Source: Fibrobacter sp. UWR3
GTDB taxonomy: Bacteria > Fibrobacterota > Fibrobacteria > Fibrobacterales > Fibrobacteraceae
Direction: 5' to 3'
Length of the DNA: 64,000 nucleotides
Assembly (NCBI RefSeq): GCF_900143055.1
Contig: NZ_FRCW01000003.1
Span: forward strand, 1 to 64,000
Shown: piece after piece, positions 1 through 64,000 of the stretch
Layout: each line of letters starts with the position of its first letter
Numbering within the stretch: position 1 is the first letter of the stretch
Translations under genes and position numbers: made by a program
The notes under the pieces: generated by a model
The model's database searches: none
Seen by the model: the letters and a program-made list of their open reading frames with translations, nothing else
What the model was told of the DNA's origin: nothing

Positions 1-95
1 CCCGCCCTTTCTTTTGTCCGCACCCCGGCCAAGCGAATCGGCCAGAACCGCTCCCGCGAGAGTGAACTCGTTCACTTTCAACACGGAGCGAAAAG
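1..95 (+). promoter_or_regulatory. Upstream cassette of RM operon 1 with 16-bp palindrome
   Basis: The block immediately before the first methyltransferase is GC-rich and contains the palindrome AGTGAACTCGTTCACT at 61-76, followed by a ribosome-binding site (GGAGCGA) and the ATG at 96. A near-identical copy lies in opposite orientation before the other RM operon (40256-40340), and similarity reaches the left window edge. The palindrome centre is about 27 bp from the start codon, a place where a repressor could act. Its role as promoter or operator is inferred. Confidence 0.6.
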
Positions 96-1079
96 ATGAC
101 AAAGAGTTCCAAGAGCGGCAAGTTCACTTTTATTGACTTGTTTGCGGGAATTGGCGGAATGCGTATAGCATTTGAATCTGCAGGTGGAAAGTGCGTTTAC
201 ACAAATGAATGGAATAAGTTTAGTCAAAAAACATACTTTGACAATTTTGGTGACATGCCCGACGGAGATATTACTAAGGTTGACGCGCAGACAATTCCCG
301 ATCATGACGTATTGGTAGCAGGCTTTCCGTGTCAACCATTTTCTATTGCTGGCGTTTCTAAGAAAAATAGTTTAGGAAGGGCAACAGGCTTCGAGGATAA
401 AACTCAAGGAACTTTGTTCTTTGATGTTTGCCGTATTATTAAGGCGAAACGTCCGAAAGCGTTTATGCTTGAAAATGTCAAAAATCTTTGCAGCCACGAT
501 AAAGGCAATACGTTCAAAATAATCCAAGAATCATTAGATGAACTAGATTACGAGATTTTTTATAAAGTCTTAGACGGCCAGAACTTCGTTCCACAACATC
601 GTGAACGTATTCTCATTGTCGGTTTTGATAGACAAAGGTTTAATACCCCAATAGATTTTAAATTTGATATAACCCCAGTAGAGCCGAAACCAACTATAAA
701 AGACATTCTTGAAAAGAAACCTGATTCGAAATACACTCTTTCTGACAAATTGTGGAGTTATTTACAAGCGTATGCAGCAAAACACAAAGCTGCCGGAAAT
801 GGTTTCGGTTATGGAATAGCTCCGTTAAATGGTGTATCACGTACCTTAAGTGCAAGATACTATAAAGATGGCTCGGAAATTCTCATTGCACAACGAAATA
901 AAAATCCAAGAAGATTGACACCGCGCGAATGTGCAAGATTGCAGGGCTTTCCGGATACTTTCAAAATAACCGTTTCCGATGGACAGGCGTATAAACAGTT
1001 TGGAAACTCAGTCGTTGTTCCTTTGATGGCTAGTGTCGCGAAACTGATTGCGGAGAGATTGAAATCAAATGCAAAATAA
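96..1079 (+). CDS. DNA (cytosine-5) methyltransferase of an EcoRII-like RM system
   Basis: A 327-residue C5 methyltransferase that should protect host DNA from the endonuclease encoded next. Motif I (DLFAGIGG, residues 14-21), the catalytic PCQ loop (Cys79), the ENV motif (126-128), RERILIVGF, and the C-terminal ECARLQGFP and QFGNSVVVP blocks are all present. It is shorter than Dcm or M.EcoRII because the N-terminal extension, which in some relatives is a DNA-binding autorepressor, is absent. The gene overlaps the endonuclease gene by 11 nt, so the two are translationally coupled. CCWGG recognition is suggested only by the partner's family. The gene is visibly more AT-rich than the neighbouring carbohydrate genes, in keeping with transfer. 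Confidence 0.93.
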
Positions 1080-2238
1080 CGCCTCTGACGCTATTAAGGT
1101 AGTTACTTTGGGACAAAGAACATTTTGTAAGTTCTTGTCGGCAAATGATACGGACCCCAAACAAAGCCATCAAGCGGGAATCTATATTCCGCAAAACAGT
1201 TTTTCTATTCTATTTGATTCTCCAGGAATAAAAGGAGACAATAAGGATAGATTTGTTTCTGTTTATTGGCATTATGAAGAAGAATACATCTCTGATGAAG
1301 TGCGCTTCATCTATTATGGGCGGAATACAAGAAACGAGTACAGAATCACGCATACACCGTTTTTTAAAACTGAATATACAGGAGCTCTATTTGTATTTAC
1401 CCAATGTAACGAAGAAAATTATCAAGCCTTTATTTTAAATACAGATGACGAAATAAATCAATTCTTGGACGCATTCGGCCTCTCTCCGCATAAAACAAAT
1501 TGCTTGATAGATGGTTGTAAGCCAACAAGCGACAACGATTTGATAAAGGCGTTTATCCAAGATATAGATGACAAGGGAATTGATTTTCCCGATTCAAAAA
1601 GAATGTCTGCTGCCGCAAGGGATATTTGTGATAAAACAATTTCTCCTCAAGCATTGATTTTGACAAACCCAGACAAAAAAATTTTAGACTGGACTGATAT
1701 GGAATACAATATTTTCAAAGCGGTAGAGTATTCTCGCTATGGAAATATTGTTTCACAAGGTTTTCCATCGGTTGATGAATTTGTTGACATGGCAAACCAA
1801 GTCTTGAATCGAAGAAAAAGCCGAGCAGGAAAAAGTCTTGAGCATCATCTTGCCGCAATATTTGATGGAAACCATTTGCCATTTGAGGAACAGGTAGTGA
1901 CCGAAGGAAATAAAAGGCCTGATTTCATATTTCCATCAAAAAAGGCATACCATGATTTGACATATCCAGCAAAAAAACTGATTTCTCTTGCGGCTAAAAC
2001 AACTTGCAAAGATCGTTGGCGTCAGGTGCTCAATGAAGCGGACAGGTTGAAAGACGATTATAAATATCTATGTACTTTGCAACAAGGTATTTCTATTGCT
2101 CAGTTAGATGAAATGCAAGCCGAAAAAGTTAGGCTGATTGTTCCAAAACCGTATATAAAGACATATCCAGAAGAACGTCGTGATGATATTTGGTCTTTGG
2201 ATAAGTTTATCGCATACGTGCGTGAAACAGTTACATAA
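1069..2238 (+). CDS. EcoRII-family type II restriction endonuclease
   Basis: A 389-residue protein close to the full length of EcoRII (about 404). The N-terminal half carries the EcoRII-N type effector domain ([10 protein letters not shown], then HQAGIYIP). The C-terminal half (about residues 160-389) is the catalytic EcoRII-C domain of the PD-(D/E)XK fold, with [22 protein letters not shown] and [12 protein letters not shown] strongly resembling EcoRII. EcoRII cuts CCWGG and needs a second site as allosteric effector; the same is inferred here. It starts inside the 3' end of the methyltransferase gene, so modification is made first. No truncation is seen, and the pair looks functional. Confidence 0.9.
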
Positions 2239-2246
2239 ATAATTTT

Positions 2247-2374
2247 GCGTTAGGGATAGTGACCCCTTGGGGCGGCGCTGTGGCGCCGTTGCAAGAGCGG
2301 CGCGGGCGTGCCGCAGGCGCGCACGGGGCGCCTTGCAATATAGCCCGACCGCACATATATGTGCGGGAACGCCC
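2247..2374 (+). repeat. Structured repeat element, copy A
   Basis: The element begins GCGTTAGGGATAGT, continues through hairpins (CCCCTTGGGG at 2263-2272; the perfect 18-bp palindrome CCGCACATATATGTGCGG at 2349-2366) and ends GGGAACGCCC. A second copy in opposite orientation lies at 51371-51486 with the same ends and the same internal TATAGCCCGAC but different hairpins. It starts 8 bp after the endonuclease stop codon. It could be a MITE-like repeat or a structured RNA; the sequence does not decide. Confidence 0.6.
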
Positions 2375-2404
2375 ATATAATCCCTCCTGGAAGCTGTTAT
2401 AATA

Positions 2405-2426
2405 GCCTTTTCTAAGCAGAAAAGGC
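2405..2426. promoter_or_regulatory. Inverted repeat upstream of the small toxin-partner gene
   Basis: Arms GCCTTTTCT and AGAAAAGGC (9 bp, spacer AAGC) lie 65 bp before the small gene at 2491. There is no T tract, so an operator is more likely than a terminator. Toxin-antitoxin operons are commonly autoregulated at such sites; here that is inference. Confidence 0.35.
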
Positions 2427-2490
2427 TCAAAACTTGCGTTTTTGCCCCTAAAAAACTATATTAGGAGTATTACGGCATCAAGGAGCCCCT

Positions 2491-2664
2491 ATGACAACGA
2501 CAAAAAGCATTGATTCTTACAGATTGACGGACTTGGAAGAGCCGACCGATGAAATGCTTGCCCAAATTATGAGGGAAGCCGCCGAGGACGCTCGTAAAGC
2601 CAATGCCGACGCCACCAAACGTTTTTTCGATGAAATTGAAAAGGCAGCCGCGACCATCCGTTAA
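2491..2664 (+). CDS. Small acidic helical protein, putative antitoxin of a zeta-type module
   Basis: A 57-residue ORF with a good ribosome-binding site (AAGGAG about 7 nt before the ATG). The protein starts MTTTKSIDSYRL and is charged and probably helical, with EEPTDEMLAQIMREAAEDA followed by a Lys/Ala-rich end. Small proteins of this kind precede predicted zeta-like P-loop toxins. The downstream ORF is indeed the C-terminal part of such a toxin, which supports the assignment. The gene itself looks intact although its toxin is broken. Function is inferred from position only. Confidence 0.55.
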   Translation: MTTTKSIDSYRLTDLEEPTDEMLAQIMREAAEDARKANADATKRFFDEIEKAAATIR

Positions 2665-2668
2665 TTGC

Positions 2669-3067
2669 AAGTCCTGGCGTGAAGAATCTTTGAAGAACCA
2701 TAAAAGTCTTATTTTTGAGTCAGTTTTTTCTTCTGATGAAAAGGTCGACTTTGTTTGCCGTGCGAAACAGCAAGGTTATTTCATCCGTTTGTTTTTTATC
2801 GCGACCTCACACCCATCTATCAATGCCGCTAGAATTGCAAAGCGAGTGATACAGGGCGGTCATGACGTCCCGATTTCCAAGATTATTTCTAGATACCAGA
2901 AGTCCATTTTCAACTGCAAGAAGATAATTCCATCGGTGGATCGCCTTTATGTCTATGACAATTCGGTTGAAGACCATGACGCTTCGCTTTTGTTCAGATT
3001 GTCGGATGGAAAACTGGTTAAAAGCTACACAGACAACATTCCTCAATGGGCGATGACGATACTCTAA
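2669..3067 (+). pseudogene. 5'-truncated zeta-toxin-like kinase (COG4185-type)
   Basis: The readable product matches the C-terminal two thirds of predicted zeta-like ATPases: LIFESVFSS, GYFIRLFFIATSHPSINAAR, RVIQGGHDVP and IISRYQKSI, then VDRLYVYDNS and a GKLVKSY ending. The N-terminal part with the Walker A loop (normally GPNGSGKST near residue 10) is absent: the reading frame enters the homologous region right after the stop codon of the small upstream gene. No ribosome-binding site or start codon is suitably placed. A deletion between the two genes is the simplest explanation. Without the P-loop the product cannot phosphorylate its substrate. Confidence 0.7.
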
Positions 3068-3111
3068 TAGCGTCCACCGACTCACCACTTTTTCATACAC
3101 CTCAGCGAAAT

Positions 3112-3140
3112 AAAAAAGTCGTCCCTTGCAGGGCGACCTT
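3112..3140 (-). terminator. Terminator of the GH30 xylanase gene
   Basis: A hairpin of GTCGTCCC and GGGCGAC (one bulge) around TTGCA, followed on the minus strand by a run of T. A-rich sequence on the other side means it could also work from the plus strand. Confidence 0.7.
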
Positions 3141-3144
3141 TTAC

Positions 3145-4641
3145 TTATCTCAAAACCACACGTTGCGTTTTTGCATTGCCGCATTTGACCATATACACAC
3201 CGCGGCTTAAGCCTGCGTTTGTCATGGCGTTGCGGAGATCGCCGATATGTCCGGCTTGGAATTCGCCGATGAACGCGCCGAGCGGGCTAAATACTTTATA
3301 TGTACTTTGAAGGTTTTGGGGCGCAGCATGCGTCCCGAAGGCAATTGCATCGGTAGAGTCTGAAGGCGGTTCAACCTTTGGCTCTTGCCACAGAATGAAT
3401 TCGATGGTCGTTGCACTGCGGGCCGGAACGCTGAAACTGCACTTTGTATCGTCGACTTTGACTTCGGTTCCTTCTTTGAGGTTGTTATTGTCGTCGGTGA
3501 CGTAGGGCTTGAAGTTTCCAATTCTCGTGTTTCCGAAGTCAAAGTCCGCCTTGAATTCATCGTTCTTGGAATTGAGAATGACGACTGCGATTTTCGTCTT
3601 GAGGGAATCGCGGTAGGCGGTTACCTTTACGTTTGCTTCCGGATTCTTGGTGGCGTCGATTCTCCAGGAGCCGGGTCGCGCGAAACGGCTGAAGTTCCCC
3701 ATGACCCAGAGTCGCTTGGTAGGCTCCACATTGTCGGGGTTGCCTTGTCCTTGCGGCCAGAGGGCTCCGTTGCCGCAACTGGCTTCGCTGCAGGAATAAA
3801 TCCACCAGAAATGCCAGGCGTTCATGTTCGCAATAGTCAGGGCGTCATGGATTACGCCTGCAACGCGGAGAGCACTTCCCATGCCCACGTCTTCCTTGTT
3901 ACTTCCAAGATCATAGACTTCGGTTTCCCAGAATTCCTTGCCGGCTTCGTGGATTTCGGGATAAGCCGCCGGGTCTCCGCCGTATTCGTGCGTCCCAAAA
4001 ATATCGGTGTATTTCAGGGCGGCGGGATTGTTGAAGAAGGCTTTTTTGTAATTGGGAAATCCGTACCAGTTGATGGCTTCGGTGCCAATGATTTTGATGC
4101 CCGTGGTATCGAGGGTGGGGCCAAGGTAGTCGCCGACCCAATGCGCCAATTCATCGGGTTCGTAGTGGTTGTCGCCGGTGCCGTCGGGCTCGTTTTGCGA
4201 CGAAATTGCATATAGATTAACGCCAGCCTTCCGCATGTCTTGCGTAAACTTCAAGATGGTGTTGGCCCAGTCCTGAGCGTGATTGAAATCCAGGTGCTTT
4301 TTTTCACCGTCGTAATTTATGGTGTATCTAGATGTCCACGGGGCTGCCCAGACTTTGACGCCGTATTCACTCGCCTTTTTTGCGATACTCGTTTCAGATG
4401 TGGTGCCGTCCGGGGCGATACGGATGCGGTGCAGCGTAAGCCCGGCGCCACTGGTGGAGTCCCAAAGGAAGGCTGCATTCTTGTCGGTGATGGAACCGGC
4501 CCATGCCGAGGCAGCCCCAAAGCCGCTGATGCGCTGGTATTCCTTGCCGATATCTACGTTAATCGTTGCCGCACTGGCGAGGGTGCCCAAAAACGCGACA
4601 AAACCTGCAAAAAAGGGAAATCCCTTAATTGAAAACGACAT
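3145..4641 (-). CDS. Secreted GH30 endo-xylanase with C-terminal sorting tail
   Basis: A 498-residue glycoside hydrolase. The start at 4641 is chosen because GGGAGG lies just upstream; a start at 4653 would overlap that site. A signal peptide ends near residue 24 (TLASAA). The GH30 barrel shows ISGFGAASAWAG near the N terminus, acid/base Glu151 in SQNEPD and nucleophile Glu241 in WETEVYD. A beta-rich domain follows (about residues 320-420). The last 60 residues carry a YKVFSPLGAFIGEF element and end GVYMVKCGNAKTQRVVLR, like the basic C-terminal tails of Fibrobacter secreted enzymes. It should cut xylan or glucuronoxylan outside the cell. The next gene, an esterase, faces the same way. Confidence 0.88.
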   Translation of the reverse strand: MSFSIKGFPFFAGFVAFLGTLASAATINVDIGKEYQRISGFGAASAWAGSITDKNAAFLWDSTSGAGLTLHRIRIAPDGTTSETSIAKKASEYGVKVWAAPWTSRYTINYDGEKKHLDFNHAQDWANTILKFTQDMRKAGVNLYAISSQNEPDGTGDNHYEPDELAHWVGDYLGPTLDTTGIKIIGTEAINWYGFPNYKKAFFNNPAALKYTDIFGTHEYGGDPAAYPEIHEAGKEFWETEVYDLGSNKEDVGMGSALRVAGVIHDALTIANMNAWHFWWIYSCSEASCGNGALWPQGQGNPDNVEPTKRLWVMGNFSRFARPGSWRIDATKNPEANVKVTAYRDSLKTKIAVVILNSKNDEFKADFDFGNTRIGNFKPYVTDDNNNLKEGTEVKVDDTKCSFSVPARSATTIEFILWQEPKVEPPSDSTDAIAFGTHAAPQNLQSTYKVFSPLGAFIGEFQAGHIGDLRNAMTNAGLSRGVYMVKCGNAKTQRVVLR

Positions 4642-4755
4642 AAAGCCTCCCATACGAACTTTACTTACTATAAAATAAGTTGAAAAATTCGCTTAATATA
4701 AGGCTTTATTCGAATTCGTTTTGATAAATTGACAACAGAATGATGTATTTATCCG

Positions 4756-6213
4756 CTAGAACTTCTCGAAGAACTCCCACGTAGCTTGTGGCACCCAGGA
4801 CTGCTGCTGGCCGGGGTCCTTGTGGTCCCAGATGTGGCCGCCGCTCTGCGTGCACCAGCGAACGGGGAATCTTTCCTCGACGGTCGTGTAGTCGTAGCAC
4901 TTGTGCGGGGCGTTGCGTTGGGCTTCTTCGGCGTGTTCGTTCTTCGCCTTGCCGCCTTCGGAGTTGAGCGTCAAGATGATGTCGCGCGCGTTCCGGCCCA
5001 TTTCAGGGGTGCACATGCCGTCATCGAGGCCAAGCACGCCCATCCAGCCGATTCCCATTTTCTTGCGCTGCGGGAGCCAGATGTTGCGTTCCGCGGTTTC
5101 GTAAACGGCCACTGCGCGGAGCACGTCCTGGTGGTTCCACGAAAGGCCATTGCTGAACATGGCGCCGTAGCTGAATCCCGTGGAAAAAACGCGACTCGAA
5201 TCGATACAGAAGTTGCCTTCGAGATATGCGAGGAGTTCGTCAAACAGGAGGTAATCATCTTGCCCCCAGGGTAGCTGGCTTCCATTGCCTTCGGGCGCAA
5301 CGAAAATTGCGGTTTCGTTCTTGTCAATCCACTTGAGGCCGTGATAGCCCTCATCCTGCACGGCGCTTCCTGAACCGCCCATGCACTGCATTCCGAAAAT
5401 GAGTTTGTACGGTTTGTTCTTGTCGTAACTTTTCGGCATGTCAATGCGCACGGTACGCACGCCCTTGCTCCACCTGAAATCGATGTAGGGCTTGTCGCCA
5501 CGATACTTGTAATCAAGTCGCGTATCCTTGCCGCAGCCACGAGTGGGAACAGGGTCGTTCTTGAGGCCCCATCCGTATTCGTACTGCGGTTGCGGCGGAG
5601 CAGCTTTCTTGAGCGTAAGCGCAAGATTCGTATCGAGATTGTTGAGTTTTACATTGAGGGTATCGAAACCGTCGGCAACAATGCGCAGGTCATCCGAATG
5701 GCCCACCTTGAGAAGCGCCTTTGCTCCAGACTTCGCGCCGAATGCCGTATTGAAACTTCCATCGGCGACAAACTGGAACGTTTGCGAAGCGCTGCCTACG
5801 CGGACGCGCGCGAAGTACTTGCCCTGCGCTTTCACGGAAGACTTCATGTCAACCGTACCCGCGCCGTAGAGAGTTTCATTCAGCCGGCGGTTTCCGAACA
5901 CGTCGAAAATCTGCACCTGTACCGGAGAATTTTGCCCCTGCGAAAACGATAGAACGCCATTGTTCACGGAGAGAAATCCGACCGAGGCCTTGTTCGCCAG
6001 AGCCAACGGTTCTTCGTCCTGGTGAATCGTGAATGCGCCCGAGGCATCTGTTTTCGCATTGAGGCCTTTTTGAACAAGCAAGACATCTGCGCCTCGGACA
6101 GCCTTGCCGCCATCGTCGCTCACCTTGCCTGTCAGGGTAAACGCATTCGCTGTCACGACAGACAACGCCATAATAACGCCAACGGACACACCGGTCCATA
6201 GAGCATGATTCAT
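4756..6213 (-). CDS. Secreted CE1-like esterase (acetylxylan or feruloyl type)
   Basis: A 485-residue secreted protein. The signal peptide (first about 24 residues, ending ANA) is followed by a carboxypeptidase-regulatory-like beta domain (VSDDGGKAVRGADVLL), a second beta domain resembling a sorting or linker module (VQIFDVFGNRRL), and from about residue 215 an alpha/beta-hydrolase of the CE1 / PHB-depolymerase type. The nucleophile is Ser in GFSYGAM, with Asp in GLDDGMC and His in GGHIWDH as likely partners. An oxyanion-like GMQCMGG motif is also present. Placement beside a xylanase suggests removal of acetyl or feruloyl groups from xylan; the exact substrate cannot be read from sequence. 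Confidence 0.8.
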   Translation of the reverse strand: MNHALWTGVSVGVIMALSVVTANAFTLTGKVSDDGGKAVRGADVLLVQKGLNAKTDASGAFTIHQDEEPLALANKASVGFLSVNNGVLSFSQGQNSPVQVQIFDVFGNRRLNETLYGAGTVDMKSSVKAQGKYFARVRVGSASQTFQFVADGSFNTAFGAKSGAKALLKVGHSDDLRIVADGFDTLNVKLNNLDTNLALTLKKAAPPQPQYEYGWGLKNDPVPTRGCGKDTRLDYKYRGDKPYIDFRWSKGVRTVRIDMPKSYDKNKPYKLIFGMQCMGGSGSAVQDEGYHGLKWIDKNETAIFVAPEGNGSQLPWGQDDYLLFDELLAYLEGNFCIDSSRVFSTGFSYGAMFSNGLSWNHQDVLRAVAVYETAERNIWLPQRKKMGIGWMGVLGLDDGMCTPEMGRNARDIILTLNSEGGKAKNEHAEEAQRNAPHKCYDYTTVEERFPVRWCTQSGGHIWDHKDPGQQQSWVPQATWEFFEKF

Positions 6214-6331
6214 AAAACCACTCCTTTTTGATTATCTATTCCAGAAAATACTTTCAAAAAACACGCTCCGAAAGCATGTAAACTTTTTTCCGTTGACAAC
6301 GCTGTCCACAAAGAGTTCTATCTTTCCCGCT

Positions 6332-6811
6332 ATGATTATCAGGCAATACAGCGAAGCGGACCTTGCGGCAATGATCCGCATCTGGAACGAGGTGGTCGAA
6401 GACGGCATCGCCTTCCCGCAAGAGGACTTGCTCACACCCGAAAGCGGCAGGCAGTTCTTTGCCGCACAGACCTACTGCGCCGTCGCCGAAGAGGGCGGCA
6501 AGATTTTCGGCCTATATATTCTGCACCCGAATAACGTGGGACGTTGCGGTCACATTTCAAATGCGAGCTATGCGGTCGCTTCGGAATCCAGAGGCAAGCA
6601 CATCGGCGAAAAGCTGGTGAAGGACTGTCTTGAACAAGCTAAAAAGCACGGTTTCGGAGTTTTGCAGTTCAATGCCGTCGTCGAAAGCAACACGCATGCG
6701 CGGCACCTGTACGAACGCCTCGGGTTTGTCCAGCTCGGAACCATCCCGAAAGGTTTCCGAATGAAGGACGGACATTACGAAAACATTTGCCCGTACTATC
6801 ACGAACTGTAA
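6332..6811 (+). CDS. GNAT-family N-acetyltransferase
   Basis: A 159-residue protein starting MIIRQYSEADLAAM; a longer reading from 6293 adds 13 residues unlike the family. The acetyl-CoA loop is visible as ASESRGKHIGEKLV and the conserved C-terminal strand-helix as NAVVESNTHARHLYERLGF, then GTIPKGFRMKDG. The overall look is that of the phosphinothricin/aminoglycoside-like acetyltransferase branch (RimI-type fold), often of unknown substrate. It stands alone between the divergent esterase gene and the PII-ammonium transporter operon and is probably unrelated to either. Confidence 0.85.
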   Translation: MIIRQYSEADLAAMIRIWNEVVEDGIAFPQEDLLTPESGRQFFAAQTYCAVAEEGGKIFGLYILHPNNVGRCGHISNASYAVASESRGKHIGEKLVKDCLEQAKKHGFGVLQFNAVVESNTHARHLYERLGFVQLGTIPKGFRMKDGHYENICPYYHEL

Positions 6812-6969
6812 TTCTCTTCCGCAAAAAACAAGATTACTTTATTCGTCACACCCTGTCCTTGCGCGGCAGGGATTTTACGTTTTTTGGATATTATTCAATA
6901 AACGAAAAACATTATCCGTAAAGCCAGCGCAGTTTTCTTTCATTTTCCCGAGCAATTTCGCCGTTTTTT

Positions 6970-6981
6970 GCGAAATTTCGC
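6970..6981. promoter_or_regulatory. GCGAAATTTCGC palindrome upstream of the glnB promoter
   Basis: A perfect 12-bp palindrome centred about 21 bp upstream of the -24 element of the glnB promoter. A related AT-centred sequence (GCAAATTTTGC) is placed about 30 bp upstream of the glnN -24 element. It may be a regulator or IHF-like site; function is inferred. Confidence 0.35.
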
Positions 6982-6995
6982 GCATTTCTCTTTTT

Positions 6996-7012
6996 TGGCA
7001 CGCTCTTTGCAT
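6996..7012 (+). promoter_or_regulatory. Sigma-54 promoter of glnB-amtB
   Basis: TGGCACGCTCTTTGCAT matches the -24/-12 consensus, with GG and GC exactly 12 bp apart. The expected transcript start is about 40 nt before the glnB ATG at 7061. Sigma-54 control of PII and AmtB fits nitrogen-limited expression. Confidence 0.9.
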
Positions 7013-7060
7013 AGAGGGGGTGAATTCCAAAATTCCTTGGAATCAAACAAGGACGAAAAA

Positions 7061-7402
7061 ATGAAACTCGTTACGGCCTACATCCAACCCGAACGACTGA
7101 ATCTCGTGAAGCAAGCGCTTTACGAAAACAACATTTTCAAGATGTCAGTTACCAACGTGCTCGGCTGCGGCCAGCAGAAGGGCTATAACCAGCGCTTCCG
7201 CGGCGTGGTGACCGAGGTGAATTTGCTCAAGAAGATTTGCCTCAAGATTGCGGTGAACGATGAATTCGTGCAGCCCTGCATCGACGCCATCATCAAGGGC
7301 GCGCGCTCCGGCGAAATCGGTGACGGAAAGATTTTCGTCACAAGCCTTGAACAGTGCATCCGCATCCGCACCGGAGAATCGGGCCCGGAGGCAATCGGTT
7401 AG
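7061..7402 (+). CDS. glnB: PII-type nitrogen regulatory protein
   Basis: A 113-residue PII protein; the start follows AAGGACG and gives the canonical beta strand [17 protein letters not shown] proteins sense ATP/ADP and 2-oxoglutarate and control ammonium transport and glutamine synthetase. The C-terminal nucleotide-binding block [10 protein letters not shown] and the ending IRIRTGE are intact. The T-loop reads [16 protein letters not shown]: aligned with E. coli GlnB, the uridylylated Tyr51 is replaced by Thr and Tyr46 by Phe, so UTase modification at Tyr51 is not possible. The gene is 57 bp upstream of amtB and shares its sigma-54 promoter, which makes a GlnK-like role in gating AmtB likely. 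Confidence 0.92.
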
Positions 7403-7459
7403 ACGAAAGAACGGCGCTTCGCGCCTACAGACGAAAGATCAATCAAAAGGATTTAAAGA

Positions 7460-8725
7460 ATGAACGAAGTTACACAAGTCGTACCTGTCAGCGACGCAAT
7501 CTTTATGACAGAAAACATCTGGATCATGATCAGCGCCATGCTGGTGTTCATCATGGGTCTTGGATTCGCCTGCGTTGAAGCGGGCCTCGTGCGCGCCAAG
7601 TGCGCTGCCAACGTCGCCTTCAAGAACATCGCAGTCCCCGCCATCGGTATCACGATGTACGCCCTGCTAGGCTTCGGCCTCATGTATCCGGGCACCTTCA
7701 ACGGGATTCTCGGTTTCGCAGGCTTCGGCATTGGCGACTGGGCCAACCCGGCAAGCTTCACCTCTGCCTACAACGGCCACTTCACGCTGTTTGCCGACTG
7801 GCTTTTCCAGGCCATGTTCGCCGCCACAGCCGCGACAATCGTGTCCGGTGCCGTAGCCGAACGTGTGAAACTCAATTCCTTCCTCGTATTCACCATTGTC
7901 TACGTAGCTCTCGTCTACCCGATTGTGGGTAGCTGGACATGGGGCGGCGGCTGGCTTTCCACCATCGGCAAGGCCGGTTTCCACGACCTGGCGGGTTCTA
8001 CCCTCGTGCACTCCGTGGGCGGCTGGGCGGCTCTCGCCGGCGTGATGATTCTCGGACCCCGTATCGGCAAGTACGTGAACGGCAAGGTGCACGCCATCCC
8101 GGCACACAACATTCCGCTTGCAACCATCGGTGTATTCATGCTGTGGTTCGGTTGGTGGGGATTCAACGCAGGTTCCGCACTCAGTGGCGACCCGAAGGCC
8201 ACTAGTTGGATTCTCGTGACCACGAACCTCGCCGCCGTCGCAGGTATCATTACCGCAACGCTCACGAGCTGGATCGTCTCGAAGAAGCCCGACGCCACCA
8301 TGGCTCTCAACGGATGCCTTGCCGGCCTCGTGGCAATCACTGCCGGTGCAGACGTGGTAACCCCGCTCTCTTCCTGGATTATCGGCGCCATCGCTGGCGT
8401 GCTCGTAGTCGGCGCAGTATTCATGTTCGACCGCCTGCACTTGGACGACCCGGTCGGCGCCCTCTCTGTTCACCTGGTGAACGGTGTGTGGGGCACGATT
8501 GCCGTGGGTATCTTTGACATGACGGGCGATTACAGCGTGCTCACGCAGCTCATCGGTGTTGCCGCCTACGCCCTACCCTGCTTCGCCGGCGCTAGCCTGA
8601 TATTCTTCGTCATCAAGAAGACAATGGGCCTGCGCGTCACGGAAAGGCAAGAACTCCGCGGCCTCGACCAAAGCGAACACGGACAAGAATCCTACAGCGG
8701 ATTCCAGATCTTCAGCAATATGTAG
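7460..8725 (+). CDS. amtB: Ammonium transporter
   Basis: A 421-residue inner-membrane channel with about eleven hydrophobic segments. Family signatures include the first helix GLGFACVEAGLVRAKCAANV, the conserved His-bearing segment DLAGSTLVHSVGGWAAL, FGWWGFNAGSA and VHLVNGVWG near the C terminus. The cytoplasmic tail (after about residue 390, VTERQELRGLDQSEHG) resembles the conserved AmtB tail. It imports ammonium for the GS-GOGAT enzymes encoded further along. It is co-transcribed with the PII gene just upstream, which is the standard regulator-channel pair. A clear terminator follows at 8760. Confidence 0.95.
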   Translation: MNEVTQVVPVSDAIFMTENIWIMISAMLVFIMGLGFACVEAGLVRAKCAANVAFKNIAVPAIGITMYALLGFGLMYPGTFNGILGFAGFGIGDWANPASFTSAYNGHFTLFADWLFQAMFAATAATIVSGAVAERVKLNSFLVFTIVYVALVYPIVGSWTWGGGWLSTIGKAGFHDLAGSTLVHSVGGWAALAGVMILGPRIGKYVNGKVHAIPAHNIPLATIGVFMLWFGWWGFNAGSALSGDPKATSWILVTTNLAAVAGIITATLTSWIVSKKPDATMALNGCLAGLVAITAGADVVTPLSSWIIGAIAGVLVVGAVFMFDRLHLDDPVGALSVHLVNGVWGTIAVGIFDMTGDYSVLTQLIGVAAYALPCFAGASLIFFVIKKTMGLRVTERQELRGLDQSEHGQESYSGFQIFSNM

Positions 8726-8759
8726 ATTAAACGAAAGAATTTCTCTGTTGACTAAAATG

Positions 8760-8786
8760 CCCCGGGACAAATGTCTCGGGGTTTTT
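8760..8786 (+). terminator. Terminator of glnB-amtB
   Basis: A 10-bp stem (CCCCGGGACA with TGTCTCGGGG, one G-T pair) on a two-base loop followed by TTTTT. Confidence 0.9.
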
Positions 8787-8803
8787 GCGATTTAGACTAA
8801 AAT

Positions 8804-8825
8804 AAAAAAGCCTCGGCACGGAGGC
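8804..8825 (-). terminator. Terminator of gltB-gltD-nadE
   Basis: On the minus strand GCCTC-CGTGCC-GAGGC is followed by TTTTTT, 24 bp after the nadE stop codon. It stands back to back with the amtB terminator. Confidence 0.8.
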
Positions 8826-8848
8826 ATAAATACATACATTTTTTTTGA

Positions 8849-10882
8849 TTAGATTTCCTTGAGCCAATCCCCGAAACTTGCGTCGCTGGGCATGCGCCAG
8901 TCGGCACGTGGCGATAGCGAGATGGTTCCGACCTTCGGGCCGTCGGGAATGCAACTGCGCTTGAACTGCTGCGTAAAGAAGCGCCTGACAAAGATGGCGA
9001 GCGCCTTGTCAATTTCTTCGTCAGTATGCCTGTTTGCGAACGCGTATTTCGCGAGATAGCGGAGCTTATCGGGAGCGGCACCGTATTTCGCAAAATGGTA
9101 AAGGAAAAAATCGTGCAGTTCGTAGGCGCCGAGAATGCACTCCGTCTTTTGCGCAATCTGGCCGTTTGAATCGGCGGGCAAAAGTTCCGGAGAGACGGGC
9201 GTATCGAGGATGTCGCGGAGGACTGCGACAAGTTCCGCGCCTTTTTCGCGGGTTTCAAGATGTGCGCCGGTTTCGCTGGGGGAAAGTTCTGCGCCGAATT
9301 CGCTCGGATTGTGAACTGCGCGGTCGGCATACCAGCGCACAATATGGCGCACGAGCGTCTTGGGAATATCGCAGTTCACCGCATACATGGACATGTGATC
9401 GGCATTGTAAGTACTCCAGCCCAGCGCAATTTCGGAGAGGTCACCCGTGCCGATAACAATTCCGCCTTCGCTGTTCGCGATATCCATCAGGATTTGCGTG
9501 CGTTCGCGGGCCTGCACATTCTCGTAAGTCACATCGAGCTTTTGCGGGTCGTGCCCGATGTCGACAAAATGCTGGAGGCATGCCTTCTGGATATCGACGG
9601 TGCGCAGCTCTACGCCCAAGAGTTTCGCAAGTTCAACCGCATTGTTCTTGGTACGCTTGGTCGTGCCGAATCCAGGCATCGTGAGCGCGAGAATTTCAGA
9701 AGCCGAGCGGTTCAGCAGCTTGAACGTTTCCGCAACCACAAGAAGAGCGAGCGTAGAATCGAGCCCGCCGCTCAGGCCAATCACAGCACGCTTGCTGCGG
9801 GTCGCCTCCAAGCGCTTGGCAAGCCCCGCGCACTGTATATTGAAAATCTCCGTGCAATTTATATCGCGGGTTTCAATGCTCCCCGGTACAAAGGGCGTCG
9901 ACGAAACATAGCGGTACTGGAGCGTATCGCAACCACGCAGGCAGTCAAGAGTCGCCGCACGCGCAATAATGGCACGGCTGTCAAAATCCTGGAAGCTTCC
10001 TTCACTCAGGCGCTGCATATTCAGGCGCTCCACGTCCACATCGGCATACACGATTTCGGTTTCACGCGAGAACGGCCTACTTTCGGCAAGCATGCTCCCG
10101 TTTTCTGCTATCATCAAATGACCGCTAAAGACCATATCCGTCGTAGATTCGTGCACTCCGGCAGAGGCATACACGTAGGCCGCCATGCAACGCGCCGACT
10201 GATTCATCACCAAGTTCCTGCGGTAATCGCGCTTGCCTACCAGCGCATCGCTTGCCGAGAGATTCACTATGACGTTCGCACCCGCAAGTGCAAGTTCCCC
10301 GCTGGGTGGCGCAGGCGTCCACAGGTCTTCGCAAAGTTCCACGCCTATGCGGACCTCGGAACCCGAATTACAAGACGCGCCGCCCTTCACAGTAATAAAA
10401 TTCGTGATAGGCACCTCGCCCGCACTGTCAATAAAACAGCGGAGAGGCGCGCAGCCATTACCCGCATCACCACACAGTAAATCCCGCCCGCTGGAAAAAT
10501 GGCGTTTCTCGTAGAATTCACGCTGGTTCGGCAAGTGAATCTTGGGCGTAATCGCAACAACGCGCCCGTGTTGCACAAAGGCAGCGCAGTTATATAGCCT
10601 GCCGAGTATGCGCAAAGGCAGACCCACCGCTATCACGGTGTCGCTTTCTTTTAAGGCGTCCGCAATCCGCACCAACGCGCGGGTGCTGTTCTGCAAAAGC
10701 AGTTCCTGGTGGAACAAGTCGCTGCAAGTATAGCCCGTAATGCAAAGTTCCGGGAAAACGACAAAAGCCGCCCCGTTAGAGGCAGCAATTTTTGCGCTCC
10801 TGATAATTTCTTCGGTATTGTAGGCGGTATCGGCCACTTTTAAAATGGGCGAAACGGCCGCAAAACGATAAAATCCGAACAT
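8849..10882 (-). CDS. nadE: Glutamine-dependent NAD+ synthetase
   Basis: A 677-residue two-domain enzyme that converts nicotinic acid adenine dinucleotide to NAD+, using ammonia released from glutamine. The N-terminal nitrilase-type amidase domain has the Glu-Lys-Cys triad in FPELCITGY, TPKIHLPN and GVELCEDLW. The C-terminal synthetase domain begins near residue 335 and has the PP-loop GLSGGLDSTLALL and the IGTGDLSEIALGWSTYNADHMSMY block typical of NadE. The long form is the usual length. It begins 22 bp after the gltD stop on the same strand, with no terminator between, so it is probably transcribed with gltBD from a sigma-54 promoter. That links NAD synthesis to glutamine supply. Confidence 0.93.
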   Translation of the reverse strand: MFGFYRFAAVSPILKVADTAYNTEEIIRSAKIAASNGAAFVVFPELCITGYTCSDLFHQELLLQNSTRALVRIADALKESDTVIAVGLPLRILGRLYNCAAFVQHGRVVAITPKIHLPNQREFYEKRHFSSGRDLLCGDAGNGCAPLRCFIDSAGEVPITNFITVKGGASCNSGSEVRIGVELCEDLWTPAPPSGELALAGANVIVNLSASDALVGKRDYRRNLVMNQSARCMAAYVYASAGVHESTTDMVFSGHLMIAENGSMLAESRPFSRETEIVYADVDVERLNMQRLSEGSFQDFDSRAIIARAATLDCLRGCDTLQYRYVSSTPFVPGSIETRDINCTEIFNIQCAGLAKRLEATRSKRAVIGLSGGLDSTLALLVVAETFKLLNRSASEILALTMPGFGTTKRTKNNAVELAKLLGVELRTVDIQKACLQHFVDIGHDPQKLDVTYENVQARERTQILMDIANSEGGIVIGTGDLSEIALGWSTYNADHMSMYAVNCDIPKTLVRHIVRWYADRAVHNPSEFGAELSPSETGAHLETREKGAELVAVLRDILDTPVSPELLPADSNGQIAQKTECILGAYELHDFFLYHFAKYGAAPDKLRYLAKYAFANRHTDEEIDKALAIFVRRFFTQQFKRSCIPDGPKVGTISLSPRADWRMPSDASFGDWLKEI

Positions 10883-10904
10883 AGTGCCGCGCGCAGTTTA
10901 TAGC

Positions 10905-12269
10905 TTACTTGAGCGCCGCGACTTTCGCCTTCGCGTCAGCCATAGCACGCACCACGAGAGAGGCGCCGTTCGCGCAGTCGCCCACCGCATAGATGTGTCG
11001 GGCCGGATCCGGGATAATCGCTGTTCGCGGGGTAAGTTGCAGGCCCAGGTCATTCACGATTCCCTCGGCAGGCACTCCGGTGAATCCCATCGCGAGCACC
11101 ACCAAGTCGGTATCGATGACCTCGGTAGAATTCGGGACTTCTGCAGGCTTGAGGGGACGGCCCTGCGGAGACATTTCCCATTCCACACGAACCGCTTCCA
11201 CGCCAGCCACACGACCGTCCTTCACAATAAACTGCTTGGACGAAACATTCCAACGACGCTCACCGCCTTCATGCTGGGCGTAGCTGGTGCGTAGCATGTA
11301 CGGCCAATCGGGCCACGGCGTAGAAGGAGAACGTTCCTCAGGGGGCTTGGGCATGAATTCCACCTGGAGCACGCTTTCGCATCCTTCGCGAATGGCCTTA
11401 CCCACGCAGTCGTTACCCGTATCGCCACCGCCAATCACCAACACCTTGCGGCCCTTGGCGCTGAACTTTTCGGGATTCTTTTCGCCCGGCATTTCGGCTC
11501 CGTGCAAGAAATCGAGAGCGAGAAAAATTCCTTCGGCATCGCGGCCCGGGATTTTCAAATCACGGGCGTTCGGCGTTCCAATCGCGAGGAACACCTCGTC
11601 AAAATTCTTGTGGATGTATTCTGCCGCAATGTCCTTCCCTATTTCGGTATTGTAGACAAACTTGATTCTAGCGGCTTCGAGCAAGGCGATGCGGCGGTCG
11701 ATAATGGACTTGTCCAGTTTCCAGTTCGGGATGCCGTAGCGCAGCAGGCCACCCGCCTTCGCATGCTTCTCGAAAACCGTGACGGCATAGCCCTTGCGGC
11801 GCAACGCCTCAGCAGCAAACAGGCCCGAAGGACCGGAGCCGATGACGGCGGCAGACTTTCCGTTGGGTTCAGCAGTCGGGAGCACCACGCGACCTTCCTC
11901 GAAGGCAGTCTCGACGATGAACTTCTCGATCTGGCGCACCATCACCGGATCGTTATGTACGTTGCCGGTACAAGCGGATTCGCAAAGCGCGGGACAAACG
12001 CGGCCCGTAAACTCCGGGAAAAACGCAGTCTTGCTGATGATATCGTATGCGCGTTCCGCATTCCCGGCAGCAATCGCCGCATTGAATTCGGGGACGAGAT
12101 TACCGAGCGGGCAACCCGCACCATGGCAGAACGGGATTCCACAGGTGTGACAGCGTTCCGCCTGGCCGATGATTTCGATTGAAGTGAGCTTGCGCTCGAC
12201 TTCGTTGTTGTCCTTAACACGCTCTTCGACAGGGCGGTAGATGTCTGCGATTCGGTTGATTTCCTGCAT
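10905..12269 (-). CDS. gltD: Glutamate synthase small subunit
   Basis: A 454-residue subunit that passes NADPH electrons to the large subunit. The N-terminal cysteine cluster for 4Fe-4S centres (CHTCGIPFCHGAGCPLGN; later CPALCESACTG), the FAD-binding GSGPSGLFAAEALRRKGY and the NADPH-binding GGGDTGNDCVG are all visible, followed by the C-terminal GDCANGASLVVRA motif. The start codon overlaps the stop codon of gltB by one base (TAATG), so the two subunits are coupled. Length is usual for the family. Confidence 0.95.
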   Translation of the reverse strand: MQEINRIADIYRPVEERVKDNNEVERKLTSIEIIGQAERCHTCGIPFCHGAGCPLGNLVPEFNAAIAAGNAERAYDIISKTAFFPEFTGRVCPALCESACTGNVHNDPVMVRQIEKFIVETAFEEGRVVLPTAEPNGKSAAVIGSGPSGLFAAEALRRKGYAVTVFEKHAKAGGLLRYGIPNWKLDKSIIDRRIALLEAARIKFVYNTEIGKDIAAEYIHKNFDEVFLAIGTPNARDLKIPGRDAEGIFLALDFLHGAEMPGEKNPEKFSAKGRKVLVIGGGDTGNDCVGKAIREGCESVLQVEFMPKPPEERSPSTPWPDWPYMLRTSYAQHEGGERRWNVSSKQFIVKDGRVAGVEAVRVEWEMSPQGRPLKPAEVPNSTEVIDTDLVVLAMGFTGVPAEGIVNDLGLQLTPRTAIIPDPARHIYAVGDCANGASLVVRAMADAKAKVAALK

Positions 12270-15200
12270 TATGCCCTCCCCTTCTTCGCCAACGCGTTCC
12301 TGTAATCCACCGGGAAAATCTTCACGAATTTCGGGCGTTCGCTGTTCCAGTTCTCCAGAATGCGCTTGCCCTTCTCGCTGCCCGTCGCTTCAACGTGCTG
12401 CTTGATGATGTCGAGCAGTTCGCTTTCGCTCTCGGTGCCCGGAAGTACGCTTTCCAGGTCGGCGGAATCCACGTTGCAGCTCAGGTCAAAGTGGCCAGTC
12501 TCATCATAGACATAGGCAAAACCACCCGTCATACCCGCGGCGAAATTCACGCCCACGCGACCAAGCACTACAACGCGACCGCCTGTCATGTATTCGCAGC
12601 CGTGATCGCCCACGCCTTCGCTGACCAATAGCATGCCCGAGTTACGGATGCCAAAGCGTTCGCCGGCGAGACCGTTGATGAAAATCTTGCCCGAAGTTCC
12701 GCCATAACCGATGACGTTACCCGCAATCACGTTGTCTTCGGCCTTGAAGCTTGCATTGCTGGGCGGGCGAACGATAATCTTACCGCCCGAAAGACCCTTG
12801 CCCATAAAGTCATTGGCTTCGCCCTGCAAATCGAGAGTGATACCCGGAGCAAGGAATGCACCGAAGCTCTGGCCCGCGACACCCTGCAGGTGAATCTTGA
12901 TGGTATCTTCGGGGAGGCCCTTCACGCCGAAGTGTTCATCCACCTCGCCGGAAAGTTCCGTACCGACCGTACGGTCGACGTTGTGTACCACCGTGCAGAG
13001 TTCCACGGCCTTGCCGCTCTTGAGCGTATCGGCCACGAACGGCAGGAGTTCACGACGGTCGAAGTTTTCAAGCGGTTCCTTCACGAAGTTCTTGTCGAAG
13101 GACTTGACGCCACTACCCACAGTTTCGAAAATCTTGCTGAAGTCGAGGTTGTGCGCCTTGTAGAAGGCAATAGCTTCGTCCCGTTCCAGCAAGTCGCTAC
13201 GGCCGCAGGCTTCCGCCAGGGAACGCAGGCCAAGGCTTGCGAGAATCTCGCGGACTTCGTCGGCAATGAAGAAGAGGAAGTTTTCCACGTATTCGGGCTT
13301 GCCCGCAAAGCGCTTGCGGTAATCCGCATCCTGCGTGGCAATACCCATGGGGCACTGGTTCGTATGGCACTTGCGATCCATCACGCAACCAAGGCTAACG
13401 AGCAGGTTTGTCGCAAAACCGAATTCTTCGGCACCGAGGAGGGCGGCAACAACAACGTCACGGCCCGTCTTGAGCTGACCATCCACCTGGAGCTTGATGC
13501 GCCCGCGCAAATCGTTCAGCACCAGCGTCTGTTCTGCTTCGGCAATGCCCAGTTCCCAGGGGAGGCCCGCATGCTTGATGGAAGTAAGCGGAGATGCGCC
13601 CGTACCGCCATCGTGACCGGAAATCAGCACCACGTCGGCATGGGCTTTGGCGACACCAGCGGCAATCGTGCCCACACCTACTTCGGACACGAGCTTCACA
13701 GAAACGCGTGCCTTCGGGTTGGCGTTGCGCAGGTCGTAAATCAACTGAGCCAAGTCCTCGATAGAGTAAATATCATGGTGCGGCGGCGGAGAAATCAGCG
13801 ACACGTTCGGAATGCTGTGACGGATACGCGCCACAAACTCGTTCACCTTGTGGGCCGGCAGCTGGCCGCCTTCGCCGGGCTTTGCGCCCTGGGCCATCTT
13901 GATTTGCAAATCCTTTGCATGACGCAGATAATCGATGGTCACGCCAAAGCGGCCCGATGCCACCTGCCGAATCGCAGAACTGCGGATATCGCCGTTAGCC
14001 GCCGGAGTATCGCGGTCGGGGTCTTCACCACCTTCACCGCAGTTGCTCATGGCACCGATGCGGTTCATGGCAATGGCAATCGTCTCGTGGGCTTCGGGGC
14101 TCAAAGAGCCAAGGCTCATCGCGCCCGCCACAAAGTGATGGATAATCGATTCGCGAGATTCGACTTCGCTAATGTCAATCGGGGTTGCCTTCTTAAACTT
14201 GAAGAGGCCGCGCAGAGTCGCCTGACGTTCAGACTGATCGTTGATCAGTTTGCTGTAAACCTTGAACTTTTCGTAGTCGCCACCCTGCACCGCCTGGCGG
14301 AATGCGGCAAGCGACTGCGGAGTCCACAGGTGCTTCTCGCCTTCCTTGCGGAATGCATACTGGCCACCCGACTGCAACACCTTGCTTGCATCGGCAAATG
14401 CAATCTTCTGGCGCTCGCCCACTTCGCGGGCAATCTCTTCGAGGCCGATACCTTCGATACGGCTTGCCGTACCCGGGAGGAACTTCTCGATGAGTTCGTG
14501 GTTCAGGCCCACGGCTTCGAAAATCTGGGCACTGCGGTAGCTGCGGAGGGTAGAAATACCCATCTTGCTCATAATCTTCAGCAGGCCCTTATCCACCGCC
14601 TTTACATAATTTGCAGCAGCCGTCACCGAGTCCACATCCAGGTCACCATTGTGGCACATGTTGGTGATGCTCTCGAAAGCGAGATACGGGTTGATGACCG
14701 TGGCACCGTAACCGAGGAGCAGGGCAAAGTGCATCACCTCACGCACTTCGCCGCTCTGCACAATCAGGCCGATTTCGGGGCGAACGCCCGCTTCCACCAG
14801 GGCACGGTTCACGCAGGCCGTCGCCAAAAGCGAAGGCATGGGCACGTAACCCCAGTCGATGTTCTTGTCCGAAAGCACGATGATATCGTAGCTGTCCTGC
14901 ACGGCGCGCACGGCATCGCCGGCGAGGTTCTGCAAAGCTGCTTCCAGCACGGAACCGTCACCGCCCAGCGGGAACTGCATCTTGAGCACCTTCGCCTTGA
15001 ACGCCTTGTCACCGATATTCTCGAAGCGGCGGATTTCGTCTTCCGTCACAATCGGGCGCGGAATCTTGATAAGATGCGCCTGTTCCGGAGTCTCTTCCAG
15101 AATGTTGCCGTGGTTCCCGATGTATGTCGTAAGGCTCATCACCAGCTCTTCGCGAATCGGGTCAATCGGCGGGTTCGTCACCTGCGCAAACAGCTGCTTG

Positions 15201-16693
15201 AAGTAGTTGAACAACGGCTGCGGCTTGTCCGAAAGTACGGCCAGTGCGGCATCGTTACCCATGGAGCCAATCGGCTCTGCACCGTTCTTTGCCATGGGCA
15301 GCAAAATGATGGAGAGGTCTTCGGCAGAATAACCAAAGCGCTTCTGCTGCACCAGAATATCTTCGGGAACGTCGGACGGGTTGATTTCGCTGAAAAGCCC
15401 GCGAACGCTCATCTTGTTCTCGGCAACCCAGCGGCGGTAAGGCTTGGCGCGTGCCACCTGCGCCTTCATTTCCGCATTCTTCAAAATGCGGTGGTTTTCC
15501 AAATCCAGATAAATGATTTCGCCGGGCTTGAGGCGGCCCTTTTCTTCCACCTCGTCATCGCGCAAATCAAGCACGCCCGTCTCGGAGGCCATCATGAAAA
15601 GACCGTCTTTACACAGAGTGTAACGTGCCGGACGAAGACCGTTGCGGTCGAGAATCGCACCCGCATTCACGCCATCGCTGAACGCCACGGCAGCAGGGCC
15701 ATCCCACGGTTCCATGAGCATGGATTCATATTCGAAGAACCCACGCACGTCGCGTCCCAGGTAATGCTTCTTGCCCCAGGCCTGAGGCATGAGCATCATC
15801 ATCGCATGCGGAAGGCTACGACCCGCAGCGACGAGAAGCTCAAACATGTTGTCAAGGCTAGCCGAGTCACTCTGCCCCGCCGGAACAAGCGGCAAGAGCT
15901 TCTGCAGGTCATCGCCGATAATTTCGCTCTTCAGGTGCGGTTCGCGGGCACGCAGGCTGTTGAGGTTTCCGCGCAGGGTGTTGATTTCGCCGTTGTGAGC
16001 GAGGTAGCGGAACGGGTGTGCCAGCGGCCATGTGGGGAACGTGTTCGTGGAGTAGCGCTGGTGAACAAGCGCAATCGGGCTCTCGAAATCGAGATCGTTC
16101 AGGTCCTTGTAGAAGCCCTCAATCTGGCTCGCAAGAAGCAGGCCCTTATAGACGATGCTACGACGGCTGCAACTGCAAACGTACAAGCCCTTGCAGGCCT
16201 TTTCCATCAGGCGGCGGGCAACATACAACTTAATATCAAATGCACCGTCTTTTTCAAAAGCGGAACCGTCGAAGAACACCTGACGGATATGCGGCAACGT
16301 CTCGCGGGCCGTGCGACCGATCTTGTCGGCATTCACCGGCACCTCGCGGAAGTTCAGCACCGGCATGCACTCGGCAGCGGCAATCTCCTTGATCTTCGCG
16401 TCAAAGGCATCCGCCGCAAGCGTATTCTCCACAAAGAACATCGCCACGCCGTAACGCGCAGGCAGTTCCGGGTACAACTTGCGGAAAAACTTGTGAGGCA
16501 TCGAAAGCAAGAGACCCGCACCGTCGCCGGTTTCCGGGTCTCCACCTGCTGCACCGCGGTGCATGAGTCTCTTCAAAACGGTAATGCCCTGCAGCACAAT
16601 CTGGTGCGAGGCAACGTTATTAATATTAGCGACCAGACCGACACCGCAGGCGTCGTGTTCGTTCATCGGGTCGTAAAGAGCTTGAGCGTTCAT
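12269..16693 (-). CDS. gltB: Glutamate synthase large subunit
   Basis: A 1474-residue enzyme that makes two glutamates from glutamine and 2-oxoglutarate. The N-terminal glutamine amidotransferase starts at Cys16 (ACGVGL) after a 15-residue propeptide that must be removed. The central domain, the FMN barrel (EGGEDPDRD, GAKPGEGGQLP, SPPPHHDIYSIEDL, GHDGGTGASP) and the 3Fe-4S cysteines in CHTNQCPMG are present. The C-terminal beta-helix shows many Gly-rich turns (ANDFMGKGLSGG, GNVIGYGGT, GCEYMTGG). A good ribosome-binding site (AAGGACGAG) precedes the start. With glnN and amtB it forms the local ammonium-assimilation pathway. It is transcribed from a sigma-54 promoter. Confidence 0.96.
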   Translation of the reverse strand: MNAQALYDPMNEHDACGVGLVANINNVASHQIVLQGITVLKRLMHRGAAGGDPETGDGAGLLLSMPHKFFRKLYPELPARYGVAMFFVENTLAADAFDAKIKEIAAAECMPVLNFREVPVNADKIGRTARETLPHIRQVFFDGSAFEKDGAFDIKLYVARRLMEKACKGLYVCSCSRRSIVYKGLLLASQIEGFYKDLNDLDFESPIALVHQRYSTNTFPTWPLAHPFRYLAHNGEINTLRGNLNSLRAREPHLKSEIIGDDLQKLLPLVPAGQSDSASLDNMFELLVAAGRSLPHAMMMLMPQAWGKKHYLGRDVRGFFEYESMLMEPWDGPAAVAFSDGVNAGAILDRNGLRPARYTLCKDGLFMMASETGVLDLRDDEVEEKGRLKPGEIIYLDLENHRILKNAEMKAQVARAKPYRRWVAENKMSVRGLFSEINPSDVPEDILVQQKRFGYSAEDLSIILLPMAKNGAEPIGSMGNDAALAVLSDKPQPLFNYFKQLFAQVTNPPIDPIREELVMSLTTYIGNHGNILEETPEQAHLIKIPRPIVTEDEIRRFENIGDKAFKAKVLKMQFPLGGDGSVLEAALQNLAGDAVRAVQDSYDIIVLSDKNIDWGYVPMPSLLATACVNRALVEAGVRPEIGLIVQSGEVREVMHFALLLGYGATVINPYLAFESITNMCHNGDLDVDSVTAAANYVKAVDKGLLKIMSKMGISTLRSYRSAQIFEAVGLNHELIEKFLPGTASRIEGIGLEEIAREVGERQKIAFADASKVLQSGGQYAFRKEGEKHLWTPQSLAAFRQAVQGGDYEKFKVYSKLINDQSERQATLRGLFKFKKATPIDISEVESRESIIHHFVAGAMSLGSLSPEAHETIAIAMNRIGAMSNCGEGGEDPDRDTPAANGDIRSSAIRQVASGRFGVTIDYLRHAKDLQIKMAQGAKPGEGGQLPAHKVNEFVARIRHSIPNVSLISPPPHHDIYSIEDLAQLIYDLRNANPKARVSVKLVSEVGVGTIAAGVAKAHADVVLISGHDGGTGASPLTSIKHAGLPWELGIAEAEQTLVLNDLRGRIKLQVDGQLKTGRDVVVAALLGAEEFGFATNLLVSLGCVMDRKCHTNQCPMGIATQDADYRKRFAGKPEYVENFLFFIADEVREILASLGLRSLAEACGRSDLLERDEAIAFYKAHNLDFSKIFETVGSGVKSFDKNFVKEPLENFDRRELLPFVADTLKSGKAVELCTVVHNVDRTVGTELSGEVDEHFGVKGLPEDTIKIHLQGVAGQSFGAFLAPGITLDLQGEANDFMGKGLSGGKIIVRPPSNASFKAEDNVIAGNVIGYGGTSGKIFINGLAGERFGIRNSGMLLVSEGVGDHGCEYMTGGRVVVLGRVGVNFAAGMTGGFAYVYDETGHFDLSCNVDSADLESVLPGTESESELLDIIKQHVEATGSEKGKRILENWNSERPKFVKIFPVDYRNALAKKGRA

Positions 16694-16762
16694 ACTCGTC
16701 CTTTCCTAATTTTGCGAATCATTCTCAAATCCGCGCATTATTCCTATTTTTGCGATAAGGCT

Positions 16763-16779
16763 TTGCAAAATCCGTGCCA
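16763..16779 (-). promoter_or_regulatory. Sigma-54 promoter of gltB-gltD-nadE
   Basis: On the minus strand TGGCACGGATTTTGCAA matches the consensus with GG and GC 12 bp apart. The expected transcript start is about 60 nt before the gltB ATG. Confidence 0.9.
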
Positions 16780-16894
16780 ATTCCAGGAAATACCCGCCAA
16801 TTATTGAAAAAGCGGAAAGAATCTGTAAAACAATAGCAGAATCACAATATTAGTCCAAATCTTTAATTTCAAATTTTGTAAAATAACTAGCAGA

Positions 16895-16913
16895 GATTAC
16901 AATATTTGTAATC
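16895..16913. promoter_or_regulatory. Putative enhancer site for the gltB sigma-54 promoter
   Basis: A perfect inverted repeat, GATTACA-N5-TGTAATC, centred at 16904. The centre is 126 bp from the first G of the -24 element, the same distance as the related palindrome at glnN. A weaker copy (TTTCA, then TGTAAA) is nearby at about 16869-16884. It is proposed as an upstream activating site for an NtrC-like activator; no activator gene lies in the window. Confidence 0.6.
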
Positions 16914-16988
16914 CCAAAAAGACTCTCTCAACCCCTAAAAGGGTATTATTAAGAATCACCACCCACATCCCTTTTTTATATTTTAATT

Positions 16989-17969
16989 ATGCGAAATTTC
17001 AGGAGGATTTTTTACAACGTTATTCCTCTTCGAGGCTTGACTGCTGCGGTTATCCAATACGAACGCAAGCGTTCGTGCTGTCTAACCTTGCACGTCATTC
17101 TCTCGCTCGCGATGCTTACAGCACCGCTTTTCGCACATGACTATTGGCTAGATTCCGAAGAGGTTGGATGCTACGGTCTCGCAGGCCTACTTGGCGGAGG
17201 CGGAGGAGGACTCGCCACTAAAACTATCTGCCATTTTTTCGCCGATGACGGGCCAAAAAACATTTTCCCCTGTTACGAGCCAGACTCCAACGGAGGCTGC
17301 CGTATCGCACGGTACGCAAGCAGAACAAGGCTCCCGATGGTCGGCACACCTGAAGTTTTCAATCAAGACATTGAATGTTTCCGCTACAAGAACGAATCCT
17401 ACATCGTCATTCCTACATCTATCCCGGAACAGGTTCAAGATTCGATTTTTCACTTTCCCACTCAAGCCAAATGTTATAGTGACAGCTTGAACTGCGGCAA
17501 CATCAAAAGTGACACATTACCCCACGAAGGGCTTCCAAAGCCGTATTCTCATAAATATTTTTACTCCTGCAAGTATGCGTCCGCAACAACAGAAGGCTGC
17601 CCGATTGCAGAAAACGGCCTTTCCCTTGTCTTCGACGAAACGGGCAAACTCAAGCACTGGAAGCGAGACGGCTTATTGCTCTATCTCGAAATGAAGGCTG
17701 AAAACAACGTTACAAAATTCATGAACCGCGTAGAGCAAGAAGGCAAGCGTTATCAAAGCTATAAGCTTATATCGCCATGGCATTTTTACGATAACGACGC
17801 AACAAACATTATCGAAAAGTCCATCCACAAGGCGAGTGGGATGCAGTTCTTCTCAGGAATAAAAAAGTCTGAACGGAAGGACCTGCATTTCAACACGATG
17901 CAAGAGGCCATCAAGACTTGCAAAGAATGGATCCCTCTTAAAACGAATCAGAACGGAGGTGGAAAATGA
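16989..17969 (+). CDS. Secreted Cys-rich protein of unknown function, family member 1
   Basis: A 326-residue protein I do not recognise. A hydrophobic segment (LHVILSLAMLTAPLFA, ending near residue 49) suggests a signal peptide; the true start may be a later in-frame codon, since 35 residues precede the hydrophobic core. The mature part has about a dozen Cys and repeated aromatic-rich blocks: FPCYEPDSNGGCRIARYAS, IECFRYKNESYI, AKCYSDSLNC, EGCPIAENGLSLVFDETGKLKHW. These match the C-terminal half of the third gene of this operon (19540-20220). The stop overlaps the next gene's ATG by 4 nt. Disulfide-stabilised, envelope or extracellular location is inferred. Confidence 0.75.
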   Translation: MRNFRRIFYNVIPLRGLTAAVIQYERKRSCCLTLHVILSLAMLTAPLFAHDYWLDSEEVGCYGLAGLLGGGGGGLATKTICHFFADDGPKNIFPCYEPDSNGGCRIARYASRTRLPMVGTPEVFNQDIECFRYKNESYIVIPTSIPEQVQDSIFHFPTQAKCYSDSLNCGNIKSDTLPHEGLPKPYSHKYFYSCKYASATTEGCPIAENGLSLVFDETGKLKHWKRDGLLLYLEMKAENNVTKFMNRVEQEGKRYQSYKLISPWHFYDNDATNIIEKSIHKASGMQFFSGIKKSERKDLHFNTMQEAIKTCKEWIPLKTNQNGGGK

Positions 17970-18931
17970 ATTCTTTTTCTGCACTCCGCATCATCGCTAT
18001 TGCTGTATTTTTTGCTGGAGTCTGCTTAACGGCTTTCGCCCAAGACCGCTCCGCATCAGCAAGAGACAGCGTCGCCGCCTACTGCGTCACGTTCGAAAAC
18101 GACAGCACCTACACGGCTCGGCTTTTCCGCAAAGAAATTTCGCCCGCCAAAAAGAAACCTTTTAAAAGCGACGATTACTTCCTCAATCTTCCACGAAACC
18201 TAATAAGCAGTTATTCTCCAAAAAACGTATTCCATCTGACAAATGCCCCAAAAAATCTTCCGCATTACTACGGACAGCTCTTCCGTGCAAGCGAAAGCAA
18301 ATCGGAATGTCTCTCCGACATCACACGCAAAGAACGGGAATACAACGTATTACTTGTTGGCCCATGCGTAAAATCCATGCCCGTAGCCCATTACTGCCTT
18401 ATAGAAGGGAAACATCCCGCACTTTACCGCACCGAACTTTTCGAGAACGTTCCGGAAATCAGCCTGTTCGATGGAACAGGAACGGATCTAAACAGCTTGA
18501 CTTGCAGCGGCACGGCGCAAAAAGAAACATCAACCGAATGGGATTTTGCAGAAATTGGAAAATTTAGGCTGGGCCCCTATACGGAAGAAGACTCCTGCCA
18601 CGGGAAAAGTTCCTGGGAACGGAAATCGTCCGCTCTAATCCCCGAATACATCAACTTGTCCATAGACACCAATTTCAAGGCCACCTCAAAACAGCTAAAA
18701 GGTTTCTACGGCAAAAGCATTTCTGCCGTTTGGAACATCTCCATGGAATGCGGATTCGATAAAGTAAAGCAAGCCTTTGAATACGAGATTATACTGACAG
18801 GAAAATGTCCGAGATTCATAAAACCACCGAAGACCAAGCTAAAAGCCGATAATTTCTGGGCCTTGAACATGGTTCAAGTTCACGGAGAATACGAGACTAA
18901 AAACTGCGCTATAAAGGGAGGCCTCGAATGA
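17966..18931 (+). CDS. Secreted Cys-containing protein of unknown function, family member 2
   Basis: A 321-residue protein with a clear signal peptide (first 25 residues, ending TAFAQ). The mature N terminus reads AAYCVTFENDSTYTARLF, and a later segment reads LKGFYGKSISAVWNISMECGFDKVK ... LTGKCPRF (written in pieces). Both segments have counterparts in the N-terminal half of the next protein (FCVSFEDEEHYRLLLL; FYKKTFTGYWMADLACICP; VGECKPDF). No enzymatic motif is visible. Start and stop codons overlap both neighbours (ATGA), so the three genes form one operon. Confidence 0.75.
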   Translation: MNSFSALRIIAIAVFFAGVCLTAFAQDRSASARDSVAAYCVTFENDSTYTARLFRKEISPAKKKPFKSDDYFLNLPRNLISSYSPKNVFHLTNAPKNLPHYYGQLFRASESKSECLSDITRKEREYNVLLVGPCVKSMPVAHYCLIEGKHPALYRTELFENVPEISLFDGTGTDLNSLTCSGTAQKETSTEWDFAEIGKFRLGPYTEEDSCHGKSSWERKSSALIPEYINLSIDTNFKATSKQLKGFYGKSISAVWNISMECGFDKVKQAFEYEIILTGKCPRFIKPPKTKLKADNFWALNMVQVHGEYETKNCAIKGGLE

Positions 18932-20223
18932 GAAAATTCGCCCTACTCCTTTGCTGTTTTTTGGTCATCCAAGCATTCGCCAAAACACCCGTCCAATTCT
19001 GCGTCTCGTTCGAAGACGAAGAACACTACAGGTTGCTACTTCTCGATGAAATCCCGACGGATTTTACGCCTTCAAAAAAAATTGAAAGTGCACCCGATTC
19101 CATATTTTGCGACACGCCCTTTTGGGCATACACCTTCTGGCCCAGTTTCGAAGGCGATAAACGGAGCAATTTCCGACGCAGTGATTACGACCGCGGAGAA
19201 CTCGACAATCTAGACAAGCAATGCGACGAGAAACGCCTTTCAGCAAGCACACCAAAAGCAGTACCTTCTCTCGAATGGAATACCGGCACCATTGACGGCA
19301 GCATATACCACAAGAAAAACGCACGCAAGTTTATCCAAAAATTTTACAAAAAAACATTCACGGGATACTGGATGGCTGACCTCGCCTGCATCTGTCCCCA
19401 TTTTGAAATAGCTCACCACGCATCCACAATCAAGGCCAAAATCGTCGGGGAATGTAAACCGGATTTCAAAAAAGAATTGAGAATTGTTCCCAAAGCAATC
19501 CCAAAGGACACCGCTGTTCGTGAATGGGAGCGCAAACCAGCCCCCATCGCCAACCCAGACTGGATCCCATGTTATACCAAAGATTATTTCAACGGCGGCT
19601 GCAAAATCCAAAACTATGCCAGCATGAAACCGCTACCAGTTCACGGAAAAACTTCTGGAATCGACGAAAGCTTGGAATGCCACCACGTTGACGGGAAATC
19701 CTACATTAATTTCGGCACCGATTTACCCGCCGAAACATATAATAAACCGTCTTCCTATAAGACGTTCGCAAAATGCTATACAGATAGCATCAACTGCAAT
19801 TACAGCGATACCACCGCACCGCAACTCACAACACCATTCTATTTATGCAAAAAATTCAACCTGAAAGAAGGCGGCTGCGAGCCTATGGAGCACGGCATTG
19901 ATTTTATCATCGGGGAAAGTCTGCAATTCGAAGGCTGGAACCGCAAAGGCATGCACTACTTCTTTAGGCAGAAAAATGAAGGAATCGACGAATTTATCAG
20001 CCAGCTATTCTATTTCGACCCGCCTAGCCAAGAATATCGCGAAATTTTGCCCGAAGGGATTTCTAATAAAGACATCGGCAGAATGGGCGACGAAGCGGCC
20101 CGCAAAACGCCCGGTATGTTCTTCTACGACGGCCTCACGAAAGTCGGCTACGAAAAATTTGAAAAACCGATGTTCAAGAATCTCAAAGAAGCCATGCAGC
20201 ACTGCAAGGAACACAAGTTCTAA
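18928..20223 (+). CDS. Secreted Cys-rich protein, fusion of the two preceding families
   Basis: A 431-residue protein with a signal peptide ending near residue 18 (VIQAFA). Residues about 22-180 resemble the mature part of the previous gene's product; residues about 205-431 resemble the first gene's product, block for block: WIPCYTKDYFNGGCKIQNYAS, LECHHVDGKSYINF, AKCYTDSINC, EGGCEPMEHGIDF, TPGMFFYDG, KNLKEAMQHCKEH. The pair of small genes and the two-domain gene therefore give the same two modules in split and fused form. I do not recognise either module. No terminator is obvious after the stop, and the glnN promoter region follows. Confidence 0.75.
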   Translation: MRKFALLLCCFLVIQAFAKTPVQFCVSFEDEEHYRLLLLDEIPTDFTPSKKIESAPDSIFCDTPFWAYTFWPSFEGDKRSNFRRSDYDRGELDNLDKQCDEKRLSASTPKAVPSLEWNTGTIDGSIYHKKNARKFIQKFYKKTFTGYWMADLACICPHFEIAHHASTIKAKIVGECKPDFKKELRIVPKAIPKDTAVREWERKPAPIANPDWIPCYTKDYFNGGCKIQNYASMKPLPVHGKTSGIDESLECHHVDGKSYINFGTDLPAETYNKPSSYKTFAKCYTDSINCNYSDTTAPQLTTPFYLCKKFNLKEGGCEPMEHGIDFIIGESLQFEGWNRKGMHYFFRQKNEGIDEFISQLFYFDPPSQEYREILPEGISNKDIGRMGDEAARKTPGMFFYDGLTKVGYEKFEKPMFKNLKEAMQHCKEHKF

Positions 20224-20266
20224 AGATTTCAGCGCTCAAAAAGACAAAATCTTCCCAAGCAACCTG

Positions 20267-20283
20267 TTTACATAATTTGTAAA
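20267..20283. promoter_or_regulatory. Putative enhancer site for the glnN sigma-54 promoter
   Basis: A perfect inverted repeat, TTTACA-N5-TGTAAA, centred at 20275, 126 bp upstream of the first G of the -24 element. It shares the core TTACA-N5-TGTAA and the exact distance with the gltB site. Confidence 0.6.
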
Positions 20284-20399
20284 TCACTTGACGTCTTTTC
20301 AAAAAACGTAATCTTTACACTAAAGAAACGCACATACCAGAGCACATCTTTTTTTCGTTTTTCGAGCAAATTTTGCGATTTTATAAGAAAAAAGTTTTT

Positions 20400-20415
20400 T
20401 GGCATACTTTTTGCG
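20400..20415 (+). promoter_or_regulatory. Sigma-54 promoter of glnN
   Basis: TGGCATACTTTTTGCG has the GG and GC dinucleotides 12 bp apart and a T-rich spacer typical of strong -24/-12 promoters. The predicted transcript start is about 31 nt before the ATG at 20456; an AGGAGA ribosome-binding site precedes the ATG. Confidence 0.85.
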
Positions 20416-20455
20416 CTCATGGCACCGAAAACAAAACTAACACTAGGAGATTGCC

Positions 20456-22576
20456 ATGAGCAACGAATACAGGCTGAAGGCCATCAAGGAAATCGCGAGC
20501 GAAGCCGCGGGCGCAAACATGCCCGCAGCACCCGCAAGTCTCGACTTTTACGGCGAGGACGTCTTTAACGCGGAGGCCATGCGCGCCTACCTGCCCAAGG
20601 ATATCTGCAAGAAGCTCTTCGCCACCATCGACGAGGGCGCACCGCTTGACGCGAGCATCGCGAACGAAGTCGCACACGCCATGAAGAAGTGGGCAATCGA
20701 CCGGGGTGCCACCCACTTCACGCACTGGTTCCAGCCGCTCACCGGCTCCACCGCCGAAAAGCACGACTCCTTCCTGGAACCCGAAAACGGCAAGGCCATC
20801 ATGGCCTTCAGCGGCAAGAACCTGATCGTCGGTGAACCGGACGCGTCCAGTTTCCCGAGCGGCGGCCTTCGCTCCACCTTCGAAGCCCGTGGCTACACCG
20901 CCTGGGACCCCACCTCCCCCGCTTTCATCAAGCGTCACGGTAACGGCGCTACGCTCTGCATCCCGACTGCATTCTGTAGCTATACCGGCGAAGCCTTGGA
21001 CAAGAAAACTCCGCTGCTCCGCTCCATTCAGGCCCTGCAGAAGTCCGCCGATCGCCTGATGAATTTGTTCGGAGTCGCCCAGCAGAAGGTCACCGTCACG
21101 CTCGGTGCCGAACAGGAATATTTCTTGATTGACAAGCGTTTCTACCTGCAGCGCCCCGACCTGTACCAGGCGGGCCGCACGCTGTTCGGTGCAGCTCCGG
21201 CAAAGCACCAGCAGATGGAAGACCATTACTTTGGTAGCATTCCGGCCCGCATCTTGAACTTTATGAACGACGTGGAAAAGGAACTCTGGAAGCTTGGCAT
21301 TCCGGCGAAGACCCGCCACAACGAAGTCGCCCCGGCACAGTTCGAACTTGCCCCGATGTTCGAGGAAGTGAACCTCGCCTGCGACCACAACATGCAGATT
21401 ATGGAAGTGCTCCGCCAGGTGGCCGACCGTCATGGCCTCGTGTGCCTGCTGCACGAAAAGCCGTTTGCTGGCATCAACGGTTCCGGCAAGCACAACAACT
21501 GGTCGGTGAACTACGGCAAGACGAACCTGTTGAACCCGGGCAAGGACCCGCACCAGAACGCCATCTTCCTCACTACGCTCTGCGCGGTGATTTACGCCGT
21601 GGATACTCATGCCGACCTGCTCCGCATGGCTGTTTCGGGCGCGGGCAACGATCACCGTCTCGGTGCCAACGAGGCTCCTCCGGCAATCATCTCCATGTAC
21701 CTGGGCGACCAGCTTGCCGACGTCATCGACCAGCTCGAAAAGGGTGACCCGAAGTCCAGCAAGCAGGCTGGCGTCATGAAGCTCGGTTCCGACACGCTGC
21801 CGCCTCTCCCGCGCGACGCGACCGACCGTAACCGTACTTCTCCGTTCGCCTTCACCGGCAACAAGTTCGAATTCCGCGCTCCGGGCTCCAGCCAGAGCTG
21901 CTCCGAACCGAACGTCATCTTGAACACGATTGTTGCCGAAGCATTCGACATCATTGCCGACAAGCTCGAAAAGGTTCCGGCCGACAAGTTCCACGAAGAA
22001 CTGCAGTCCTTGCTGCAGAAGATCGTGAAGGAACACAAGAAGGTTATCTTCAACGGCAACGGCTACACCGACGAGTGGGTGGAAGAAGCAGCCAAGCGCG
22101 GCCTCCCCAACACCCGCACCACCATGGAAGCGCTCCAGGCCCTCAACAAGGCCGAAAACATCGCCCTCTTCGAAAAGTACGGCGTGTTCAACAAGCGCGA
22201 ACTGGAATCCCGTTACGAGGTGAACCTGGAAGAATACCACAAGAAGATCCACATCGAAGGCAAGATTTCCGACGACATCGCGAAGAACGTTATCTTGCCG
22301 CAGGTGCTGTGCGCCTACAGCGCCGCCCTCAAGACCAACGCCATGGCCAAGGAACAGGGATTTGCCGCGGTGGATTCCTACGCCCAAGAACTCGGTGAAG
22401 GCTACAAGGCTCTCGCCTCTGCAATCGAGCGCATGGAAAAGGCTCTCGGCGAAAAGCACGAGAACATCCTCGAAGCGATGGCGGATCTCCGCGTGCAGGT
22501 GGACAAGCTCGAAAAGGTTATCCCCGACGAGAAGTGGCCCCTGCCGAAGTACAGAGAGATGCTTTTCATATACTAG
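20456..22576 (+). CDS. glnN: Type III glutamine synthetase
   Basis: A 706-residue enzyme that joins ammonium to glutamate with ATP. The length and motifs are those of GS III (about 700-730 residues) and not [40 protein letters not shown], the catalytic-core block [39 protein letters not shown] and [21 protein letters not shown]. The C-terminal region (after about residue 470) is helical, as in this class. Expression from a sigma-54 promoter fits nitrogen control. Type III GS is common in Bacteroidetes, Fibrobacter and cyanobacteria and lacks the GS I adenylylation site. Confidence 0.96.
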
Positions 22577-22618
22577 ACCTTCATAAGCAAACTCCTCCTT
22601 ATTGCTCAATAGAAACAA

Positions 22619-22653
22619 GGCCGTGTGTCCACAAGGCACACGGTCTTTCCTTT
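22619..22653 (+). terminator. Terminator of glnN
   Basis: The stem CCGTGTG/CACACGG with a 9-nt loop is followed by a T-rich run (TCTTTCCTTTT). It lies between two convergent genes and may also serve feoB on the other strand. Confidence 0.65.
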
Positions 22654-22678
22654 TACAATAAACTTCTAGAGAACAGCG

Positions 22679-24970
22679 TTAGTCGAACACTTTCTTCTTG
22701 CGTTGGTCGCGACCGATTAACACGAGGCTCACGACCACTCCGGCAAGCAGCGCTACCGAGGTGACGATCCATGCGGTAGAGCGCCCGCAGGACACCTGGA
22801 AGAACAGTACCGAGAGGCTCCAGCCGATAATTGTCTGGAACACCATCATGAGCGTTCCATAGAAGCGTCCGAGTTCACGGAAAGCAGTTCCCATGGCGGC
22901 AAGGCACGGCACATAGAGTAATATGAACAGCAGGTAAGCAAGCACCTGGAAACGCCCGAGGTTGAAATGCGCCTGCATCGTCTTGTACGCACCTTCGTTC
23001 CCGACACTTTCGGATTCATCAATCGCATCCTTGACGCCCAGCGGGTTTGCAATCGAAGTAAAGACTTCTACCAGGTTCGCCGGGACGCTCACGAGAGCTT
23101 CTTTCACCGTCGATTTCAGGCTGAAGCCTTCGTCCGCGGCGGTTTCTTCCGGAGCCGAGTCGTCCGTGCCTTCAATCGCATACAGCGAATTGAGCGTTCC
23201 GACAATCGCCTCTTTCGCGAAGAGCCCCGTAAAGAGAGCCACCGAAGCGGGCCAGTTATCGCGTTCAACGCCGAAGGGTTCGAACACGGGCGTAATCACC
23301 GTGCCCACGGCACTCAGCACCGACTTTTCGTTGTTGTCGTTACCGAAACTTCCGTCAGTACCGACGGAGCCCATAAAGCCAAGCACTGTCACCATGATGA
23401 GCACGACCTTGCCCGCACGGAAAACAAATTCCTTGAGGCGGAGCCATGCGTGGCGGAAAAGGTTGCGCATCTTGGGCAAATGGTAAGGCGGCAGTTCCAT
23501 GATGAACGTCGATTCCTTGCCCATGAAAACCGTATGGCGCAAGAGCAGGCCGTAAATCAAAGCAATCACGATGCCCGTCAGGTAAATCCCGAACACGAGC
23601 GTTCCCGCGCTTTCGCCGAAGAACGCCGCGCCGAATAGCGCATACACCGGGAGACGTGCGCCGCAGCTCATGAACGGCACTAGGAACAAAGTAAGGAACC
23701 TTTCGCGCTTGTTTTCGAGCGTACGCGTGCCCATGAGCGCCGGCACCGAGCAGCCAAAGCCCACAATCATCGGCACAAAAGCCTTGCCTGGGAGCCCGAG
23801 AAACCGCATAAATCGATCCGCCACGAACGCCGCACGCGACATGTAGCCGGAATCCTCGAGGAACGAAAGGCAAAGGAACATGAAGAAAATGACCGGAATG
23901 AATGTTGACACCGTCTGGATGCCCGTACCGATGCCGTTCGCCAACAGCGCCACAACAACGCCCGGCGCGCCAACCTTCGTCAACAGTTCCGTCATGCCGT
24001 CCACGAAAATGCCACCGAACAGAATGTCGAAGAAATCGATGAACGCACTGCCAACCTTCACCGCAAACCAGAACACCAGATACATGGCAATGAGGAAAAG
24101 CGGAATTCCCAGAATGCGGTTCAAGAAGAGCTTGTCAAGCTTGTCAGTTCGCGTGCGCTTGGTAGTATTGTCGCGGATGACCGCCTTCGCGATGTCGCGG
24201 GCATAGGAGTAACGGGAATCGGCCAGCGCAAATTCCACCTCTTCGCCCAAGTCTTCTTCAATCTTGTCGTGCGGAATTTCGACACCGAGTTCGTCAGCGA
24301 GTTCCAAAACTCGTCCGCTATGCTCCAGGTATTGCACCGCCGTCCAACGGGGACTTGCACCGAGTTTGTCTGCCACGGGCTTAAGCGGCACCGAGATTTC
24401 TTCAATCAGCTTTTCCAGAACTTCGGAATGCTTGACCGCTTTCGGGAGCGGAAGTTCTCGGCTGTTGTGCAGCAGCTTGTGCAAGTCGTTCACGAATCCT
24501 TCGCAGCTCTTGGGCGAAACCGCCGTGAGGCCAATCGCCGTCACGCCGAGAATTTCTTCGAGCTTGTGCAGGTCCACATGGATACCGCGACTCGCCGCGA
24601 TATCCATCATGTTCACCGCCAGGACCATCGGCACGCCCTTTTCCATCAGCTGACTCGTGAGGAACAGGTTGCGCTCCAGGTTCGTCGCATCCAGGATGTT
24701 CACGACCAAGTCCGCCTCGCCCTTGAGCAAGTAATCGAGAGCGGCACGCTCGTCTTCGGAGTTTGCAAACAGTGCGTAGATGCCCGGCAAGTCCACCACG
24801 CGAATCGTGTGGTTATCGAGTTTGAACTGGCCCTCTTTCTTTTCGACAGTCACGCCAGGCCAGTTGCCCACAATCTGGTTCGAGCCGGTCAGCGAGTTAA
24901 AGAGCGCGGTCTTTCCGCAGTTCGGGTTGCCCGCAATCGCAATCGTGAAAACTTCTTTCTCGATAGGCAT
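22679..24970 (-). CDS. feoB: Ferrous iron transporter B (Feo system 1)
   Basis: A 763-residue Fe2+ transporter. The N-terminal GTPase has G1 GNPNCGKT (residues 15-22), switch region VGNWPGVTVEKKEG, G3 DLPG and G4 NMMD. A spacer (about 170-270) leads to the membrane domain, with the two Gate motifs (GFGCSVPALMGTR; the later CLAAMG) and the MELPPYHLPK loop. An acidic loop (GTDDSAPEETAADEG) interrupts the region before the last helices. The start codon overlaps the feoA stop by one base. With feoA and the DtxR-type regulator upstream it makes a self-contained iron uptake and control operon. Confidence 0.94.
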   Translation of the reverse strand: MPIEKEVFTIAIAGNPNCGKTALFNSLTGSNQIVGNWPGVTVEKKEGQFKLDNHTIRVVDLPGIYALFANSEDERAALDYLLKGEADLVVNILDATNLERNLFLTSQLMEKGVPMVLAVNMMDIAASRGIHVDLHKLEEILGVTAIGLTAVSPKSCEGFVNDLHKLLHNSRELPLPKAVKHSEVLEKLIEEISVPLKPVADKLGASPRWTAVQYLEHSGRVLELADELGVEIPHDKIEEDLGEEVEFALADSRYSYARDIAKAVIRDNTTKRTRTDKLDKLFLNRILGIPLFLIAMYLVFWFAVKVGSAFIDFFDILFGGIFVDGMTELLTKVGAPGVVVALLANGIGTGIQTVSTFIPVIFFMFLCLSFLEDSGYMSRAAFVADRFMRFLGLPGKAFVPMIVGFGCSVPALMGTRTLENKRERFLTLFLVPFMSCGARLPVYALFGAAFFGESAGTLVFGIYLTGIVIALIYGLLLRHTVFMGKESTFIMELPPYHLPKMRNLFRHAWLRLKEFVFRAGKVVLIMVTVLGFMGSVGTDGSFGNDNNEKSVLSAVGTVITPVFEPFGVERDNWPASVALFTGLFAKEAIVGTLNSLYAIEGTDDSAPEETAADEGFSLKSTVKEALVSVPANLVEVFTSIANPLGVKDAIDESESVGNEGAYKTMQAHFNLGRFQVLAYLLFILLYVPCLAAMGTAFRELGRFYGTLMMVFQTIIGWSLSVLFFQVSCGRSTAWIVTSVALLAGVVVSLVLIGRDQRKKKVFD

Positions 24971-25209
24971 CAGACTCTCCTCAACTTGAGCACGTTGGCT
25001 TCTTGTTTGCGGAGCGAGAGCCTGTACGAAAGCACGCTCACCTCGACCGGGTCGCCGAGCGGGGCCACCTGCAAAACCCGCAGCACCACGCCGCGCACAA
25101 GCCCCATTGACAAAAGTTTGGACTTGTACTGAGAATCACCCGTGTTGTATCCAATAATTTCGGCCTTGTCGCCTTTTTTAAGTTCCGAAAACTTCGGTTC
25201 GTTATTCAT
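24970..25209 (-). CDS. feoA: FeoA protein (Feo system 1)
   Basis: A 79-residue SH3-like cytoplasmic protein needed for FeoB activity. It carries FSELKKGDKAEIIGY, then SKLLSMGLVRGVVLRVLQVAPLGDPVEV, then LRKQEANVLKL, the standard FeoA layout. It lies 11 bp after the regulator gene and touches feoB. It is about 80 percent identical by eye to the FeoA of system 2. Confidence 0.92.
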   Translation of the reverse strand: MNNEPKFSELKKGDKAEIIGYNTGDSQYKSKLLSMGLVRGVVLRVLQVAPLGDPVEVSVLSYRLSLRKQEANVLKLRRV

Positions 25210-25220
25210 ACACCAACGAT

Positions 25221-25646
25221 TTACTTTTTCTTAGATTTAGCGGCGTTCGACTTTTTCGCCGTCATACCCGTATTGGGGGAGTTCACGAACTCCTCGATTT
25301 TCTCGAGAGTCTCCGTCGAAAGAATGTGCTCCATGCAGCAGGCGTCCTTGTCGGCAATCGCCTCGGACACGCCGAGCTTGATCAAAAAACGCTTCAACAG
25401 AATGTGACGGTTCAAAATCTGGGACGCCACCAGCGCACCTTCCGAGGTGAGTTCGATGCCACTGTAAGGCTCCTGCGTCACAAGGCCGAGCTTCTTGAGT
25501 TCGATTACCGCCTTGGCCACCGACGGCATCTTGACCTTGAGCGCCGCCGCAATGTCGCGGACACGGGCAATCCCGTTCGCAAGGCGCAGCATGTGCACCA
25601 TTTCCAAGTAGTCTTCAAGGCTCTGGCTTAACTTTACTTGTTCCAT
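25221..25646 (-). CDS. DtxR/MntR-family metal-dependent repressor
   Basis: A 141-residue regulator. The start at 25646 is chosen because GGAG lies 9 nt upstream; a TTG start at 25667 would add seven residues covering that site. The winged helix-turn-helix occupies residues 1-65 (SLEDYLEMVHMLRLANGIARVRDIAAAL; VKMPSVAKAV; GLVTQEPYSGIELTSEG). The dimerisation/metal domain has the typical His, Asp and Cys ligands (RHILLKRFL, then DACCMEH). It lacks the SH3 domain, as in MntR/TroR-size members. The C terminus ends in a Lys/Ser-rich tail. It heads the feoAB operon and probably binds the TTAG...CTAA boxes upstream. Confidence 0.9.
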   Translation of the reverse strand: MEQVKLSQSLEDYLEMVHMLRLANGIARVRDIAAALKVKMPSVAKAVIELKKLGLVTQEPYSGIELTSEGALVASQILNRHILLKRFLIKLGVSEAIADKDACCMEHILSTETLEKIEEFVNSPNTGMTAKKSNAAKSKKK

Positions 25647-25684
25647 AGGACGGCTCCGATTAGACAAAAAACATACCTTGTTTA

Positions 25685-25732
25685 TTAGTCAACGCTAAAT
25701 TTAGAAAGCCTCGGCTAATTAGTAAAGGCTAA
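25685..25732. promoter_or_regulatory. Two DtxR-type operator boxes before dtxR-feoA-feoB
   Basis: TTAGTCAACGCTAA (25685-25698) and TTAGTAAAGGCTAA (25719-25732) share the outer TTAG...CTAA with boxes upstream of the second feoAB operon. The 34-bp spacing puts them about three helical turns apart. Binding by the regulator encoded just downstream is inferred. Confidence 0.65.
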
Positions 25733-25749
25733 TCTACGAAAAGAACGCC

Positions 25750-25784
25750 AAAAAGCCACCCCGCGGTTAAGCAGGGTGGCCTTA
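25750..25784 (-). terminator. Terminator after the lipoprotein gene
   Basis: On the minus strand GCCACCC-N11-GGGGTGGC is followed by TTTTT, between the lipoprotein stop and the convergent-free regulator promoter. Confidence 0.8.
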
Positions 25785-25807
25785 TTGTATGGTGATTGGA
25801 CTAAATC

Positions 25808-27034
25808 TTAGTCAGCCATCGGAACGATGTAGTAGGCGGTTCCGGTGGTCACGTCCATTTCCTTGGAGACCTTGCCGCTAGCGATGTCGTAGCGGTAGAT
25901 AGCGCCGCCCTTCTTGTCGGCATGGCCCAGGAGCACGCTCTTGCCGTCGGCATCCAGGTGAATGGACGGAGCGAACCACGGGATGGTCGGAGAAAGATCC
26001 ACTTTTTCAACGGTCTTCTTGTAGACATCGACAACCACAAACTGCCATTCATAATTGTTGAAGTTGCTCGGGTCGGCAAAGCTGCCGAAGAATCCCATAA
26101 ACTTGCCGTTACCCATGTAGGTGCCGCCCACCATCAGGTTGTTTTCGTTCGTTTTCTTGCCATCGTATTCGGCATCGTGCATGCGGAAAACCCAGTCCTT
26201 GTCGAAGTCGGTTTTACCCTTCTTGATGCGGATCCAGCCTTCCTTGTAACCTTCAACGTAGCAGTAAGAGGCGTTGGAATAGAAGTAGATATCGTCCTTT
26301 TCATCGACAAAGGACATGGTGTTGTTCATGTCGTCCATGCCGCCAACGGCCGCGACCTTGTCGCTAAAAATGGCCTTTTCGACCTTGTCTGTTTTCACGT
26401 CGATAATCACCACGGAAGCGCGCGGGCCCGCAATGAAATTGTTGAAGTCGACGAACTGGCTCAAGGTCAGGAACATCTTGCCGTCACGGATTACGGCGGA
26501 GCCCGGAACCGATGTCAAGGCTCCACTTTCTTCGTCAATGTACTCGGAAAGATCGATGGTAGCCGTGGTCTTGAGCGTTGTCGGGTCAAGGGCGGTAATG
26601 GCGTCGCCCATGGACTGTTCCACGTACATCTTGTTTTCGTCAACGAACTTCATCATGATGGCGCGGGTCCCCTGGAACTTGGCCGTAGCGGAGGCCTTGG
26701 CAGGCATATTGCCGTCTTTATCCAGTTCGTAACGCGAAAGGGTGCTGTTCATGGCGTCGTCAGTGGCGAGCACGTAAACGGAGCCGTTGAAGTACGCGAC
26801 GCCGCCAGCGTTCGGAGCTTCGATAAAGTCTTCGACAACCTTGGCCTGATTATCGGAAAGAGAGGCTGTTCCGACAAATTGAGAGGCGTCCATCATAAAG
26901 GAGAGCAGGTACTTGTCCCCCGAAGAAGAGCCGTTGTCGCCAGCAGAACTGGAGCTGGAGTCATCGCCGCAGGCCGCGAGCATCATTGTGGACGCGATTG
27001 CAGCAATCGTTATTTGGTTTTTGAAGAGGTTCAT
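25808..27034 (-). CDS. Lipoprotein paired with a TonB receptor (DUF4374-like, tentative)
   Basis: A 408-residue lipoprotein. The start at 27034 follows AAGGAAAAC and gives a lipoprotein signal with lipobox LAAC (Cys19), then a Ser/Asp-rich linker. A longer reading from 27127 runs back into the TonB receptor gene and is not credible. The mature part is beta-rich and looks like a propeller (repeats such as YFNGSVYVLATDD, MKFVDENKMYVEQ, SAVIRDGKMFLTL, IHLDADGKSVLLGH). The gene starts 16 bp after the receptor stop, so they are one operon. By position it could be a surface ligand-binding partner of the receptor; the DUF4374 resemblance is from memory of the layout, not a search. Confidence 0.75.
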   Translation of the reverse strand: MNLFKNQITIAAIASTMMLAACGDDSSSSSAGDNGSSSGDKYLLSFMMDASQFVGTASLSDNQAKVVEDFIEAPNAGGVAYFNGSVYVLATDDAMNSTLSRYELDKDGNMPAKASATAKFQGTRAIMMKFVDENKMYVEQSMGDAITALDPTTLKTTATIDLSEYIDEESGALTSVPGSAVIRDGKMFLTLSQFVDFNNFIAGPRASVVIIDVKTDKVEKAIFSDKVAAVGGMDDMNNTMSFVDEKDDIYFYSNASYCYVEGYKEGWIRIKKGKTDFDKDWVFRMHDAEYDGKKTNENNLMVGGTYMGNGKFMGFFGSFADPSNFNNYEWQFVVVDVYKKTVEKVDLSPTIPWFAPSIHLDADGKSVLLGHADKKGGAIYRYDIASGKVSKEMDVTTGTAYYIVPMAD

Positions 27035-27050
27035 TTGTTTTCCTTTTTTG

Positions 27051-29330
27051 TTATAGTGTAAACTTGACTTTGGTCGCAAAAGCACGACCGGGCTTGGATT
27101 CACCGTACTTGTCATACACCCGGACATCCATGAAGTTGCGGACTTCGAAATTCCAAGAGAGCATGTTGGCGAGAATGGAGTATTCCACGCCTAAATCTTG
27201 GGTGAACGAGCTGGGAATGGTGCGGTCTTGCCTTTTGGAGACCTTCCAGGAGTAGTAATATTCATCGGTGTAGTTGGCAAGCCAGTAGAGCTTGAAAAAG
27301 TCATCTCGGTAAATCAGGTCGCCCACATGGAATTCTGCGCCGAAGTTCATGTAGAGCGTAGGAATATTCGGAACGGTCAGCCCCTTGGCGATTCCGTAGG
27401 CCAAATCCGCTTCGCGGCTTTCGGCTTCTTGCCTGGTGAGGTTGTAAGAAAGTGAAATGTATTCGTTCACATCGACTGCGGCGTCGATTTCAAAGCCAGT
27501 CGTCTTGGTACCGACACTGTTGTAGTAAGGGCGCGGAACCGACGCGTAGTTGTTCCAATAAATGCGGTCTTCCATGAGCATGTAGAACCAGTTGAATTCC
27601 AGATGCAACTTCAAGAGCAGCGGAATCTGTCGCATATCCAGTTCGGCACCTGCGGTAAAGTTGTCGGACTTTTCGGGTTTTAAGTTCGGGGAACACTGCA
27701 CATACATTCCGTCGCCAAAGATTTCTTCGCGGGTCGGGAACCGCAGGCTATGCTGGTAGCCACCCTTGACGGCAAACTGCTCAACAACCGACAAGTCGTC
27801 AATCAATTTGACGCGGAAATTTTCGCTGTAACCGAAATCCTTATTTTCGGCATAGTCGTCTGTCAACTGCTGTATACGCTTTTCGCCGTCATCGTCCGCC
27901 TTAATGGAGTAGTAATATCCCTTGACGCCCGCCACATTCTGGATTCGTTCGTTCCAGAAGTTATTTTCGAGAGAAAGCCCCGTTACAACGGAATTGCTGT
28001 GCCCGGGGAATCCGGCGCTGTTGAGCGTCTGCCCTTTAGCGGCGCGCTTGTCTTCCGGATCTTGCGATTCGTAGCGGTAAAGGCCGCTCCAGGTGAGAAT
28101 GTGGTTTTGCGTGAACGCGTAGTCAAAATTCCAGGGAGCTACAATCGTTTGGTTTTCGCGTTCAATATGCGATGCCCCACCCATAGAAATTTCACCAAAG
28201 GCGGTATTCGCTTCGCGAACATTCTCTTTGTCCCAGCCGTAGTAATAAGTATGACTCGTATCGATGACAGCCTCTTTACCGAAGGCGTAGCTGAACAAAA
28301 GCGCGGCCGAAAGCCCCTTGACAAACAAATTCGCCTTTTCGAGAGAAAGGTTCACGCCGTACGATTGCGCATTGGAGTTCGCCTCTTCGATGCGGTGGGA
28401 ATTCGACTGAATTTCTTTATCCATCGCGTTGTAAATCACGCCCAAAGTCGCCTTGTCAAAGAAGTATTTCTCGAAGGAGACAAAAGGCAACACGTTGTAA
28501 CTGTAATAGCGATCGTGATCTCGCGTTACAACCGTGTCCATGTAGGGTGTGGTGAATTCGTAATCGTTGTCGGAGTAGTTGTAATAGGCCGAAATTCCGG
28601 TGGCGATAGCGCGGCTCTTGGCCGAATCAGTTACCCACACGTATTTTGCGTCGAGCGAGGCCTTATGCGTGTTGAAACTCCCGAAGCTGTAAGAGCCCGT
28701 AATGGAACTCTTGGGCAAATCATGCGTTACGATGTTAATCACGCCGCCCATGCCGTCGGTCGCGAAGCGTTCGGGCACATAGCTCTTGTAAATCTCGATG
28801 CGGTCAATCTTGTCGATGGGAATATCGTTGACGGAGAAATTCCCGTTGCCGTTATCGACAGGGACGCCATCGACAAGCACCTTCACATTTTTGCCTTCCA
28901 TGCCGCGGATGTTGATTTTGCTTTCGCTGCCCATGCCTCCCGACTGGCGGATTTTTACGCCCGAAGATCGATTCGTGGCATCTGCGATGGTGGCGCTGGA
29001 GCCCTGAAGTTCCGTGGCATCCATGACCTTGACCGATTCGGCTTTGGTTTTCTTGTCGACGGGTGCGGCTTCGTTGATTCCTTCGCCTTCGATGCCCATT
29101 TCGTCAAGGACCGTTACGCCGGACGAGCCCGATTTCGCTGCGGACTGTTCTGCCGGAGCGCTTTCGTTTGTGGAGGTTTCCTCGGCAAAAATATCGTCAA
29201 AATTCGTAATTTCTTCGGCAGATTCGGCGTTTGCGTCGTTCAACGTTTCCTGCGCACGCGCTGCCACAGAGGCAATCGCAAGAATCACCAACACGAGAGT
29301 TGTCAATTTGTATGCAAAAAGGTGTTTCAT
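27051..29330 (-). CDS. TonB-dependent outer-membrane receptor
   Basis: A 759-residue receptor. The start at 29330 is favoured, giving MKHLFAYKLTTLVLVILAIA as signal peptide ending ARA. An acidic linker (about residues 25-80) contains a TonB-box-like GVTVLDEMGI. The plug domain includes SSGVKIRQSGGMGSESKINIRGMEGKNVKVL (in pieces), VDGVPVDNGNG and RIEIYKSYVPERF. A 22-strand barrel should follow, and the protein ends in the expected aromatic-free FATKVKFTL. Substrate is unknown; iron chelate, haem or cobalamin are possible. It is energised by a TonB-ExbBD set such as that at 59987-61762, and it faces away from an ABC importer pair. Confidence 0.9.
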   Translation of the reverse strand: MKHLFAYKLTTLVLVILAIASVAARAQETLNDANAESAEEITNFDDIFAEETSTNESAPAEQSAAKSGSSGVTVLDEMGIEGEGINEAAPVDKKTKAESVKVMDATELQGSSATIADATNRSSGVKIRQSGGMGSESKINIRGMEGKNVKVLVDGVPVDNGNGNFSVNDIPIDKIDRIEIYKSYVPERFATDGMGGVINIVTHDLPKSSITGSYSFGSFNTHKASLDAKYVWVTDSAKSRAIATGISAYYNYSDNDYEFTTPYMDTVVTRDHDRYYSYNVLPFVSFEKYFFDKATLGVIYNAMDKEIQSNSHRIEEANSNAQSYGVNLSLEKANLFVKGLSAALLFSYAFGKEAVIDTSHTYYYGWDKENVREANTAFGEISMGGASHIERENQTIVAPWNFDYAFTQNHILTWSGLYRYESQDPEDKRAAKGQTLNSAGFPGHSNSVVTGLSLENNFWNERIQNVAGVKGYYYSIKADDDGEKRIQQLTDDYAENKDFGYSENFRVKLIDDLSVVEQFAVKGGYQHSLRFPTREEIFGDGMYVQCSPNLKPEKSDNFTAGAELDMRQIPLLLKLHLEFNWFYMLMEDRIYWNNYASVPRPYYNSVGTKTTGFEIDAAVDVNEYISLSYNLTRQEAESREADLAYGIAKGLTVPNIPTLYMNFGAEFHVGDLIYRDDFFKLYWLANYTDEYYYSWKVSKRQDRTIPSSFTQDLGVEYSILANMLSWNFEVRNFMDVRVYDKYGESKPGRAFATKVKFTL

Positions 29331-29362
29331 CGCGTCCAAATTGAGAAACAAGCGCAAAAAAA

Positions 29363-29404
29363 TTCTACTCCAAAAGGTTTGGCGAAAATCCGTTTGGAGT
29401 AGAA
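29363..29404. promoter_or_regulatory. Divergent operator: inverted TTCTACTCCAAA / TTTGGAGTAGAA
   Basis: Perfect 12-bp arms are separated by 18 bp between the divergent TonB receptor and ABC transporter genes, 33 and 53 bp from the two start codons. The core TGGAGTAGAA recurs before the ECF operon and the RND operon. A shared regulator site or promoter core is inferred. Confidence 0.55.
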
Positions 29405-29456
29405 CAGAAAACGTTTTTTTCCAAAATTTGATTCAGCCCTTTTGGGAGGAAACTCT

Positions 29457-31223
<1,767 letters not shown>

Positions 31224-32972
31224 ATGTTCGATACTCTCATTAAATTCTTTAACTTCTGCAATGCGGAAAACCGTCGCAAATTCTACGGTTCCATTATCGT
31301 CGGCGTTTTCAACTCCTTCTTCATGGCACTCCGTATCGGTGCCATGGCAGTCATGCTGCAGGGCGTTATTCGCCACGTGCAGGGAACGGCGCCGTTCACC
31401 ATGGATATCGTTTGGCTTTCGCTTGGGATCATGGTTGTAAGCCTTATTGGCGCAACCGTCACCAAGCGCATCATGAGCATGTGGCAAACCGAGGGCGGTT
31501 ACCGCACTTGTGCGAGTAAACGCATCGAGATTGCCGAACACCTGCGCTATCTGCCTATGGGCTACTTCAACAAGAACAGCCTCGGCTACATTACCTCCGT
31601 CACGACAAACACCATGGAACAGCTCGGCGACGTGGCCACACGCGTGGTCATGATGGTCACGCAGGGCATTCTCGACACGGTTCTAATTATCCTGATGATT
31701 GCCTTCTTTGATTGGCGAATCGCAATTGTGGCAACCATCGGTTTCGCGGCATTCCAGTTCATCAACACGCTCATGCGCATGAACGTTCGCGCTATTTCGC
31801 ACGAAAAAGTGGAATGCGACAGCAAGGTCGTTGAAAAAGTTCTCGAATACATCCAGGGAATCGCCGAAGTCAAGGCCTACAACATGACCGGCAAGCGCTC
31901 CAAGGAACTGAACGAAGTCATCGACAAGTGCACAGCAGCAAACATTAGCATGGAACTCAAGTGCGTCCCGCTTTCGAACTTGCAGACCTTTATTGCAAAG
32001 CTCACTGGTGTTGCCATCATGATGTTCTCGATTCATTTCTATTTGAACGGAACTATGGAACTTGCCGATTGTGCTATCATGCTCGTGTGCTCCTTCATGC
32101 TATTTGCAGTCCTTGAACTGGGCGGCAGCTACGCGGCCCTCCTCCGCACCGTAGATATCGCCGTGAACCGCGCAAACGAAATCTTGAACATGCCCACCAT
32201 GGATATCGACGGCGAAGATATTGCCCCCGTCAATCACGATATCAAGGCCGACACCATCGATTTCGCCTACGACAAGCGCAAAATCATTGACAACGTGACG
32301 CTTTCCATTCCGGAAAAGACGACTACGGCCATCGTGGGCCCGAGCGGTTCTGGCAAGACGACGCTTTGCCATTTGCTCTCTCGCTTCTGGGACGTAAACG
32401 CTGGTTCGGTGACATTGGGCGGTCGCCGCGTGCAAGATTACAGCATGGATAGCCTCATGAAGAATTTCAGTTTCGTGTTCCAGAACGTGTATCTGTTCCG
32501 CGATACGATTGAAAACAACATCAAGTTCGGGAATCCAAGCGCCACGCACGAGCAAGTCGTAGAAGCCGCCAAGAAAGCCTGCTGCCACGACTTCATCGAA
32601 AAAATCCCCGACGGTTACAATACGGTCATCGGCGAAGGCGGCGCAAGCCTCAGCGGCGGTGAACGCCAGCGCATCTCGATTGCACGCGCCATCATGAAGG
32701 ATTCTCCGGTCATCATTCTGGACGAAGCGACTGCGAACGTGGACCCGGAAAATGAACGCGACTTGATGCTTGCCATCCAGGAACTGACCCGCGAAAAGAC
32801 GGTCATCATGATCGCGCACCGCTTGAAAACCGTGCGCCACGCCGACCAGATTATCGTCTTAGACAAGGGCCGAATCGTGGAACAGGGCAAGCACGAAGAA
32901 CTCGTGAAGAACGGTGGAATCTACGCCCGATTCATTGATTCCCGTCGCGAGGCTGTTAGCTGGAAGCTGTAA
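31224..32972 (+). CDS. ABC transporter, fused permease-ATPase (YbtPQ/IrtAB-like), subunit 2
   Basis: A 582-residue partner of the preceding protein, with six membrane segments in residues 1-300 and an ATPase domain with Walker A GPSGSGKTTLC, signature LSGGERQRISIARAIM and Walker B VIILDEATANVD. The coupling region contains MGYFNKNSLGYITSV, typical of the family. A short 28-codon frame begins at its stop codon (32972) but no function can be given to it. The DMT permease gene follows 103 bp later. Confidence 0.85.
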   Translation: MFDTLIKFFNFCNAENRRKFYGSIIVGVFNSFFMALRIGAMAVMLQGVIRHVQGTAPFTMDIVWLSLGIMVVSLIGATVTKRIMSMWQTEGGYRTCASKRIEIAEHLRYLPMGYFNKNSLGYITSVTTNTMEQLGDVATRVVMMVTQGILDTVLIILMIAFFDWRIAIVATIGFAAFQFINTLMRMNVRAISHEKVECDSKVVEKVLEYIQGIAEVKAYNMTGKRSKELNEVIDKCTAANISMELKCVPLSNLQTFIAKLTGVAIMMFSIHFYLNGTMELADCAIMLVCSFMLFAVLELGGSYAALLRTVDIAVNRANEILNMPTMDIDGEDIAPVNHDIKADTIDFAYDKRKIIDNVTLSIPEKTTTAIVGPSGSGKTTLCHLLSRFWDVNAGSVTLGGRRVQDYSMDSLMKNFSFVFQNVYLFRDTIENNIKFGNPSATHEQVVEAAKKACCHDFIEKIPDGYNTVIGEGGASLSGGERQRISIARAIMKDSPVIILDEATANVDPENERDLMLAIQELTREKTVIMIAHRLKTVRHADQIIVLDKGRIVEQGKHEELVKNGGIYARFIDSRREAVSWKL

Positions 32973-33075
32973 TGAATATTGCCGCTCCCGGCGTGATGAT
33001 GGGGGCCGGCGGCGAGTTCCTTTCGCAGGCGACTCGTTTGGACGCGCTCCCATCATAAAATTCTCCATTTAAATC

Positions 33076-34107
33076 ATGGACAAGAATGTCATTGCGATTG
33101 GTTATGCGATAGCGGCGGCCGCATTTTATGCACTGAATGTTCCCTGCTCCAAAATGCTGCTGGCCCATATTTCGTCTGTATTCATGGCTGGGCTGCTCTA
33201 TATTGGCGCAGGGCTCGGAATCGGCATTCTCTACCTGTTCCATGTCAGGCGCGAGAGCCAATCGGAACGGCTCTGCAAAAAAGATTTCCCCTACACGCTA
33301 GGCATGGTCCTGCTCGACATTGTCGCCCCCATACTGCTCATGTTCGGCGTCAAGTACGGAACATCCAGCAACGCATCGCTGCTCGGGAACTTCGAAATCG
33401 TCGCGACAACGCTGATTGCGCTGTTCATCTTTAGAGAAAAGGTGTCCACGCGTTTGTGGATTGCGATTTTATTCATAACGACATCTAGTTTCTTTCTCTC
33501 GTTCGAAAACACCGACAGTTTCAATTTTTCTGTCGGCTCCATCTTCGTTCTCGGAGCGACCATCTGCTGGGGGCTAGAAAACAATTGCACCCGCAAAATT
33601 TCGGACAAAAGCACATACCAGATTGTAACCATAAAAGGCCTCTGTTCCGGAATCGGTTCCATCGTCGTTTCACTCGTCACAAGCGAAATGAACTTTGCCG
33701 TAAAATACATCCCGCTCGCCCTGCTGCTCGGCTTTGTGGCTTACGGCCTGAGTATTTTCACCTACATCCGCGCACAAAAATACCTGGGGGCAGCAAAGAC
33801 CAGCGCCTTTTACGCCTTTGCGCCCTTTATCGGCGTCCTGTTTTCTGTCGTGCTCCTGAACGAAAAAATCACGCTGCAATACGTCGTGGCGTTCCTGGTC
33901 ATGATTGCCGGTACCATTTTTGTGGTTTACGATACGCTTGTCCGCTCACATTCGCATATGCATCAGCATATTTTCACGCACACGCATGGCGGCATAACCC
34001 ATACACACGTTGTTACGCATTCCCATTTGCACAACCATGTCTTCTCCGATGCAAAACACGGCCACAGCCACGACATCAAGGACCTAGAGAAAATCTCGAC
34101 ACACTGA
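33076..34107 (+). CDS. EamA/DMT-family permease with histidine-rich C-terminal tail
   Basis: A 343-residue protein with ten predicted membrane segments in two EamA repeats (GYAIAAAAFYALNVPCSKML; GSIFVLGATICWGLENNCTR). From about residue 290 the tail is cytoplasmic or periplasmic and dense in His: HSHMHQHIFTHTHGG, then HTHVVTHSHLHNH, then HGHSHD. Such tails bind Zn, Ni or Co. The DMT family moves metabolites, so a metal-sensing or metal-linked substrate is only a suggestion, supported by the metal-transport neighbours. The last 24 nt overlap the convergent XRE gene. Confidence 0.85.
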   Translation: MDKNVIAIGYAIAAAAFYALNVPCSKMLLAHISSVFMAGLLYIGAGLGIGILYLFHVRRESQSERLCKKDFPYTLGMVLLDIVAPILLMFGVKYGTSSNASLLGNFEIVATTLIALFIFREKVSTRLWIAILFITTSSFFLSFENTDSFNFSVGSIFVLGATICWGLENNCTRKISDKSTYQIVTIKGLCSGIGSIVVSLVTSEMNFAVKYIPLALLLGFVAYGLSIFTYIRAQKYLGAAKTSAFYAFAPFIGVLFSVVLLNEKITLQYVVAFLVMIAGTIFVVYDTLVRSHSHMHQHIFTHTHGGITHTHVVTHSHLHNHVFSDAKHGHSHDIKDLEKISTH

Positions 34108-34620
34108 TGAGGAATTTAATCGCCGATTACCCCTGCGAGTTCTTTTTTTTGACCTGTATGCGACCTTGCGTTCGCCAACGCAGTTCAAGGCAAGCGTTTT
34201 GTTCATGTAGTTCGCGCGTTCTAGTTCTATTGCGTTGCGCAGAATGCTTGTAAGAAAATCGTTAGGACTTGAGCCAGCCTCGGTCGCCAACTTTCGTACT
34301 GTTTCTTGCAAGTCGTAAGGAACCTGGACGGCCATGCTCTTCATCGGAGTTATGTACAGTTCGCCACCGACGGCCTCCGACATCTTCAGCAACTGCTTGT
34401 ACGAAGGGTTCGTTTTCAAGGATGCAATGCGCGAGATAGCGCTTTGCGTCGTGCCCATCTTGTCGGCGACATCTTGCTGCGTGAGCCCCAAGGAATCTTT
34501 CAGGAAATCAAAATCCGTCAGGAAGGCCGACAGCGCCTCGTAAGTCTTGGCGTACGAATCCAGGCCTTTGTCTTCGTTTTCGAGCGAAGACATAAAATCG
34601 ATGACTTGATTCTTTTTCAT
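34084..34620 (-). CDS. XRE-family regulator with possible second DNA-binding region
   Basis: A 178-residue protein. The helix-turn-helix lies at about residues 43-68 (LGLTQQDVADKMGTTQSAISRI). Residues about 96-135 (VQVPYDLQETVRKLATEAG, then SPNDFLTSILRNAIE) look like a ribbon-helix-helix strand and helices, as in RHH antitoxins. The C-terminal 40 residues are basic. No toxin gene is adjacent. The gene lies downstream of the LlaJI-like operon on the same strand, separated by a palindrome (34672-34693). It may be a solitary antitoxin-like repressor or a regulator of the RM operon. Confidence 0.75.
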   Translation of the reverse strand: MKKNQVIDFMSSLENEDKGLDSYAKTYEALSAFLTDFDFLKDSLGLTQQDVADKMGTTQSAISRIASLKTNPSYKQLLKMSEAVGGELYITPMKSMAVQVPYDLQETVRKLATEAGSSPNDFLTSILRNAIELERANYMNKTLALNCVGERKVAYRSKKRTRRGNRRLNSSSVCRDFL

Positions 34621-34671
34621 TGCATAACTCCCTGTTTGACAAGTTCTCTGTATTGCTTCAGTTTTGTAAAT

Positions 34672-34693
34672 AATATAGCATATTTGCTATATT
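34672..34693. promoter_or_regulatory. Palindromic operator before the XRE gene
   Basis: Perfect arms AATATAGCA and TGCTATATT with a 4-bp spacer lie 52 bp before the XRE start. Autoregulation by XRE proteins at such sites is common; inferred here. Confidence 0.55.
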
Positions 34694-34725
34694 TGGCAAA
34701 TTGACTTTGAAAATATGGAACTTTT

Positions 34726-36120
34726 CTAATGAGGAATTAGCTTTGCGAGTTCACTTTGCGCAGCGGGGTTGTTTGCGTAATTTCGCATGACAGATTTCAT
34801 GTCAAGGAGAATGCAGTGGATTTTGTGATAAGGTCGGTTTTCGTCCTCCACGTTTTTCCAGTCACCATAGATGTAACCGACGCGTTTCATTTGGAAGGTC
34901 GCTGAGCTTGCCGAAGCGCCTTCCGCATCCGCACAGTACGGCATAACGAAGGCGTTGTAAATGCTTAAAGTGTCATCCTGAGCGAAGTGTAACGAAGTCG
35001 AAGGATCTCCCAGCATCTTTTCTACATATTCCGCATAAGCCATCTGCTTACAAACCGATTCGGCCCCTGGTAAATGCGAATTGAAACCAGTCAAGCCGTA
35101 TTTGTAGTACTTTGAATCAAGGATACACACACCCTCCCCCATAACCATAATCGTATCGGGCCGGAGTGTGGAACGTTTCGGGTCATTCAGGACTATTTCT
35201 TCTTCAGATTCATCAAGTTTTTCATCGCGGCATCCGTCATTCCACCGTAAATGCGGATTAAATTTATCCTTGGCAACTCCCTGCGGCAACTTCCCGAAAA
35301 TCTTATCCACCATCGCTTCCCACACAGGGGCGAAGGTGTTTACGCCAAACAACGGCTCGTTTTCACTACCATCTTCGCCACGATTTTCCTTGTTTCCCAA
35401 ATAACGGACCATCTTCAACATTGCATGGAAAAGTTCCAGGTGTTTGTCGTTGAAAGTCGCTGCAATTTTATCCTGAATCACTTCTGCAAACAGTTCATAA
35501 TCGAACAAAAGTTCCGGCTCTTCGACTTCGTCTTCTGAAATTCCGTAAAGCGGACCAATCAGTTGAGCCGCCTCTTTGACACAAAACTTGTGGACGAGCG
35601 TTATCAGGTTGTCTTCGCGGTAACTTGTCTTGCGTGTAATCAAGTTTAGATATACAACTTGATCGTGACCTTCTTCGTCTTTGACGACTTGTGGCTTAAT
35701 TCTTTTGATGGTTCGCGGCCAGTTAATTTTGCCGGAGAAACCCTTCTTGTAAATCGTTTCGGATTCCACAAAGTAACCGAAATCGAGATAGTATTGCAAT
35801 ACCGAAAGATACGCATAGAACGGGAAATCCAGTTGGGATTTTTTCAAGTCTTCTTCGGAGAAATAACTTTGCAGGGATTTGTCGTTCAATACGGCAATAA
35901 GTTGGTAAAAATCCCACTTGCAAACATCCTCGGACGGCTTTGACGCGCGATACCCCATCGGGAAATAGATTTTGGGGCGGTTGTCCTCGATCTTTATCCC
36001 GACAAACGATTTGTCCTTCTTTTCGTCACTTGAACGCCAAGCATCATACACGCAAAAATCCGCAAAAGACGATACCGTCTCTCGCATAGACTTTGTGACA
36101 TTTGGGTTCTGTTCAGACAT
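34726..36120 (-). CDS. LlaJI-family restriction endonuclease subunit (McrC-like)
   Basis: A 464-residue nuclease subunit. The catalytic region is near residues 305-345: LRPDTIMVMGEGVCILDSKYYKYG contains the PD and D-S-K elements of a PD-(D/E)XK site (quoted here as LRPDTIMV and ILDSKYYKYG). In LlaJI and McrBC systems this subunit cuts DNA after translocation by the AAA+ partner, whose gene ends at the base before this start codon. Two dispersed palindromic repeats are carried in-frame: one encodes GDPSTSLHFAQDDT (34971-35010), the other EGASASSA (about 34898-34918). They lie after the catalytic motif and may be tolerated as surface insertions. Confidence 0.85.
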   Translation of the reverse strand: MSEQNPNVTKSMRETVSSFADFCVYDAWRSSDEKKDKSFVGIKIEDNRPKIYFPMGYRASKPSEDVCKWDFYQLIAVLNDKSLQSYFSEEDLKKSQLDFPFYAYLSVLQYYLDFGYFVESETIYKKGFSGKINWPRTIKRIKPQVVKDEEGHDQVVYLNLITRKTSYREDNLITLVHKFCVKEAAQLIGPLYGISEDEVEEPELLFDYELFAEVIQDKIAATFNDKHLELFHAMLKMVRYLGNKENRGEDGSENEPLFGVNTFAPVWEAMVDKIFGKLPQGVAKDKFNPHLRWNDGCRDEKLDESEEEIVLNDPKRSTLRPDTIMVMGEGVCILDSKYYKYGLTGFNSHLPGAESVCKQMAYAEYVEKMLGDPSTSLHFAQDDTLSIYNAFVMPYCADAEGASASSATFQMKRVGYIYGDWKNVEDENRPYHKIHCILLDMKSVMRNYANNPAAQSELAKLIPH

Positions 36121-37431
36121 TTAGGTGTCGGCTTTGCTTTCGGCGTATGTTTTTGTTAGATCGTCTTTATCCTTTTCAATATCTTTGAATATTTTTTTGA
36201 AAGCATCAAAACCAACATTATCTTTAGATTTAAATTCCTTCGCAAGTTTGGCAAACGAAACAACATCTTTATTTTCAGTAACATCAGGCTCGTTGAACAC
36301 TTCTGTTGCTGAATTACGCCTAAATACATCATACCATAGGTATTTTAGGACCTTCTCTGCGAAATCTTCTTTTGAAATGTTTTCGTACTTGGTGACCTTT
36401 TTGTCTTTTACCTCTACGGCATCAGTCGAAATAAACCATCCACCAAGACATTTATCTTCTGACTTCGAAAGAATTCCTTTTTGAGATAAAATTTTCTTGT
36501 TTACCCAATTTCGGAAGCTACCCCAACGGACACCTGTTGAAACTTCACTTTCTTCATCCTTGCCAATAATTATATCATATTGTGCGGCATCATCCAATTC
36601 ATTTTCAATCATTTTGAACTTAAAACGACGTTGGAAGGCATTATCCATCGTGAACACGTTCTGGTCGCTAGTGTTCATTGTCGCGTAGATAGACAAGTTG
36701 GGTGGCAAACGTATTGCAGTATTTGTGGAAAAATGGAGCACACTTCCATCATTTGCCTGAACATCTATGCAGGAGTAACATTTGGGATTGGTATCTGTTC
36801 CAGAACCTTTCGCCTCAACGCTATGTTTATTCTTTTCGTTTGTTTGTTCGTTCTTAAGTTTCTGAATGTCACGAATATCGGCATTTATATCCTGGTTGTC
36901 AACGCCATAAGAGCTCCATCCAGAATCATATTTATTTTCAGTGGATTCATCCGCAGGTTCACCCTTCTTAATTCGGTCCAATAATTGAAACATCTCACCA
37001 AAAATCGCAGCTGCGTTTCCGCGATTGATTTCTTCAATAATCAGGAAGAATGGCTCGTCCGGATTCAAATAAGCACGGCGGACTATTTCAGAAAATGGAC
37101 CAGGCTTAAATTTATATTCAACCCCTTTGTTGTCTGGCAAAACACAAGGATAAATTTGGCCAACAAAATCAGCATTGCAATATTCTGGATGAAACACACA
37201 ACGAATAGTGTGGTATTGTTTGTCTGTGACAGAATGTTCCTTCAGTTTTTTGTCAACAACTTCGTTTACCTTATAACTCTTGCCACAACCAGGAACGCCA
37301 TAGTAGATTACTTGTTCGCAAGAATGTGGTTTATTACTAGGCTTTGTCTCGGATGGATTATTGTCTTTATCAGTTTTTACGTCGAATAACTTTGCCAGTT
37401 GTTCAACATTTTTCTTTATGGAATCACTCAT
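36121..37431 (-). CDS. LlaJI-family AAA+ restriction subunit (McrB-like)
   Basis: A 436-residue NTPase. Walker A is GVPGCGKS (45-52), Walker B is FFLIIEEINRGNAA, and the McrB-type sensor/arginine region TMNTSDQNVFTMDNAFQRRF is present. The N-terminal 35 residues are low complexity; no clear DNA-binding domain precedes the AAA+ core, unlike E. coli McrB. It probably forms a ring that drives the nuclease subunit. Its start overlaps the stop of the unknown gene upstream by 4 nt. The coding region is AT-rich compared with flanking metabolic genes, suggesting acquisition as an island. Confidence 0.88.
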   Translation of the reverse strand: MSDSIKKNVEQLAKLFDVKTDKDNNPSETKPSNKPHSCEQVIYYGVPGCGKSYKVNEVVDKKLKEHSVTDKQYHTIRCVFHPEYCNADFVGQIYPCVLPDNKGVEYKFKPGPFSEIVRRAYLNPDEPFFLIIEEINRGNAAAIFGEMFQLLDRIKKGEPADESTENKYDSGWSSYGVDNQDINADIRDIQKLKNEQTNEKNKHSVEAKGSGTDTNPKCYSCIDVQANDGSVLHFSTNTAIRLPPNLSIYATMNTSDQNVFTMDNAFQRRFKFKMIENELDDAAQYDIIIGKDEESEVSTGVRWGSFRNWVNKKILSQKGILSKSEDKCLGGWFISTDAVEVKDKKVTKYENISKEDFAEKVLKYLWYDVFRRNSATEVFNEPDVTENKDVVSFAKLAKEFKSKDNVGFDAFKKIFKDIEKDKDDLTKTYAESKADT

Positions 37432-38147
37432 AACATCACCTCAATAACTTTAGAATCGCAAATTCGAGCGAAGTCACTTTTCCCTTCTTTCTTGATAATT
37501 CCAGCATGTTTCAAAGACCCCATAAAATACGAAAAACAAGTTATTTTAGTTAGTTTCTTCATATGAGTTGAACCTTTTTCCATAACATTGATTGAAAAGA
37601 TGATTTCACGTTTTTGATTATTCATGATAGATTGATATTCACTTTCAGTAACTTTATTTTGAAGGACCCCCAAAAGAAGCGCAAATTCTGATTCGTTTAT
37701 CCTATCGTATGTAAGAAAATGCCTAAGCACTTTTTGGAATATCTTTCCATACTGAACATTGCGGTTTTGAATGATGTTACGAATGCAATTTCTAATAATC
37801 TCATGCTTTATATTTTCGAATTGATACACCCCTTTATCTTCTCCTTCAGATTCTGATTTCTTTATTGAATCGATGCAGAGATAGTAAGCTTTTCCCAAAT
37901 CAGTAAAAAGATGCTTTGATACAAATTCATAATCGTTAATAATTCCAGCATTTTTCAAAAACGGGAAAATACTCCGAATATAACTTACGGTTGTAAAATA
38001 TGTAGCATGATTTTGAAAATTTTTATATGTTTCTACAAAACCATCTTTTTTCATTTCAAGATATCTATACATTTCATAAATGTATTCATCGGTCGTCTCA
38101 TTAAACTGAGTGCCTGGAGAATTCGGGGTGTCGATTACAATCTTCAT
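37428..38147 (-). CDS. Unknown protein encoded within the LlaJI-like RM operon
   Basis: A 239-residue protein I do not recognise. It is rich in Lys, Ile, Phe and Tyr with no catalytic motif or membrane segment. The N-terminal half (RYLEMKKDGFVETYKNFQNHA) and the C-terminal half (LTKITCFSYFMGSLKHAGIIKKEGKSDF) each end in segments that could be winged-helix-like. It overlaps the AAA+ gene by 4 nt and lies 3 nt after the methyltransferase stop, so it is translated with the RM proteins. The classical LlaJI operon has four genes; this fifth one may supply DNA binding for the AAA+ ring, which lacks an obvious DNA-binding domain. Confidence 0.7.
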   Translation of the reverse strand: MKIVIDTPNSPGTQFNETTDEYIYEMYRYLEMKKDGFVETYKNFQNHATYFTTVSYIRSIFPFLKNAGIINDYEFVSKHLFTDLGKAYYLCIDSIKKSESEGEDKGVYQFENIKHEIIRNCIRNIIQNRNVQYGKIFQKVLRHFLTYDRINESEFALLLGVLQNKVTESEYQSIMNNQKREIIFSINVMEKGSTHMKKLTKITCFSYFMGSLKHAGIIKKEGKSDFARICDSKVIEVML

Positions 38148-38150
38148 AAA

Positions 38151-39179
38151 TCACCTCTTTATTTGTTTTTTTATTGCTTTTGCAATAATGTTCGCCAACA
38201 TTGGCGGAACCGCATTTCCAACCTGTTTATACTGACTACCGCGAGTTCCGATTATTTCAAAATTATCTGGAAAACTTTGTAATCGAGCCGACTCACGTAC
38301 TGTAGGAATACGTGGTTCTTTGTAATGGAAATAGTTCCTATGCCCTGTATCAATTGTATTAGATGGTTTGAATGTTCCCATTCGTTCAAAAGCCTTGTTG
38401 TATTTTCGAATGTTCCAAAATTCAGGTGGTAAACTTTTTATATTTCCGCCATCAGGGATCTGATTAACGATTCCAATAGTCTGTTCGGAATGGTTCGTGT
38501 AATCTTGATTTAGCGGATGTTTACAACAACCCCTCATCGCTTTTTGAAACTCATTTGCAGGGTCGGATCCGTAGTGGTTGTTGTCTGAACCTTCTAAATC
38601 GCTAATACCATCTTTTGCGCTTAGTTTTTGGACAGGTGTAATTTCCTTAGGGAAAACAAACGTCCCTTCTTTCACGCCTACATAAAAGACCCTTTGTCGA
38701 TTTTGAGGGATTCCATAATCAGAAGCATTTAAAAGTTTATATGATATTTTGTATCCTAGTCCTTTTTCCCCAAAGCGTTCCACCAAATCCTTAACAAAAG
38801 CACCTTTATTGAGTGTAAGCATACCTCTAACATTTTCGATAACAAAGAAATAAGGATTTGCTTTTTTGACGGCTTTGTAGAATTCCAAATACATCTTATT
38901 TCGAGGGTCATCGACTTCTCTTCTTCCAACAGTGCTAAAACCTTGACAAGGTGGTCCGCCAATAATCCCTGATATTTTGTGCTTTTTTAGCAAATCTGGA
39001 AGAATTTTTTCATTAAATTCTTCAACAGATATTGTCATGCCAACTTTATTATGTCGATTGTAGTTAAATGTCGTCACGGCATCCTTCCACATATCAACAG
39101 CAGCAACCGTTTTAAATCCAGCTTGTTCAAAGCCAAGACTTAGCCCGCCAATTCCACAGAACAGGTCGATTATTTTCAT
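38151..39179 (-). CDS. DNA (cytosine-5) methyltransferase, LlaJI-like operon, second
   Basis: A 342-residue C5 methyltransferase: motif I DLFCGIGG (residues 5-12), catalytic GGPPCQGFS (Cys78), ENVRG, NRQRVFYVG, and C-terminal ESARLQSFPD and QVGNAVPP. It starts inside the stop of its paralogue (ATGA overlap). Two methyltransferases in one operon normally mean an asymmetric target whose strands are modified separately, as in LlaJI; the target sequence cannot be read here. Confidence 0.93.
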   Translation of the reverse strand: MKIIDLFCGIGGLSLGFEQAGFKTVAAVDMWKDAVTTFNYNRHNKVGMTISVEEFNEKILPDLLKKHKISGIIGGPPCQGFSTVGRREVDDPRNKMYLEFYKAVKKANPYFFVIENVRGMLTLNKGAFVKDLVERFGEKGLGYKISYKLLNASDYGIPQNRQRVFYVGVKEGTFVFPKEITPVQKLSAKDGISDLEGSDNNHYGSDPANEFQKAMRGCCKHPLNQDYTNHSEQTIGIVNQIPDGGNIKSLPPEFWNIRKYNKAFERMGTFKPSNTIDTGHRNYFHYKEPRIPTVRESARLQSFPDNFEIIGTRGSQYKQVGNAVPPMLANIIAKAIKKQIKR

Positions 39180-40255
39180 TTCAGATGCCTCCTGATGATT
39201 TCTTCTGCGACAACCTTCGCTAAAAGAGGGGGCACAGCATTTCCAACTTGCCTGTACTGTTCCGATCTATTTCCAACAAATTCAAATATATCTGGAAAGG
39301 ATTGCAGACGAGCAGCCTCTCGCACCGTAGGAATTCTGTTGTATCTTGGATGGAAGTAATTGCTATGATTATTTCCCGTATCTATCGTAACAGAAGGCAT
39401 GTCATCAGACAAACGTTTATACGCTGAAGAATGGCGGTTATTTCTTTGCGTTGGCCAAAGTTCTTTAGGGACGTCTTGCCAATTGCGTCCTTGCTTCACA
39501 AATGAAATTCGCTTTTGAACGATTTCTGCAGGATATCGGATGTCGTGATTTACTAATCCTGTCGAGCCTTTTCGAAGGTACGCTAAATAAGCGTTAGGAG
39601 ATGTTGGCTCTGTGTATTTTTGATTTTTCTCATACGAATATAAATCAGATATGGCATCAGATACTGTAATCGGTTTTGGGGTTTTCTTTAACGACGCAAA
39701 GCTAAATGGCGCATTTTTCGTCATCACAAAAAAATTGCGCAATCTTTTTTGAGGAACTCCATACTCTGATGCGTCTAAAATTTGATGAGTAACCTTATAA
39801 CCCCTTTCTTCAAATATTTCGGTTATACGGTCTTTTGCGTATCCATTGTTTTTTGTTATAATACCACGAACGTTCTCAATAACGACCGCTTTGGGCTTGG
39901 CTATATCAACAAATTTGATGAACTCAAAAAACAGCCTGTTTCTGGGATCGTCACATTCACGATTATATCTATTTGCACTTGAAAAGCCCTGACAAGGAGG
40001 TCCGCCAATAATGACATCAATGTTTTTTAGATTATCAAATTCATTCAGAATAAATTTTTCATCAACATTCAGAATGTCGCAGCAGATTCCTTTCCCATTT
40101 TTAAAATTGTGATTGAAAGTTTTTATAGCTGCAGCATTGAAGTCTATTCCTCCAACAACTTTAAAACCAGCAAGTTCAAATCCTTTGCTTAGTCCACCGC
40201 ACCCACAAAACAGATCAATACAAGTGGGTTTCTTCTTCTGTCGAGTCTGGGCCAT
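39176..40255 (-). CDS. DNA (cytosine-5) methyltransferase, LlaJI-like operon, first
   Basis: A 359-residue C5 methyltransferase: DLFCGCGG (14-21), GGPPCQGFS (Cys88), ENVRG (127-131), RLRNFFVMT, and EAARLQSFPD with QVGNAVPP at the C terminus. It is the first gene of a tightly packed five-gene operon with the second methyltransferase, an unknown protein, the AAA+ subunit and the nuclease. Expressing the methyltransferases first protects the host. A GC-rich upstream cassette almost identical to that of the EcoRII-like operon precedes it, although the two methyltransferases themselves are not close relatives. Confidence 0.93.
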   Translation of the reverse strand: MAQTRQKKKPTCIDLFCGCGGLSKGFELAGFKVVGGIDFNAAAIKTFNHNFKNGKGICCDILNVDEKFILNEFDNLKNIDVIIGGPPCQGFSSANRYNRECDDPRNRLFFEFIKFVDIAKPKAVVIENVRGIITKNNGYAKDRITEIFEERGYKVTHQILDASEYGVPQKRLRNFFVMTKNAPFSFASLKKTPKPITVSDAISDLYSYEKNQKYTEPTSPNAYLAYLRKGSTGLVNHDIRYPAEIVQKRISFVKQGRNWQDVPKELWPTQRNNRHSSAYKRLSDDMPSVTIDTGNNHSNYFHPRYNRIPTVREAARLQSFPDIFEFVGNRSEQYRQVGNAVPPLLAKVVAEEIIRRHLK

Positions 40256-40340
40256 ATCGCTCCATTTTGAAAGTGAACGAGTTCACTCTCGCGGGAGCGG
40301 TTCTGGCCGATTCGTTTGGCCGGGGTGCGGGCAAAAAGAA
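40256..40340 (-). promoter_or_regulatory. Upstream cassette of RM operon 2 with 16-bp palindrome
   Basis: Read on the minus strand this block matches 1-95 nearly base for base, including the palindrome (AGTGAACGAGTTCACT on the plus strand, 40272-40287) and the GGAGCGA ribosome-binding site. The palindrome centre is 24-25 bp from the start codon. The two copies point towards each other and enclose about 40 kb. Confidence 0.65.
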
Positions 40341-40535
40341 ACGGCGAGGAGCCGACTCACTCCTCGCCTAAAAGCGCGACATTTTCAAAAGAATACAATA
40401 CACCCGCATAATCTTGCAATGGATTGCTTCACCCTTTCAGGGTTCGCAATGACGTTGCAAAACAATCCCGAGCGGATACAGTACGCCCAGGGTACACTAC
40501 GCCCATGCAATCCACGGGCGGTGGCGAGTCATTGC

Positions 40536-40592
40536 CTTATTCCTTGTGTATGAAAGTGTCGAAGTTTCAGTTAGAGGACAAGAGCAAAACTC
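40536..40592. repeat. Direct repeat, first copy
   Basis: Begins CTTATTCCTTGTGTATGAAA and ends AAGAGCAAAACTC. It matches 40815-40870 with only a few differences, 279 bp apart. It may be the residue of a duplicated or excised element. Confidence 0.6.
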
Positions 40593-40814
40593 AGCGAGTC
40601 CACCCTTGTTCTGCACCTGTCCAGGCTTTTTCGAAAATAAAAAAGGCGTGGAGTTGAATGCATTTACCTACCTGAGGCCTTCGACTGCCCTACACAAATA
40701 AACACAAACAACTCACGCCCCAAAATGGCCGTTTGCCTACAGGCAGATTTATCAAATATGCATGTACCAAAACGATGCGGCAGGCTTGCGCCGGTCGCAG
40801 ACGTGAGCGTCCGT

Positions 40815-40870
40815 CTTATTCCCTGTGTATGAAATTGTCGAAGTTTCAAGTAGAGAACAAGAGAAAACTC
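40815..40870. repeat. Direct repeat, second copy
   Basis: Begins CTTATTCCCTGTGTATGAAA and ends AAGAGAAAACTC, matching 40536-40592 in the same orientation. Confidence 0.6.
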
Positions 40871-40952
40871 TATTTGCCTTGAAATATAGATTTTTGGAAT
40901 GGCAAAAGGTGACATTTGCCGTTTTTGTTGAAAAAAAACGACCTAAAACATC

Positions 40953-40978
40953 AAAACCGGCCCCTGCGGACCGGTTTT
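40953..40978 (-). terminator. Terminator after the nuclease-remnant gene
   Basis: AAAACCGG and CCGGTTTT arms with G/C-rich centre, symmetrical and able to end transcription from either strand. Confidence 0.7.
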
Positions 40979-41005
40979 AGATAAAAAAACGTTCCAAGGC
41001 CCTAG

Positions 41006-41206
41006 TTAAAGGAGCCCGTGTTCCTTGAGAATCTTCTCGTACTTGTCGGCACGAGATTTTTCTTCGTCAGCACGAGTTTCAGCCTCGCTGGCGCGTTTTT
41101 CGGCAGCTTTAGTGCGCTGGCGTTCATCGTACACCAAGTCATCCAATTCCTGTTGCCAAGTCATATAGCGCTTCCTCGTTTCGTTGTCCGACAGACAAAT
41201 ATACAA
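41006..41206 (-). pseudogene. Remnant: C-terminal tail of a PD-(D/E)XK nuclease-type transposase (tentative)
   Basis: A 66-codon frame: ETRKRYMTWQQELDDLVYDE, then an Ala/Glu/Arg heptad-like coiled coil and the ending YEKILKEHGLL. Tails of this type end Rpn-family proteins (PD-(D/E)XK nuclease family transposases), where the sequence RKRYMTW follows the nuclease domain. The nuclease domain itself is missing upstream, where TGTG-rich sequence takes over. A free-standing small coiled-coil protein is the alternative reading. The family link is from memory and needs a search. Confidence 0.45.
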
Positions 41207-41207
41207 A

Positions 41208-41656
41208 TGTGTGGTGTGAAGTGTGTAGTGTGAAATTATTTGGAAGTTTTTTTGGCGGTTTTGGTTATAGCGCTAAGCATCCGGATTATTACTCGGCATG
41301 GCTCAATAATTATTTTGAATTCCTTTGCTTCTAAATATTGTGCCTCGTACAACAATTCCACCCAATACTCGGTTTCTCCCGCTTCTTTTAACGCAATATA
41401 CATTTTAGCGATAAAATCTGCCTTGCTTTGTGCAAACTGAGCTTCTTTGATGTTTGCTCCTATGCTGGTTGCACTACGCAGTAGTTGTTTGCTAAGAACA
41501 TACTCTCTTTTGTTTGAGGTCAGATCTTGATACAATTTCACAATCTGTAATGCAAAACTCTTGCTCAAAGAAAGAACATTCTGTTTAGTACAGGTGCTAT
41601 GCATTTGTTCTTCTTGCTTGTCATTACACATTCCACATCACACACTTCACATTTTT
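41208..41656. repeat. TGTG-rich sequences flanking the four-helix-bundle gene
   Basis: Left flank 41208-41234 (TGTGTGGTGTGAAGTGTGTA...) and right flank 41625-41656 (reads on the minus strand as AATGTGAAGTGTGTGATGTG...) are degenerate inverted copies around the small gene at 41236-41631. This makes the gene look like a small mobile cassette. Confidence 0.45.
41236..41631 (-). CDS. Four-helix-bundle protein (23S rRNA intervening-sequence family)
   Basis: A protein of up to 131 residues; the start may be Met10 (MHSTCTKQNV, from 41604). It shows the family pattern: LSLSKSFALQIVKLYQDL, LSKQLLRSATSIGANIKEAQ, FIAKMYIALKEAGETEYWVELL, ending in a Lys-rich tail. These proteins form pentameric bundles, some encoded in rRNA intervening sequences and some acting beside diversity-generating retroelements; no reverse transcriptase or template repeat is seen here. 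Its role is unknown. Confidence 0.8.
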   Translation of the reverse strand: MCNDKQEEQMHSTCTKQNVLSLSKSFALQIVKLYQDLTSNKREYVLSKQLLRSATSIGANIKEAQFAQSKADFIAKMYIALKEAGETEYWVELLYEAQYLEAKEFKIIIEPCRVIIRMLSAITKTAKKTSK

Positions 41657-41800
41657 ATGGCTGAATACCAGCGCGAACATGAAGCGGTTCGTGATGGGCA
41701 GTTCCTCGAACGGAACGTGGTTTGGATCCATAATGCTCCTTTACGTGGCATGCGCCGCGCGGTAAAAAAACAAAAAAAGAGCCGTTCCTATGTCATATAA
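41657..41800 (+). CDS. Short unrecognised ORF
   Basis: A 47-codon frame starting MAEYQREHEAVRDGQFLERN and ending in basic residues, followed by a terminator. It may be the 3' end of a lost gene or a small gene of its own. No ribosome-binding site is evident. Kept at low confidence. Confidence 0.3.
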   Translation: MAEYQREHEAVRDGQFLERNVVWIHNAPLRGMRRAVKKQKKSRSYVI

Positions 41801-41829
41801 AATAATACGATATAGAAAACGGCTCTTTT
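41776..41829. terminator. Bidirectional terminator
   Basis: Arms AAAAGAGCCGTT and AACGGCTCTTTT (12 bp, perfect) with a 30-nt AT-rich loop, between the short ORF and the ECF transporter operon. Confidence 0.65.
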
Positions 41830-41921
41830 GTGAGCTTGGCCAGCTATTTGCTGGTTATGTAGAATATAGCAAATGAGTTTTAGAAATACAAACTTTTCTG
41901 GGATAACGGGCAAAATTTAGA

Positions 41922-43409
41922 CTAAAAAGCGTTCCAAGGCCGTTCAATCATCGATTCAATCAACTTTTCCTGATTGCCTTGCAGCAGGTACTGTTCCGCG
42001 ATTTTTCCGTGTTCCATGCGAATGACGGACTGGCAACAGTTTAGAATGAATTCGGGGTCGTGGGTAATCACGAGTAGCGTTTTTCCAGTGGCGGCCAATT
42101 TTTGGAGAGTTGCCGAAACGGCAAGCATCTGTTTGTAATCCAGGCCGCTGGTGGGTTCATCAAACACGACAATCTCGCGGCCGCTAGAAACGCCGCTGCC
42201 GATAGCCACGCGTTGTTTTTGACCGCCCGAAAGCGCCATCGGGTGGCAGCTAGCGTATTCTTTCAGGTTGAGCCTTTCAAGGATTTCTAGGGCAGAATTT
42301 TCATCTTGCGGATTCATGCCTAGCAAGATTTCGTCAAGGACGCTTTCTGTAAACAGTTGGTGGTTCACGTCCTGCATAATCAAGTATGCGCCGTATTTAC
42401 GCGCCTTGCGTTTCTGTCGCCAGGTTCCGCGAAGCCCACACAACACCTGAGCAAGCGTCGATTTTCCGGCACCGTTATGCCCGATAATGGCTGTGATTTG
42501 ATTGCGCGGGAGTGAAAGTTCCGGAATGTCAAGAACCGGGAATTTGCGATTGTAGGCAAAACGGAGGTCTTTGAAGACCAATGATTCTTTAAGAGTTCGC
42601 TTCGCAGGCTCCTTCGAACCTTCCGGCCCTTCGGCAAGCTCAGGGACCTTATTTTTAAGTTGTTCCAAATTCATGCAGCGCAGTCCGAGACTTGCCGCAT
42701 ATTCCGGGCCTTTCGCCTCGAGTTCGGCGGGAGTCCATTCGTCTTGAATTTGTCCGTCTTTTACGTAACAAATTCTGTCTGCAATGTCGCGCAGGTAATG
42801 GATGCGATGTTCCACGATAACAACGGTCTTGCCGCGGGATTTCCAAAACTTGATGATTCCGGCGAGGTCTGCGACGGTCTTCAGGTCAAGATTAGCCGAT
42901 GGCTCGTCAAGAACGAAAATTTCGGGGTCGGTCGCAGAGACCGAGGCGCAGGCGATTTTCTGCTTTTCTCCGCCGGAAAGGTGGAAGATGTTTCGGCCCG
43001 CCAGATGTTCTATGTGGAATTCCTTCACGACGCGATCCACGCGCTCCCGGATTTCTTCCGGGTCCATTCCCAAGTTTTCACAGCCAAAAGCGATTTCGCT
43101 GTCGGTATCGATGTTGAAAAACTGCGAACGCGGATTTTGGAAAACGGAACCCACGTGTCTTGAAATTTCGGCGAGCGTCATGTCGGCGGTATTCTTGTCG
43201 CCGAGCAATACGTCGCCCGCCATCGTTCCCGATTGATAAAGCGGAATAAGCCCGTTGATCAGCTTAGAAATAGTCGTCTTGCCGCAACCCGACTCCCCCA
43301 CAAGCACAACGCATTCGCCGGACTTGATTTCGAAATTCAAGTTCTTGATGACGGCATCGTCCAGGGAATCAGAGTAAGAGAACGAGACGTTTTTTAATGT
43401 GATAGTCAT
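41922..43409 (-). CDS. ECF-type transporter, double ATPase subunit
   Basis: A 495-residue protein with two ABC ATPase domains (EcfA/CbiO type). Domain 1: Walker A GESGCGKTTIS, signature LSGGEKQK, Walker B IFVLDEPSANLD. Domain 2: GHNGAGKSTLAQ, LSGGQKQRVAIG, IVVFDEPTSGLD. The start at 43409 (MTITLKNVSF) is preferred, because a start at 43451 would read through a dispersed repeat (MSFPRRRESP). The linker near residues 253-268 reads VPELAEGPEGSKEPAKR, which is another dispersed repeat carried in-frame. It powers uptake with the EcfT and S-component genes just upstream. Confidence 0.88.
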   Translation of the reverse strand: MTITLKNVSFSYSDSLDDAVIKNLNFEIKSGECVVLVGESGCGKTTISKLINGLIPLYQSGTMAGDVLLGDKNTADMTLAEISRHVGSVFQNPRSQFFNIDTDSEIAFGCENLGMDPEEIRERVDRVVKEFHIEHLAGRNIFHLSGGEKQKIACASVSATDPEIFVLDEPSANLDLKTVADLAGIIKFWKSRGKTVVIVEHRIHYLRDIADRICYVKDGQIQDEWTPAELEAKGPEYAASLGLRCMNLEQLKNKVPELAEGPEGSKEPAKRTLKESLVFKDLRFAYNRKFPVLDIPELSLPRNQITAIIGHNGAGKSTLAQVLCGLRGTWRQKRKARKYGAYLIMQDVNHQLFTESVLDEILLGMNPQDENSALEILERLNLKEYASCHPMALSGGQKQRVAIGSGVSSGREIVVFDEPTSGLDYKQMLAVSATLQKLAATGKTLLVITHDPEFILNCCQSVIRMEHGKIAEQYLLQGNQEKLIESMIERPWNAF

Positions 43410-43422
43410 TTCTAACAAGCAA

Positions 43423-43449
43423 GGAGATTCCCGCCTTCGCGGGAATGAC
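43423..43449. repeat. Dispersed palindromic repeat GGAGATTCCCG...GGGAATGAC, copy 1
   Basis: GGAGATTCCCGCCTTCGCGG followed by GAATGAC. It lies between the ECF permease and ATPase genes. Copies also occur at 58664, 58720 and 60719. Confidence 0.8.
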
Positions 43450-43451
43450 AA

Positions 43452-44138
43452 TTAAGAGACTAACCGAGAACAGAATAAAACTACAACCGCAATACAATAA
43501 ACAAACACGGCAACATCTTGAACGAGGAACCCGATTTTGACAACGCAACTACGTCTCGTTTCTGGCGAAAGTCCGCGCGTCGTCGCCGCCACCGAAAGTT
43601 CATCCCCGATTTTTGTGAGCGACACCAGTAGCGGAATAAGTCTGTATTCCAAAATGGCAAGCGGGTTCTTTAATGTCCGCAGGCTGAACAGGCGAATGCC
43701 CCGCATGCGCATTGCGTTTCCGATATCGCGGGCTTCATCGAATACGGTCGGGAAAAAGCGAATCATCACCGCTAAGGGAATCGTCACTTTGTTAGGAATA
43801 TGCATCTTCGACATTCCCGCCATGAACTCGTTCACCTTGGTGGTCGTCATGACATAGTAAAAAATAACGCTTATCGGCATCACATGCGAAACAAGCATCA
43901 TTGTCGAGACAAACAGCGTGCCCGCCAGCCCGACATCCATCGCTTTTAAATAATCAAAACTGAATGCAGATATTGCGTACAAGAAAGAAAAGAGCAGGGA
44001 AAACCGCCATCTTTTTTCAAGCACCAATAAAACTGCCGGCAAAACAACAATCATAGCGCCGTAAATTACAGGTGCGGAAAGAATGATGCTGTTCCCCGCA
44101 ATCGTTAAGAACAGTTTTGTTCGCGGATCCAATTTCAC
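43452..44138 (-). CDS. ECF-type transporter, transmembrane T component (EcfT/CbiQ-like)
   Basis: A 228-residue membrane protein with about five hydrophobic segments. It starts KLDPRTKLFLTIAGN, typical of CbiQ/EcfT, and contains the two coupling motifs in the C-terminal part (AMRMRGIRLF near residue 135; AATTRGLSPETRR near 185), both with the conserved Ala-x-x-x-Arg-Gly pattern. It connects the ATPases with the substrate-binding S protein. The start overlaps the S-component stop by 4 nt. Confidence 0.85.
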   Translation of the reverse strand: MKLDPRTKLFLTIAGNSIILSAPVIYGAMIVVLPAVLLVLEKRWRFSLLFSFLYAISAFSFDYLKAMDVGLAGTLFVSTMMLVSHVMPISVIFYYVMTTTKVNEFMAGMSKMHIPNKVTIPLAVMIRFFPTVFDEARDIGNAMRMRGIRLFSLRTLKNPLAILEYRLIPLLVSLTKIGDELSVAATTRGLSPETRRSCVVKIGFLVQDVAVFVYCIAVVVLFCSRLVS

Positions 44139-44749
44139 CGGGCAAGACCGATTCGTTCGAAATGCTTTTTCATGATGCGGCGAGCCACGAGTCCACCGAT
44201 AACGGCACCCAAAATGCCGAAGGTGTAGATTCCGACCAGGGGCCAGATGCTGTTAGAAAGTTCCGCCAGCTTCGCAACGTAACCTTCGTCGCACATGCCA
44301 CGGGTATATTCCAGATATTCCTCGGTATAAAGCCAAAGCGGAAGCATCATTGAAGAACTCATTAGGCTCAAGACAATGTTTGACATGTACAAGCCAGCAA
44401 AATTTTTCCCTATGATTTTCAGAATTGTTCCCGACAGTAGCCCAACTGCAAGGCTTATCGCAAACATGATAATGCTCTGACCCATCACTAACATTGCGCC
44501 CCCGAAAATGCCGCAGAAAAGCATGCAGCACAGAATCGGCCTTTCTATTTTCGAATAAAACAGGAACATGGGAACGCTCGTCACAAGCGCGATACTCGCG
44601 GTCGAAAAAACAATTAGGGCAGGAATGTAGCCGATGCTCGACGACATAAAACCAAGCACGATATAAAGTGCCGAAAATATGCCCACATTCACCAGGTCGC
44701 GGACCAACGTATTCGATGATTTTTTTCCAGTCGTTCTAACGTCACTCAT
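44135..44749 (-). CDS. ECF-type S component (MptD/Trep_Strep-like)
   Basis: A 204-residue membrane protein with six predicted helices; the start at 44749 follows TTGGAG. VRDLVNVGIFSALYIVLGF, MFLFYSKIERPILCC, GQSIIMFAISLAVGLLSG and the ending GGLVARRIMKKHFERIGLA resemble the Trep_Strep/MptD family of substrate-binding subunits. Family members are often encoded beside YbtPQ-like ABC pairs; here such a pair lies 11 kb away, with an RM island between. The substrate is unknown; metal chelates are possible. Confidence 0.75.
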   Translation of the reverse strand: MSDVRTTGKKSSNTLVRDLVNVGIFSALYIVLGFMSSSIGYIPALIVFSTASIALVTSVPMFLFYSKIERPILCCMLFCGIFGGAMLVMGQSIIMFAISLAVGLLSGTILKIIGKNFAGLYMSNIVLSLMSSSMMLPLWLYTEEYLEYTRGMCDEGYVAKLAELSNSIWPLVGIYTFGILGAVIGGLVARRIMKKHFERIGLAR

Positions 44750-44805
44750 AAAAGTCTCCAATAGCAAACAAATGCACGCCAAATAGAGTTTTTTGATGCA
44801 CTTTT

Positions 44806-44818
44806 TTCTACTCCATTT
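44806..44818 (-). promoter_or_regulatory. TGGAGTAGAA motif before the ECF operon
   Basis: Minus-strand AAATGGAGTAGAA lies 57 bp before the S-component start and shares its 10-bp core with sites before the TonB receptor, the ABC pair and the RND operon. Confidence 0.5.
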
Positions 44819-44824
44819 AGACAG

Positions 44825-44855
44825 AAAAAGGACCGCGGCAAAACGCCACAGTCCC
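44825..44855 (-). terminator. Terminator of the porin gene
   Basis: Minus-strand GGACTGTGGCG-TTTT-GCCGCGGTCC (with a mismatch) followed by TTTTT. Confidence 0.8.
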
Positions 44856-44879
44856 CTTTTTGCGCATTATGCGAGGTAA

Positions 44880-46283
44880 TTAGAAGCTGTACACCGTTTC
44901 AAGACCGAAACGCAGAGCATTGTCGTCTTCGTTATCCTGCACTGCAACATCCACCATGCCGAAAGCGGTGATTTCCAGGTTTTCGACCGGAGTGATGTAG
45001 ATGCGGCCACCGACATCGAACGTAGCAGCGGTATCGTCATCATCATCCAAGGTGTGCGTGTGGTATTCTACAGGAATGCCGAACTTGATGAATTCGGCAA
45101 GCTTGAAAGCCGGTTCGGCATACACGAAGAAGTATTCCGGAATTTCGCCGTTGTCAAGGTCGCTTGCATCTTCGGCGGCATCGCCCCTGTCAACAATGGC
45201 ATAGAAGGCAGTCGTCTTGATATCGAACATACCCACTTCGAAGGTCGGCTCAACCAAGAAGGCGTGAGCGGTAGAAGTCCAATCCTGACCTTCCACGACA
45301 TCGCCGTCGTCACCCAGGTAGTCGGCATGGAAGCCATACACAGCCCTGAAGCCAAAGCCACCGAGAGAGAGGCCCGCTTCTACACCGGCATGGAGTTCGT
45401 TATGCTGAGTGGTCTGGAAGCTCTTGTAGTCTACATACGGACGCAAGTGCTGACCGGCATAATCGAATTCGTAGGCGGCGTGCACATCGTAAACCTTGGC
45501 ACCTTCTTCGTCGGCCCAGTCGTTATCGCCACGACCAAAGCCAACACCGAGAATGAAGCCAGCCAGGTCAATTTCAAGACCGCGGATATCGTGTTCCTTC
45601 ATACCGGCGGCGTTATCGGCAGGATCGTCGTAGTCATAGTAGGCAACGAATGCACCTTCCGAGAAAGTCAGGTCGCCCAGCTTAACCGAGAAGAAATCGG
45701 CCGGCTGGTACTGAATATAGGCGCCGTTGTAAATGGCGGCCGGATCAGTCGTTTCACCGTCGGCTTCGAGGCCAACGAATGCAGACCACTTTTCGTTGAA
45801 CTTGACTTCAAAATTCAGGTCGAAGGTAGAAGCGTAGGAATGGTTCAGGTCATCTTCTGCCCAGACATTGCCTGTGTAAGCATCAAATTCCACTTCGCCA
45901 TTGTACTTGACTTCCATCTGGGCTTCCGAAGTGCCTTCGTTCATGCTAGCCTTGAGCATGCCGAGAGCGTTACCGGCGGCGTCAGCGACTTCGCCCGGGT
46001 TAGTGTTTTCGGCAGGAGCGGATTCAACGGTTTTTTCTTCGGCAGGAGCGGCAGCGACAGGAGTTTCCTGAGCCGGAGCAGCGGCAGGGGCTTCCTGGGC
46101 AGGAGCCGGAGCGGCCTGAGTTTCAGCAGGGGCAGCAGCGGGAGCTGCAGCAGGAGCTTCCGCAACAGGCGCTGCAGCGGGGGCTTCGGCGGCAGGGGCA
46201 GCTTCCTGAGCGAATGCGGGTATCGCAAACACGGAGGCAGCAGCAAGGCCGAACACAAGATTAGACGTCAAACGGTTCTTCAT
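44880..46283 (-). CDS. Outer-membrane porin with Ala/Pro-rich N-terminal spacer
   Basis: A 467-residue porin. The start at 46283 follows AGGGAGAG and gives a signal peptide ending near PAFAQ. Residues about 25-105 are Ala/Pro/Glu repeats (EAPAAAP units), probably a periplasmic or peptidoglycan-spanning spacer. The remainder is a beta barrel with alternating strands (VEFDAYTGNVWAE, NFEVKFNEKWSAFVGLEADG, DFFSVKLGDLTFSEGAFVAY) and ends in the C-terminal Phe of outer-membrane proteins (RFGLETVYSF). A sigma-54 promoter and an adjacent TTAG...CTAA box suggest joint nitrogen and metal control. The solute is unknown. Confidence 0.85.
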   Translation of the reverse strand: MKNRLTSNLVFGLAAASVFAIPAFAQEAAPAAEAPAAAPVAEAPAAAPAAAPAETQAAPAPAQEAPAAAPAQETPVAAAPAEEKTVESAPAENTNPGEVADAAGNALGMLKASMNEGTSEAQMEVKYNGEVEFDAYTGNVWAEDDLNHSYASTFDLNFEVKFNEKWSAFVGLEADGETTDPAAIYNGAYIQYQPADFFSVKLGDLTFSEGAFVAYYDYDDPADNAAGMKEHDIRGLEIDLAGFILGVGFGRGDNDWADEEGAKVYDVHAAYEFDYAGQHLRPYVDYKSFQTTQHNELHAGVEAGLSLGGFGFRAVYGFHADYLGDDGDVVEGQDWTSTAHAFLVEPTFEVGMFDIKTTAFYAIVDRGDAAEDASDLDNGEIPEYFFVYAEPAFKLAEFIKFGIPVEYHTHTLDDDDDTAATFDVGGRIYITPVENLEITAFGMVDVAVQDNEDDNALRFGLETVYSF

Positions 46284-46388
46284 TTTTCTCTCCCTTGACG
46301 GATTGATTTTCTGTTTTTGTAACACTCCGTCAGGTTTTTTACAAATAGTGCTACAAAAACGCTTGGCTATCGCCTTCTGTGTGCTATT

Positions 46389-46407
46389 GTTGCAAAATGC
46401 GTGCCAA
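46389..46407 (-). promoter_or_regulatory. Sigma-54 promoter of the porin gene
   Basis: Minus-strand TTGGCACGCATTTTGCAACA, with GG and GC 12 bp apart. The predicted transcript start is about 97 nt before the ATG at 46283. Confidence 0.85.
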
Positions 46408-46431
46408 GATGTTTTAGTTTAGTTTCAAAAA

Positions 46432-46445
46432 TTAGACTAATCTAA
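46432..46445. promoter_or_regulatory. DtxR-type box near the porin promoter
   Basis: TTAGACTAATCTAA, centred 33 bp upstream of the -24 element. It matches the boxes at both feo operons. Confidence 0.5.
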
Positions 46446-46450
46446 TTCAA

Positions 46451-46493
46451 GTTTTTTAATTAAGGGCCGGCAGGTTTTGGGCCTACCAGCCCT
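46451..46493 (-). terminator. Terminator of feoA-feoB system 2
   Basis: Minus-strand AGGGCTGGTAGG and CCTGCCGGCCCT form a 12-bp stem with G-T pairs, followed by an A/T-rich tract with six T. Confidence 0.75.
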
Positions 46494-46510
46494 ATTCTTG
46501 ATTCCAAAGG

Positions 46511-49432
46511 TTAGTCTTCGAATCTCTTTTCCTTATTGGCCTTCATGCCGAAGAGCTTGAGGAAGATTCCCGTACCCACAAGCACCACGATGGCAGCGAC
46601 AATCCATGTCACGTTTCCACCAACAGGCACCTGGTAAAGGAGTACCGCCACAGCCCAGGCAAGGAGCGTCTGCACCGTCGCCATGAGGATTGCGAGGCCG
46701 AGGCCGATTTCGCGGGCAACCACACCCATGGCTGCAAGGCACGGCACGTAGAGCAGGATGAAGATGAGGAATGCGAACACCTGCCAGTTAAAGCCATCCA
46801 CCGGGTTACCGTTTTTGTCCGGGTTGTGGAAGTAGGAGCGGAGGTTCGCATAAATATCCATCGTCTCGGAGAGGTCGCCTTCTTCGAGAGCGCCCATTTC
46901 GTCTTCGGAGAGTTCGAGGCCTGCGGCAGCGAGCTTGGCAAACACGGCTTCGCGGGTCTTTTCATCCTCTTCTTCTTCGCCGAAGGTTTCGATGGCTGCA
47001 TATTCTTCGCAGGTCAGCACCTTGGCGTCGGTAATCTTGTCCAAAGTTTCTTTCTTGAGTTCGGCTGCTTCCTGGCCTTCCAATTCACCGGTGGTTCCGA
47101 GCGGGTCGGTGAGGGAGCCGAATACTTCGGCGAGGTTAGCAGGAATCGAGCCGAGAGCTTCGAGCACGGCGCCCTTGATGTCGGGTGCGCCACCTTCTTC
47201 CTCTTCTTCGGCAGGGCATTCGTCAATGCCCGCGATAAGGGGCTTTTCTTCTGCAGGAGCGGCTTCGGCAACAACTTCTGCGGGTTCAGCAGGTGCTGCG
47301 GCACTATCGGCAACCACAGCGCTATCGGTTGCAGCAGAATCAGCGGCAGCAACAGTCGAATCGGCCTTCACGCTATCCGTAGCGGCAGAATCAGCGACTG
47401 CAACTTGTTCCGGTTCCGCAGCCTTGCCATCTTCATTCGTTTCCGAATTCTGAATTCCGGATTCCGAATTGTTCTCCCCCACCATGGAATAGAGCGAGTT
47501 CATGGTACCGATAACAGCTTCCTTGGCCAACAGGCCCGTAAACAGCGACACGGATGCAGGCCAGTTTTCACGCTCGACACCGAACGGTTCGAACACCGGC
47601 GTAATCGCCTTACCGATTATAGAAAGCAAGCTGTTTTCGGAGTCGCCGTTACCGGCAGTGAACTCGTTTGACTTCACCACCTTGGATTCGTCAACAACGA
47701 AACCTTCGGGGAGAGCAACATTTTCAGCCTCGCCTTCTTCATTTTCCTTGACCATCTGGTAGCCGTCTTCGGCCTGGACAATTTCGGTCGTCTTGCCGTC
47801 AACATCGACATACATCTTCTCGACAATACCGAAACTGTTGAGGAACCCGAGCACGGCAACGGCAAGCGTAATCACCTTACCGGCGCGCCAGATGTAGTCG
47901 CGCAGGCGCTGCCAGCAGTGAATCATCAGGGACTTGAACTTGGGCAAGTGATACGGCGGAAGTTCCATCACAAAGTTGCTGGCCTGGCCCTGGAAAAGCG
48001 ACCTCTTCAGGAACAAACCGTAAGCGATAGCGAACAGCACACCGGCGAGGTAAAGCAGGAACACCACCGTGCCCGCCATCTTGCCGAAGAATGCCGCCGC
48101 AAACAGTGCATACACCGGGAGGCGTGCGCCGCAGCTCATGAACGGCACCAAGAAGATGGTGAGGAAACGTTCACGCTTGGATTCCAGCACGCGGGAGCCC
48201 ATAATGCCCGGCACGCCGCAACCGAAGCCCACCATCATCGGCACGAAGGCACGACCGGGGAGCCCGAGGAAACGCATGAAGCGGTCTGCAACAAAAGCCG
48301 CGCGGGCCATGTAACCCGAGTCTTCCAAGAACGAAAGGCACAGGAACATGAAGAAGATGACCGGGATGAAGGTCGAAACCGTCTGGATACCGGCACCGAT
48401 GCCGTCGGCGAGAACTGCCGTGACAAAGGAGGGGCAGCCGAGTACATCGCCCAGCAGGTAGCCGAGGCCATCCACGAAAATCGCACCGAACAGCACGTCA
48501 AAGAAATCAATGAACGCAGAACCGATCGTCACCGCAATCCAGAACACCAGATACATGATGACCAGGAATATCGGGAGTGCAGCCCAGCGGTTCAAAAGAA
48601 CGGCATCCAGTTTGTCGGAGAATGTCTTTTTCGTGCGGACAGAAACAGTCGCCTTCCCCGCCACCTCGTGCGAAATGGAGTAGCGGTTTTCAGCCATCGC
48701 GAATTCCGGCTCTTCGCCCAGAATCTTCACGACTTCGGCCTTGTCGAGCTTTACGCCCGCTTCGGCGAATTTGTCTGCATAGCTCTTCTGGTTGCCCAAG
48801 TACATGAGCGAAACCCAACGGGAGTCCGCATCCAAAAGCTTTGCGACCGGAGCCACCTTCGGTTCCAAAACCTTCACGGCCTCTTCGACCTTGTCGCCGT
48901 AAACCATCTGCTTCGGGAGCGGCATCGGGCTCGCAAGCACGTGGCCCATCTGGCTAATGAAATTGGTGACGCTCTTTTCGCTCACGGCAGAAAGCGGAAT
49001 GCACGGCACGCCGTAGAAATCAGAAAGTTCGTCGAGATCCAGCTGGATTCCGCGATTTTCGGCAATGTCCATCATGTTGACGGCAATCACCATCGGAATC
49101 TTCATGTCGGCAAGCTGGCTCGTAAGGAACAGGTTGCGTTCCAGGTTCGTCGCATCGACGATGTTGATAATCAAGCTCGCTTCGCGGCTGAGCAAGTAAT
49201 CGACAGCAGCGCGTTCGTCTTCGGCATTTGCGAACAAAGCGTAAGTACCCGGAAGGTCCACCAGGCGAATCTGGCGGTCGCCCAGTTCAAAGTAACCTTC
49301 CTTCTTTTCGACCGTCACGCCAGGCCAGTTACCCACATGCTGGCGTGCACCCGTAAGGGCGTTAAAGAGAGCCGTCTTACCGCAGTTCGGGTTACCGGCA
49401 ATTGCAATCGTCAAAAGTTTTCTAGCAGCCAT
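46511..49432 (-). CDS. feoB: Ferrous iron transporter B with large low-complexity insertion (Feo system 2)
   Basis: A 973-residue FeoB, about 200 longer than usual. The GTPase (GNPNCGKTALFN, VGNWPGVTVEKKEG, DLPGTYALF, NMMDIAE) and Gate motifs (GFGCGVPGIMGSR, CLAAMG) are intact. Two extra segments occur: about 50 residues near 545-600 (acidic, VQAEDGYQMVKENEEGEAEN), and about 225 residues near 645-870, with Ala/Asp/Ser repeats (ADSAATDSVKADS), a cluster ending CPAEEEEEGG and a helical part. FeoB of system 1 has a much shorter loop at the same place. They probably face the periplasm or cytoplasm between helices; the role is unknown. Confidence 0.92.
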   Translation of the reverse strand: MAARKLLTIAIAGNPNCGKTALFNALTGARQHVGNWPGVTVEKKEGYFELGDRQIRLVDLPGTYALFANAEDERAAVDYLLSREASLIINIVDATNLERNLFLTSQLADMKIPMVIAVNMMDIAENRGIQLDLDELSDFYGVPCIPLSAVSEKSVTNFISQMGHVLASPMPLPKQMVYGDKVEEAVKVLEPKVAPVAKLLDADSRWVSLMYLGNQKSYADKFAEAGVKLDKAEVVKILGEEPEFAMAENRYSISHEVAGKATVSVRTKKTFSDKLDAVLLNRWAALPIFLVIMYLVFWIAVTIGSAFIDFFDVLFGAIFVDGLGYLLGDVLGCPSFVTAVLADGIGAGIQTVSTFIPVIFFMFLCLSFLEDSGYMARAAFVADRFMRFLGLPGRAFVPMMVGFGCGVPGIMGSRVLESKRERFLTIFLVPFMSCGARLPVYALFAAAFFGKMAGTVVFLLYLAGVLFAIAYGLFLKRSLFQGQASNFVMELPPYHLPKFKSLMIHCWQRLRDYIWRAGKVITLAVAVLGFLNSFGIVEKMYVDVDGKTTEIVQAEDGYQMVKENEEGEAENVALPEGFVVDESKVVKSNEFTAGNGDSENSLLSIIGKAITPVFEPFGVERENWPASVSLFTGLLAKEAVIGTMNSLYSMVGENNSESGIQNSETNEDGKAAEPEQVAVADSAATDSVKADSTVAAADSAATDSAVVADSAAAPAEPAEVVAEAAPAEEKPLIAGIDECPAEEEEEGGAPDIKGAVLEALGSIPANLAEVFGSLTDPLGTTGELEGQEAAELKKETLDKITDAKVLTCEEYAAIETFGEEEEDEKTREAVFAKLAAAGLELSEDEMGALEEGDLSETMDIYANLRSYFHNPDKNGNPVDGFNWQVFAFLIFILLYVPCLAAMGVVAREIGLGLAILMATVQTLLAWAVAVLLYQVPVGGNVTWIVAAIVVLVGTGIFLKLFGMKANKEKRFED

Positions 49433-49716
49433 TATACCCTCCTCAGCTTGAGCACGTTCGCTTCTTCTTTACGGAGCGAGAGTCTATAAGAAAGCACGGC
49501 CACTTCGATTGGATCGCCGAGCGGGGCAGCTTGCAAGACTTCGATCTGGACGCCACGCACAAGCCCCATCGAAAGAAGCTTGGACTTGTAGCGAGAATCG
49601 CCTTCGTTATAGCCGACGATTTCCACCTTGTCGCCCTTTTTGAGTTCCGAGAACTTGGGCTCGGTACTCCACTTTTTCGTTTGCGACTTGCCGCCGCAAC
49701 CACAATTACAGCTCAT
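49432..49716 (-). CDS. feoA: FeoA protein with N-terminal Cys cluster (Feo system 2)
   Basis: A 94-residue FeoA (start at the second Met, which has AAGGA 11 nt upstream; the first possible Met at 49728 touches that site). Its SH3-like core is nearly identical to FeoA of system 1. The N-terminal extension begins MSCNCGCGGKSQTKKW, with three closely spaced Cys that could bind a metal or an Fe-S centre; system 1 lacks it. The stop overlaps the feoB start by one base. Confidence 0.9.
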   Translation of the reverse strand: MSCNCGCGGKSQTKKWSTEPKFSELKKGDKVEIVGYNEGDSRYKSKLLSMGLVRGVQIEVLQAAPLGDPIEVAVLSYRLSLRKEEANVLKLRRV

Positions 49717-49738
49717 ATTATCTATCATCCTTTTTCAA

Positions 49739-49785
49739 TTAGTCTAGGCTAATATAGTTTAATAAAACTAATTAGTCAAGGCTAA
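49739..49785. promoter_or_regulatory. Two DtxR-type boxes proximal to feoA system 2
   Basis: TTAGTCTAGGCTAA (49739-49752) and TTAGTCAAGGCTAA (49772-49785), 33 bp apart, like the pair at the first feo operon (34 bp apart). The spacing and sequence conservation support a common repressor. Confidence 0.65.
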
Positions 49786-49809
49786 AAATATTATAATAGC
49801 CATACTTTT

Positions 49810-49911
49810 TTAGACAAATCTAACTTTGAAACGGAAAATTTACATTATTTTAGCGTTATTGCCCTTGTTTTTGCAGTTAGATTTATCTAACTTTTAGTTA
49901 GACAAGTCTAA
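49810..49911. promoter_or_regulatory. Three further DtxR-type boxes
   Basis: TTAGACAAATCTAA (49810-49823), TTAGATTTATCTAA (49877-49890) and TTAGACAAGTCTAA (49898-49911). They are more symmetrical than the feo-proximal boxes and lie too far from feoA to be needed for it. They immediately precede the proposed sRNA, which suggests they control a plus-strand transcript. Confidence 0.55.
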
Positions 49912-50040
49912 TTCTGATTGTTGCCATAGCTTTTAGACCCGGGCTTGTCTGGTTGAAGCAAAAATCCAATTCCCTCCTTGTGTCTCTTTGGGAACGATTG
50001 CGCCCCCGCTCAAGTAGCTCTGAGCAGGGGCGTTTTTTTT
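49912..50040 (+). ncRNA. Candidate iron-regulated small RNA
   Basis: No gene on the plus strand lies between the feoA start and the Fic gene, yet a strong intrinsic terminator occurs at 50001-50040. Upstream is a hairpin with stem TTCCC/GGGAA (49970-49974 and 49990-49994) whose 15-nt loop begins TCCTTG; with the stem it gives CCCTCCTT, complementary to AGGAGG-type ribosome-binding sites. Three metal-regulator boxes lie just before. This layout recalls RyhB/PrrF-type iron sRNAs, but the sequence is not one I recognise. The 5' end is not determined. Confidence 0.45.
50001..50040 (+). terminator. Orphan intrinsic terminator
   Basis: CGCCCCcGCTCA and TGAGCaGGGGCG pair over 11 bp with one C-A mismatch, 8-nt loop, followed by eight T. 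It has no coding gene upstream on its strand. Confidence 0.9.
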
Positions 50041-50045
50041 AGAAT

Positions 50046-50115
50046 GGTGGTGTTTTACCACCTTTAAAGTAATATTTTTGCATAAAAACCATAGAAAAGG
50101 TGGTATATTACCACC
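50046..50115. promoter_or_regulatory. Twin GGTGGT-N5-ACCACC operators before the Fic gene
   Basis: GGTGGTGTTTTACCACC (50046-50062) and GGTGGTATATTACCACC (50099-50115) have identical 6-bp arms and centres 53 bp apart, about five helical turns, on the same DNA face. The second box is 31 bp before the ATG. They are probably bound by the winged-helix domain of the Fic protein itself. Confidence 0.65.
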
Positions 50116-50146
50116 ATTTTAATAGATTTTTTATTATATTAGTGAT

Positions 50147-51211
50147 ATGAAATCAAAAAATCTCGAAGAAGCCCTGGAATTATGGAATTCAATGCTGCCG
50201 CTCAGCGAGCATGGTAAGCAACGTCTTGACAGGCGGTTTACGGTCGATTTCAACTACAACAGCAACCACATCGAGGGGAATACCCTCACCTACGGGCAAA
50301 CCGAGCTTTTGCTCTTTTTTGGCAAAGTGAACGGCGCAGCCAAATTAAAGGATTGCGAAGAGATGAAGGCTAGCGATGTCTGCCTTAAGTTGTCTTTGGC
50401 GGAATCCCAAGAGAAAAGTTTTCCCCTTACCCAAAATTTTATACGACAACTACACAGGACCCTTCTCCGGGAGGATTATCAAGTTTACTACACACGTCCT
50501 GATGGTACAGCATCGTCCTACACAATACATGCAGGCCAATACAAGACGAGACCGAACAGCGTCGTCACTCGATACGGAGATATCTTCACCTACGCTTCAC
50601 CCGAAGAAACACCCTCATTGATGAGTGACCTGGTGGATTGGTACAATATGATCGAAGAAGAGGGCTCGCTTTCGCCAGTGGACATGGCTATCCTATTCCA
50701 TTATAGGTATATTCGTATCCACCCTTTCGAGGACGGTAACGGAAGAATCGCGCGACTGATGGTCAACTACATACTCGCAAAGCATGGTTACCCGCTGCTT
50801 GTAGTCCGCAGCCGTAAAAAGGACGATTATCTCGAAGCGCTCCACGAAGCAGATTTAGACGTAGGCCCCGCCCCGTCCGATGGCGCAAGGGCGACACTAA
50901 GGCAGATTCGCCCCTTCCGGAATTATTTCCGCAAAATGTATGCTAGTGAAATCATGTACAATGTCCAATTTATCACGGAGCAGGGCAAAGGAATTTGGTG
51001 GTTTGACGGAGAACGCATTCAATTCCGTAGCGAGAATTCTAGCAAAATTCTCAATCTACTCGCCGACAATCCGGACATAACATACGACGCCCTCAAGAAA
51101 AAAATTGGCATAAACATGTCCGCTATACAAAAGCAGTTGAAATCCATGATGGACAAGGGCTACATTGTCCGAACCGAAAACAGGGAATGGCGCGTGATTA
51201 TCACTCAGTGA
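50147..51211 (+). CDS. Fic-family AMP-transferase with winged-helix C terminus
   Basis: A 354-residue protein. The catalytic Fic motif HPFEDGNGRIAR lies near residue 190. The N-terminal inhibitory motif (S/T)-x-x-x-E-(G/N) is present as SNHIEGN near residue 39, so this is a self-inhibited class II Fic protein that probably AMPylates or deAMPylates a cell protein. The C-terminal 60 residues form a winged-helix domain (LLADNPDITYDALKKKIG, then SAIQKQLKSMMDKGYIVR). No separate antitoxin is seen. Twin palindromes upstream suggest autoregulation. Confidence 0.9.
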   Translation: MKSKNLEEALELWNSMLPLSEHGKQRLDRRFTVDFNYNSNHIEGNTLTYGQTELLLFFGKVNGAAKLKDCEEMKASDVCLKLSLAESQEKSFPLTQNFIRQLHRTLLREDYQVYYTRPDGTASSYTIHAGQYKTRPNSVVTRYGDIFTYASPEETPSLMSDLVDWYNMIEEEGSLSPVDMAILFHYRYIRIHPFEDGNGRIARLMVNYILAKHGYPLLVVRSRKKDDYLEALHEADLDVGPAPSDGARATLRQIRPFRNYFRKMYASEIMYNVQFITEQGKGIWWFDGERIQFRSENSSKILNLLADNPDITYDALKKKIGINMSAIQKQLKSMMDKGYIVRTENREWRVIITQ

Positions 51212-51269
51212 TTGAGTGTGGTCATGCTCTTGGCGCAAATCGCCATGGTCGAGAGGTTGTGCAACAGGG

Positions 51270-51316
51270 CCGACTACACGCTCACCACGGCGCTTGTTTA
51301 CCTGAGCAAGCCGTAC
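51270..51316 (+). pseudogene. Fragment of an MMPL/RND-type transporter 3' end
   Basis: About 47 bp encode ADYTLTTALVYLSKPY, almost the same as the last residues of the remnant at 62586-62783 (ADYTLTTALVYLCKPYG). Nothing of the rest of the gene is visible. It is probably debris of a duplicated or rearranged transporter gene. Confidence 0.5.
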
Positions 51317-51326
51317 AGTCGCGAGT

Positions 51327-51370
51327 CATCCTGAGCGGAGAACCGTAAGGTTCATAGTCGAAGGATCTAG
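51327..51370. repeat. Dispersed repeat of the GTCATCCTGAGCG...GTCGAAGGATC type
   Basis: An imperfect palindrome carrying the same ends as the repeat inside the LlaJI-like nuclease gene (34971-35010). It directly adjoins structured element copy B. Confidence 0.7.
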
Positions 51371-51486
51371 GGCGTTCCCCGGCCCAAGTTCCCTGAGCTT
51401 GCCGAAGGGTGGGCCGGGTCGGGCTATACTCGCTTCGCTCGCCGAGCCTGTAGTCTCGGCCCTTACGGGTGACTATCCCTAACGCA
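51371..51486 (-). repeat. Structured repeat element, copy B
   Basis: On the minus strand it starts GCGTTAGGGATAGTCACCC, has a hairpin around GGCCGAGACTACAGGCTCGG, then GCGAGCGAAGCGAGTATAGC, then CCCGGCCC and GGGCCGGG arms enclosing a dispersed CCCTTCGGCAAGCTCAGGG palindrome, and ends GGGAACGCCC. Ends and the TATAGCCCGACC segment match copy A at 2247-2374. The internal hairpins differ, so the structure and not the sequence appears conserved. Confidence 0.6.
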
Positions 51487-51529
51487 GAACTTCTTCACGA
51501 AAAAAAGATTAATTATATTTCAGCACAAG

Positions 51530-52204
51530 ATGAAAAAAAACATGTTCGTAAAATTAGCGTTGGTCATAGCTATCCTTGCTTCTCTTTGTCACGCCAGTGA
51601 TGTTTCCAATAGATTTTTTAGGTTCGGTACTAGCATTGGTCTTTCCTACGATTTTTTGGTCGGAAAAGATGGAAACTTGATGAATCCCATGGATTTCAAT
51701 GGCCCAGGGTTTCTGCTTGCAATCAATACCATCTTTAATTTTCACGATTTACCAGCACTCCGTACGGGGCTGACGTATAATGTCCGCTCACTTGAAAACA
51801 ACGTCGGCTTCGCAGACGAAAAGCTTGATCGCGACACCTACGTACGATACGAGACGGTCAGTTTGGGAATTCCCGTTCTTGCTCATTTTCAAACACAACA
51901 TCTGTTCTATTTTGATGCTGGTTTGACCTTCGCCTTTATCATAAATGCGAAAGAGGCCTACAGCTGGAGAAAAAACAGTGCCTACGGATTTTTAACAAAG
52001 TGGGATGGCGAGGGCCTTTCCTTCTGCGACGTACAGCTCACTGCTGGAACGGGAATCATGCTTGGGAACCGCTTTGAATTGGGCTTACAAACATTATTCG
52101 GCCTGACAACTGTTTTGGACGCAAGTGAAATAAACAAGCGGTATGACGATATTAGCGTGCACCTGTTATCATTCAGCCTAACTCTCGGTTTCTATTTCAT
52201 TTAG
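51530..52204 (+). CDS. Outer-membrane beta-barrel protein of unknown function
   Basis: A 224-residue secreted protein with a signal peptide ending near CHA (residue 22). Alternating strands (FFRFGTSIGLSYDFLVG, LPALRTGLTYNVRSL, LFYFDAGLTFAFII, RFELGLQTLFGLTTV) and the ending LGFYFI suggest a small eight-stranded barrel of the PorT/OmpW-like type. The next gene, a ZIP transporter, starts 13 bp after its stop, so the two may be co-transcribed. The ligand is unknown. Confidence 0.7.
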   Translation: MKKNMFVKLALVIAILASLCHASDVSNRFFRFGTSIGLSYDFLVGKDGNLMNPMDFNGPGFLLAINTIFNFHDLPALRTGLTYNVRSLENNVGFADEKLDRDTYVRYETVSLGIPVLAHFQTQHLFYFDAGLTFAFIINAKEAYSWRKNSAYGFLTKWDGEGLSFCDVQLTAGTGIMLGNRFELGLQTLFGLTTVLDASEINKRYDDISVHLLSFSLTLGFYFI

Positions 52205-52217
52205 CAACGCGTTAATC

Positions 52218-53006
52218 ATGAACGAGCCCATATTACAAATTGCGCAAGGTCTTGCCATCCCGTTTTTAGGGACGGTTCTCGGTGCAGCCTGCGTCTTCTT
52301 TATGAAGAAGCAGATGGGACAAAATCTTAAGCGCGGACTCCTGTCTTTTGCGGCGGGCGTCATGGTGGCGGCTTCTGTATGGAGCCTGCTTTTGCCCGCA
52401 ATCAGCGCAAGCGAATCGATGGGAAAGTTGGCTTTTATTCCGGCGACGGTCGGGTTCTGGGCCGGCATTCTATTCTTGTTTGTTCTGGATAAAATTACGC
52501 CGCACTTGCATTTGGGTAGCGCCACGCCAGAAGGCCCCAAAGCGAAACTCAAGCGCACGACCATGCTCACGCTTGCGGTGACTTTGCACAACTTGCCCGA
52601 AGGAATGGCCGTCGGCATCGTATTCGCAGGCTGGCTTTCGGGGAATGTCGCCATCACGCTTTCGGGTGCGTTTGCGCTTGCCATAGGCATCGCCATCCAG
52701 AATTTCCCTGAAGGGGCGGTGGTTTCGCTCCCGCTCCGTGCCGAAGGGGCTTCCCGCAAAAAGGCTTTCGCCTTGGGAGCGCTCTCCGGAGCCGTAGAAC
52801 CCGTAGGCGCGTTAATCACGCTGCTTGCGGCCGAGGCGCTCTCGCCGTTCATGCCCTACCTGCTCTCGCTTGCGGCAGGAGCCATGATTTATGTCGTAAT
52901 CGAAGAAATGCTCCCCGAAGTCAGCGAAGGAGAGCATTTTGATGCCGGCACCATCCTTTTTGCCGTGGGCTTCACGCTCATGATGGTGCTCGACAGCGCA
53001 CTATAA
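52218..53006 (+). CDS. ZIP-family metal transporter
   Basis: A 262-residue membrane protein with eight predicted helices. The metal-binding helix 4 motif HNLPEGMAVG and the helix 5 motif FPEGAVVSLPL are present, plus a cytoplasmic loop with PHLHLG. ZIP proteins import Zn, Fe or Mn. The close spacing to the preceding barrel gene suggests joint expression, and it converges on a third Feo operon. The metal cannot be told from sequence. Confidence 0.88.
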   Translation: MNEPILQIAQGLAIPFLGTVLGAACVFFMKKQMGQNLKRGLLSFAAGVMVAASVWSLLLPAISASESMGKLAFIPATVGFWAGILFLFVLDKITPHLHLGSATPEGPKAKLKRTTMLTLAVTLHNLPEGMAVGIVFAGWLSGNVAITLSGAFALAIGIAIQNFPEGAVVSLPLRAEGASRKKAFALGALSGAVEPVGALITLLAAEALSPFMPYLLSLAAGAMIYVVIEEMLPEVSEGEHFDAGTILFAVGFTLMMVLDSAL

Positions 53007-53014
53007 TTTTTCCG

Positions 53015-55063
53015 TTAGAAAATCAGCAATCCGATGTGGTAGCCGATAAAGGCGAGCCCCAAAGAAATCGCCAAATAATACCCCATGATGGTCGCAAGCC
53101 ACTTGAACGAACCGGCCTCACGGTAGGTCGTTCCCATCGCCAGCACGCAGGGAACGTTGAACATCGACGCAAACAGGAACGCGAGCGCTTCGGGCTTGGT
53201 GATGGTACTTGCAAGCACCTCGCCCAGGTTTTCACTTGCAGCCACGCGGGTCACAAGCGAGAACGCCTCACCGGTGTGGTTGAAGAGCGTACTCATGATG
53301 CCAAGCGAAGCTTCCTTACTGAACATACCGCCCAGATAAGAGACGAACAGCTCCCAGCGCATTCCGAAGAACATCGTCACGGGCTCAATCGCATTGCCAA
53401 TCTTGTACAGGAGTGTATTTTCCACATTCCCGTCGCCCGCGTAAGAGAGCGCCCAGAAAAGAGCCGCCACCATCAGGATCATCTTCAAGGCCTTCTTGAA
53501 AATGCCCCAGGTGCTTCGCCCCACCATCGCGGCAATCATCTTCCAGTGCGGCTTGTGATACGGCGGCAGCTCCATAATCATGCCCACGCGTTCATTCTGC
53601 GGGACAAGCTTTTTGCCGAACAGGCGCGAAGACAGGCAGAAGCTTGCAAAAATCAGCGCCACGTAGCCGATACCGAACAGCGGTGCGGCCGACCCGAAGA
53701 ATGTAGACGCCAGGAACAGCACCACCGCCACCTTGCTCCCGCACGGAATCGCCCACAACAGAACGAGCGCAAGCAGGCGCTGACCGCGGGTATCGAGCAC
53801 GCGCGTGCCGCAAACCGCACCCGCCGTGCAGCCAATTCCGGAGAACAGCGGCATAATCGCCTTACCCTGCAGGCCCAGGCGCGAAAGCCAGTTGTCGAAC
53901 GCATACGAGAAACGCGCCATGTAGCCGATTTCTTCGAGAATGCGGAATACGAAAATGATGGAGAAAATGAAACTCGTCATACAAATCGTGATGCAAGTTC
54001 CTCCGACGAGCACCAGATTGATGAACGAAATCACCACAGGCCAGACGCCAAGTGCGCCGCCAACACGTTCTACGAGCGACTGCAATACAGGCTGCATTCC
54101 AAAACCGATTCCCATGCCCGGGAAAGCGAGAATCATGCACGCAATCAGCGAGACAACCATGATGCCGAACGCAAAGAACTTGCCCTTGATATGGTGCGTT
54201 GCGATGCGGTCCCACTTGCTGAAAACTTTTTCGATGGACTTGGGCGTCGCCGATTCACGCACAATCTTCGAAACCCAGCGATACTTGGCCTCGCCGGTGA
54301 GAATTCCGCCGTCGCGCCCTTCGTCGCTATCGAGGATTGCCTCAATCGCATTCTTCCTCGCGAACGGAAGCGATTCATTCACGACACCGCAAATGAGTTT
54401 GTCTTTTTCGAGGAGTTTTTCTGCAATCCAGATTTTTTCGCACACGCCATATTCAAAGTCGCCGAGGGCTGCTTCGATGCGGCTAATGATATCATCCGTT
54501 TTTGGGGCAACCTCGTCCCCGCCAACGAGTTCCTCGCGCAGGCTCCCGCTATCCAGGCAAACAGGCGTCTTGATAGCCGAAACCATCTTCTTGAAAAATT
54601 CAGGATAACGTTCCGTTTCGGCCGCGCTGAAACCGAGCACCGGAACGCCGAGGCGCTTTTCAATCGCAGCCACATCAATCTTCTTGCCCGCCGCTTCGGC
54701 CACATCCATCATATTGAGCACCAGCATCACGGGCATGCGAATGCCCACAAAATCCGCCAGCATGTAAAGGCTGCGTTCCAACTGCGATGCGTCCACCAGA
54801 ATACAGACGAGGTCGGCCTTACCACTCTGAATGTAGTCACGGGTAACGACTTCTTCTTCGGAGTTCGCCGAAAGTCCGTAACTGCCCGGAAGGTCAATTA
54901 CTTTATATGTCGTGCCGTCAAAAACAAATTCACCCTCAGCCTGCTCCACCGTTTTGCTGGGCCAGTTGCCCACGCGCTGGTGAAGCCCCGTTAAGTTGTT
55001 AAAAAGCGTCGATTTACCGGAATTGGGCTGCCCGAGCAAAGCAATAGTCTTAATTTCGATCAT
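53015..55063 (-). CDS. feoB: Ferrous iron transporter B (divergent Feo system 3)
   Basis: A 682-residue FeoB of a different branch from the other two. G1 is GQPNSGKSTLFN, followed by VGNWPSKTVEQAEG, DLPGSYGLS and NMMDVAE. Gate motifs are GIGCTAGAVCGTR and CVLAMG; the MELPPYHKPH loop is present. The Cys in the first gate and the lower similarity suggest a separate origin and perhaps different metal preference. Its FeoA-like partner ends 2 bp before its start. Confidence 0.92.
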   Translation of the reverse strand: MIEIKTIALLGQPNSGKSTLFNNLTGLHQRVGNWPSKTVEQAEGEFVFDGTTYKVIDLPGSYGLSANSEEEVVTRDYIQSGKADLVCILVDASQLERSLYMLADFVGIRMPVMLVLNMMDVAEAAGKKIDVAAIEKRLGVPVLGFSAAETERYPEFFKKMVSAIKTPVCLDSGSLREELVGGDEVAPKTDDIISRIEAALGDFEYGVCEKIWIAEKLLEKDKLICGVVNESLPFARKNAIEAILDSDEGRDGGILTGEAKYRWVSKIVRESATPKSIEKVFSKWDRIATHHIKGKFFAFGIMVVSLIACMILAFPGMGIGFGMQPVLQSLVERVGGALGVWPVVISFINLVLVGGTCITICMTSFIFSIIFVFRILEEIGYMARFSYAFDNWLSRLGLQGKAIMPLFSGIGCTAGAVCGTRVLDTRGQRLLALVLLWAIPCGSKVAVVLFLASTFFGSAAPLFGIGYVALIFASFCLSSRLFGKKLVPQNERVGMIMELPPYHKPHWKMIAAMVGRSTWGIFKKALKMILMVAALFWALSYAGDGNVENTLLYKIGNAIEPVTMFFGMRWELFVSYLGGMFSKEASLGIMSTLFNHTGEAFSLVTRVAASENLGEVLASTITKPEALAFLFASMFNVPCVLAMGTTYREAGSFKWLATIMGYYLAISLGLAFIGYHIGLLIF

Positions 55064-55065
55064 CT

Positions 55066-55317
55066 TTACGATTCTACCTTGACAAAAATCTGTGAACTTT
55101 CCTTATGGTTGACAGCGATAACCGTATCGCGGCAAAAAACGAGCACCGGCGAACGTTTATCGTTCTTGAGGAGCGTAAAGGCAGAACCCGGCGTAAGCCC
55201 GATGGAAACGATTCTTGAAATAAAGCGGGAATCGCCCTCGATCTGTGCGACAGTTCCGCAACGATTTTCGCCCATTTCGGCGAGACTCAAACGGTCAACA
55301 AATTCAGCGTTTTTCAT
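55066..55317 (-). CDS. feoA: FeoA-like protein (Feo system 3)
   Basis: An 83-residue FeoA-domain protein; the start at 55317 gives the usual length, while an upstream frame to 55395 is unlike the family. The core reads RLSLAEMGENRCGTVAQIEG, then RFISRIVSIGLTPGSAFTLLKN, then VLVFCRDTVIAVNHKESSQI. It is only distantly similar to the other two FeoA. A TTTGGAG sequence (minus strand, 55353-55359) is upstream. Confidence 0.85.
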   Translation of the reverse strand: MKNAEFVDRLSLAEMGENRCGTVAQIEGDSRFISRIVSIGLTPGSAFTLLKNDKRSPVLVFCRDTVIAVNHKESSQIFVKVES

Positions 55318-55414
55318 GCGCCAAAAGTAGCCGAAACCCGCACAATAAACCGCTCCAAATAGACTTGTGACAATCCGGAAAGATTTACAACCCATTCGGT
55401 TTTGAGCAAAACCA

Positions 55415-55426
55415 TTTGGAGTAGAA
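55415..55426 (+). promoter_or_regulatory. TTTGGAGTAGAA motif before the RND operon
   Basis: Lies 52 bp before the RND start, identical to both arms of the divergent operator at 29363-29404. The following TTTTT also recurs. Confidence 0.5.
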
Positions 55427-55477
55427 TTTTTAGGCTCATCTCTCTACTTTTTGCTCCGCAAAAAAAAAGAGGATACA

Positions 55478-57853
55478 ATGAGCCTTCCAAAGATTAACAT
55501 CGAAAGAATCAACGAGCGGTTCGGCCGTTTTGGCGAATTCTTGCTCAATCACCGCGCCATTTTGCTGGTGGCGTTTGTCGTTTTGCTTGCGGTTTCGATC
55601 GTGGGCATGAAAAAAATCTACGTCGAGGCGTCGTGGGACAGCTACTTTATTGAGGGCGACCCGATGCTTGTCGAAACGGACAAGTTCAAGGAAACTTTCG
55701 GTAACGACTATTTCGTGGGCGTGCTAGTAGAAAGCGACCATTCCATCTTGACGCCGGACAACCTGAAACTTTTACGCGAACTTTCGAACGAACTGCGCGA
55801 TAGCCTTTCGTATTCCGACGGCAAGGCGACTTCGATTGTCGATTTGGAATACATGCTCGGTACCGAAGAGGGCATGGAAATCACGCAGATTGTGCCCGAA
55901 GAAATCCCGACGGACGAGGCGGGCCTCACTGAAATCGAGAAGCGCCTGGCCGACAAGCCGGAACTGGCGAAGAAGCTTATTTCGAGCGACCGCAAGCAGG
56001 CCTTCATCAACATCAAGCTGCGCCCCTTCCCCGAAGATTCCGTATGGAAGGCTGAAGGCGAAGCGAAGGGCGTGAAGGCAGAAGCGCCCGACATGAAAAC
56101 GGGCCGCGAAACGGCTGCAATCATCGCAAAAGAAAAGTACGCACCGCTGAATCCGCGCGCTACGGGCATGCCTTACCTGAGTTTCGAGAAGATGACTTAC
56201 ATCGGTCAGGAAATGGGCCGTATTTTCATCATGACGATTCTCTGCGCCATCATCGTGATGTTCTTGGTGACGCGTTCGCTCCGCGGAATTGTCTCTCCGC
56301 TGATTACGACTTTTGCAGGCGTCATCATGACATTTGGCCTGGTGGGTTATCTCGGACTTTACATGGATGCGACCAACATCATGGTGCCCGTGATTTTGGC
56401 CTTCGCCGTTTCAATTGCATACAACATTCACATCAACTCGTTCTTCCGCAAGAACATGATGCTTACGGGCAAGCGCAAAGAATCGGTGCTTTACGCCATG
56501 CGTGAAACCGGCTGGTCGGTGCTGTTCTCGGGCCTTACCACGATTGTCGCGTTGCTCAGTTTCCTTTCGGTGATGCTCAAGCCGATTCGCTCCGTGGGCA
56601 TTCTTTCGTCGATTGCGGTCGGATTCATTTTGCTTGTAGCGTTGACCATTTCGCCGATTCTCTTGAGTTTCGGCAAAGACAAGAAGCCGAACGCCAAGGT
56701 GCTTGAACGCGGCGACACGCACATGGGAATCATTCTCGATTCTGTCGGCAAGTTCGTTCTCGGGCACGGAAAGCCCATCGCCATCGTATTCGCCGTCGTG
56801 ACCGCGATTTCTGTTTTCGGGCTCACCAAGATAGAACCCGCCTTTGATGTGGAACGCACCATGGGCCGCAAGGTCGAATACGTGAACAAGATGCTCTACG
56901 TGGCAGAATCCGAAATCGGAAGCTTCTACTCTTACGACTTGGTGATTGACTTTGGCGCAAACGACAAGGCCAAGGAAGTCGAAAACCTGAAAAAGCTCGA
57001 TGAATTGCAGGAACACGCCGGCAACTACCCGCTTACCAAGCGTTCCACCTCGATTCTTGATATCGTCAAAGATTTGGACCGCACGCTGAACGAGAACCGT
57101 CAGGATAAATACGCAATTCCCGAAACTGAGGAAGAAGTCGCACAACTGCTTTTGCTCTACGAAAACGCGGGCGGCAGCGAGGCAACTTACTGGATGGATT
57201 TCGATTACAGGAAGCTCCGCCTGATGATTGAAATTTCAAGCTACAACTCCAACGAACTCCAGAAGGAAATCGAAGACTTGCAGAATTTCGCACGCGAGCT
57301 TTACCCGGACGCAAAGGTGACTGCCGTGGGTAACTTGCCGCAGTTCACCGCCATGCAGCAGTACCTGGAAGTGGGCCAAATGACTTCGTTCCTGATTTCT
57401 GTAGTCATCGTGGCAGTCCTTTTGATGATTGTCTTCGGCAGCATTCGCACGGGCCTTATCGGCATGATTCCGAACATTGCGCCGGGTATTTTCGTGGGCG
57501 GTTACCTCGGGCTTACGGACATTCCGCTTGACATGATGACAGCGACGCTCATCCCGATGATCATTGGCCTTTCCGTTGACGATACGATTCACTTTATCAA
57601 CCACGGGCATGTGGAATTTGACCGCACCCACGATTACCGCGAATCGATTCTCAATGTGTTCCGCACGGCGGGCCCGGCTCTCGTGATGACGACGATTATC
57701 ATGGTGGCGACCTTTGCGGGCTTTACCACCTCGGCCGCAACGCAGATGTTCAACTTCGGTTTCGTGGTGTTCGTGGGACTTGTCTCGGCACTGCTCGCAG
57801 ACCTCTTCGTGACACCGCTTTTAATCAAGAAATTCAAGATTTTTGGAAAATAG
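55478..57853 (+). CDS. RND/MMPL-family exporter
   Basis: A 791-residue inner-membrane protein; the start follows AGAGGATACA. It has the twofold RND layout: one helix, a periplasmic domain (residues about 50-245), five to six helices (GRIFIMTILCAIIVMFLVTR, then AGVIMTFGLVGYLGLYMDATN), a second periplasmic domain and a second helix bundle with the conserved LSVDDTIHFINHG (motif GLSVDDTIH). MMPL-like proteins with a LolA-like partner and an outer-membrane protein move lipids or hydrophobic compounds to the cell surface; the next two genes supply just those partners. Confidence 0.88.
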   Translation: MSLPKINIERINERFGRFGEFLLNHRAILLVAFVVLLAVSIVGMKKIYVEASWDSYFIEGDPMLVETDKFKETFGNDYFVGVLVESDHSILTPDNLKLLRELSNELRDSLSYSDGKATSIVDLEYMLGTEEGMEITQIVPEEIPTDEAGLTEIEKRLADKPELAKKLISSDRKQAFINIKLRPFPEDSVWKAEGEAKGVKAEAPDMKTGRETAAIIAKEKYAPLNPRATGMPYLSFEKMTYIGQEMGRIFIMTILCAIIVMFLVTRSLRGIVSPLITTFAGVIMTFGLVGYLGLYMDATNIMVPVILAFAVSIAYNIHINSFFRKNMMLTGKRKESVLYAMRETGWSVLFSGLTTIVALLSFLSVMLKPIRSVGILSSIAVGFILLVALTISPILLSFGKDKKPNAKVLERGDTHMGIILDSVGKFVLGHGKPIAIVFAVVTAISVFGLTKIEPAFDVERTMGRKVEYVNKMLYVAESEIGSFYSYDLVIDFGANDKAKEVENLKKLDELQEHAGNYPLTKRSTSILDIVKDLDRTLNENRQDKYAIPETEEEVAQLLLLYENAGGSEATYWMDFDYRKLRLMIEISSYNSNELQKEIEDLQNFARELYPDAKVTAVGNLPQFTAMQQYLEVGQMTSFLISVVIVAVLLMIVFGSIRTGLIGMIPNIAPGIFVGGYLGLTDIPLDMMTATLIPMIIGLSVDDTIHFINHGHVEFDRTHDYRESILNVFRTAGPALVMTTIIMVATFAGFTTSAATQMFNFGFVVFVGLVSALLADLFVTPLLIKKFKIFGK

Positions 57854-57862
57854 GAGAAAAAT

Positions 57863-58645
57863 ATGAATATGAAATTCGCAAAAAAAGCTGCGACAATTAT
57901 TGTCGCCTTGAGCGCCATGGTAAGCGCAGAAACTTTGACCGGCCGCGACATCGTGCAAAAAGTGCATGACCGCCCCGATGGCAACACCCGCAGTTCCGAA
58001 CTCTCGATGACACTCATCAACAAGAGCGGGGCCAAGCGCGAACGCAAGATTACCTCGTTTGCGATGGACGTGGGCAAAGACACCAAGCAGATTATGTTCT
58101 TCCGCTACCCCAACGACGTGAAGGGCACGGGATTCCTAACCGTCGATTACGACGACATCAACAAAGATGACGACAAGTGGCTTTATCTGCCCGCCATGAA
58201 AAAGACGCGCCGCATTAGCGGAAAGAGCTCCAAGACGGATTACTTCATGGGTTCCGACTTCACTTACGACGACGTGGGCCAGCGCAACATCGACGAAGAC
58301 ACCCACAAGCTCCTCCGCGAAGAAAAGGTGGACGGAATCGATTGCTGGGTTATTGAATCCGTGCCGAAAAAGGGCGACGAAATTTTCTCGAAGAAAATCT
58401 CCTGGATTCGCAAGGACTGCCTGATTGCCGCCAAGGTGGAATACTACGACAAGCTCGGCAAACTGCACCGCTCGCTGAAAGTTGAAAACGTGGTTCAGGT
58501 AGACGGATTCTGGTCTATCGCCAAGATGAGCATGGAAAACGTGCAAACCAACCACAAGACGCTCCTTGAATTCGGCGACATCAAGTTCAACATTCCGCTT
58601 GACGCAAAGACATTCACCGTGCCGCGCTTGGAACGAGGATTATAA
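57863..58645 (+). CDS. LolA-like outer-membrane lipoprotein-sorting protein
   Basis: A 260-residue periplasmic protein with a signal peptide ending SAE. The mature part has the LolA/LppX fold features: [63 protein letters not shown] and [15 protein letters not shown]. It probably carries a hydrophobic cargo from the RND exporter to the outer membrane. It begins 9 bp after the exporter gene and is followed by an outer-membrane protein gene. Confidence 0.88.
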
Positions 58646-58663
58646 GGAACTATCCCCACTTTT

Positions 58664-58690
58664 GTCATGCCCGCGAAGGCGGGCATCTCC
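58664..58690. repeat. Dispersed palindromic repeat, copy 2 (inverted)
   Basis: GTCATGCCCGCGAAGGCGGG followed by CATCTCC, between the LolA-like gene and the OMP gene. It creates a false start (MPAKAGIS) for the next gene. Confidence 0.8.
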
Positions 58691-58719
58691 CCTTTACAAA
58701 ACATTTTTTTAGTAGAAAA

Positions 58720-58747
58720 GGAGATTCCCGACCAAGTCGGGAATGAC
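58720..58747. repeat. Dispersed palindromic repeat, copy 3
   Basis: GGAGATTCCCGACCAAGTCG followed by GGAATGAC, preceded by AGTAGAAAA as at 60711. It is in opposite orientation to copy 2, 29 bp away. Confidence 0.8.
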
Positions 58748-58765
58748 AAATTAAGGAGAAATAAA

Positions 58766-59977
58766 GTGACGAAGCAATCTCTAGCAGCATTGTTATTGGC
58801 GGCGACGACCGCTGTTGCCCAAGAAAGCCCGTTTCAATTCAACGGCTTCGTGGACACGTATCACGCCGTCCAGACGCAGCATCCGCACGATTTTACCACG
58901 TCGCGGACGCGCCTGCGCGCAGAACTTCGCGTAGATTACGAGAACGCCTATTTGTTCACCAGCCTGAATGGCGTACAAAACAGCATTCTCGAAGACCGCA
59001 CCGGAGTGCAGTTGCAAGAGGCGTATTTCAACTACCAGAATGACTTTCTTGAAATACGCGCGGGCCGCCAGATTGTGGTATGGGGCGTTGCCGACGGGCT
59101 TCGTGTTACCGACCTGATTTCGCCTGTAGATTACACCGAATTCATGTCGAGCGACTACGACGACATGCGCATGGCTGTCGACGGTTTCCGCATCAAGTAC
59201 CCCGGCGAACGCGTGAATGCTGAAATCGTTTACGTGCCCGTGCCGCGATACTTCCAGATGCCCATGCAAGAAGATAACCCCTGGCGTCCTGAATTGCCCG
59301 AAAAAGCGAGCATCGATTTCCCGGAAGGTCCCGATGCCAAATTCAAGAACGGAGATTTCGGAACGCGAGTTTCGTTCTTCCTCTCGAATCTGGATTTCTC
59401 CATTTCGGCGCTTCATACGCACAACCAGTCGCCCGTTACGGTCGCAGGCTACGACCCCGTCAAGGATTCCATTGTCATCCACGGCATACACGAAACCATG
59501 ACCATGATCGGTGGCGACATGTCGATGCCTATCGGCGAATTTGTGCTCCGTGGCGAAATCGCAGAATACTTCGGTGAAGCGCTCGGTTATGCCAACAGCC
59601 TTGATTATGCCCGCAAGAACACGTTCAATGCGCTCGGTGGAATCGACTGGTACGCCGGCGACAACTGGACTTTCATGGTGCAGTATTTACACAAGTACAT
59701 CGCTGATTATTCGGACAAATTAGCCGCCGAAAAGAATTCCTCAGAAATGACTTTCCGCATTTCGAAGGAGCTCCTGAACAACACGCTCAAGCTTTCGCTC
59801 TACGGCATGTTCGACATTGACAACCTCGCTTATTACGCACGCGTTTCGGGCGATTACTCCGTCACCGACCAGGTAATGATTTCGCTTGGTTACGACCACT
59901 TTGGCGGCAAGCGCGGACAACTCGCAGGCTACGACAAGAACCGCGAAATCTGGGCGAAAGCGAAGTACTACTTCTAA
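58766..59977 (+). CDS. Outer-membrane protein of an RND-LolA-OMP export set (DUF1302-like)
   Basis: A 403-residue protein. The start is taken as GTG at 58766, preceded by AAGGAGAA; an ATG at 58667 lies in a dispersed repeat and is rejected. The signal peptide ends TTAVAQ, and the mature part begins SPFQFNGFVDTYHAV. Barrel-like strands follow (LRAELRVDYENAYLFTSLNG, DFLEIRAGRQIVVWGVADGL, VTDLISPVDYTEF), ending AKAKYYF with a C-terminal Phe. Position and features suggest the outer-membrane partner of the RND exporter. Confidence 0.8.
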   Translation: MTKQSLAALLLAATTAVAQESPFQFNGFVDTYHAVQTQHPHDFTTSRTRLRAELRVDYENAYLFTSLNGVQNSILEDRTGVQLQEAYFNYQNDFLEIRAGRQIVVWGVADGLRVTDLISPVDYTEFMSSDYDDMRMAVDGFRIKYPGERVNAEIVYVPVPRYFQMPMQEDNPWRPELPEKASIDFPEGPDAKFKNGDFGTRVSFFLSNLDFSISALHTHNQSPVTVAGYDPVKDSIVIHGIHETMTMIGGDMSMPIGEFVLRGEIAEYFGEALGYANSLDYARKNTFNALGGIDWYAGDNWTFMVQYLHKYIADYSDKLAAEKNSSEMTFRISKELLNNTLKLSLYGMFDIDNLAYYARVSGDYSVTDQVMISLGYDHFGGKRGQLAGYDKNREIWAKAKYYF

Positions 59978-59986
59978 TAAAATCTA

Positions 59987-60712
59987 ATGAACTTTGAAAT
60001 TGAACCGACATCGCGCACGCGCAATCCCTATTCTGCATTCACGATGCGGCACGTGTTTTGCGTCGGCATTATCGTCGCAGTCTTGATGCACGCAGGCTTT
60101 TACGCCTGGGGATTCCTGAAGCGGACGCAGGTGGTTACCACCCGCGAAGATGCCGAGGTGATTCATGTGGAGCGCTTGCTCTTGCAACCGCCTCCGCCTC
60201 CACCCGAAGTCAAGAAAATCGTGAAGAAGGTGGTTCGCGCGAAAATTATCCCGAACATCGTGCAAGATACGGTGCCGGAACCTGAACCCGAACCAGAGCC
60301 GGAACCGATTGTGGTTACGGATGCCGAACCCGTTGTCGAAGCGCCTCCTGAACCTGTGGCACCACCGCCACCACCTCCACCGCCGCCACCTCCACCGAAA
60401 CCTTCGAAGGATTCGCTGATGAAAGTGACTCGCGCTTATCTGATGGGGCTGAGCAAGGCTTTCGAAAAACAGAAGGACTACCCGGCAACAGCCCGCCGCC
60501 TAAAGCAAGAAGGCACCGTGCGCGTACAGTTCACGGTTGCAAAAGACGGAAGCATCAGCGGTGCGGTTGTGGCAAAGCCCTGTCCGTATTCTTCACTGAA
60601 CGAAAGCGCGCTTGCCGCCGTGCAAGCCGTGCCAAAGTTCGACCCGATTCCAGCGGTGCTCGGCAAGGACACCTGGAAAATGGAGATTCCAATCAAGTAT
60701 AACCTGCATTAG
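59987..60712 (+). CDS. tonB: TonB energy-transducing protein
   Basis: A 241-residue protein with one membrane anchor (residues about 22-42), a long Pro-rich spacer (PPPPPPEVKK; EPEPEPEPEP; a run of twelve Pro) and a C-terminal TonB domain (DYPATARRLKQEGTVRVQF, then VAKDGSISGAVV, then SLNESALAAVQAVPKFDPI). It couples the inner-membrane proton gradient to TonB-dependent receptors such as that at 27051-29330. It follows the OMP gene by 9 bp and is followed by exbB and exbD. Confidence 0.93.
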   Translation: MNFEIEPTSRTRNPYSAFTMRHVFCVGIIVAVLMHAGFYAWGFLKRTQVVTTREDAEVIHVERLLLQPPPPPPEVKKIVKKVVRAKIIPNIVQDTVPEPEPEPEPEPIVVTDAEPVVEAPPEPVAPPPPPPPPPPPPKPSKDSLMKVTRAYLMGLSKAFEKQKDYPATARRLKQEGTVRVQFTVAKDGSISGAVVAKPCPYSSLNESALAAVQAVPKFDPIPAVLGKDTWKMEIPIKYNLH

Positions 60713-60718
60713 TAGAAA

Positions 60719-60745
60719 GGAGATGCCCGCCTTCGCGGGCATGAC
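60719..60745. repeat. Dispersed palindromic repeat, copy 4
   Basis: GGAGATGCCCGCCTTCGCGG followed by GCATGAC, between tonB and exbB; preceded by AGTAGAAA as at 58711. Confidence 0.8.
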
Positions 60746-60799
60746 AAAAAGAAAAAAAACATTTTCCGCTTATGCGGATATAATAACAAGGTACAAAAA

Positions 60800-61366
60800 A
60801 TGAACTACATCTTAGACTTTATTCAACAGGGCGGCGTTATCGCCTACGTACTCGTGGCGATGAATTTCGTCGGTTATTCCATCATCGTATGGAAAATCAT
60901 CTCGCTGATTCTCTTCAACAGGAGCATCCGCAAGCGCCTCCCCTCCAAAATTCTGCACCGCGTGGTGAGCCACAACACCGATCACCACATCATCATGGAA
61001 AGCATCCGCACCGAAATCGCACTCGCTTTCTCGCCGTTGCAAAAGGGAATGACCACCATCGAAAACATCGCGAGCATTTCTCCGCTGCTGGGCCTTTTGG
61101 GCACCGTGTTCGGCATATTCAACGCCTTCAGTGTCATCGCCGTTTCGGGCCTTTCTGACGCGGGCGCATTCGCCACGGGCATCAAGCTCGCCCTCATTAC
61201 GACAGTGATTGGCCTCGTGGTCGCTATTCCGCATGTCATCGCATTCAACTACTTGAACGCCAGCATGGAATCGGAGCAAGACAACGTAGAAAACGATGTG
61301 CTTTTGCAGCTGGGTCGCATTTTGAAGGAGAAAGATCACCTTCGTTCCCAAAACGAGGATGCATAG
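60800..61366 (+). CDS. exbB: ExbB/TolQ/MotA-family proton channel
   Basis: A 188-residue inner-membrane protein with three helices: GGVIAYVLVAMNFVGYSIIV near the N terminus, then ASISPLLGLLGTVFGIFNAF and LALITTVIGLVVAIPHVIAF, the last two being the family signature. It forms the channel with ExbD to drive TonB. Its stop directly adjoins the exbD ATG. Confidence 0.92.
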   Translation: MNYILDFIQQGGVIAYVLVAMNFVGYSIIVWKIISLILFNRSIRKRLPSKILHRVVSHNTDHHIIMESIRTEIALAFSPLQKGMTTIENIASISPLLGLLGTVFGIFNAFSVIAVSGLSDAGAFATGIKLALITTVIGLVVAIPHVIAFNYLNASMESEQDNVENDVLLQLGRILKEKDHLRSQNEDA

Positions 61367-61762
61367 ATGGCCAAGCGCACACGCCGAATTCGCCCCGACA
61401 TGACGCCGCTCATTGACTGCGTTTTTTTGCTACTGGTGTTCTTTCTGGTGACATCGGTGTTCAAACAAGACGAATCGGTGCTCAAGCTGATTCTGCCCGA
61501 AACACAGACCGAAACCAAGCGCGACACGCCCGAAGGCCTGTACATTGAACTTTCCGAAACGGAACTCGCCTTTAACGGTCAGCGTGGCACGCCCGACGAA
61601 CTCCGCGAAAAGGCCGCAACAGTGCAAAACAAGAAATCCCCTGTCGCCATCAAAATCGACAAGGGCACGACTTACGAGCGCATCGCCGTGATCCTCGATA
61701 TTTTACAGGTGCAAAAGCTGTACAACATCCAGCTGATTAACGAGATGGAAAGTGCGGAATAA
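61367..61762 (+). CDS. exbD: ExbD/TolR-family protein
   Basis: A 131-residue protein with one membrane helix. The N terminus RRIRPDMTPLIDCVFLLLVFFLVTS carries the conserved Asp of the proton path (quoted key part: PLIDCVFLLLVFF). The periplasmic domain (EGLYIELSETELAFNGQRG, then PVAIKIDKGTTYERI) is typical. Confidence 0.92.
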   Translation: MAKRTRRIRPDMTPLIDCVFLLLVFFLVTSVFKQDESVLKLILPETQTETKRDTPEGLYIELSETELAFNGQRGTPDELREKAATVQNKKSPVAIKIDKGTTYERIAVILDILQVQKLYNIQLINEMESAE

Positions 61763-61779
61763 GGCCGCTTGCGGCGTCG

Positions 61780-62622
61780 CTACACCCTTCCCGCGAACTG
61801 GTTCGTAAACAGCAGCAGTCCCGAAATAAAGATTATAACACCGCCTGTGAGAGTCGCGACGGTGTATATTTTTGTCGCGATACGGGTATGGGCACTTCCC
61901 TTATCGATTCCCTTGCGGAATGCCACGGCCGCAATACCGAAGGCCACATTCGTAATCGTCATGCCGATGCAAATGACAAGCGCTCCCAAGAGCGAAAGCG
62001 CCACCATCGAATTCAGCAGGCAGAACAGAACAATCAACGCCACAGCCGGGCAAGGCACAATTCCCGTAACGGCGGCAACTCCGATAATTTCACGCCAGCG
62101 GGCAACCGGCGGGAGCGCACTTCCCAAGCCAGATTCCGCGCACGCACCATCTTGCGCAGCCCCTTCCGCGGCATCAAGCCGAGCGGCACATCCACAGCCC
62201 TTACGCGACTTAATCACATCGCGAATTGCAAGCACCACAAGCAACACACCCGTGAGCATAATGAGCGCATAACTCGCGCGCTCGATTCCGACGCGGCCTG
62301 TTTCAAACGCAGCAAATACCGTCGCCTTGAAAATCGCATACAGAATCAGCAACAAGAGAACAGCACTCATCGTGTGCGTTACGGTAATGCCCGCACCAAG
62401 CGCCACACCCTGCCGCCAGCGACCACGACGCGCAATAAAATATCCGACCACAATCGACTTTCCATGTCCGGGGCCAAGCGCGTGCAACATACCGTACACA
62501 AGGCAAATCGCGAGGAACTTCCAAATGGCATCCCAGTCGCCACTTTTCATCGCCGAAATCGCCGCCGTCAACGCTACTGCTTTCTTACCGCGAAATCGGA
62601 AAGACCATGGGCATGACCACAT
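61780..62622 (-). CDS. NicO-family nickel/cobalt transporter, 5' end probably lost
   Basis: Up to 280 residues, with six or more helices. HALGPGHGKS, then GAGITVTHTMSAVLL and the later GIVPCPAVALIVLF are NicO/RcnA-type motifs; a Cys/Asp-rich loop (KGCGCAARLDAAEGAAQD) sits in the middle. The first about 16 residues are antisense to the MMPL remnant, so the real start may be Met26 (62547) or may have been lost. Members either export or import Ni2+/Co2+. It converges on the exbD gene. Confidence 0.75.
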   Translation of the reverse strand: MWSCPWSFRFRGKKAVALTAAISAMKSGDWDAIWKFLAICLVYGMLHALGPGHGKSIVVGYFIARRGRWRQGVALGAGITVTHTMSAVLLLLILYAIFKATVFAAFETGRVGIERASYALIMLTGVLLVVLAIRDVIKSRKGCGCAARLDAAEGAAQDGACAESGLGSALPPVARWREIIGVAAVTGIVPCPAVALIVLFCLLNSMVALSLLGALVICIGMTITNVAFGIAAVAFRKGIDKGSAHTRIATKIYTVATLTGGVIIFISGLLLFTNQFAGRV

Positions 62623-62783
62623 TCATCCTTTGCGCGATGTTCTTCGTGTTCATCTTCAGCCCCATGGGCGCCCTCCACAACGTGGGTCTGCTCTCCATCG
62701 TGGGCCTCGGTGCCGCACTCCTTGCCGACTACACGCTCACCACCGCACTTGTTTACCTGTGCAAGCCATATGGGAAAGGTTAA
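62586..62783 (+). pseudogene. MMPL/RND transporter, 3' remnant
   Basis: About 65 codons in one frame: YREIGKTMGMTTFILCAMFF, then FSPMGALHNVGLLSIVGLG, then ALLADYTLTTALVYLCKPYG and stop. This is the last two helices of an MMPL-type protein, similar in layout to the end of the RND protein at 57853. Nothing upstream continues the homology, as the sequence passes directly into the NicO gene on the other strand. The joint near 62580 therefore looks like a rearrangement point. Confidence 0.7.
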
Positions 62784-62870
62784 CGGCTAATTCAGAGAAC
62801 GAAAACAGCGTTCTCGTGACGAGTCCGACTAAATGAAAATATCGGCCTCTAGTGTCGGCCGAAACACCCC

Positions 62871-62904
62871 AAAAAAGGCCTCCGCAAGAATGCGGAGACC
62901 TTTT
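62871..62904. terminator. Bidirectional terminator
   Basis: GGCCTCCGC and GCGGAGACC arms (one mismatch) flanked by AAAAAA and TTTT; serves the CBM6 gene on the minus strand. Confidence 0.8.
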
Positions 62905-62945
62905 GTGTGTAGAGATGAAACTTTACCGTACCGGCTAGCGGTGCG

Positions 62946-64000
62946 CTATTTGACAGCGCGAATGACGTAGCGGGACTGCAATGCGGAGCCGCGCTGCATC
63001 AGGTTGCGGGCCTTGACATGAGCCTCGGCGAGCGATGTGGCAGAAACCTTCCCGAGCAGGCGGCCATTCAGGGAGAATATGCCGTAAGTCTGCACCATGC
63101 CGAAATTCACGTGGTAGTTTTGCACGAGAGTCGTCGAATCGCCCGTTCCCGAAGGCTCCGTGACGGTCGTATCGCCAGCACTGCACTTTTCGCCGGTGCA
63201 GAACTCGAGGTAGTCCACGTTCACGTAGTTGCCCACGATTTCAAGCTTGAGCACGTGCTTGCCGGCAGAAAGGTTCACCTTGCCCGCATCGAACGCGGTG
63301 TAGGTTTCCCAGTCGGCGCCCTGCGCGAATATTATGTTATCCGTAACAGCAACATCATCGACATAGAGTTTGATGCCCGCATTTTCCGAGGATGTCGCGT
63401 AGCTTGCCGTGAGGGCGTATTCACCTGCCGCCGCTACATCCACAGTGTATTCAAGCCATTCGCCTTCCTGCGTGTACCCGATGGCGTAACCCGTACCACC
63501 CTTCACGATATCGACGGCATCTTCGCGGTATTCACCGCCCTTGTTGTCATCGTCCTTATCCAGGAAGGCCTTTCCGGAGCCACCCACATCGTAGTTTTCA
63601 ACTTCAATCTTGCCCGGGATGGCGGCGGCGGAACCCTTGTACGGTTCCTGCGGGATAATCGGAGTCACGTACACGCGGTAACCGTACTTCACGTTCGTGA
63701 TGTTCACCGGCACCGTAATCTTGCCTCCGTTCACGTCATATTCCTTGCTCGAAACCGGAGTGGTAGAAGGCACGGCCTTGTCCTTGTTTTCCCACACGAC
63801 GTATTCCACGTCGACATTCACCTTCTTGCCGAACGCCTCCGGAATGCCCGAAATGTTCACGCTGATTTCGCCCTTGGTGTTTCCGCCGAGCACGATGCTC
63901 GCAAAACCCTTCTTCTTGTCGAGGGCGGCAAAGCCGTCCACGCCATCACTCTTGTCGTTAGGGGGCGTAACCTTAGCCATGTAGCCGCTCATGTCGCCAT
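62946..64000 (-). CDS. Carbohydrate-active enzyme, C-terminal part with CBM6 (gene continues beyond window)
   Basis: The reading frame runs off the right edge; the last 350 or so codons are seen. A beta-rich region (FAALDKKKGFASIVLGGNTKG; VNISGIPEAFGKKVNV) may be the end of a catalytic unit or an accessory domain. Then comes a CBM6: IEVENYDVGGSGKAF, AVDIVKGGTGYAIGY, GEWLEYTVDV, GADWETYTAFDAG, VNVDYLEF. A short linker precedes a C-terminal tail (YGIFSLNGRLLGKV ... RYVIRAVK, in pieces) like other sorting-type tails of this organism. CBM6 binds xylan or cellulose. The catalytic family cannot be told from what is visible. Confidence 0.85.
   Translation of the reverse strand, partial: GDMSGYMAKVTPPNDKSDGVDGFAALDKKKGFASIVLGGNTKGEISVNISGIPEAFGKKVNVDVEYVVWENKDKAVPSTTPVSSKEYDVNGGKITVPVNITNVKYGYRVYVTPIIPQEPYKGSAAAIPGKIEVENYDVGGSGKAFLDKDDDNKGGEYREDAVDIVKGGTGYAIGYTQEGEWLEYTVDVAAAGEYALTASYATSSENAGIKLYVDDVAVTDNIIFAQGADWETYTAFDAGKVNLSAGKHVLKLEIVGNYVNVDYLEFCTGEKCSAGDTTVTEPSGTGDSTTLVQNYHVNFGMVQTYGIFSLNGRLLGKVSATSLAEAHVKARNLMQRGSALQSRYVIRAVK

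Follow-up and report, generated by a model that had tools for sequence, protein, structure and literature searches.

A putative iron-sparing small RNA divergent from feoAB in Fibrobacter, under predicted control of a DtxR-family repressor

The window analysed here, 64 kb of contig NZ_FRCW01000003.1 of Fibrobacter sp. UWR3 (genome 3.5 Mb), probably encodes a trans-acting iron-sparing small RNA (49895-50037, plus strand) under control of a DtxR-family repressor, a reading drawn from sequence to which we give a probability of about 0.82. In the mechanism that we propose, a DtxR/MntR-family repressor acting on TTAGnYnnRnCTAA boxes would silence both the RNA and the divergent feoAB genes when metal is plentiful, and low iron would release the two together; both transcription and the iron signal are what we infer here. 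The loop of the second hairpin of the RNA, UUGUGUCUCUUU, would then pair with the (A/G)GAGACAC present in iron-enzyme mRNA leaders, covering or adjoining the ribosome-binding site and presumably reducing translation, repression being the sign that we expect. The initial annotation of this DNA had suggested a RyhB-like RNA beside feoAB governed by a DtxR-type regulator. A structured RNA, DtxR-family boxes at its inferred promoter and a loop complementary to iron-enzyme leaders all speak for that suggestion, and the pairing element that it had named, CCCTCCTT, does not survive.

The RNA gene is divergent from feoA (49432-49728, minus strand; Pfam FeoA), which adjoins feoB (46511-49432, minus strand; Pfam FeoB_N, Gate and FeoB_C). 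Three TTAG...CTAA boxes had been noticed between 49810 and 49911, and all are exact matches to the strandless box pattern, at 49810-49823 (TTAGACAAATCTAA), 49877-49890 (TTAGATTTATCTAA, overlapping a candidate promoter) and 49898-49911 (TTAGACAAGTCTAA, which doubles as the 5′ arm of hairpin 1). Two further boxes, at 49739-49752 and 49772-49785, lie at the divergent feoA promoter. The perfect box, TTAGNYNNRNCTAA, has six copies in the 3.5-Mb genome, five of which fall inside one 173-bp gap between feoA and the terminator, whereas the reversed pattern, taken as a control, matches 22 times per strand across the genome; the cluster is therefore not due to chance. Within the window, sites with at most one mismatch number 11 against 3.9 expected, a figure that none of 100 shuffles equalled. 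A perfect box is also found at 46432-46445, between feoB and a porin-like gene (44880-46325) and upstream of the latter. In a paralogue of this porin elsewhere in the genome (L290), the ribosome-binding site is covered by a strong match to the seed, CAAGGAGACACAA, and the pair, one boxed and one seed-matched, could possibly form an iron-dependent porin switch. The same 64 kb hold three feoB-like genes (22679-24970, 46511-49432 and 53015-55063) and a ZIP-type transporter gene (52218-53006).

The box form TTAGnYnnRnCTAA is a palindrome of the DtxR/MntR kind, and a gene of that family is linked to it: most relatives carry one in the interval separating feoA from the RNA, on the strand opposite to the RNA. 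That interval is free of a regulator gene in the window genome, where a 75% identical copy, the only close one in this genome, heads a second feoAB operon (25221-25667, minus strand) with one-mismatch boxes at 25685 and 25719. Predicted sites of this kind are thus common to feoAB, to the dtxR-feoAB operon and to the inferred promoter of the RNA. The closest solved relatives of the regulator and its NCBIfam models are MntR, at scores below the family cut-off, and it is nearer to MntR than to IdeR. These matches would suit an RNA that is real and metal-controlled but answers to manganese, through an MntR-like repressor released at low Mn, with the predicted targets controlled otherwise. We consider this improbable, given boxes at feoAB, at the second dtxR-feoAB operon and upstream of the porin gene, predicted targets that are iron enzymes, and a Cys in the regulator at the position aligned with MntR E99, a DtxR-like feature. 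Iron remains the signal that we favour.

The gene body, of approximately 140 nt, was delimited by a conserved block, alignment, a covariance model and folds, with its start placed to within a few nucleotides and its end in the T-run. The candidate promoter, CTTG-N20-TAACTTT (49864-49895, plus strand), overlaps the box at 49877-49890; its CCCTTG and AACTTT are invariant among the aligned relatives, and we take it to resemble the Bacteroidetes -33/-7 promoter. A DNA search found the RNA block in about 24 of 60 genomes of the same genus. The covariance search of other Fibrobacter genomes that had been proposed as a check was likewise productive, returning the RNA in 33 of 168 genomes from the phylum, all of one genus, a count that leaves out two weak matches (G049 and G093, E ~0.007). 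The match in G093, which is outside the genus, was discounted; those in G049 and L403 were set aside as lacking the seed or having merely a chance terminator, and minus-strand matches reflect the palindromic terminator. When the exact loop plus terminator pattern was run against 85,000 genomes it matched 19 contigs, of which 17 come from Fibrobacter-labelled MAGs, one from a Fibrobacterales MAG and one from a Clostridia-labelled MAG and may be misbinned. Viral contigs gave no match. A search of the feo neighbourhoods in several RNA-less genomes, approximately 370 kb in all, found no copy of the RNA.

Every intact copy ends at the T-run, past which the genomes carry differing, unrelated flanks, so the RNA unit ends there. 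One copy (G015, L009) is broken just before the terminator stem and fused to unrelated sequence, through recombination or an assembly error. The terminator is indeed an orphan, as first described: it is preceded by no plus-strand ORF, and the closest gene on that side is feoA, which is read from the minus strand. Its origin as a remnant of an upstream gene lost only in this strain was rejected, as no relative has a same-strand upstream gene. The window copy does have an open frame of 28 codons beginning at TTG, as might be expected if the block were a short mRNA for a small peptide, or a leader for a downstream gene. Such a role is very unlikely, however: indels among relatives break the frame and shift it, leaving no reading frame common to them, which led us to reject a peptide-coding reading; moreover, a strong terminator follows and the gene downstream differs among genomes. 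The block is instead a conserved, stand-alone unit with its own terminator and without a conserved frame, predicted to be non-coding.

Twenty-two copies of the RNA fold into three hairpins. The fold of 49893-50036 has an energy of -53.5 kcal/mol (z -4.8), with single-copy folds ranging in z from -2.6 to -5.3, and in the aligned copies both sides have changed at six base pairs, and 98.3% of cells are paired; shuffling gives 94.8%, and sliding no more than 53%. Hairpin 1 (49893-49957, plus strand) is long, shows compensatory changes between relatives and uses the last box (49898-49911) as its 5′ arm. Where this box is degenerate, as in G060 and G058, both arms of the hairpin have nevertheless changed together (UUGGCGGGUC...GAGCCUGCCAGG). 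Because the last box is paired within hairpin 1, we argue that the transcript includes it, in agreement with a start just 3′ of the invariant CCCTTG-N20-AACTTT. In G045 (L074) a 20-base tandem duplication (CGGGCTTGTCTGGTTGAAGC) lies within hairpin 1. The loop of this hairpin (49920-49935, GCCATAG) contains GCCAUA, complementary to UAUGGC at the start codons of rubrerythrin, sirohaem reductase and fumarase; it is a possible second pairing site, or the match may be chance.

The hairpin originally reported just upstream of the terminator, bearing CCCTCCTT, is present at 49970-49994 (hairpin 2, plus strand), with a UUCCC/GGGAA stem kept in all alignment rows and a putative target-pairing loop. The strong intrinsic terminator, first placed at 50001-50040, is hairpin 3 (50000-50040, plus strand), whose stem spans 50000-50033 with a T-run to 50040, and it is kept in all intact copies. 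A divergent copy, G136, has its terminator swapped for another sequence and keeps hairpin 2 intact, which indicates hairpin 2 as the working part; the conserved terminator loop AGUAGCUC is absent from this copy and was rejected as a required part.

Within hairpin 2 the putative seed, TTGTGTCTCTTTG (49978-49990, plus strand), is invariant in all aligned copies and is a 13-nt perfect complement of the rubrerythrin leader. The anti-Shine-Dalgarno element CCCTCCTT, which had been proposed to do the pairing, is not conserved, relatives having CCCTCTTTTG, CCCTTTTTG or CCCTCTTG in its place, and we rejected it as a functional element. The invariant part of the loop is instead UUGUGUCUCUUU, which is located just 3′ of CCCTCC and is complementary to AGAGACAC/GGAGACAC. 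This complement, written (A/G)GAGACAC, often overlaps a Shine-Dalgarno sequence, and in rubrerythrin it sits at the presumed 5′ end of the mRNA.

Predicted targets were searched for with one seed in one genome, and the search was then extended to twelve genomes. In the genome of the window the loop complement AAGAGACAC has ten sites, including the RNA gene itself and the rubrerythrin leader, where 13 perfect pairs (CAAAGAGACACAA) can form approximately 20-30 nt before the start. Scans for near-matches and for the 8-mer GAGACACA ahead of an ATG yielded nine plausible leader sites, in which the 8-mer falls 1-30 nt from a plausible start of the gene that follows. Six of these precede iron enzymes: rubrerythrin, Fe-type superoxide dismutase, class I fumarase, SdhC/FrdC b558 (the cytochrome b subunit of fumarate reductase/succinate dehydrogenase), PFOR, and a sirohaem nitrite/sulphite reductase with 4Fe-4S domains. 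The remaining three, which encode a TSCPD protein, a porin and a DNA methylase, do not count among known iron genes. Finding at least six iron genes among nine has P ~6e-5 at an assumed background fraction of 10%, and 6e-4 at 15%. Other RNA-carrying genomes add NuoA and rubredoxin-rubrerythrin as leader matches. A conserved seed complementary to the leaders of iron-protein mRNAs is thus in place, as one might expect for an iron-sparing small RNA. Duplex energies were also lower for the targets than for background ORFs, a difference that we do not count as evidence because the targets had been picked by seed.

Some leader matches coincide with ordinary Shine-Dalgarno sequences, and GGAGACAC can double as Shine-Dalgarno context. 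It is conceivable that highly expressed genes of the genus commonly have AAGGAGACACA as a strong ribosome-binding context and that the RNA acts elsewhere, as would fit the presence of the motif at the porin and a few other non-iron genes and, in RNA-less genomes, at sdhC and PFOR. Against this stands rubrerythrin, whose site lies 20-50 nt before the start, apart from the gene's own Shine-Dalgarno sequence, and is kept as the leaders diverge; moreover, the fumarase and TSCPD sites are without GGAG, and the iron-gene sites are all missing from two RNA-less genomes of clade B (G044 and G046). We regard such a by-product as unlikely, and pairing with iron-enzyme leaders remains the preferred reading.

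The comparison across genomes bears most directly on rubrerythrin. The leader site [AG]AGACA[CT], a few nucleotides after the -10, occurs in 16 of 20 RNA-carrying genomes, or 17 of 21 once G048, read by hand, is included, and in none of the 22 genomes with a feo locus but without the RNA; it is also found in four of ten genomes where the feo locus was not found. In fact, AGACAC is, together with TATATT, the commonest 6-mer of the rubrerythrin leaders of RNA carriers. The standard rubrerythrin site is missing from four genomes that carry the RNA (G026, G029, G001 and G045); in G001, which may be a mixed assembly, the leaders of rubrerythrin and sdhC are like those of RNA-less genomes. Because the RNA maps to a single branch of the feoAB tree, these genome counts represent few lineages and are not independent. 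Within the RNA clade, leaders have diverged while the rubrerythrin site stays, and this retention is a stronger point than the counts. The sdhC and PFOR sites do not discriminate, since they also occur in RNA-less genomes (clade C and G008), and sdhC was rejected as a diagnostic target. In G008 the target motif is carried by the PFOR, LeuC and sdhC leaders (L308, L364 and L265), and this genome yielded neither the small RNA nor a feoB hairpin bearing the seed. It nests inside the RNA clade of the feoAB tree, so loss of the RNA is possible.

In clade C, which is sister to the window clade and has no stand-alone small RNA, the feo mRNA itself may be a second carrier. In five clade C genomes (G025, G053, G035, G011 and G024) a hairpin after feoB, GGCCGTTGGA-ACGTGTCTCC-TCCAACGGCC, presents GUGUCUCC as part of its loop when read in the mRNA sense. 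At L388, L391:9612, L392:15903, L401 and L403 this loop reads GTGTCTCC, the same seed as in the small RNA of the window clade; neither in that clade nor in clade B does the feoB hairpin have the seed in its loop. Clade C genomes also have GAGACACA before PFOR, sdhC and LeuC. We suggest, tentatively and as something rather short of an even chance, that the seed has moved between two RNA carriers and that the 3′ end of the clade C feoAB mRNA would act as an iron-sparing RNA on PFOR, sdhC and LeuC.

Among known systems, fumarase is a target of RyhB. This RNA also pairs with sodB and sdhCDAB mRNAs (PMC3788343), and the predicted Fibrobacter targets similarly include sodB, sdh and fumarase. Control of the RNA by a metal repressor would be a further point in common. 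The enzymes spared in bacteria with RNAs of the RyhB type are largely of these same kinds. However, RyhB belongs to enterobacteria and relies on Fur and Hfq, while the Fibrobacter RNA has a different structure, a different seed and boxes not of the Fur but of the DtxR/MntR kind, with a DtxR-family gene linked. Indeed, no Rfam family reached its gathering score in the window, and RyhB (RF00057) was absent even among weak matches, which were chance matches to other families. MrsI of Mycobacterium, an iron-starvation small RNA, carries an IdeR box near its promoter (PMC8628891, PMC9410917), by analogy with the DtxR-family box predicted at the Fibrobacter promoter; by description it is set apart by its listed targets (hypF, bfrA and fprA), its seed, its locus and its phylum, Actinomycetota. 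FsrA of Bacillus and IsrR of Staphylococcus are iron-sparing RNAs that pair at Shine-Dalgarno sequences, FsrA through a C-rich motif (PMC9410917). These are Fur-controlled, whereas in Fibrobacter the conserved element is UUGUGUCUCUUU and the C-rich CCCTCC varies. A literature search, with subscription papers outside its scope, found no iron-sparing small RNA for Fibrobacter or its phylum, in line with the initial annotation, which knew of none in this lineage. The best reading is that the RNA is new and not homologous to the known iron-sparing small RNAs.

Fibrobacter is a main degrader of cellulose in the rumen, and the RNA would link iron supply to enzymes central to the formation of succinate, namely fumarase, fumarate reductase and PFOR. 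Its short seed and explicit targets make the proposal testable by mutation. It would also provide another case in which bacteria reach the same classes of iron-sparing targets, here through an RNA of unrelated origin and another family of repressor.
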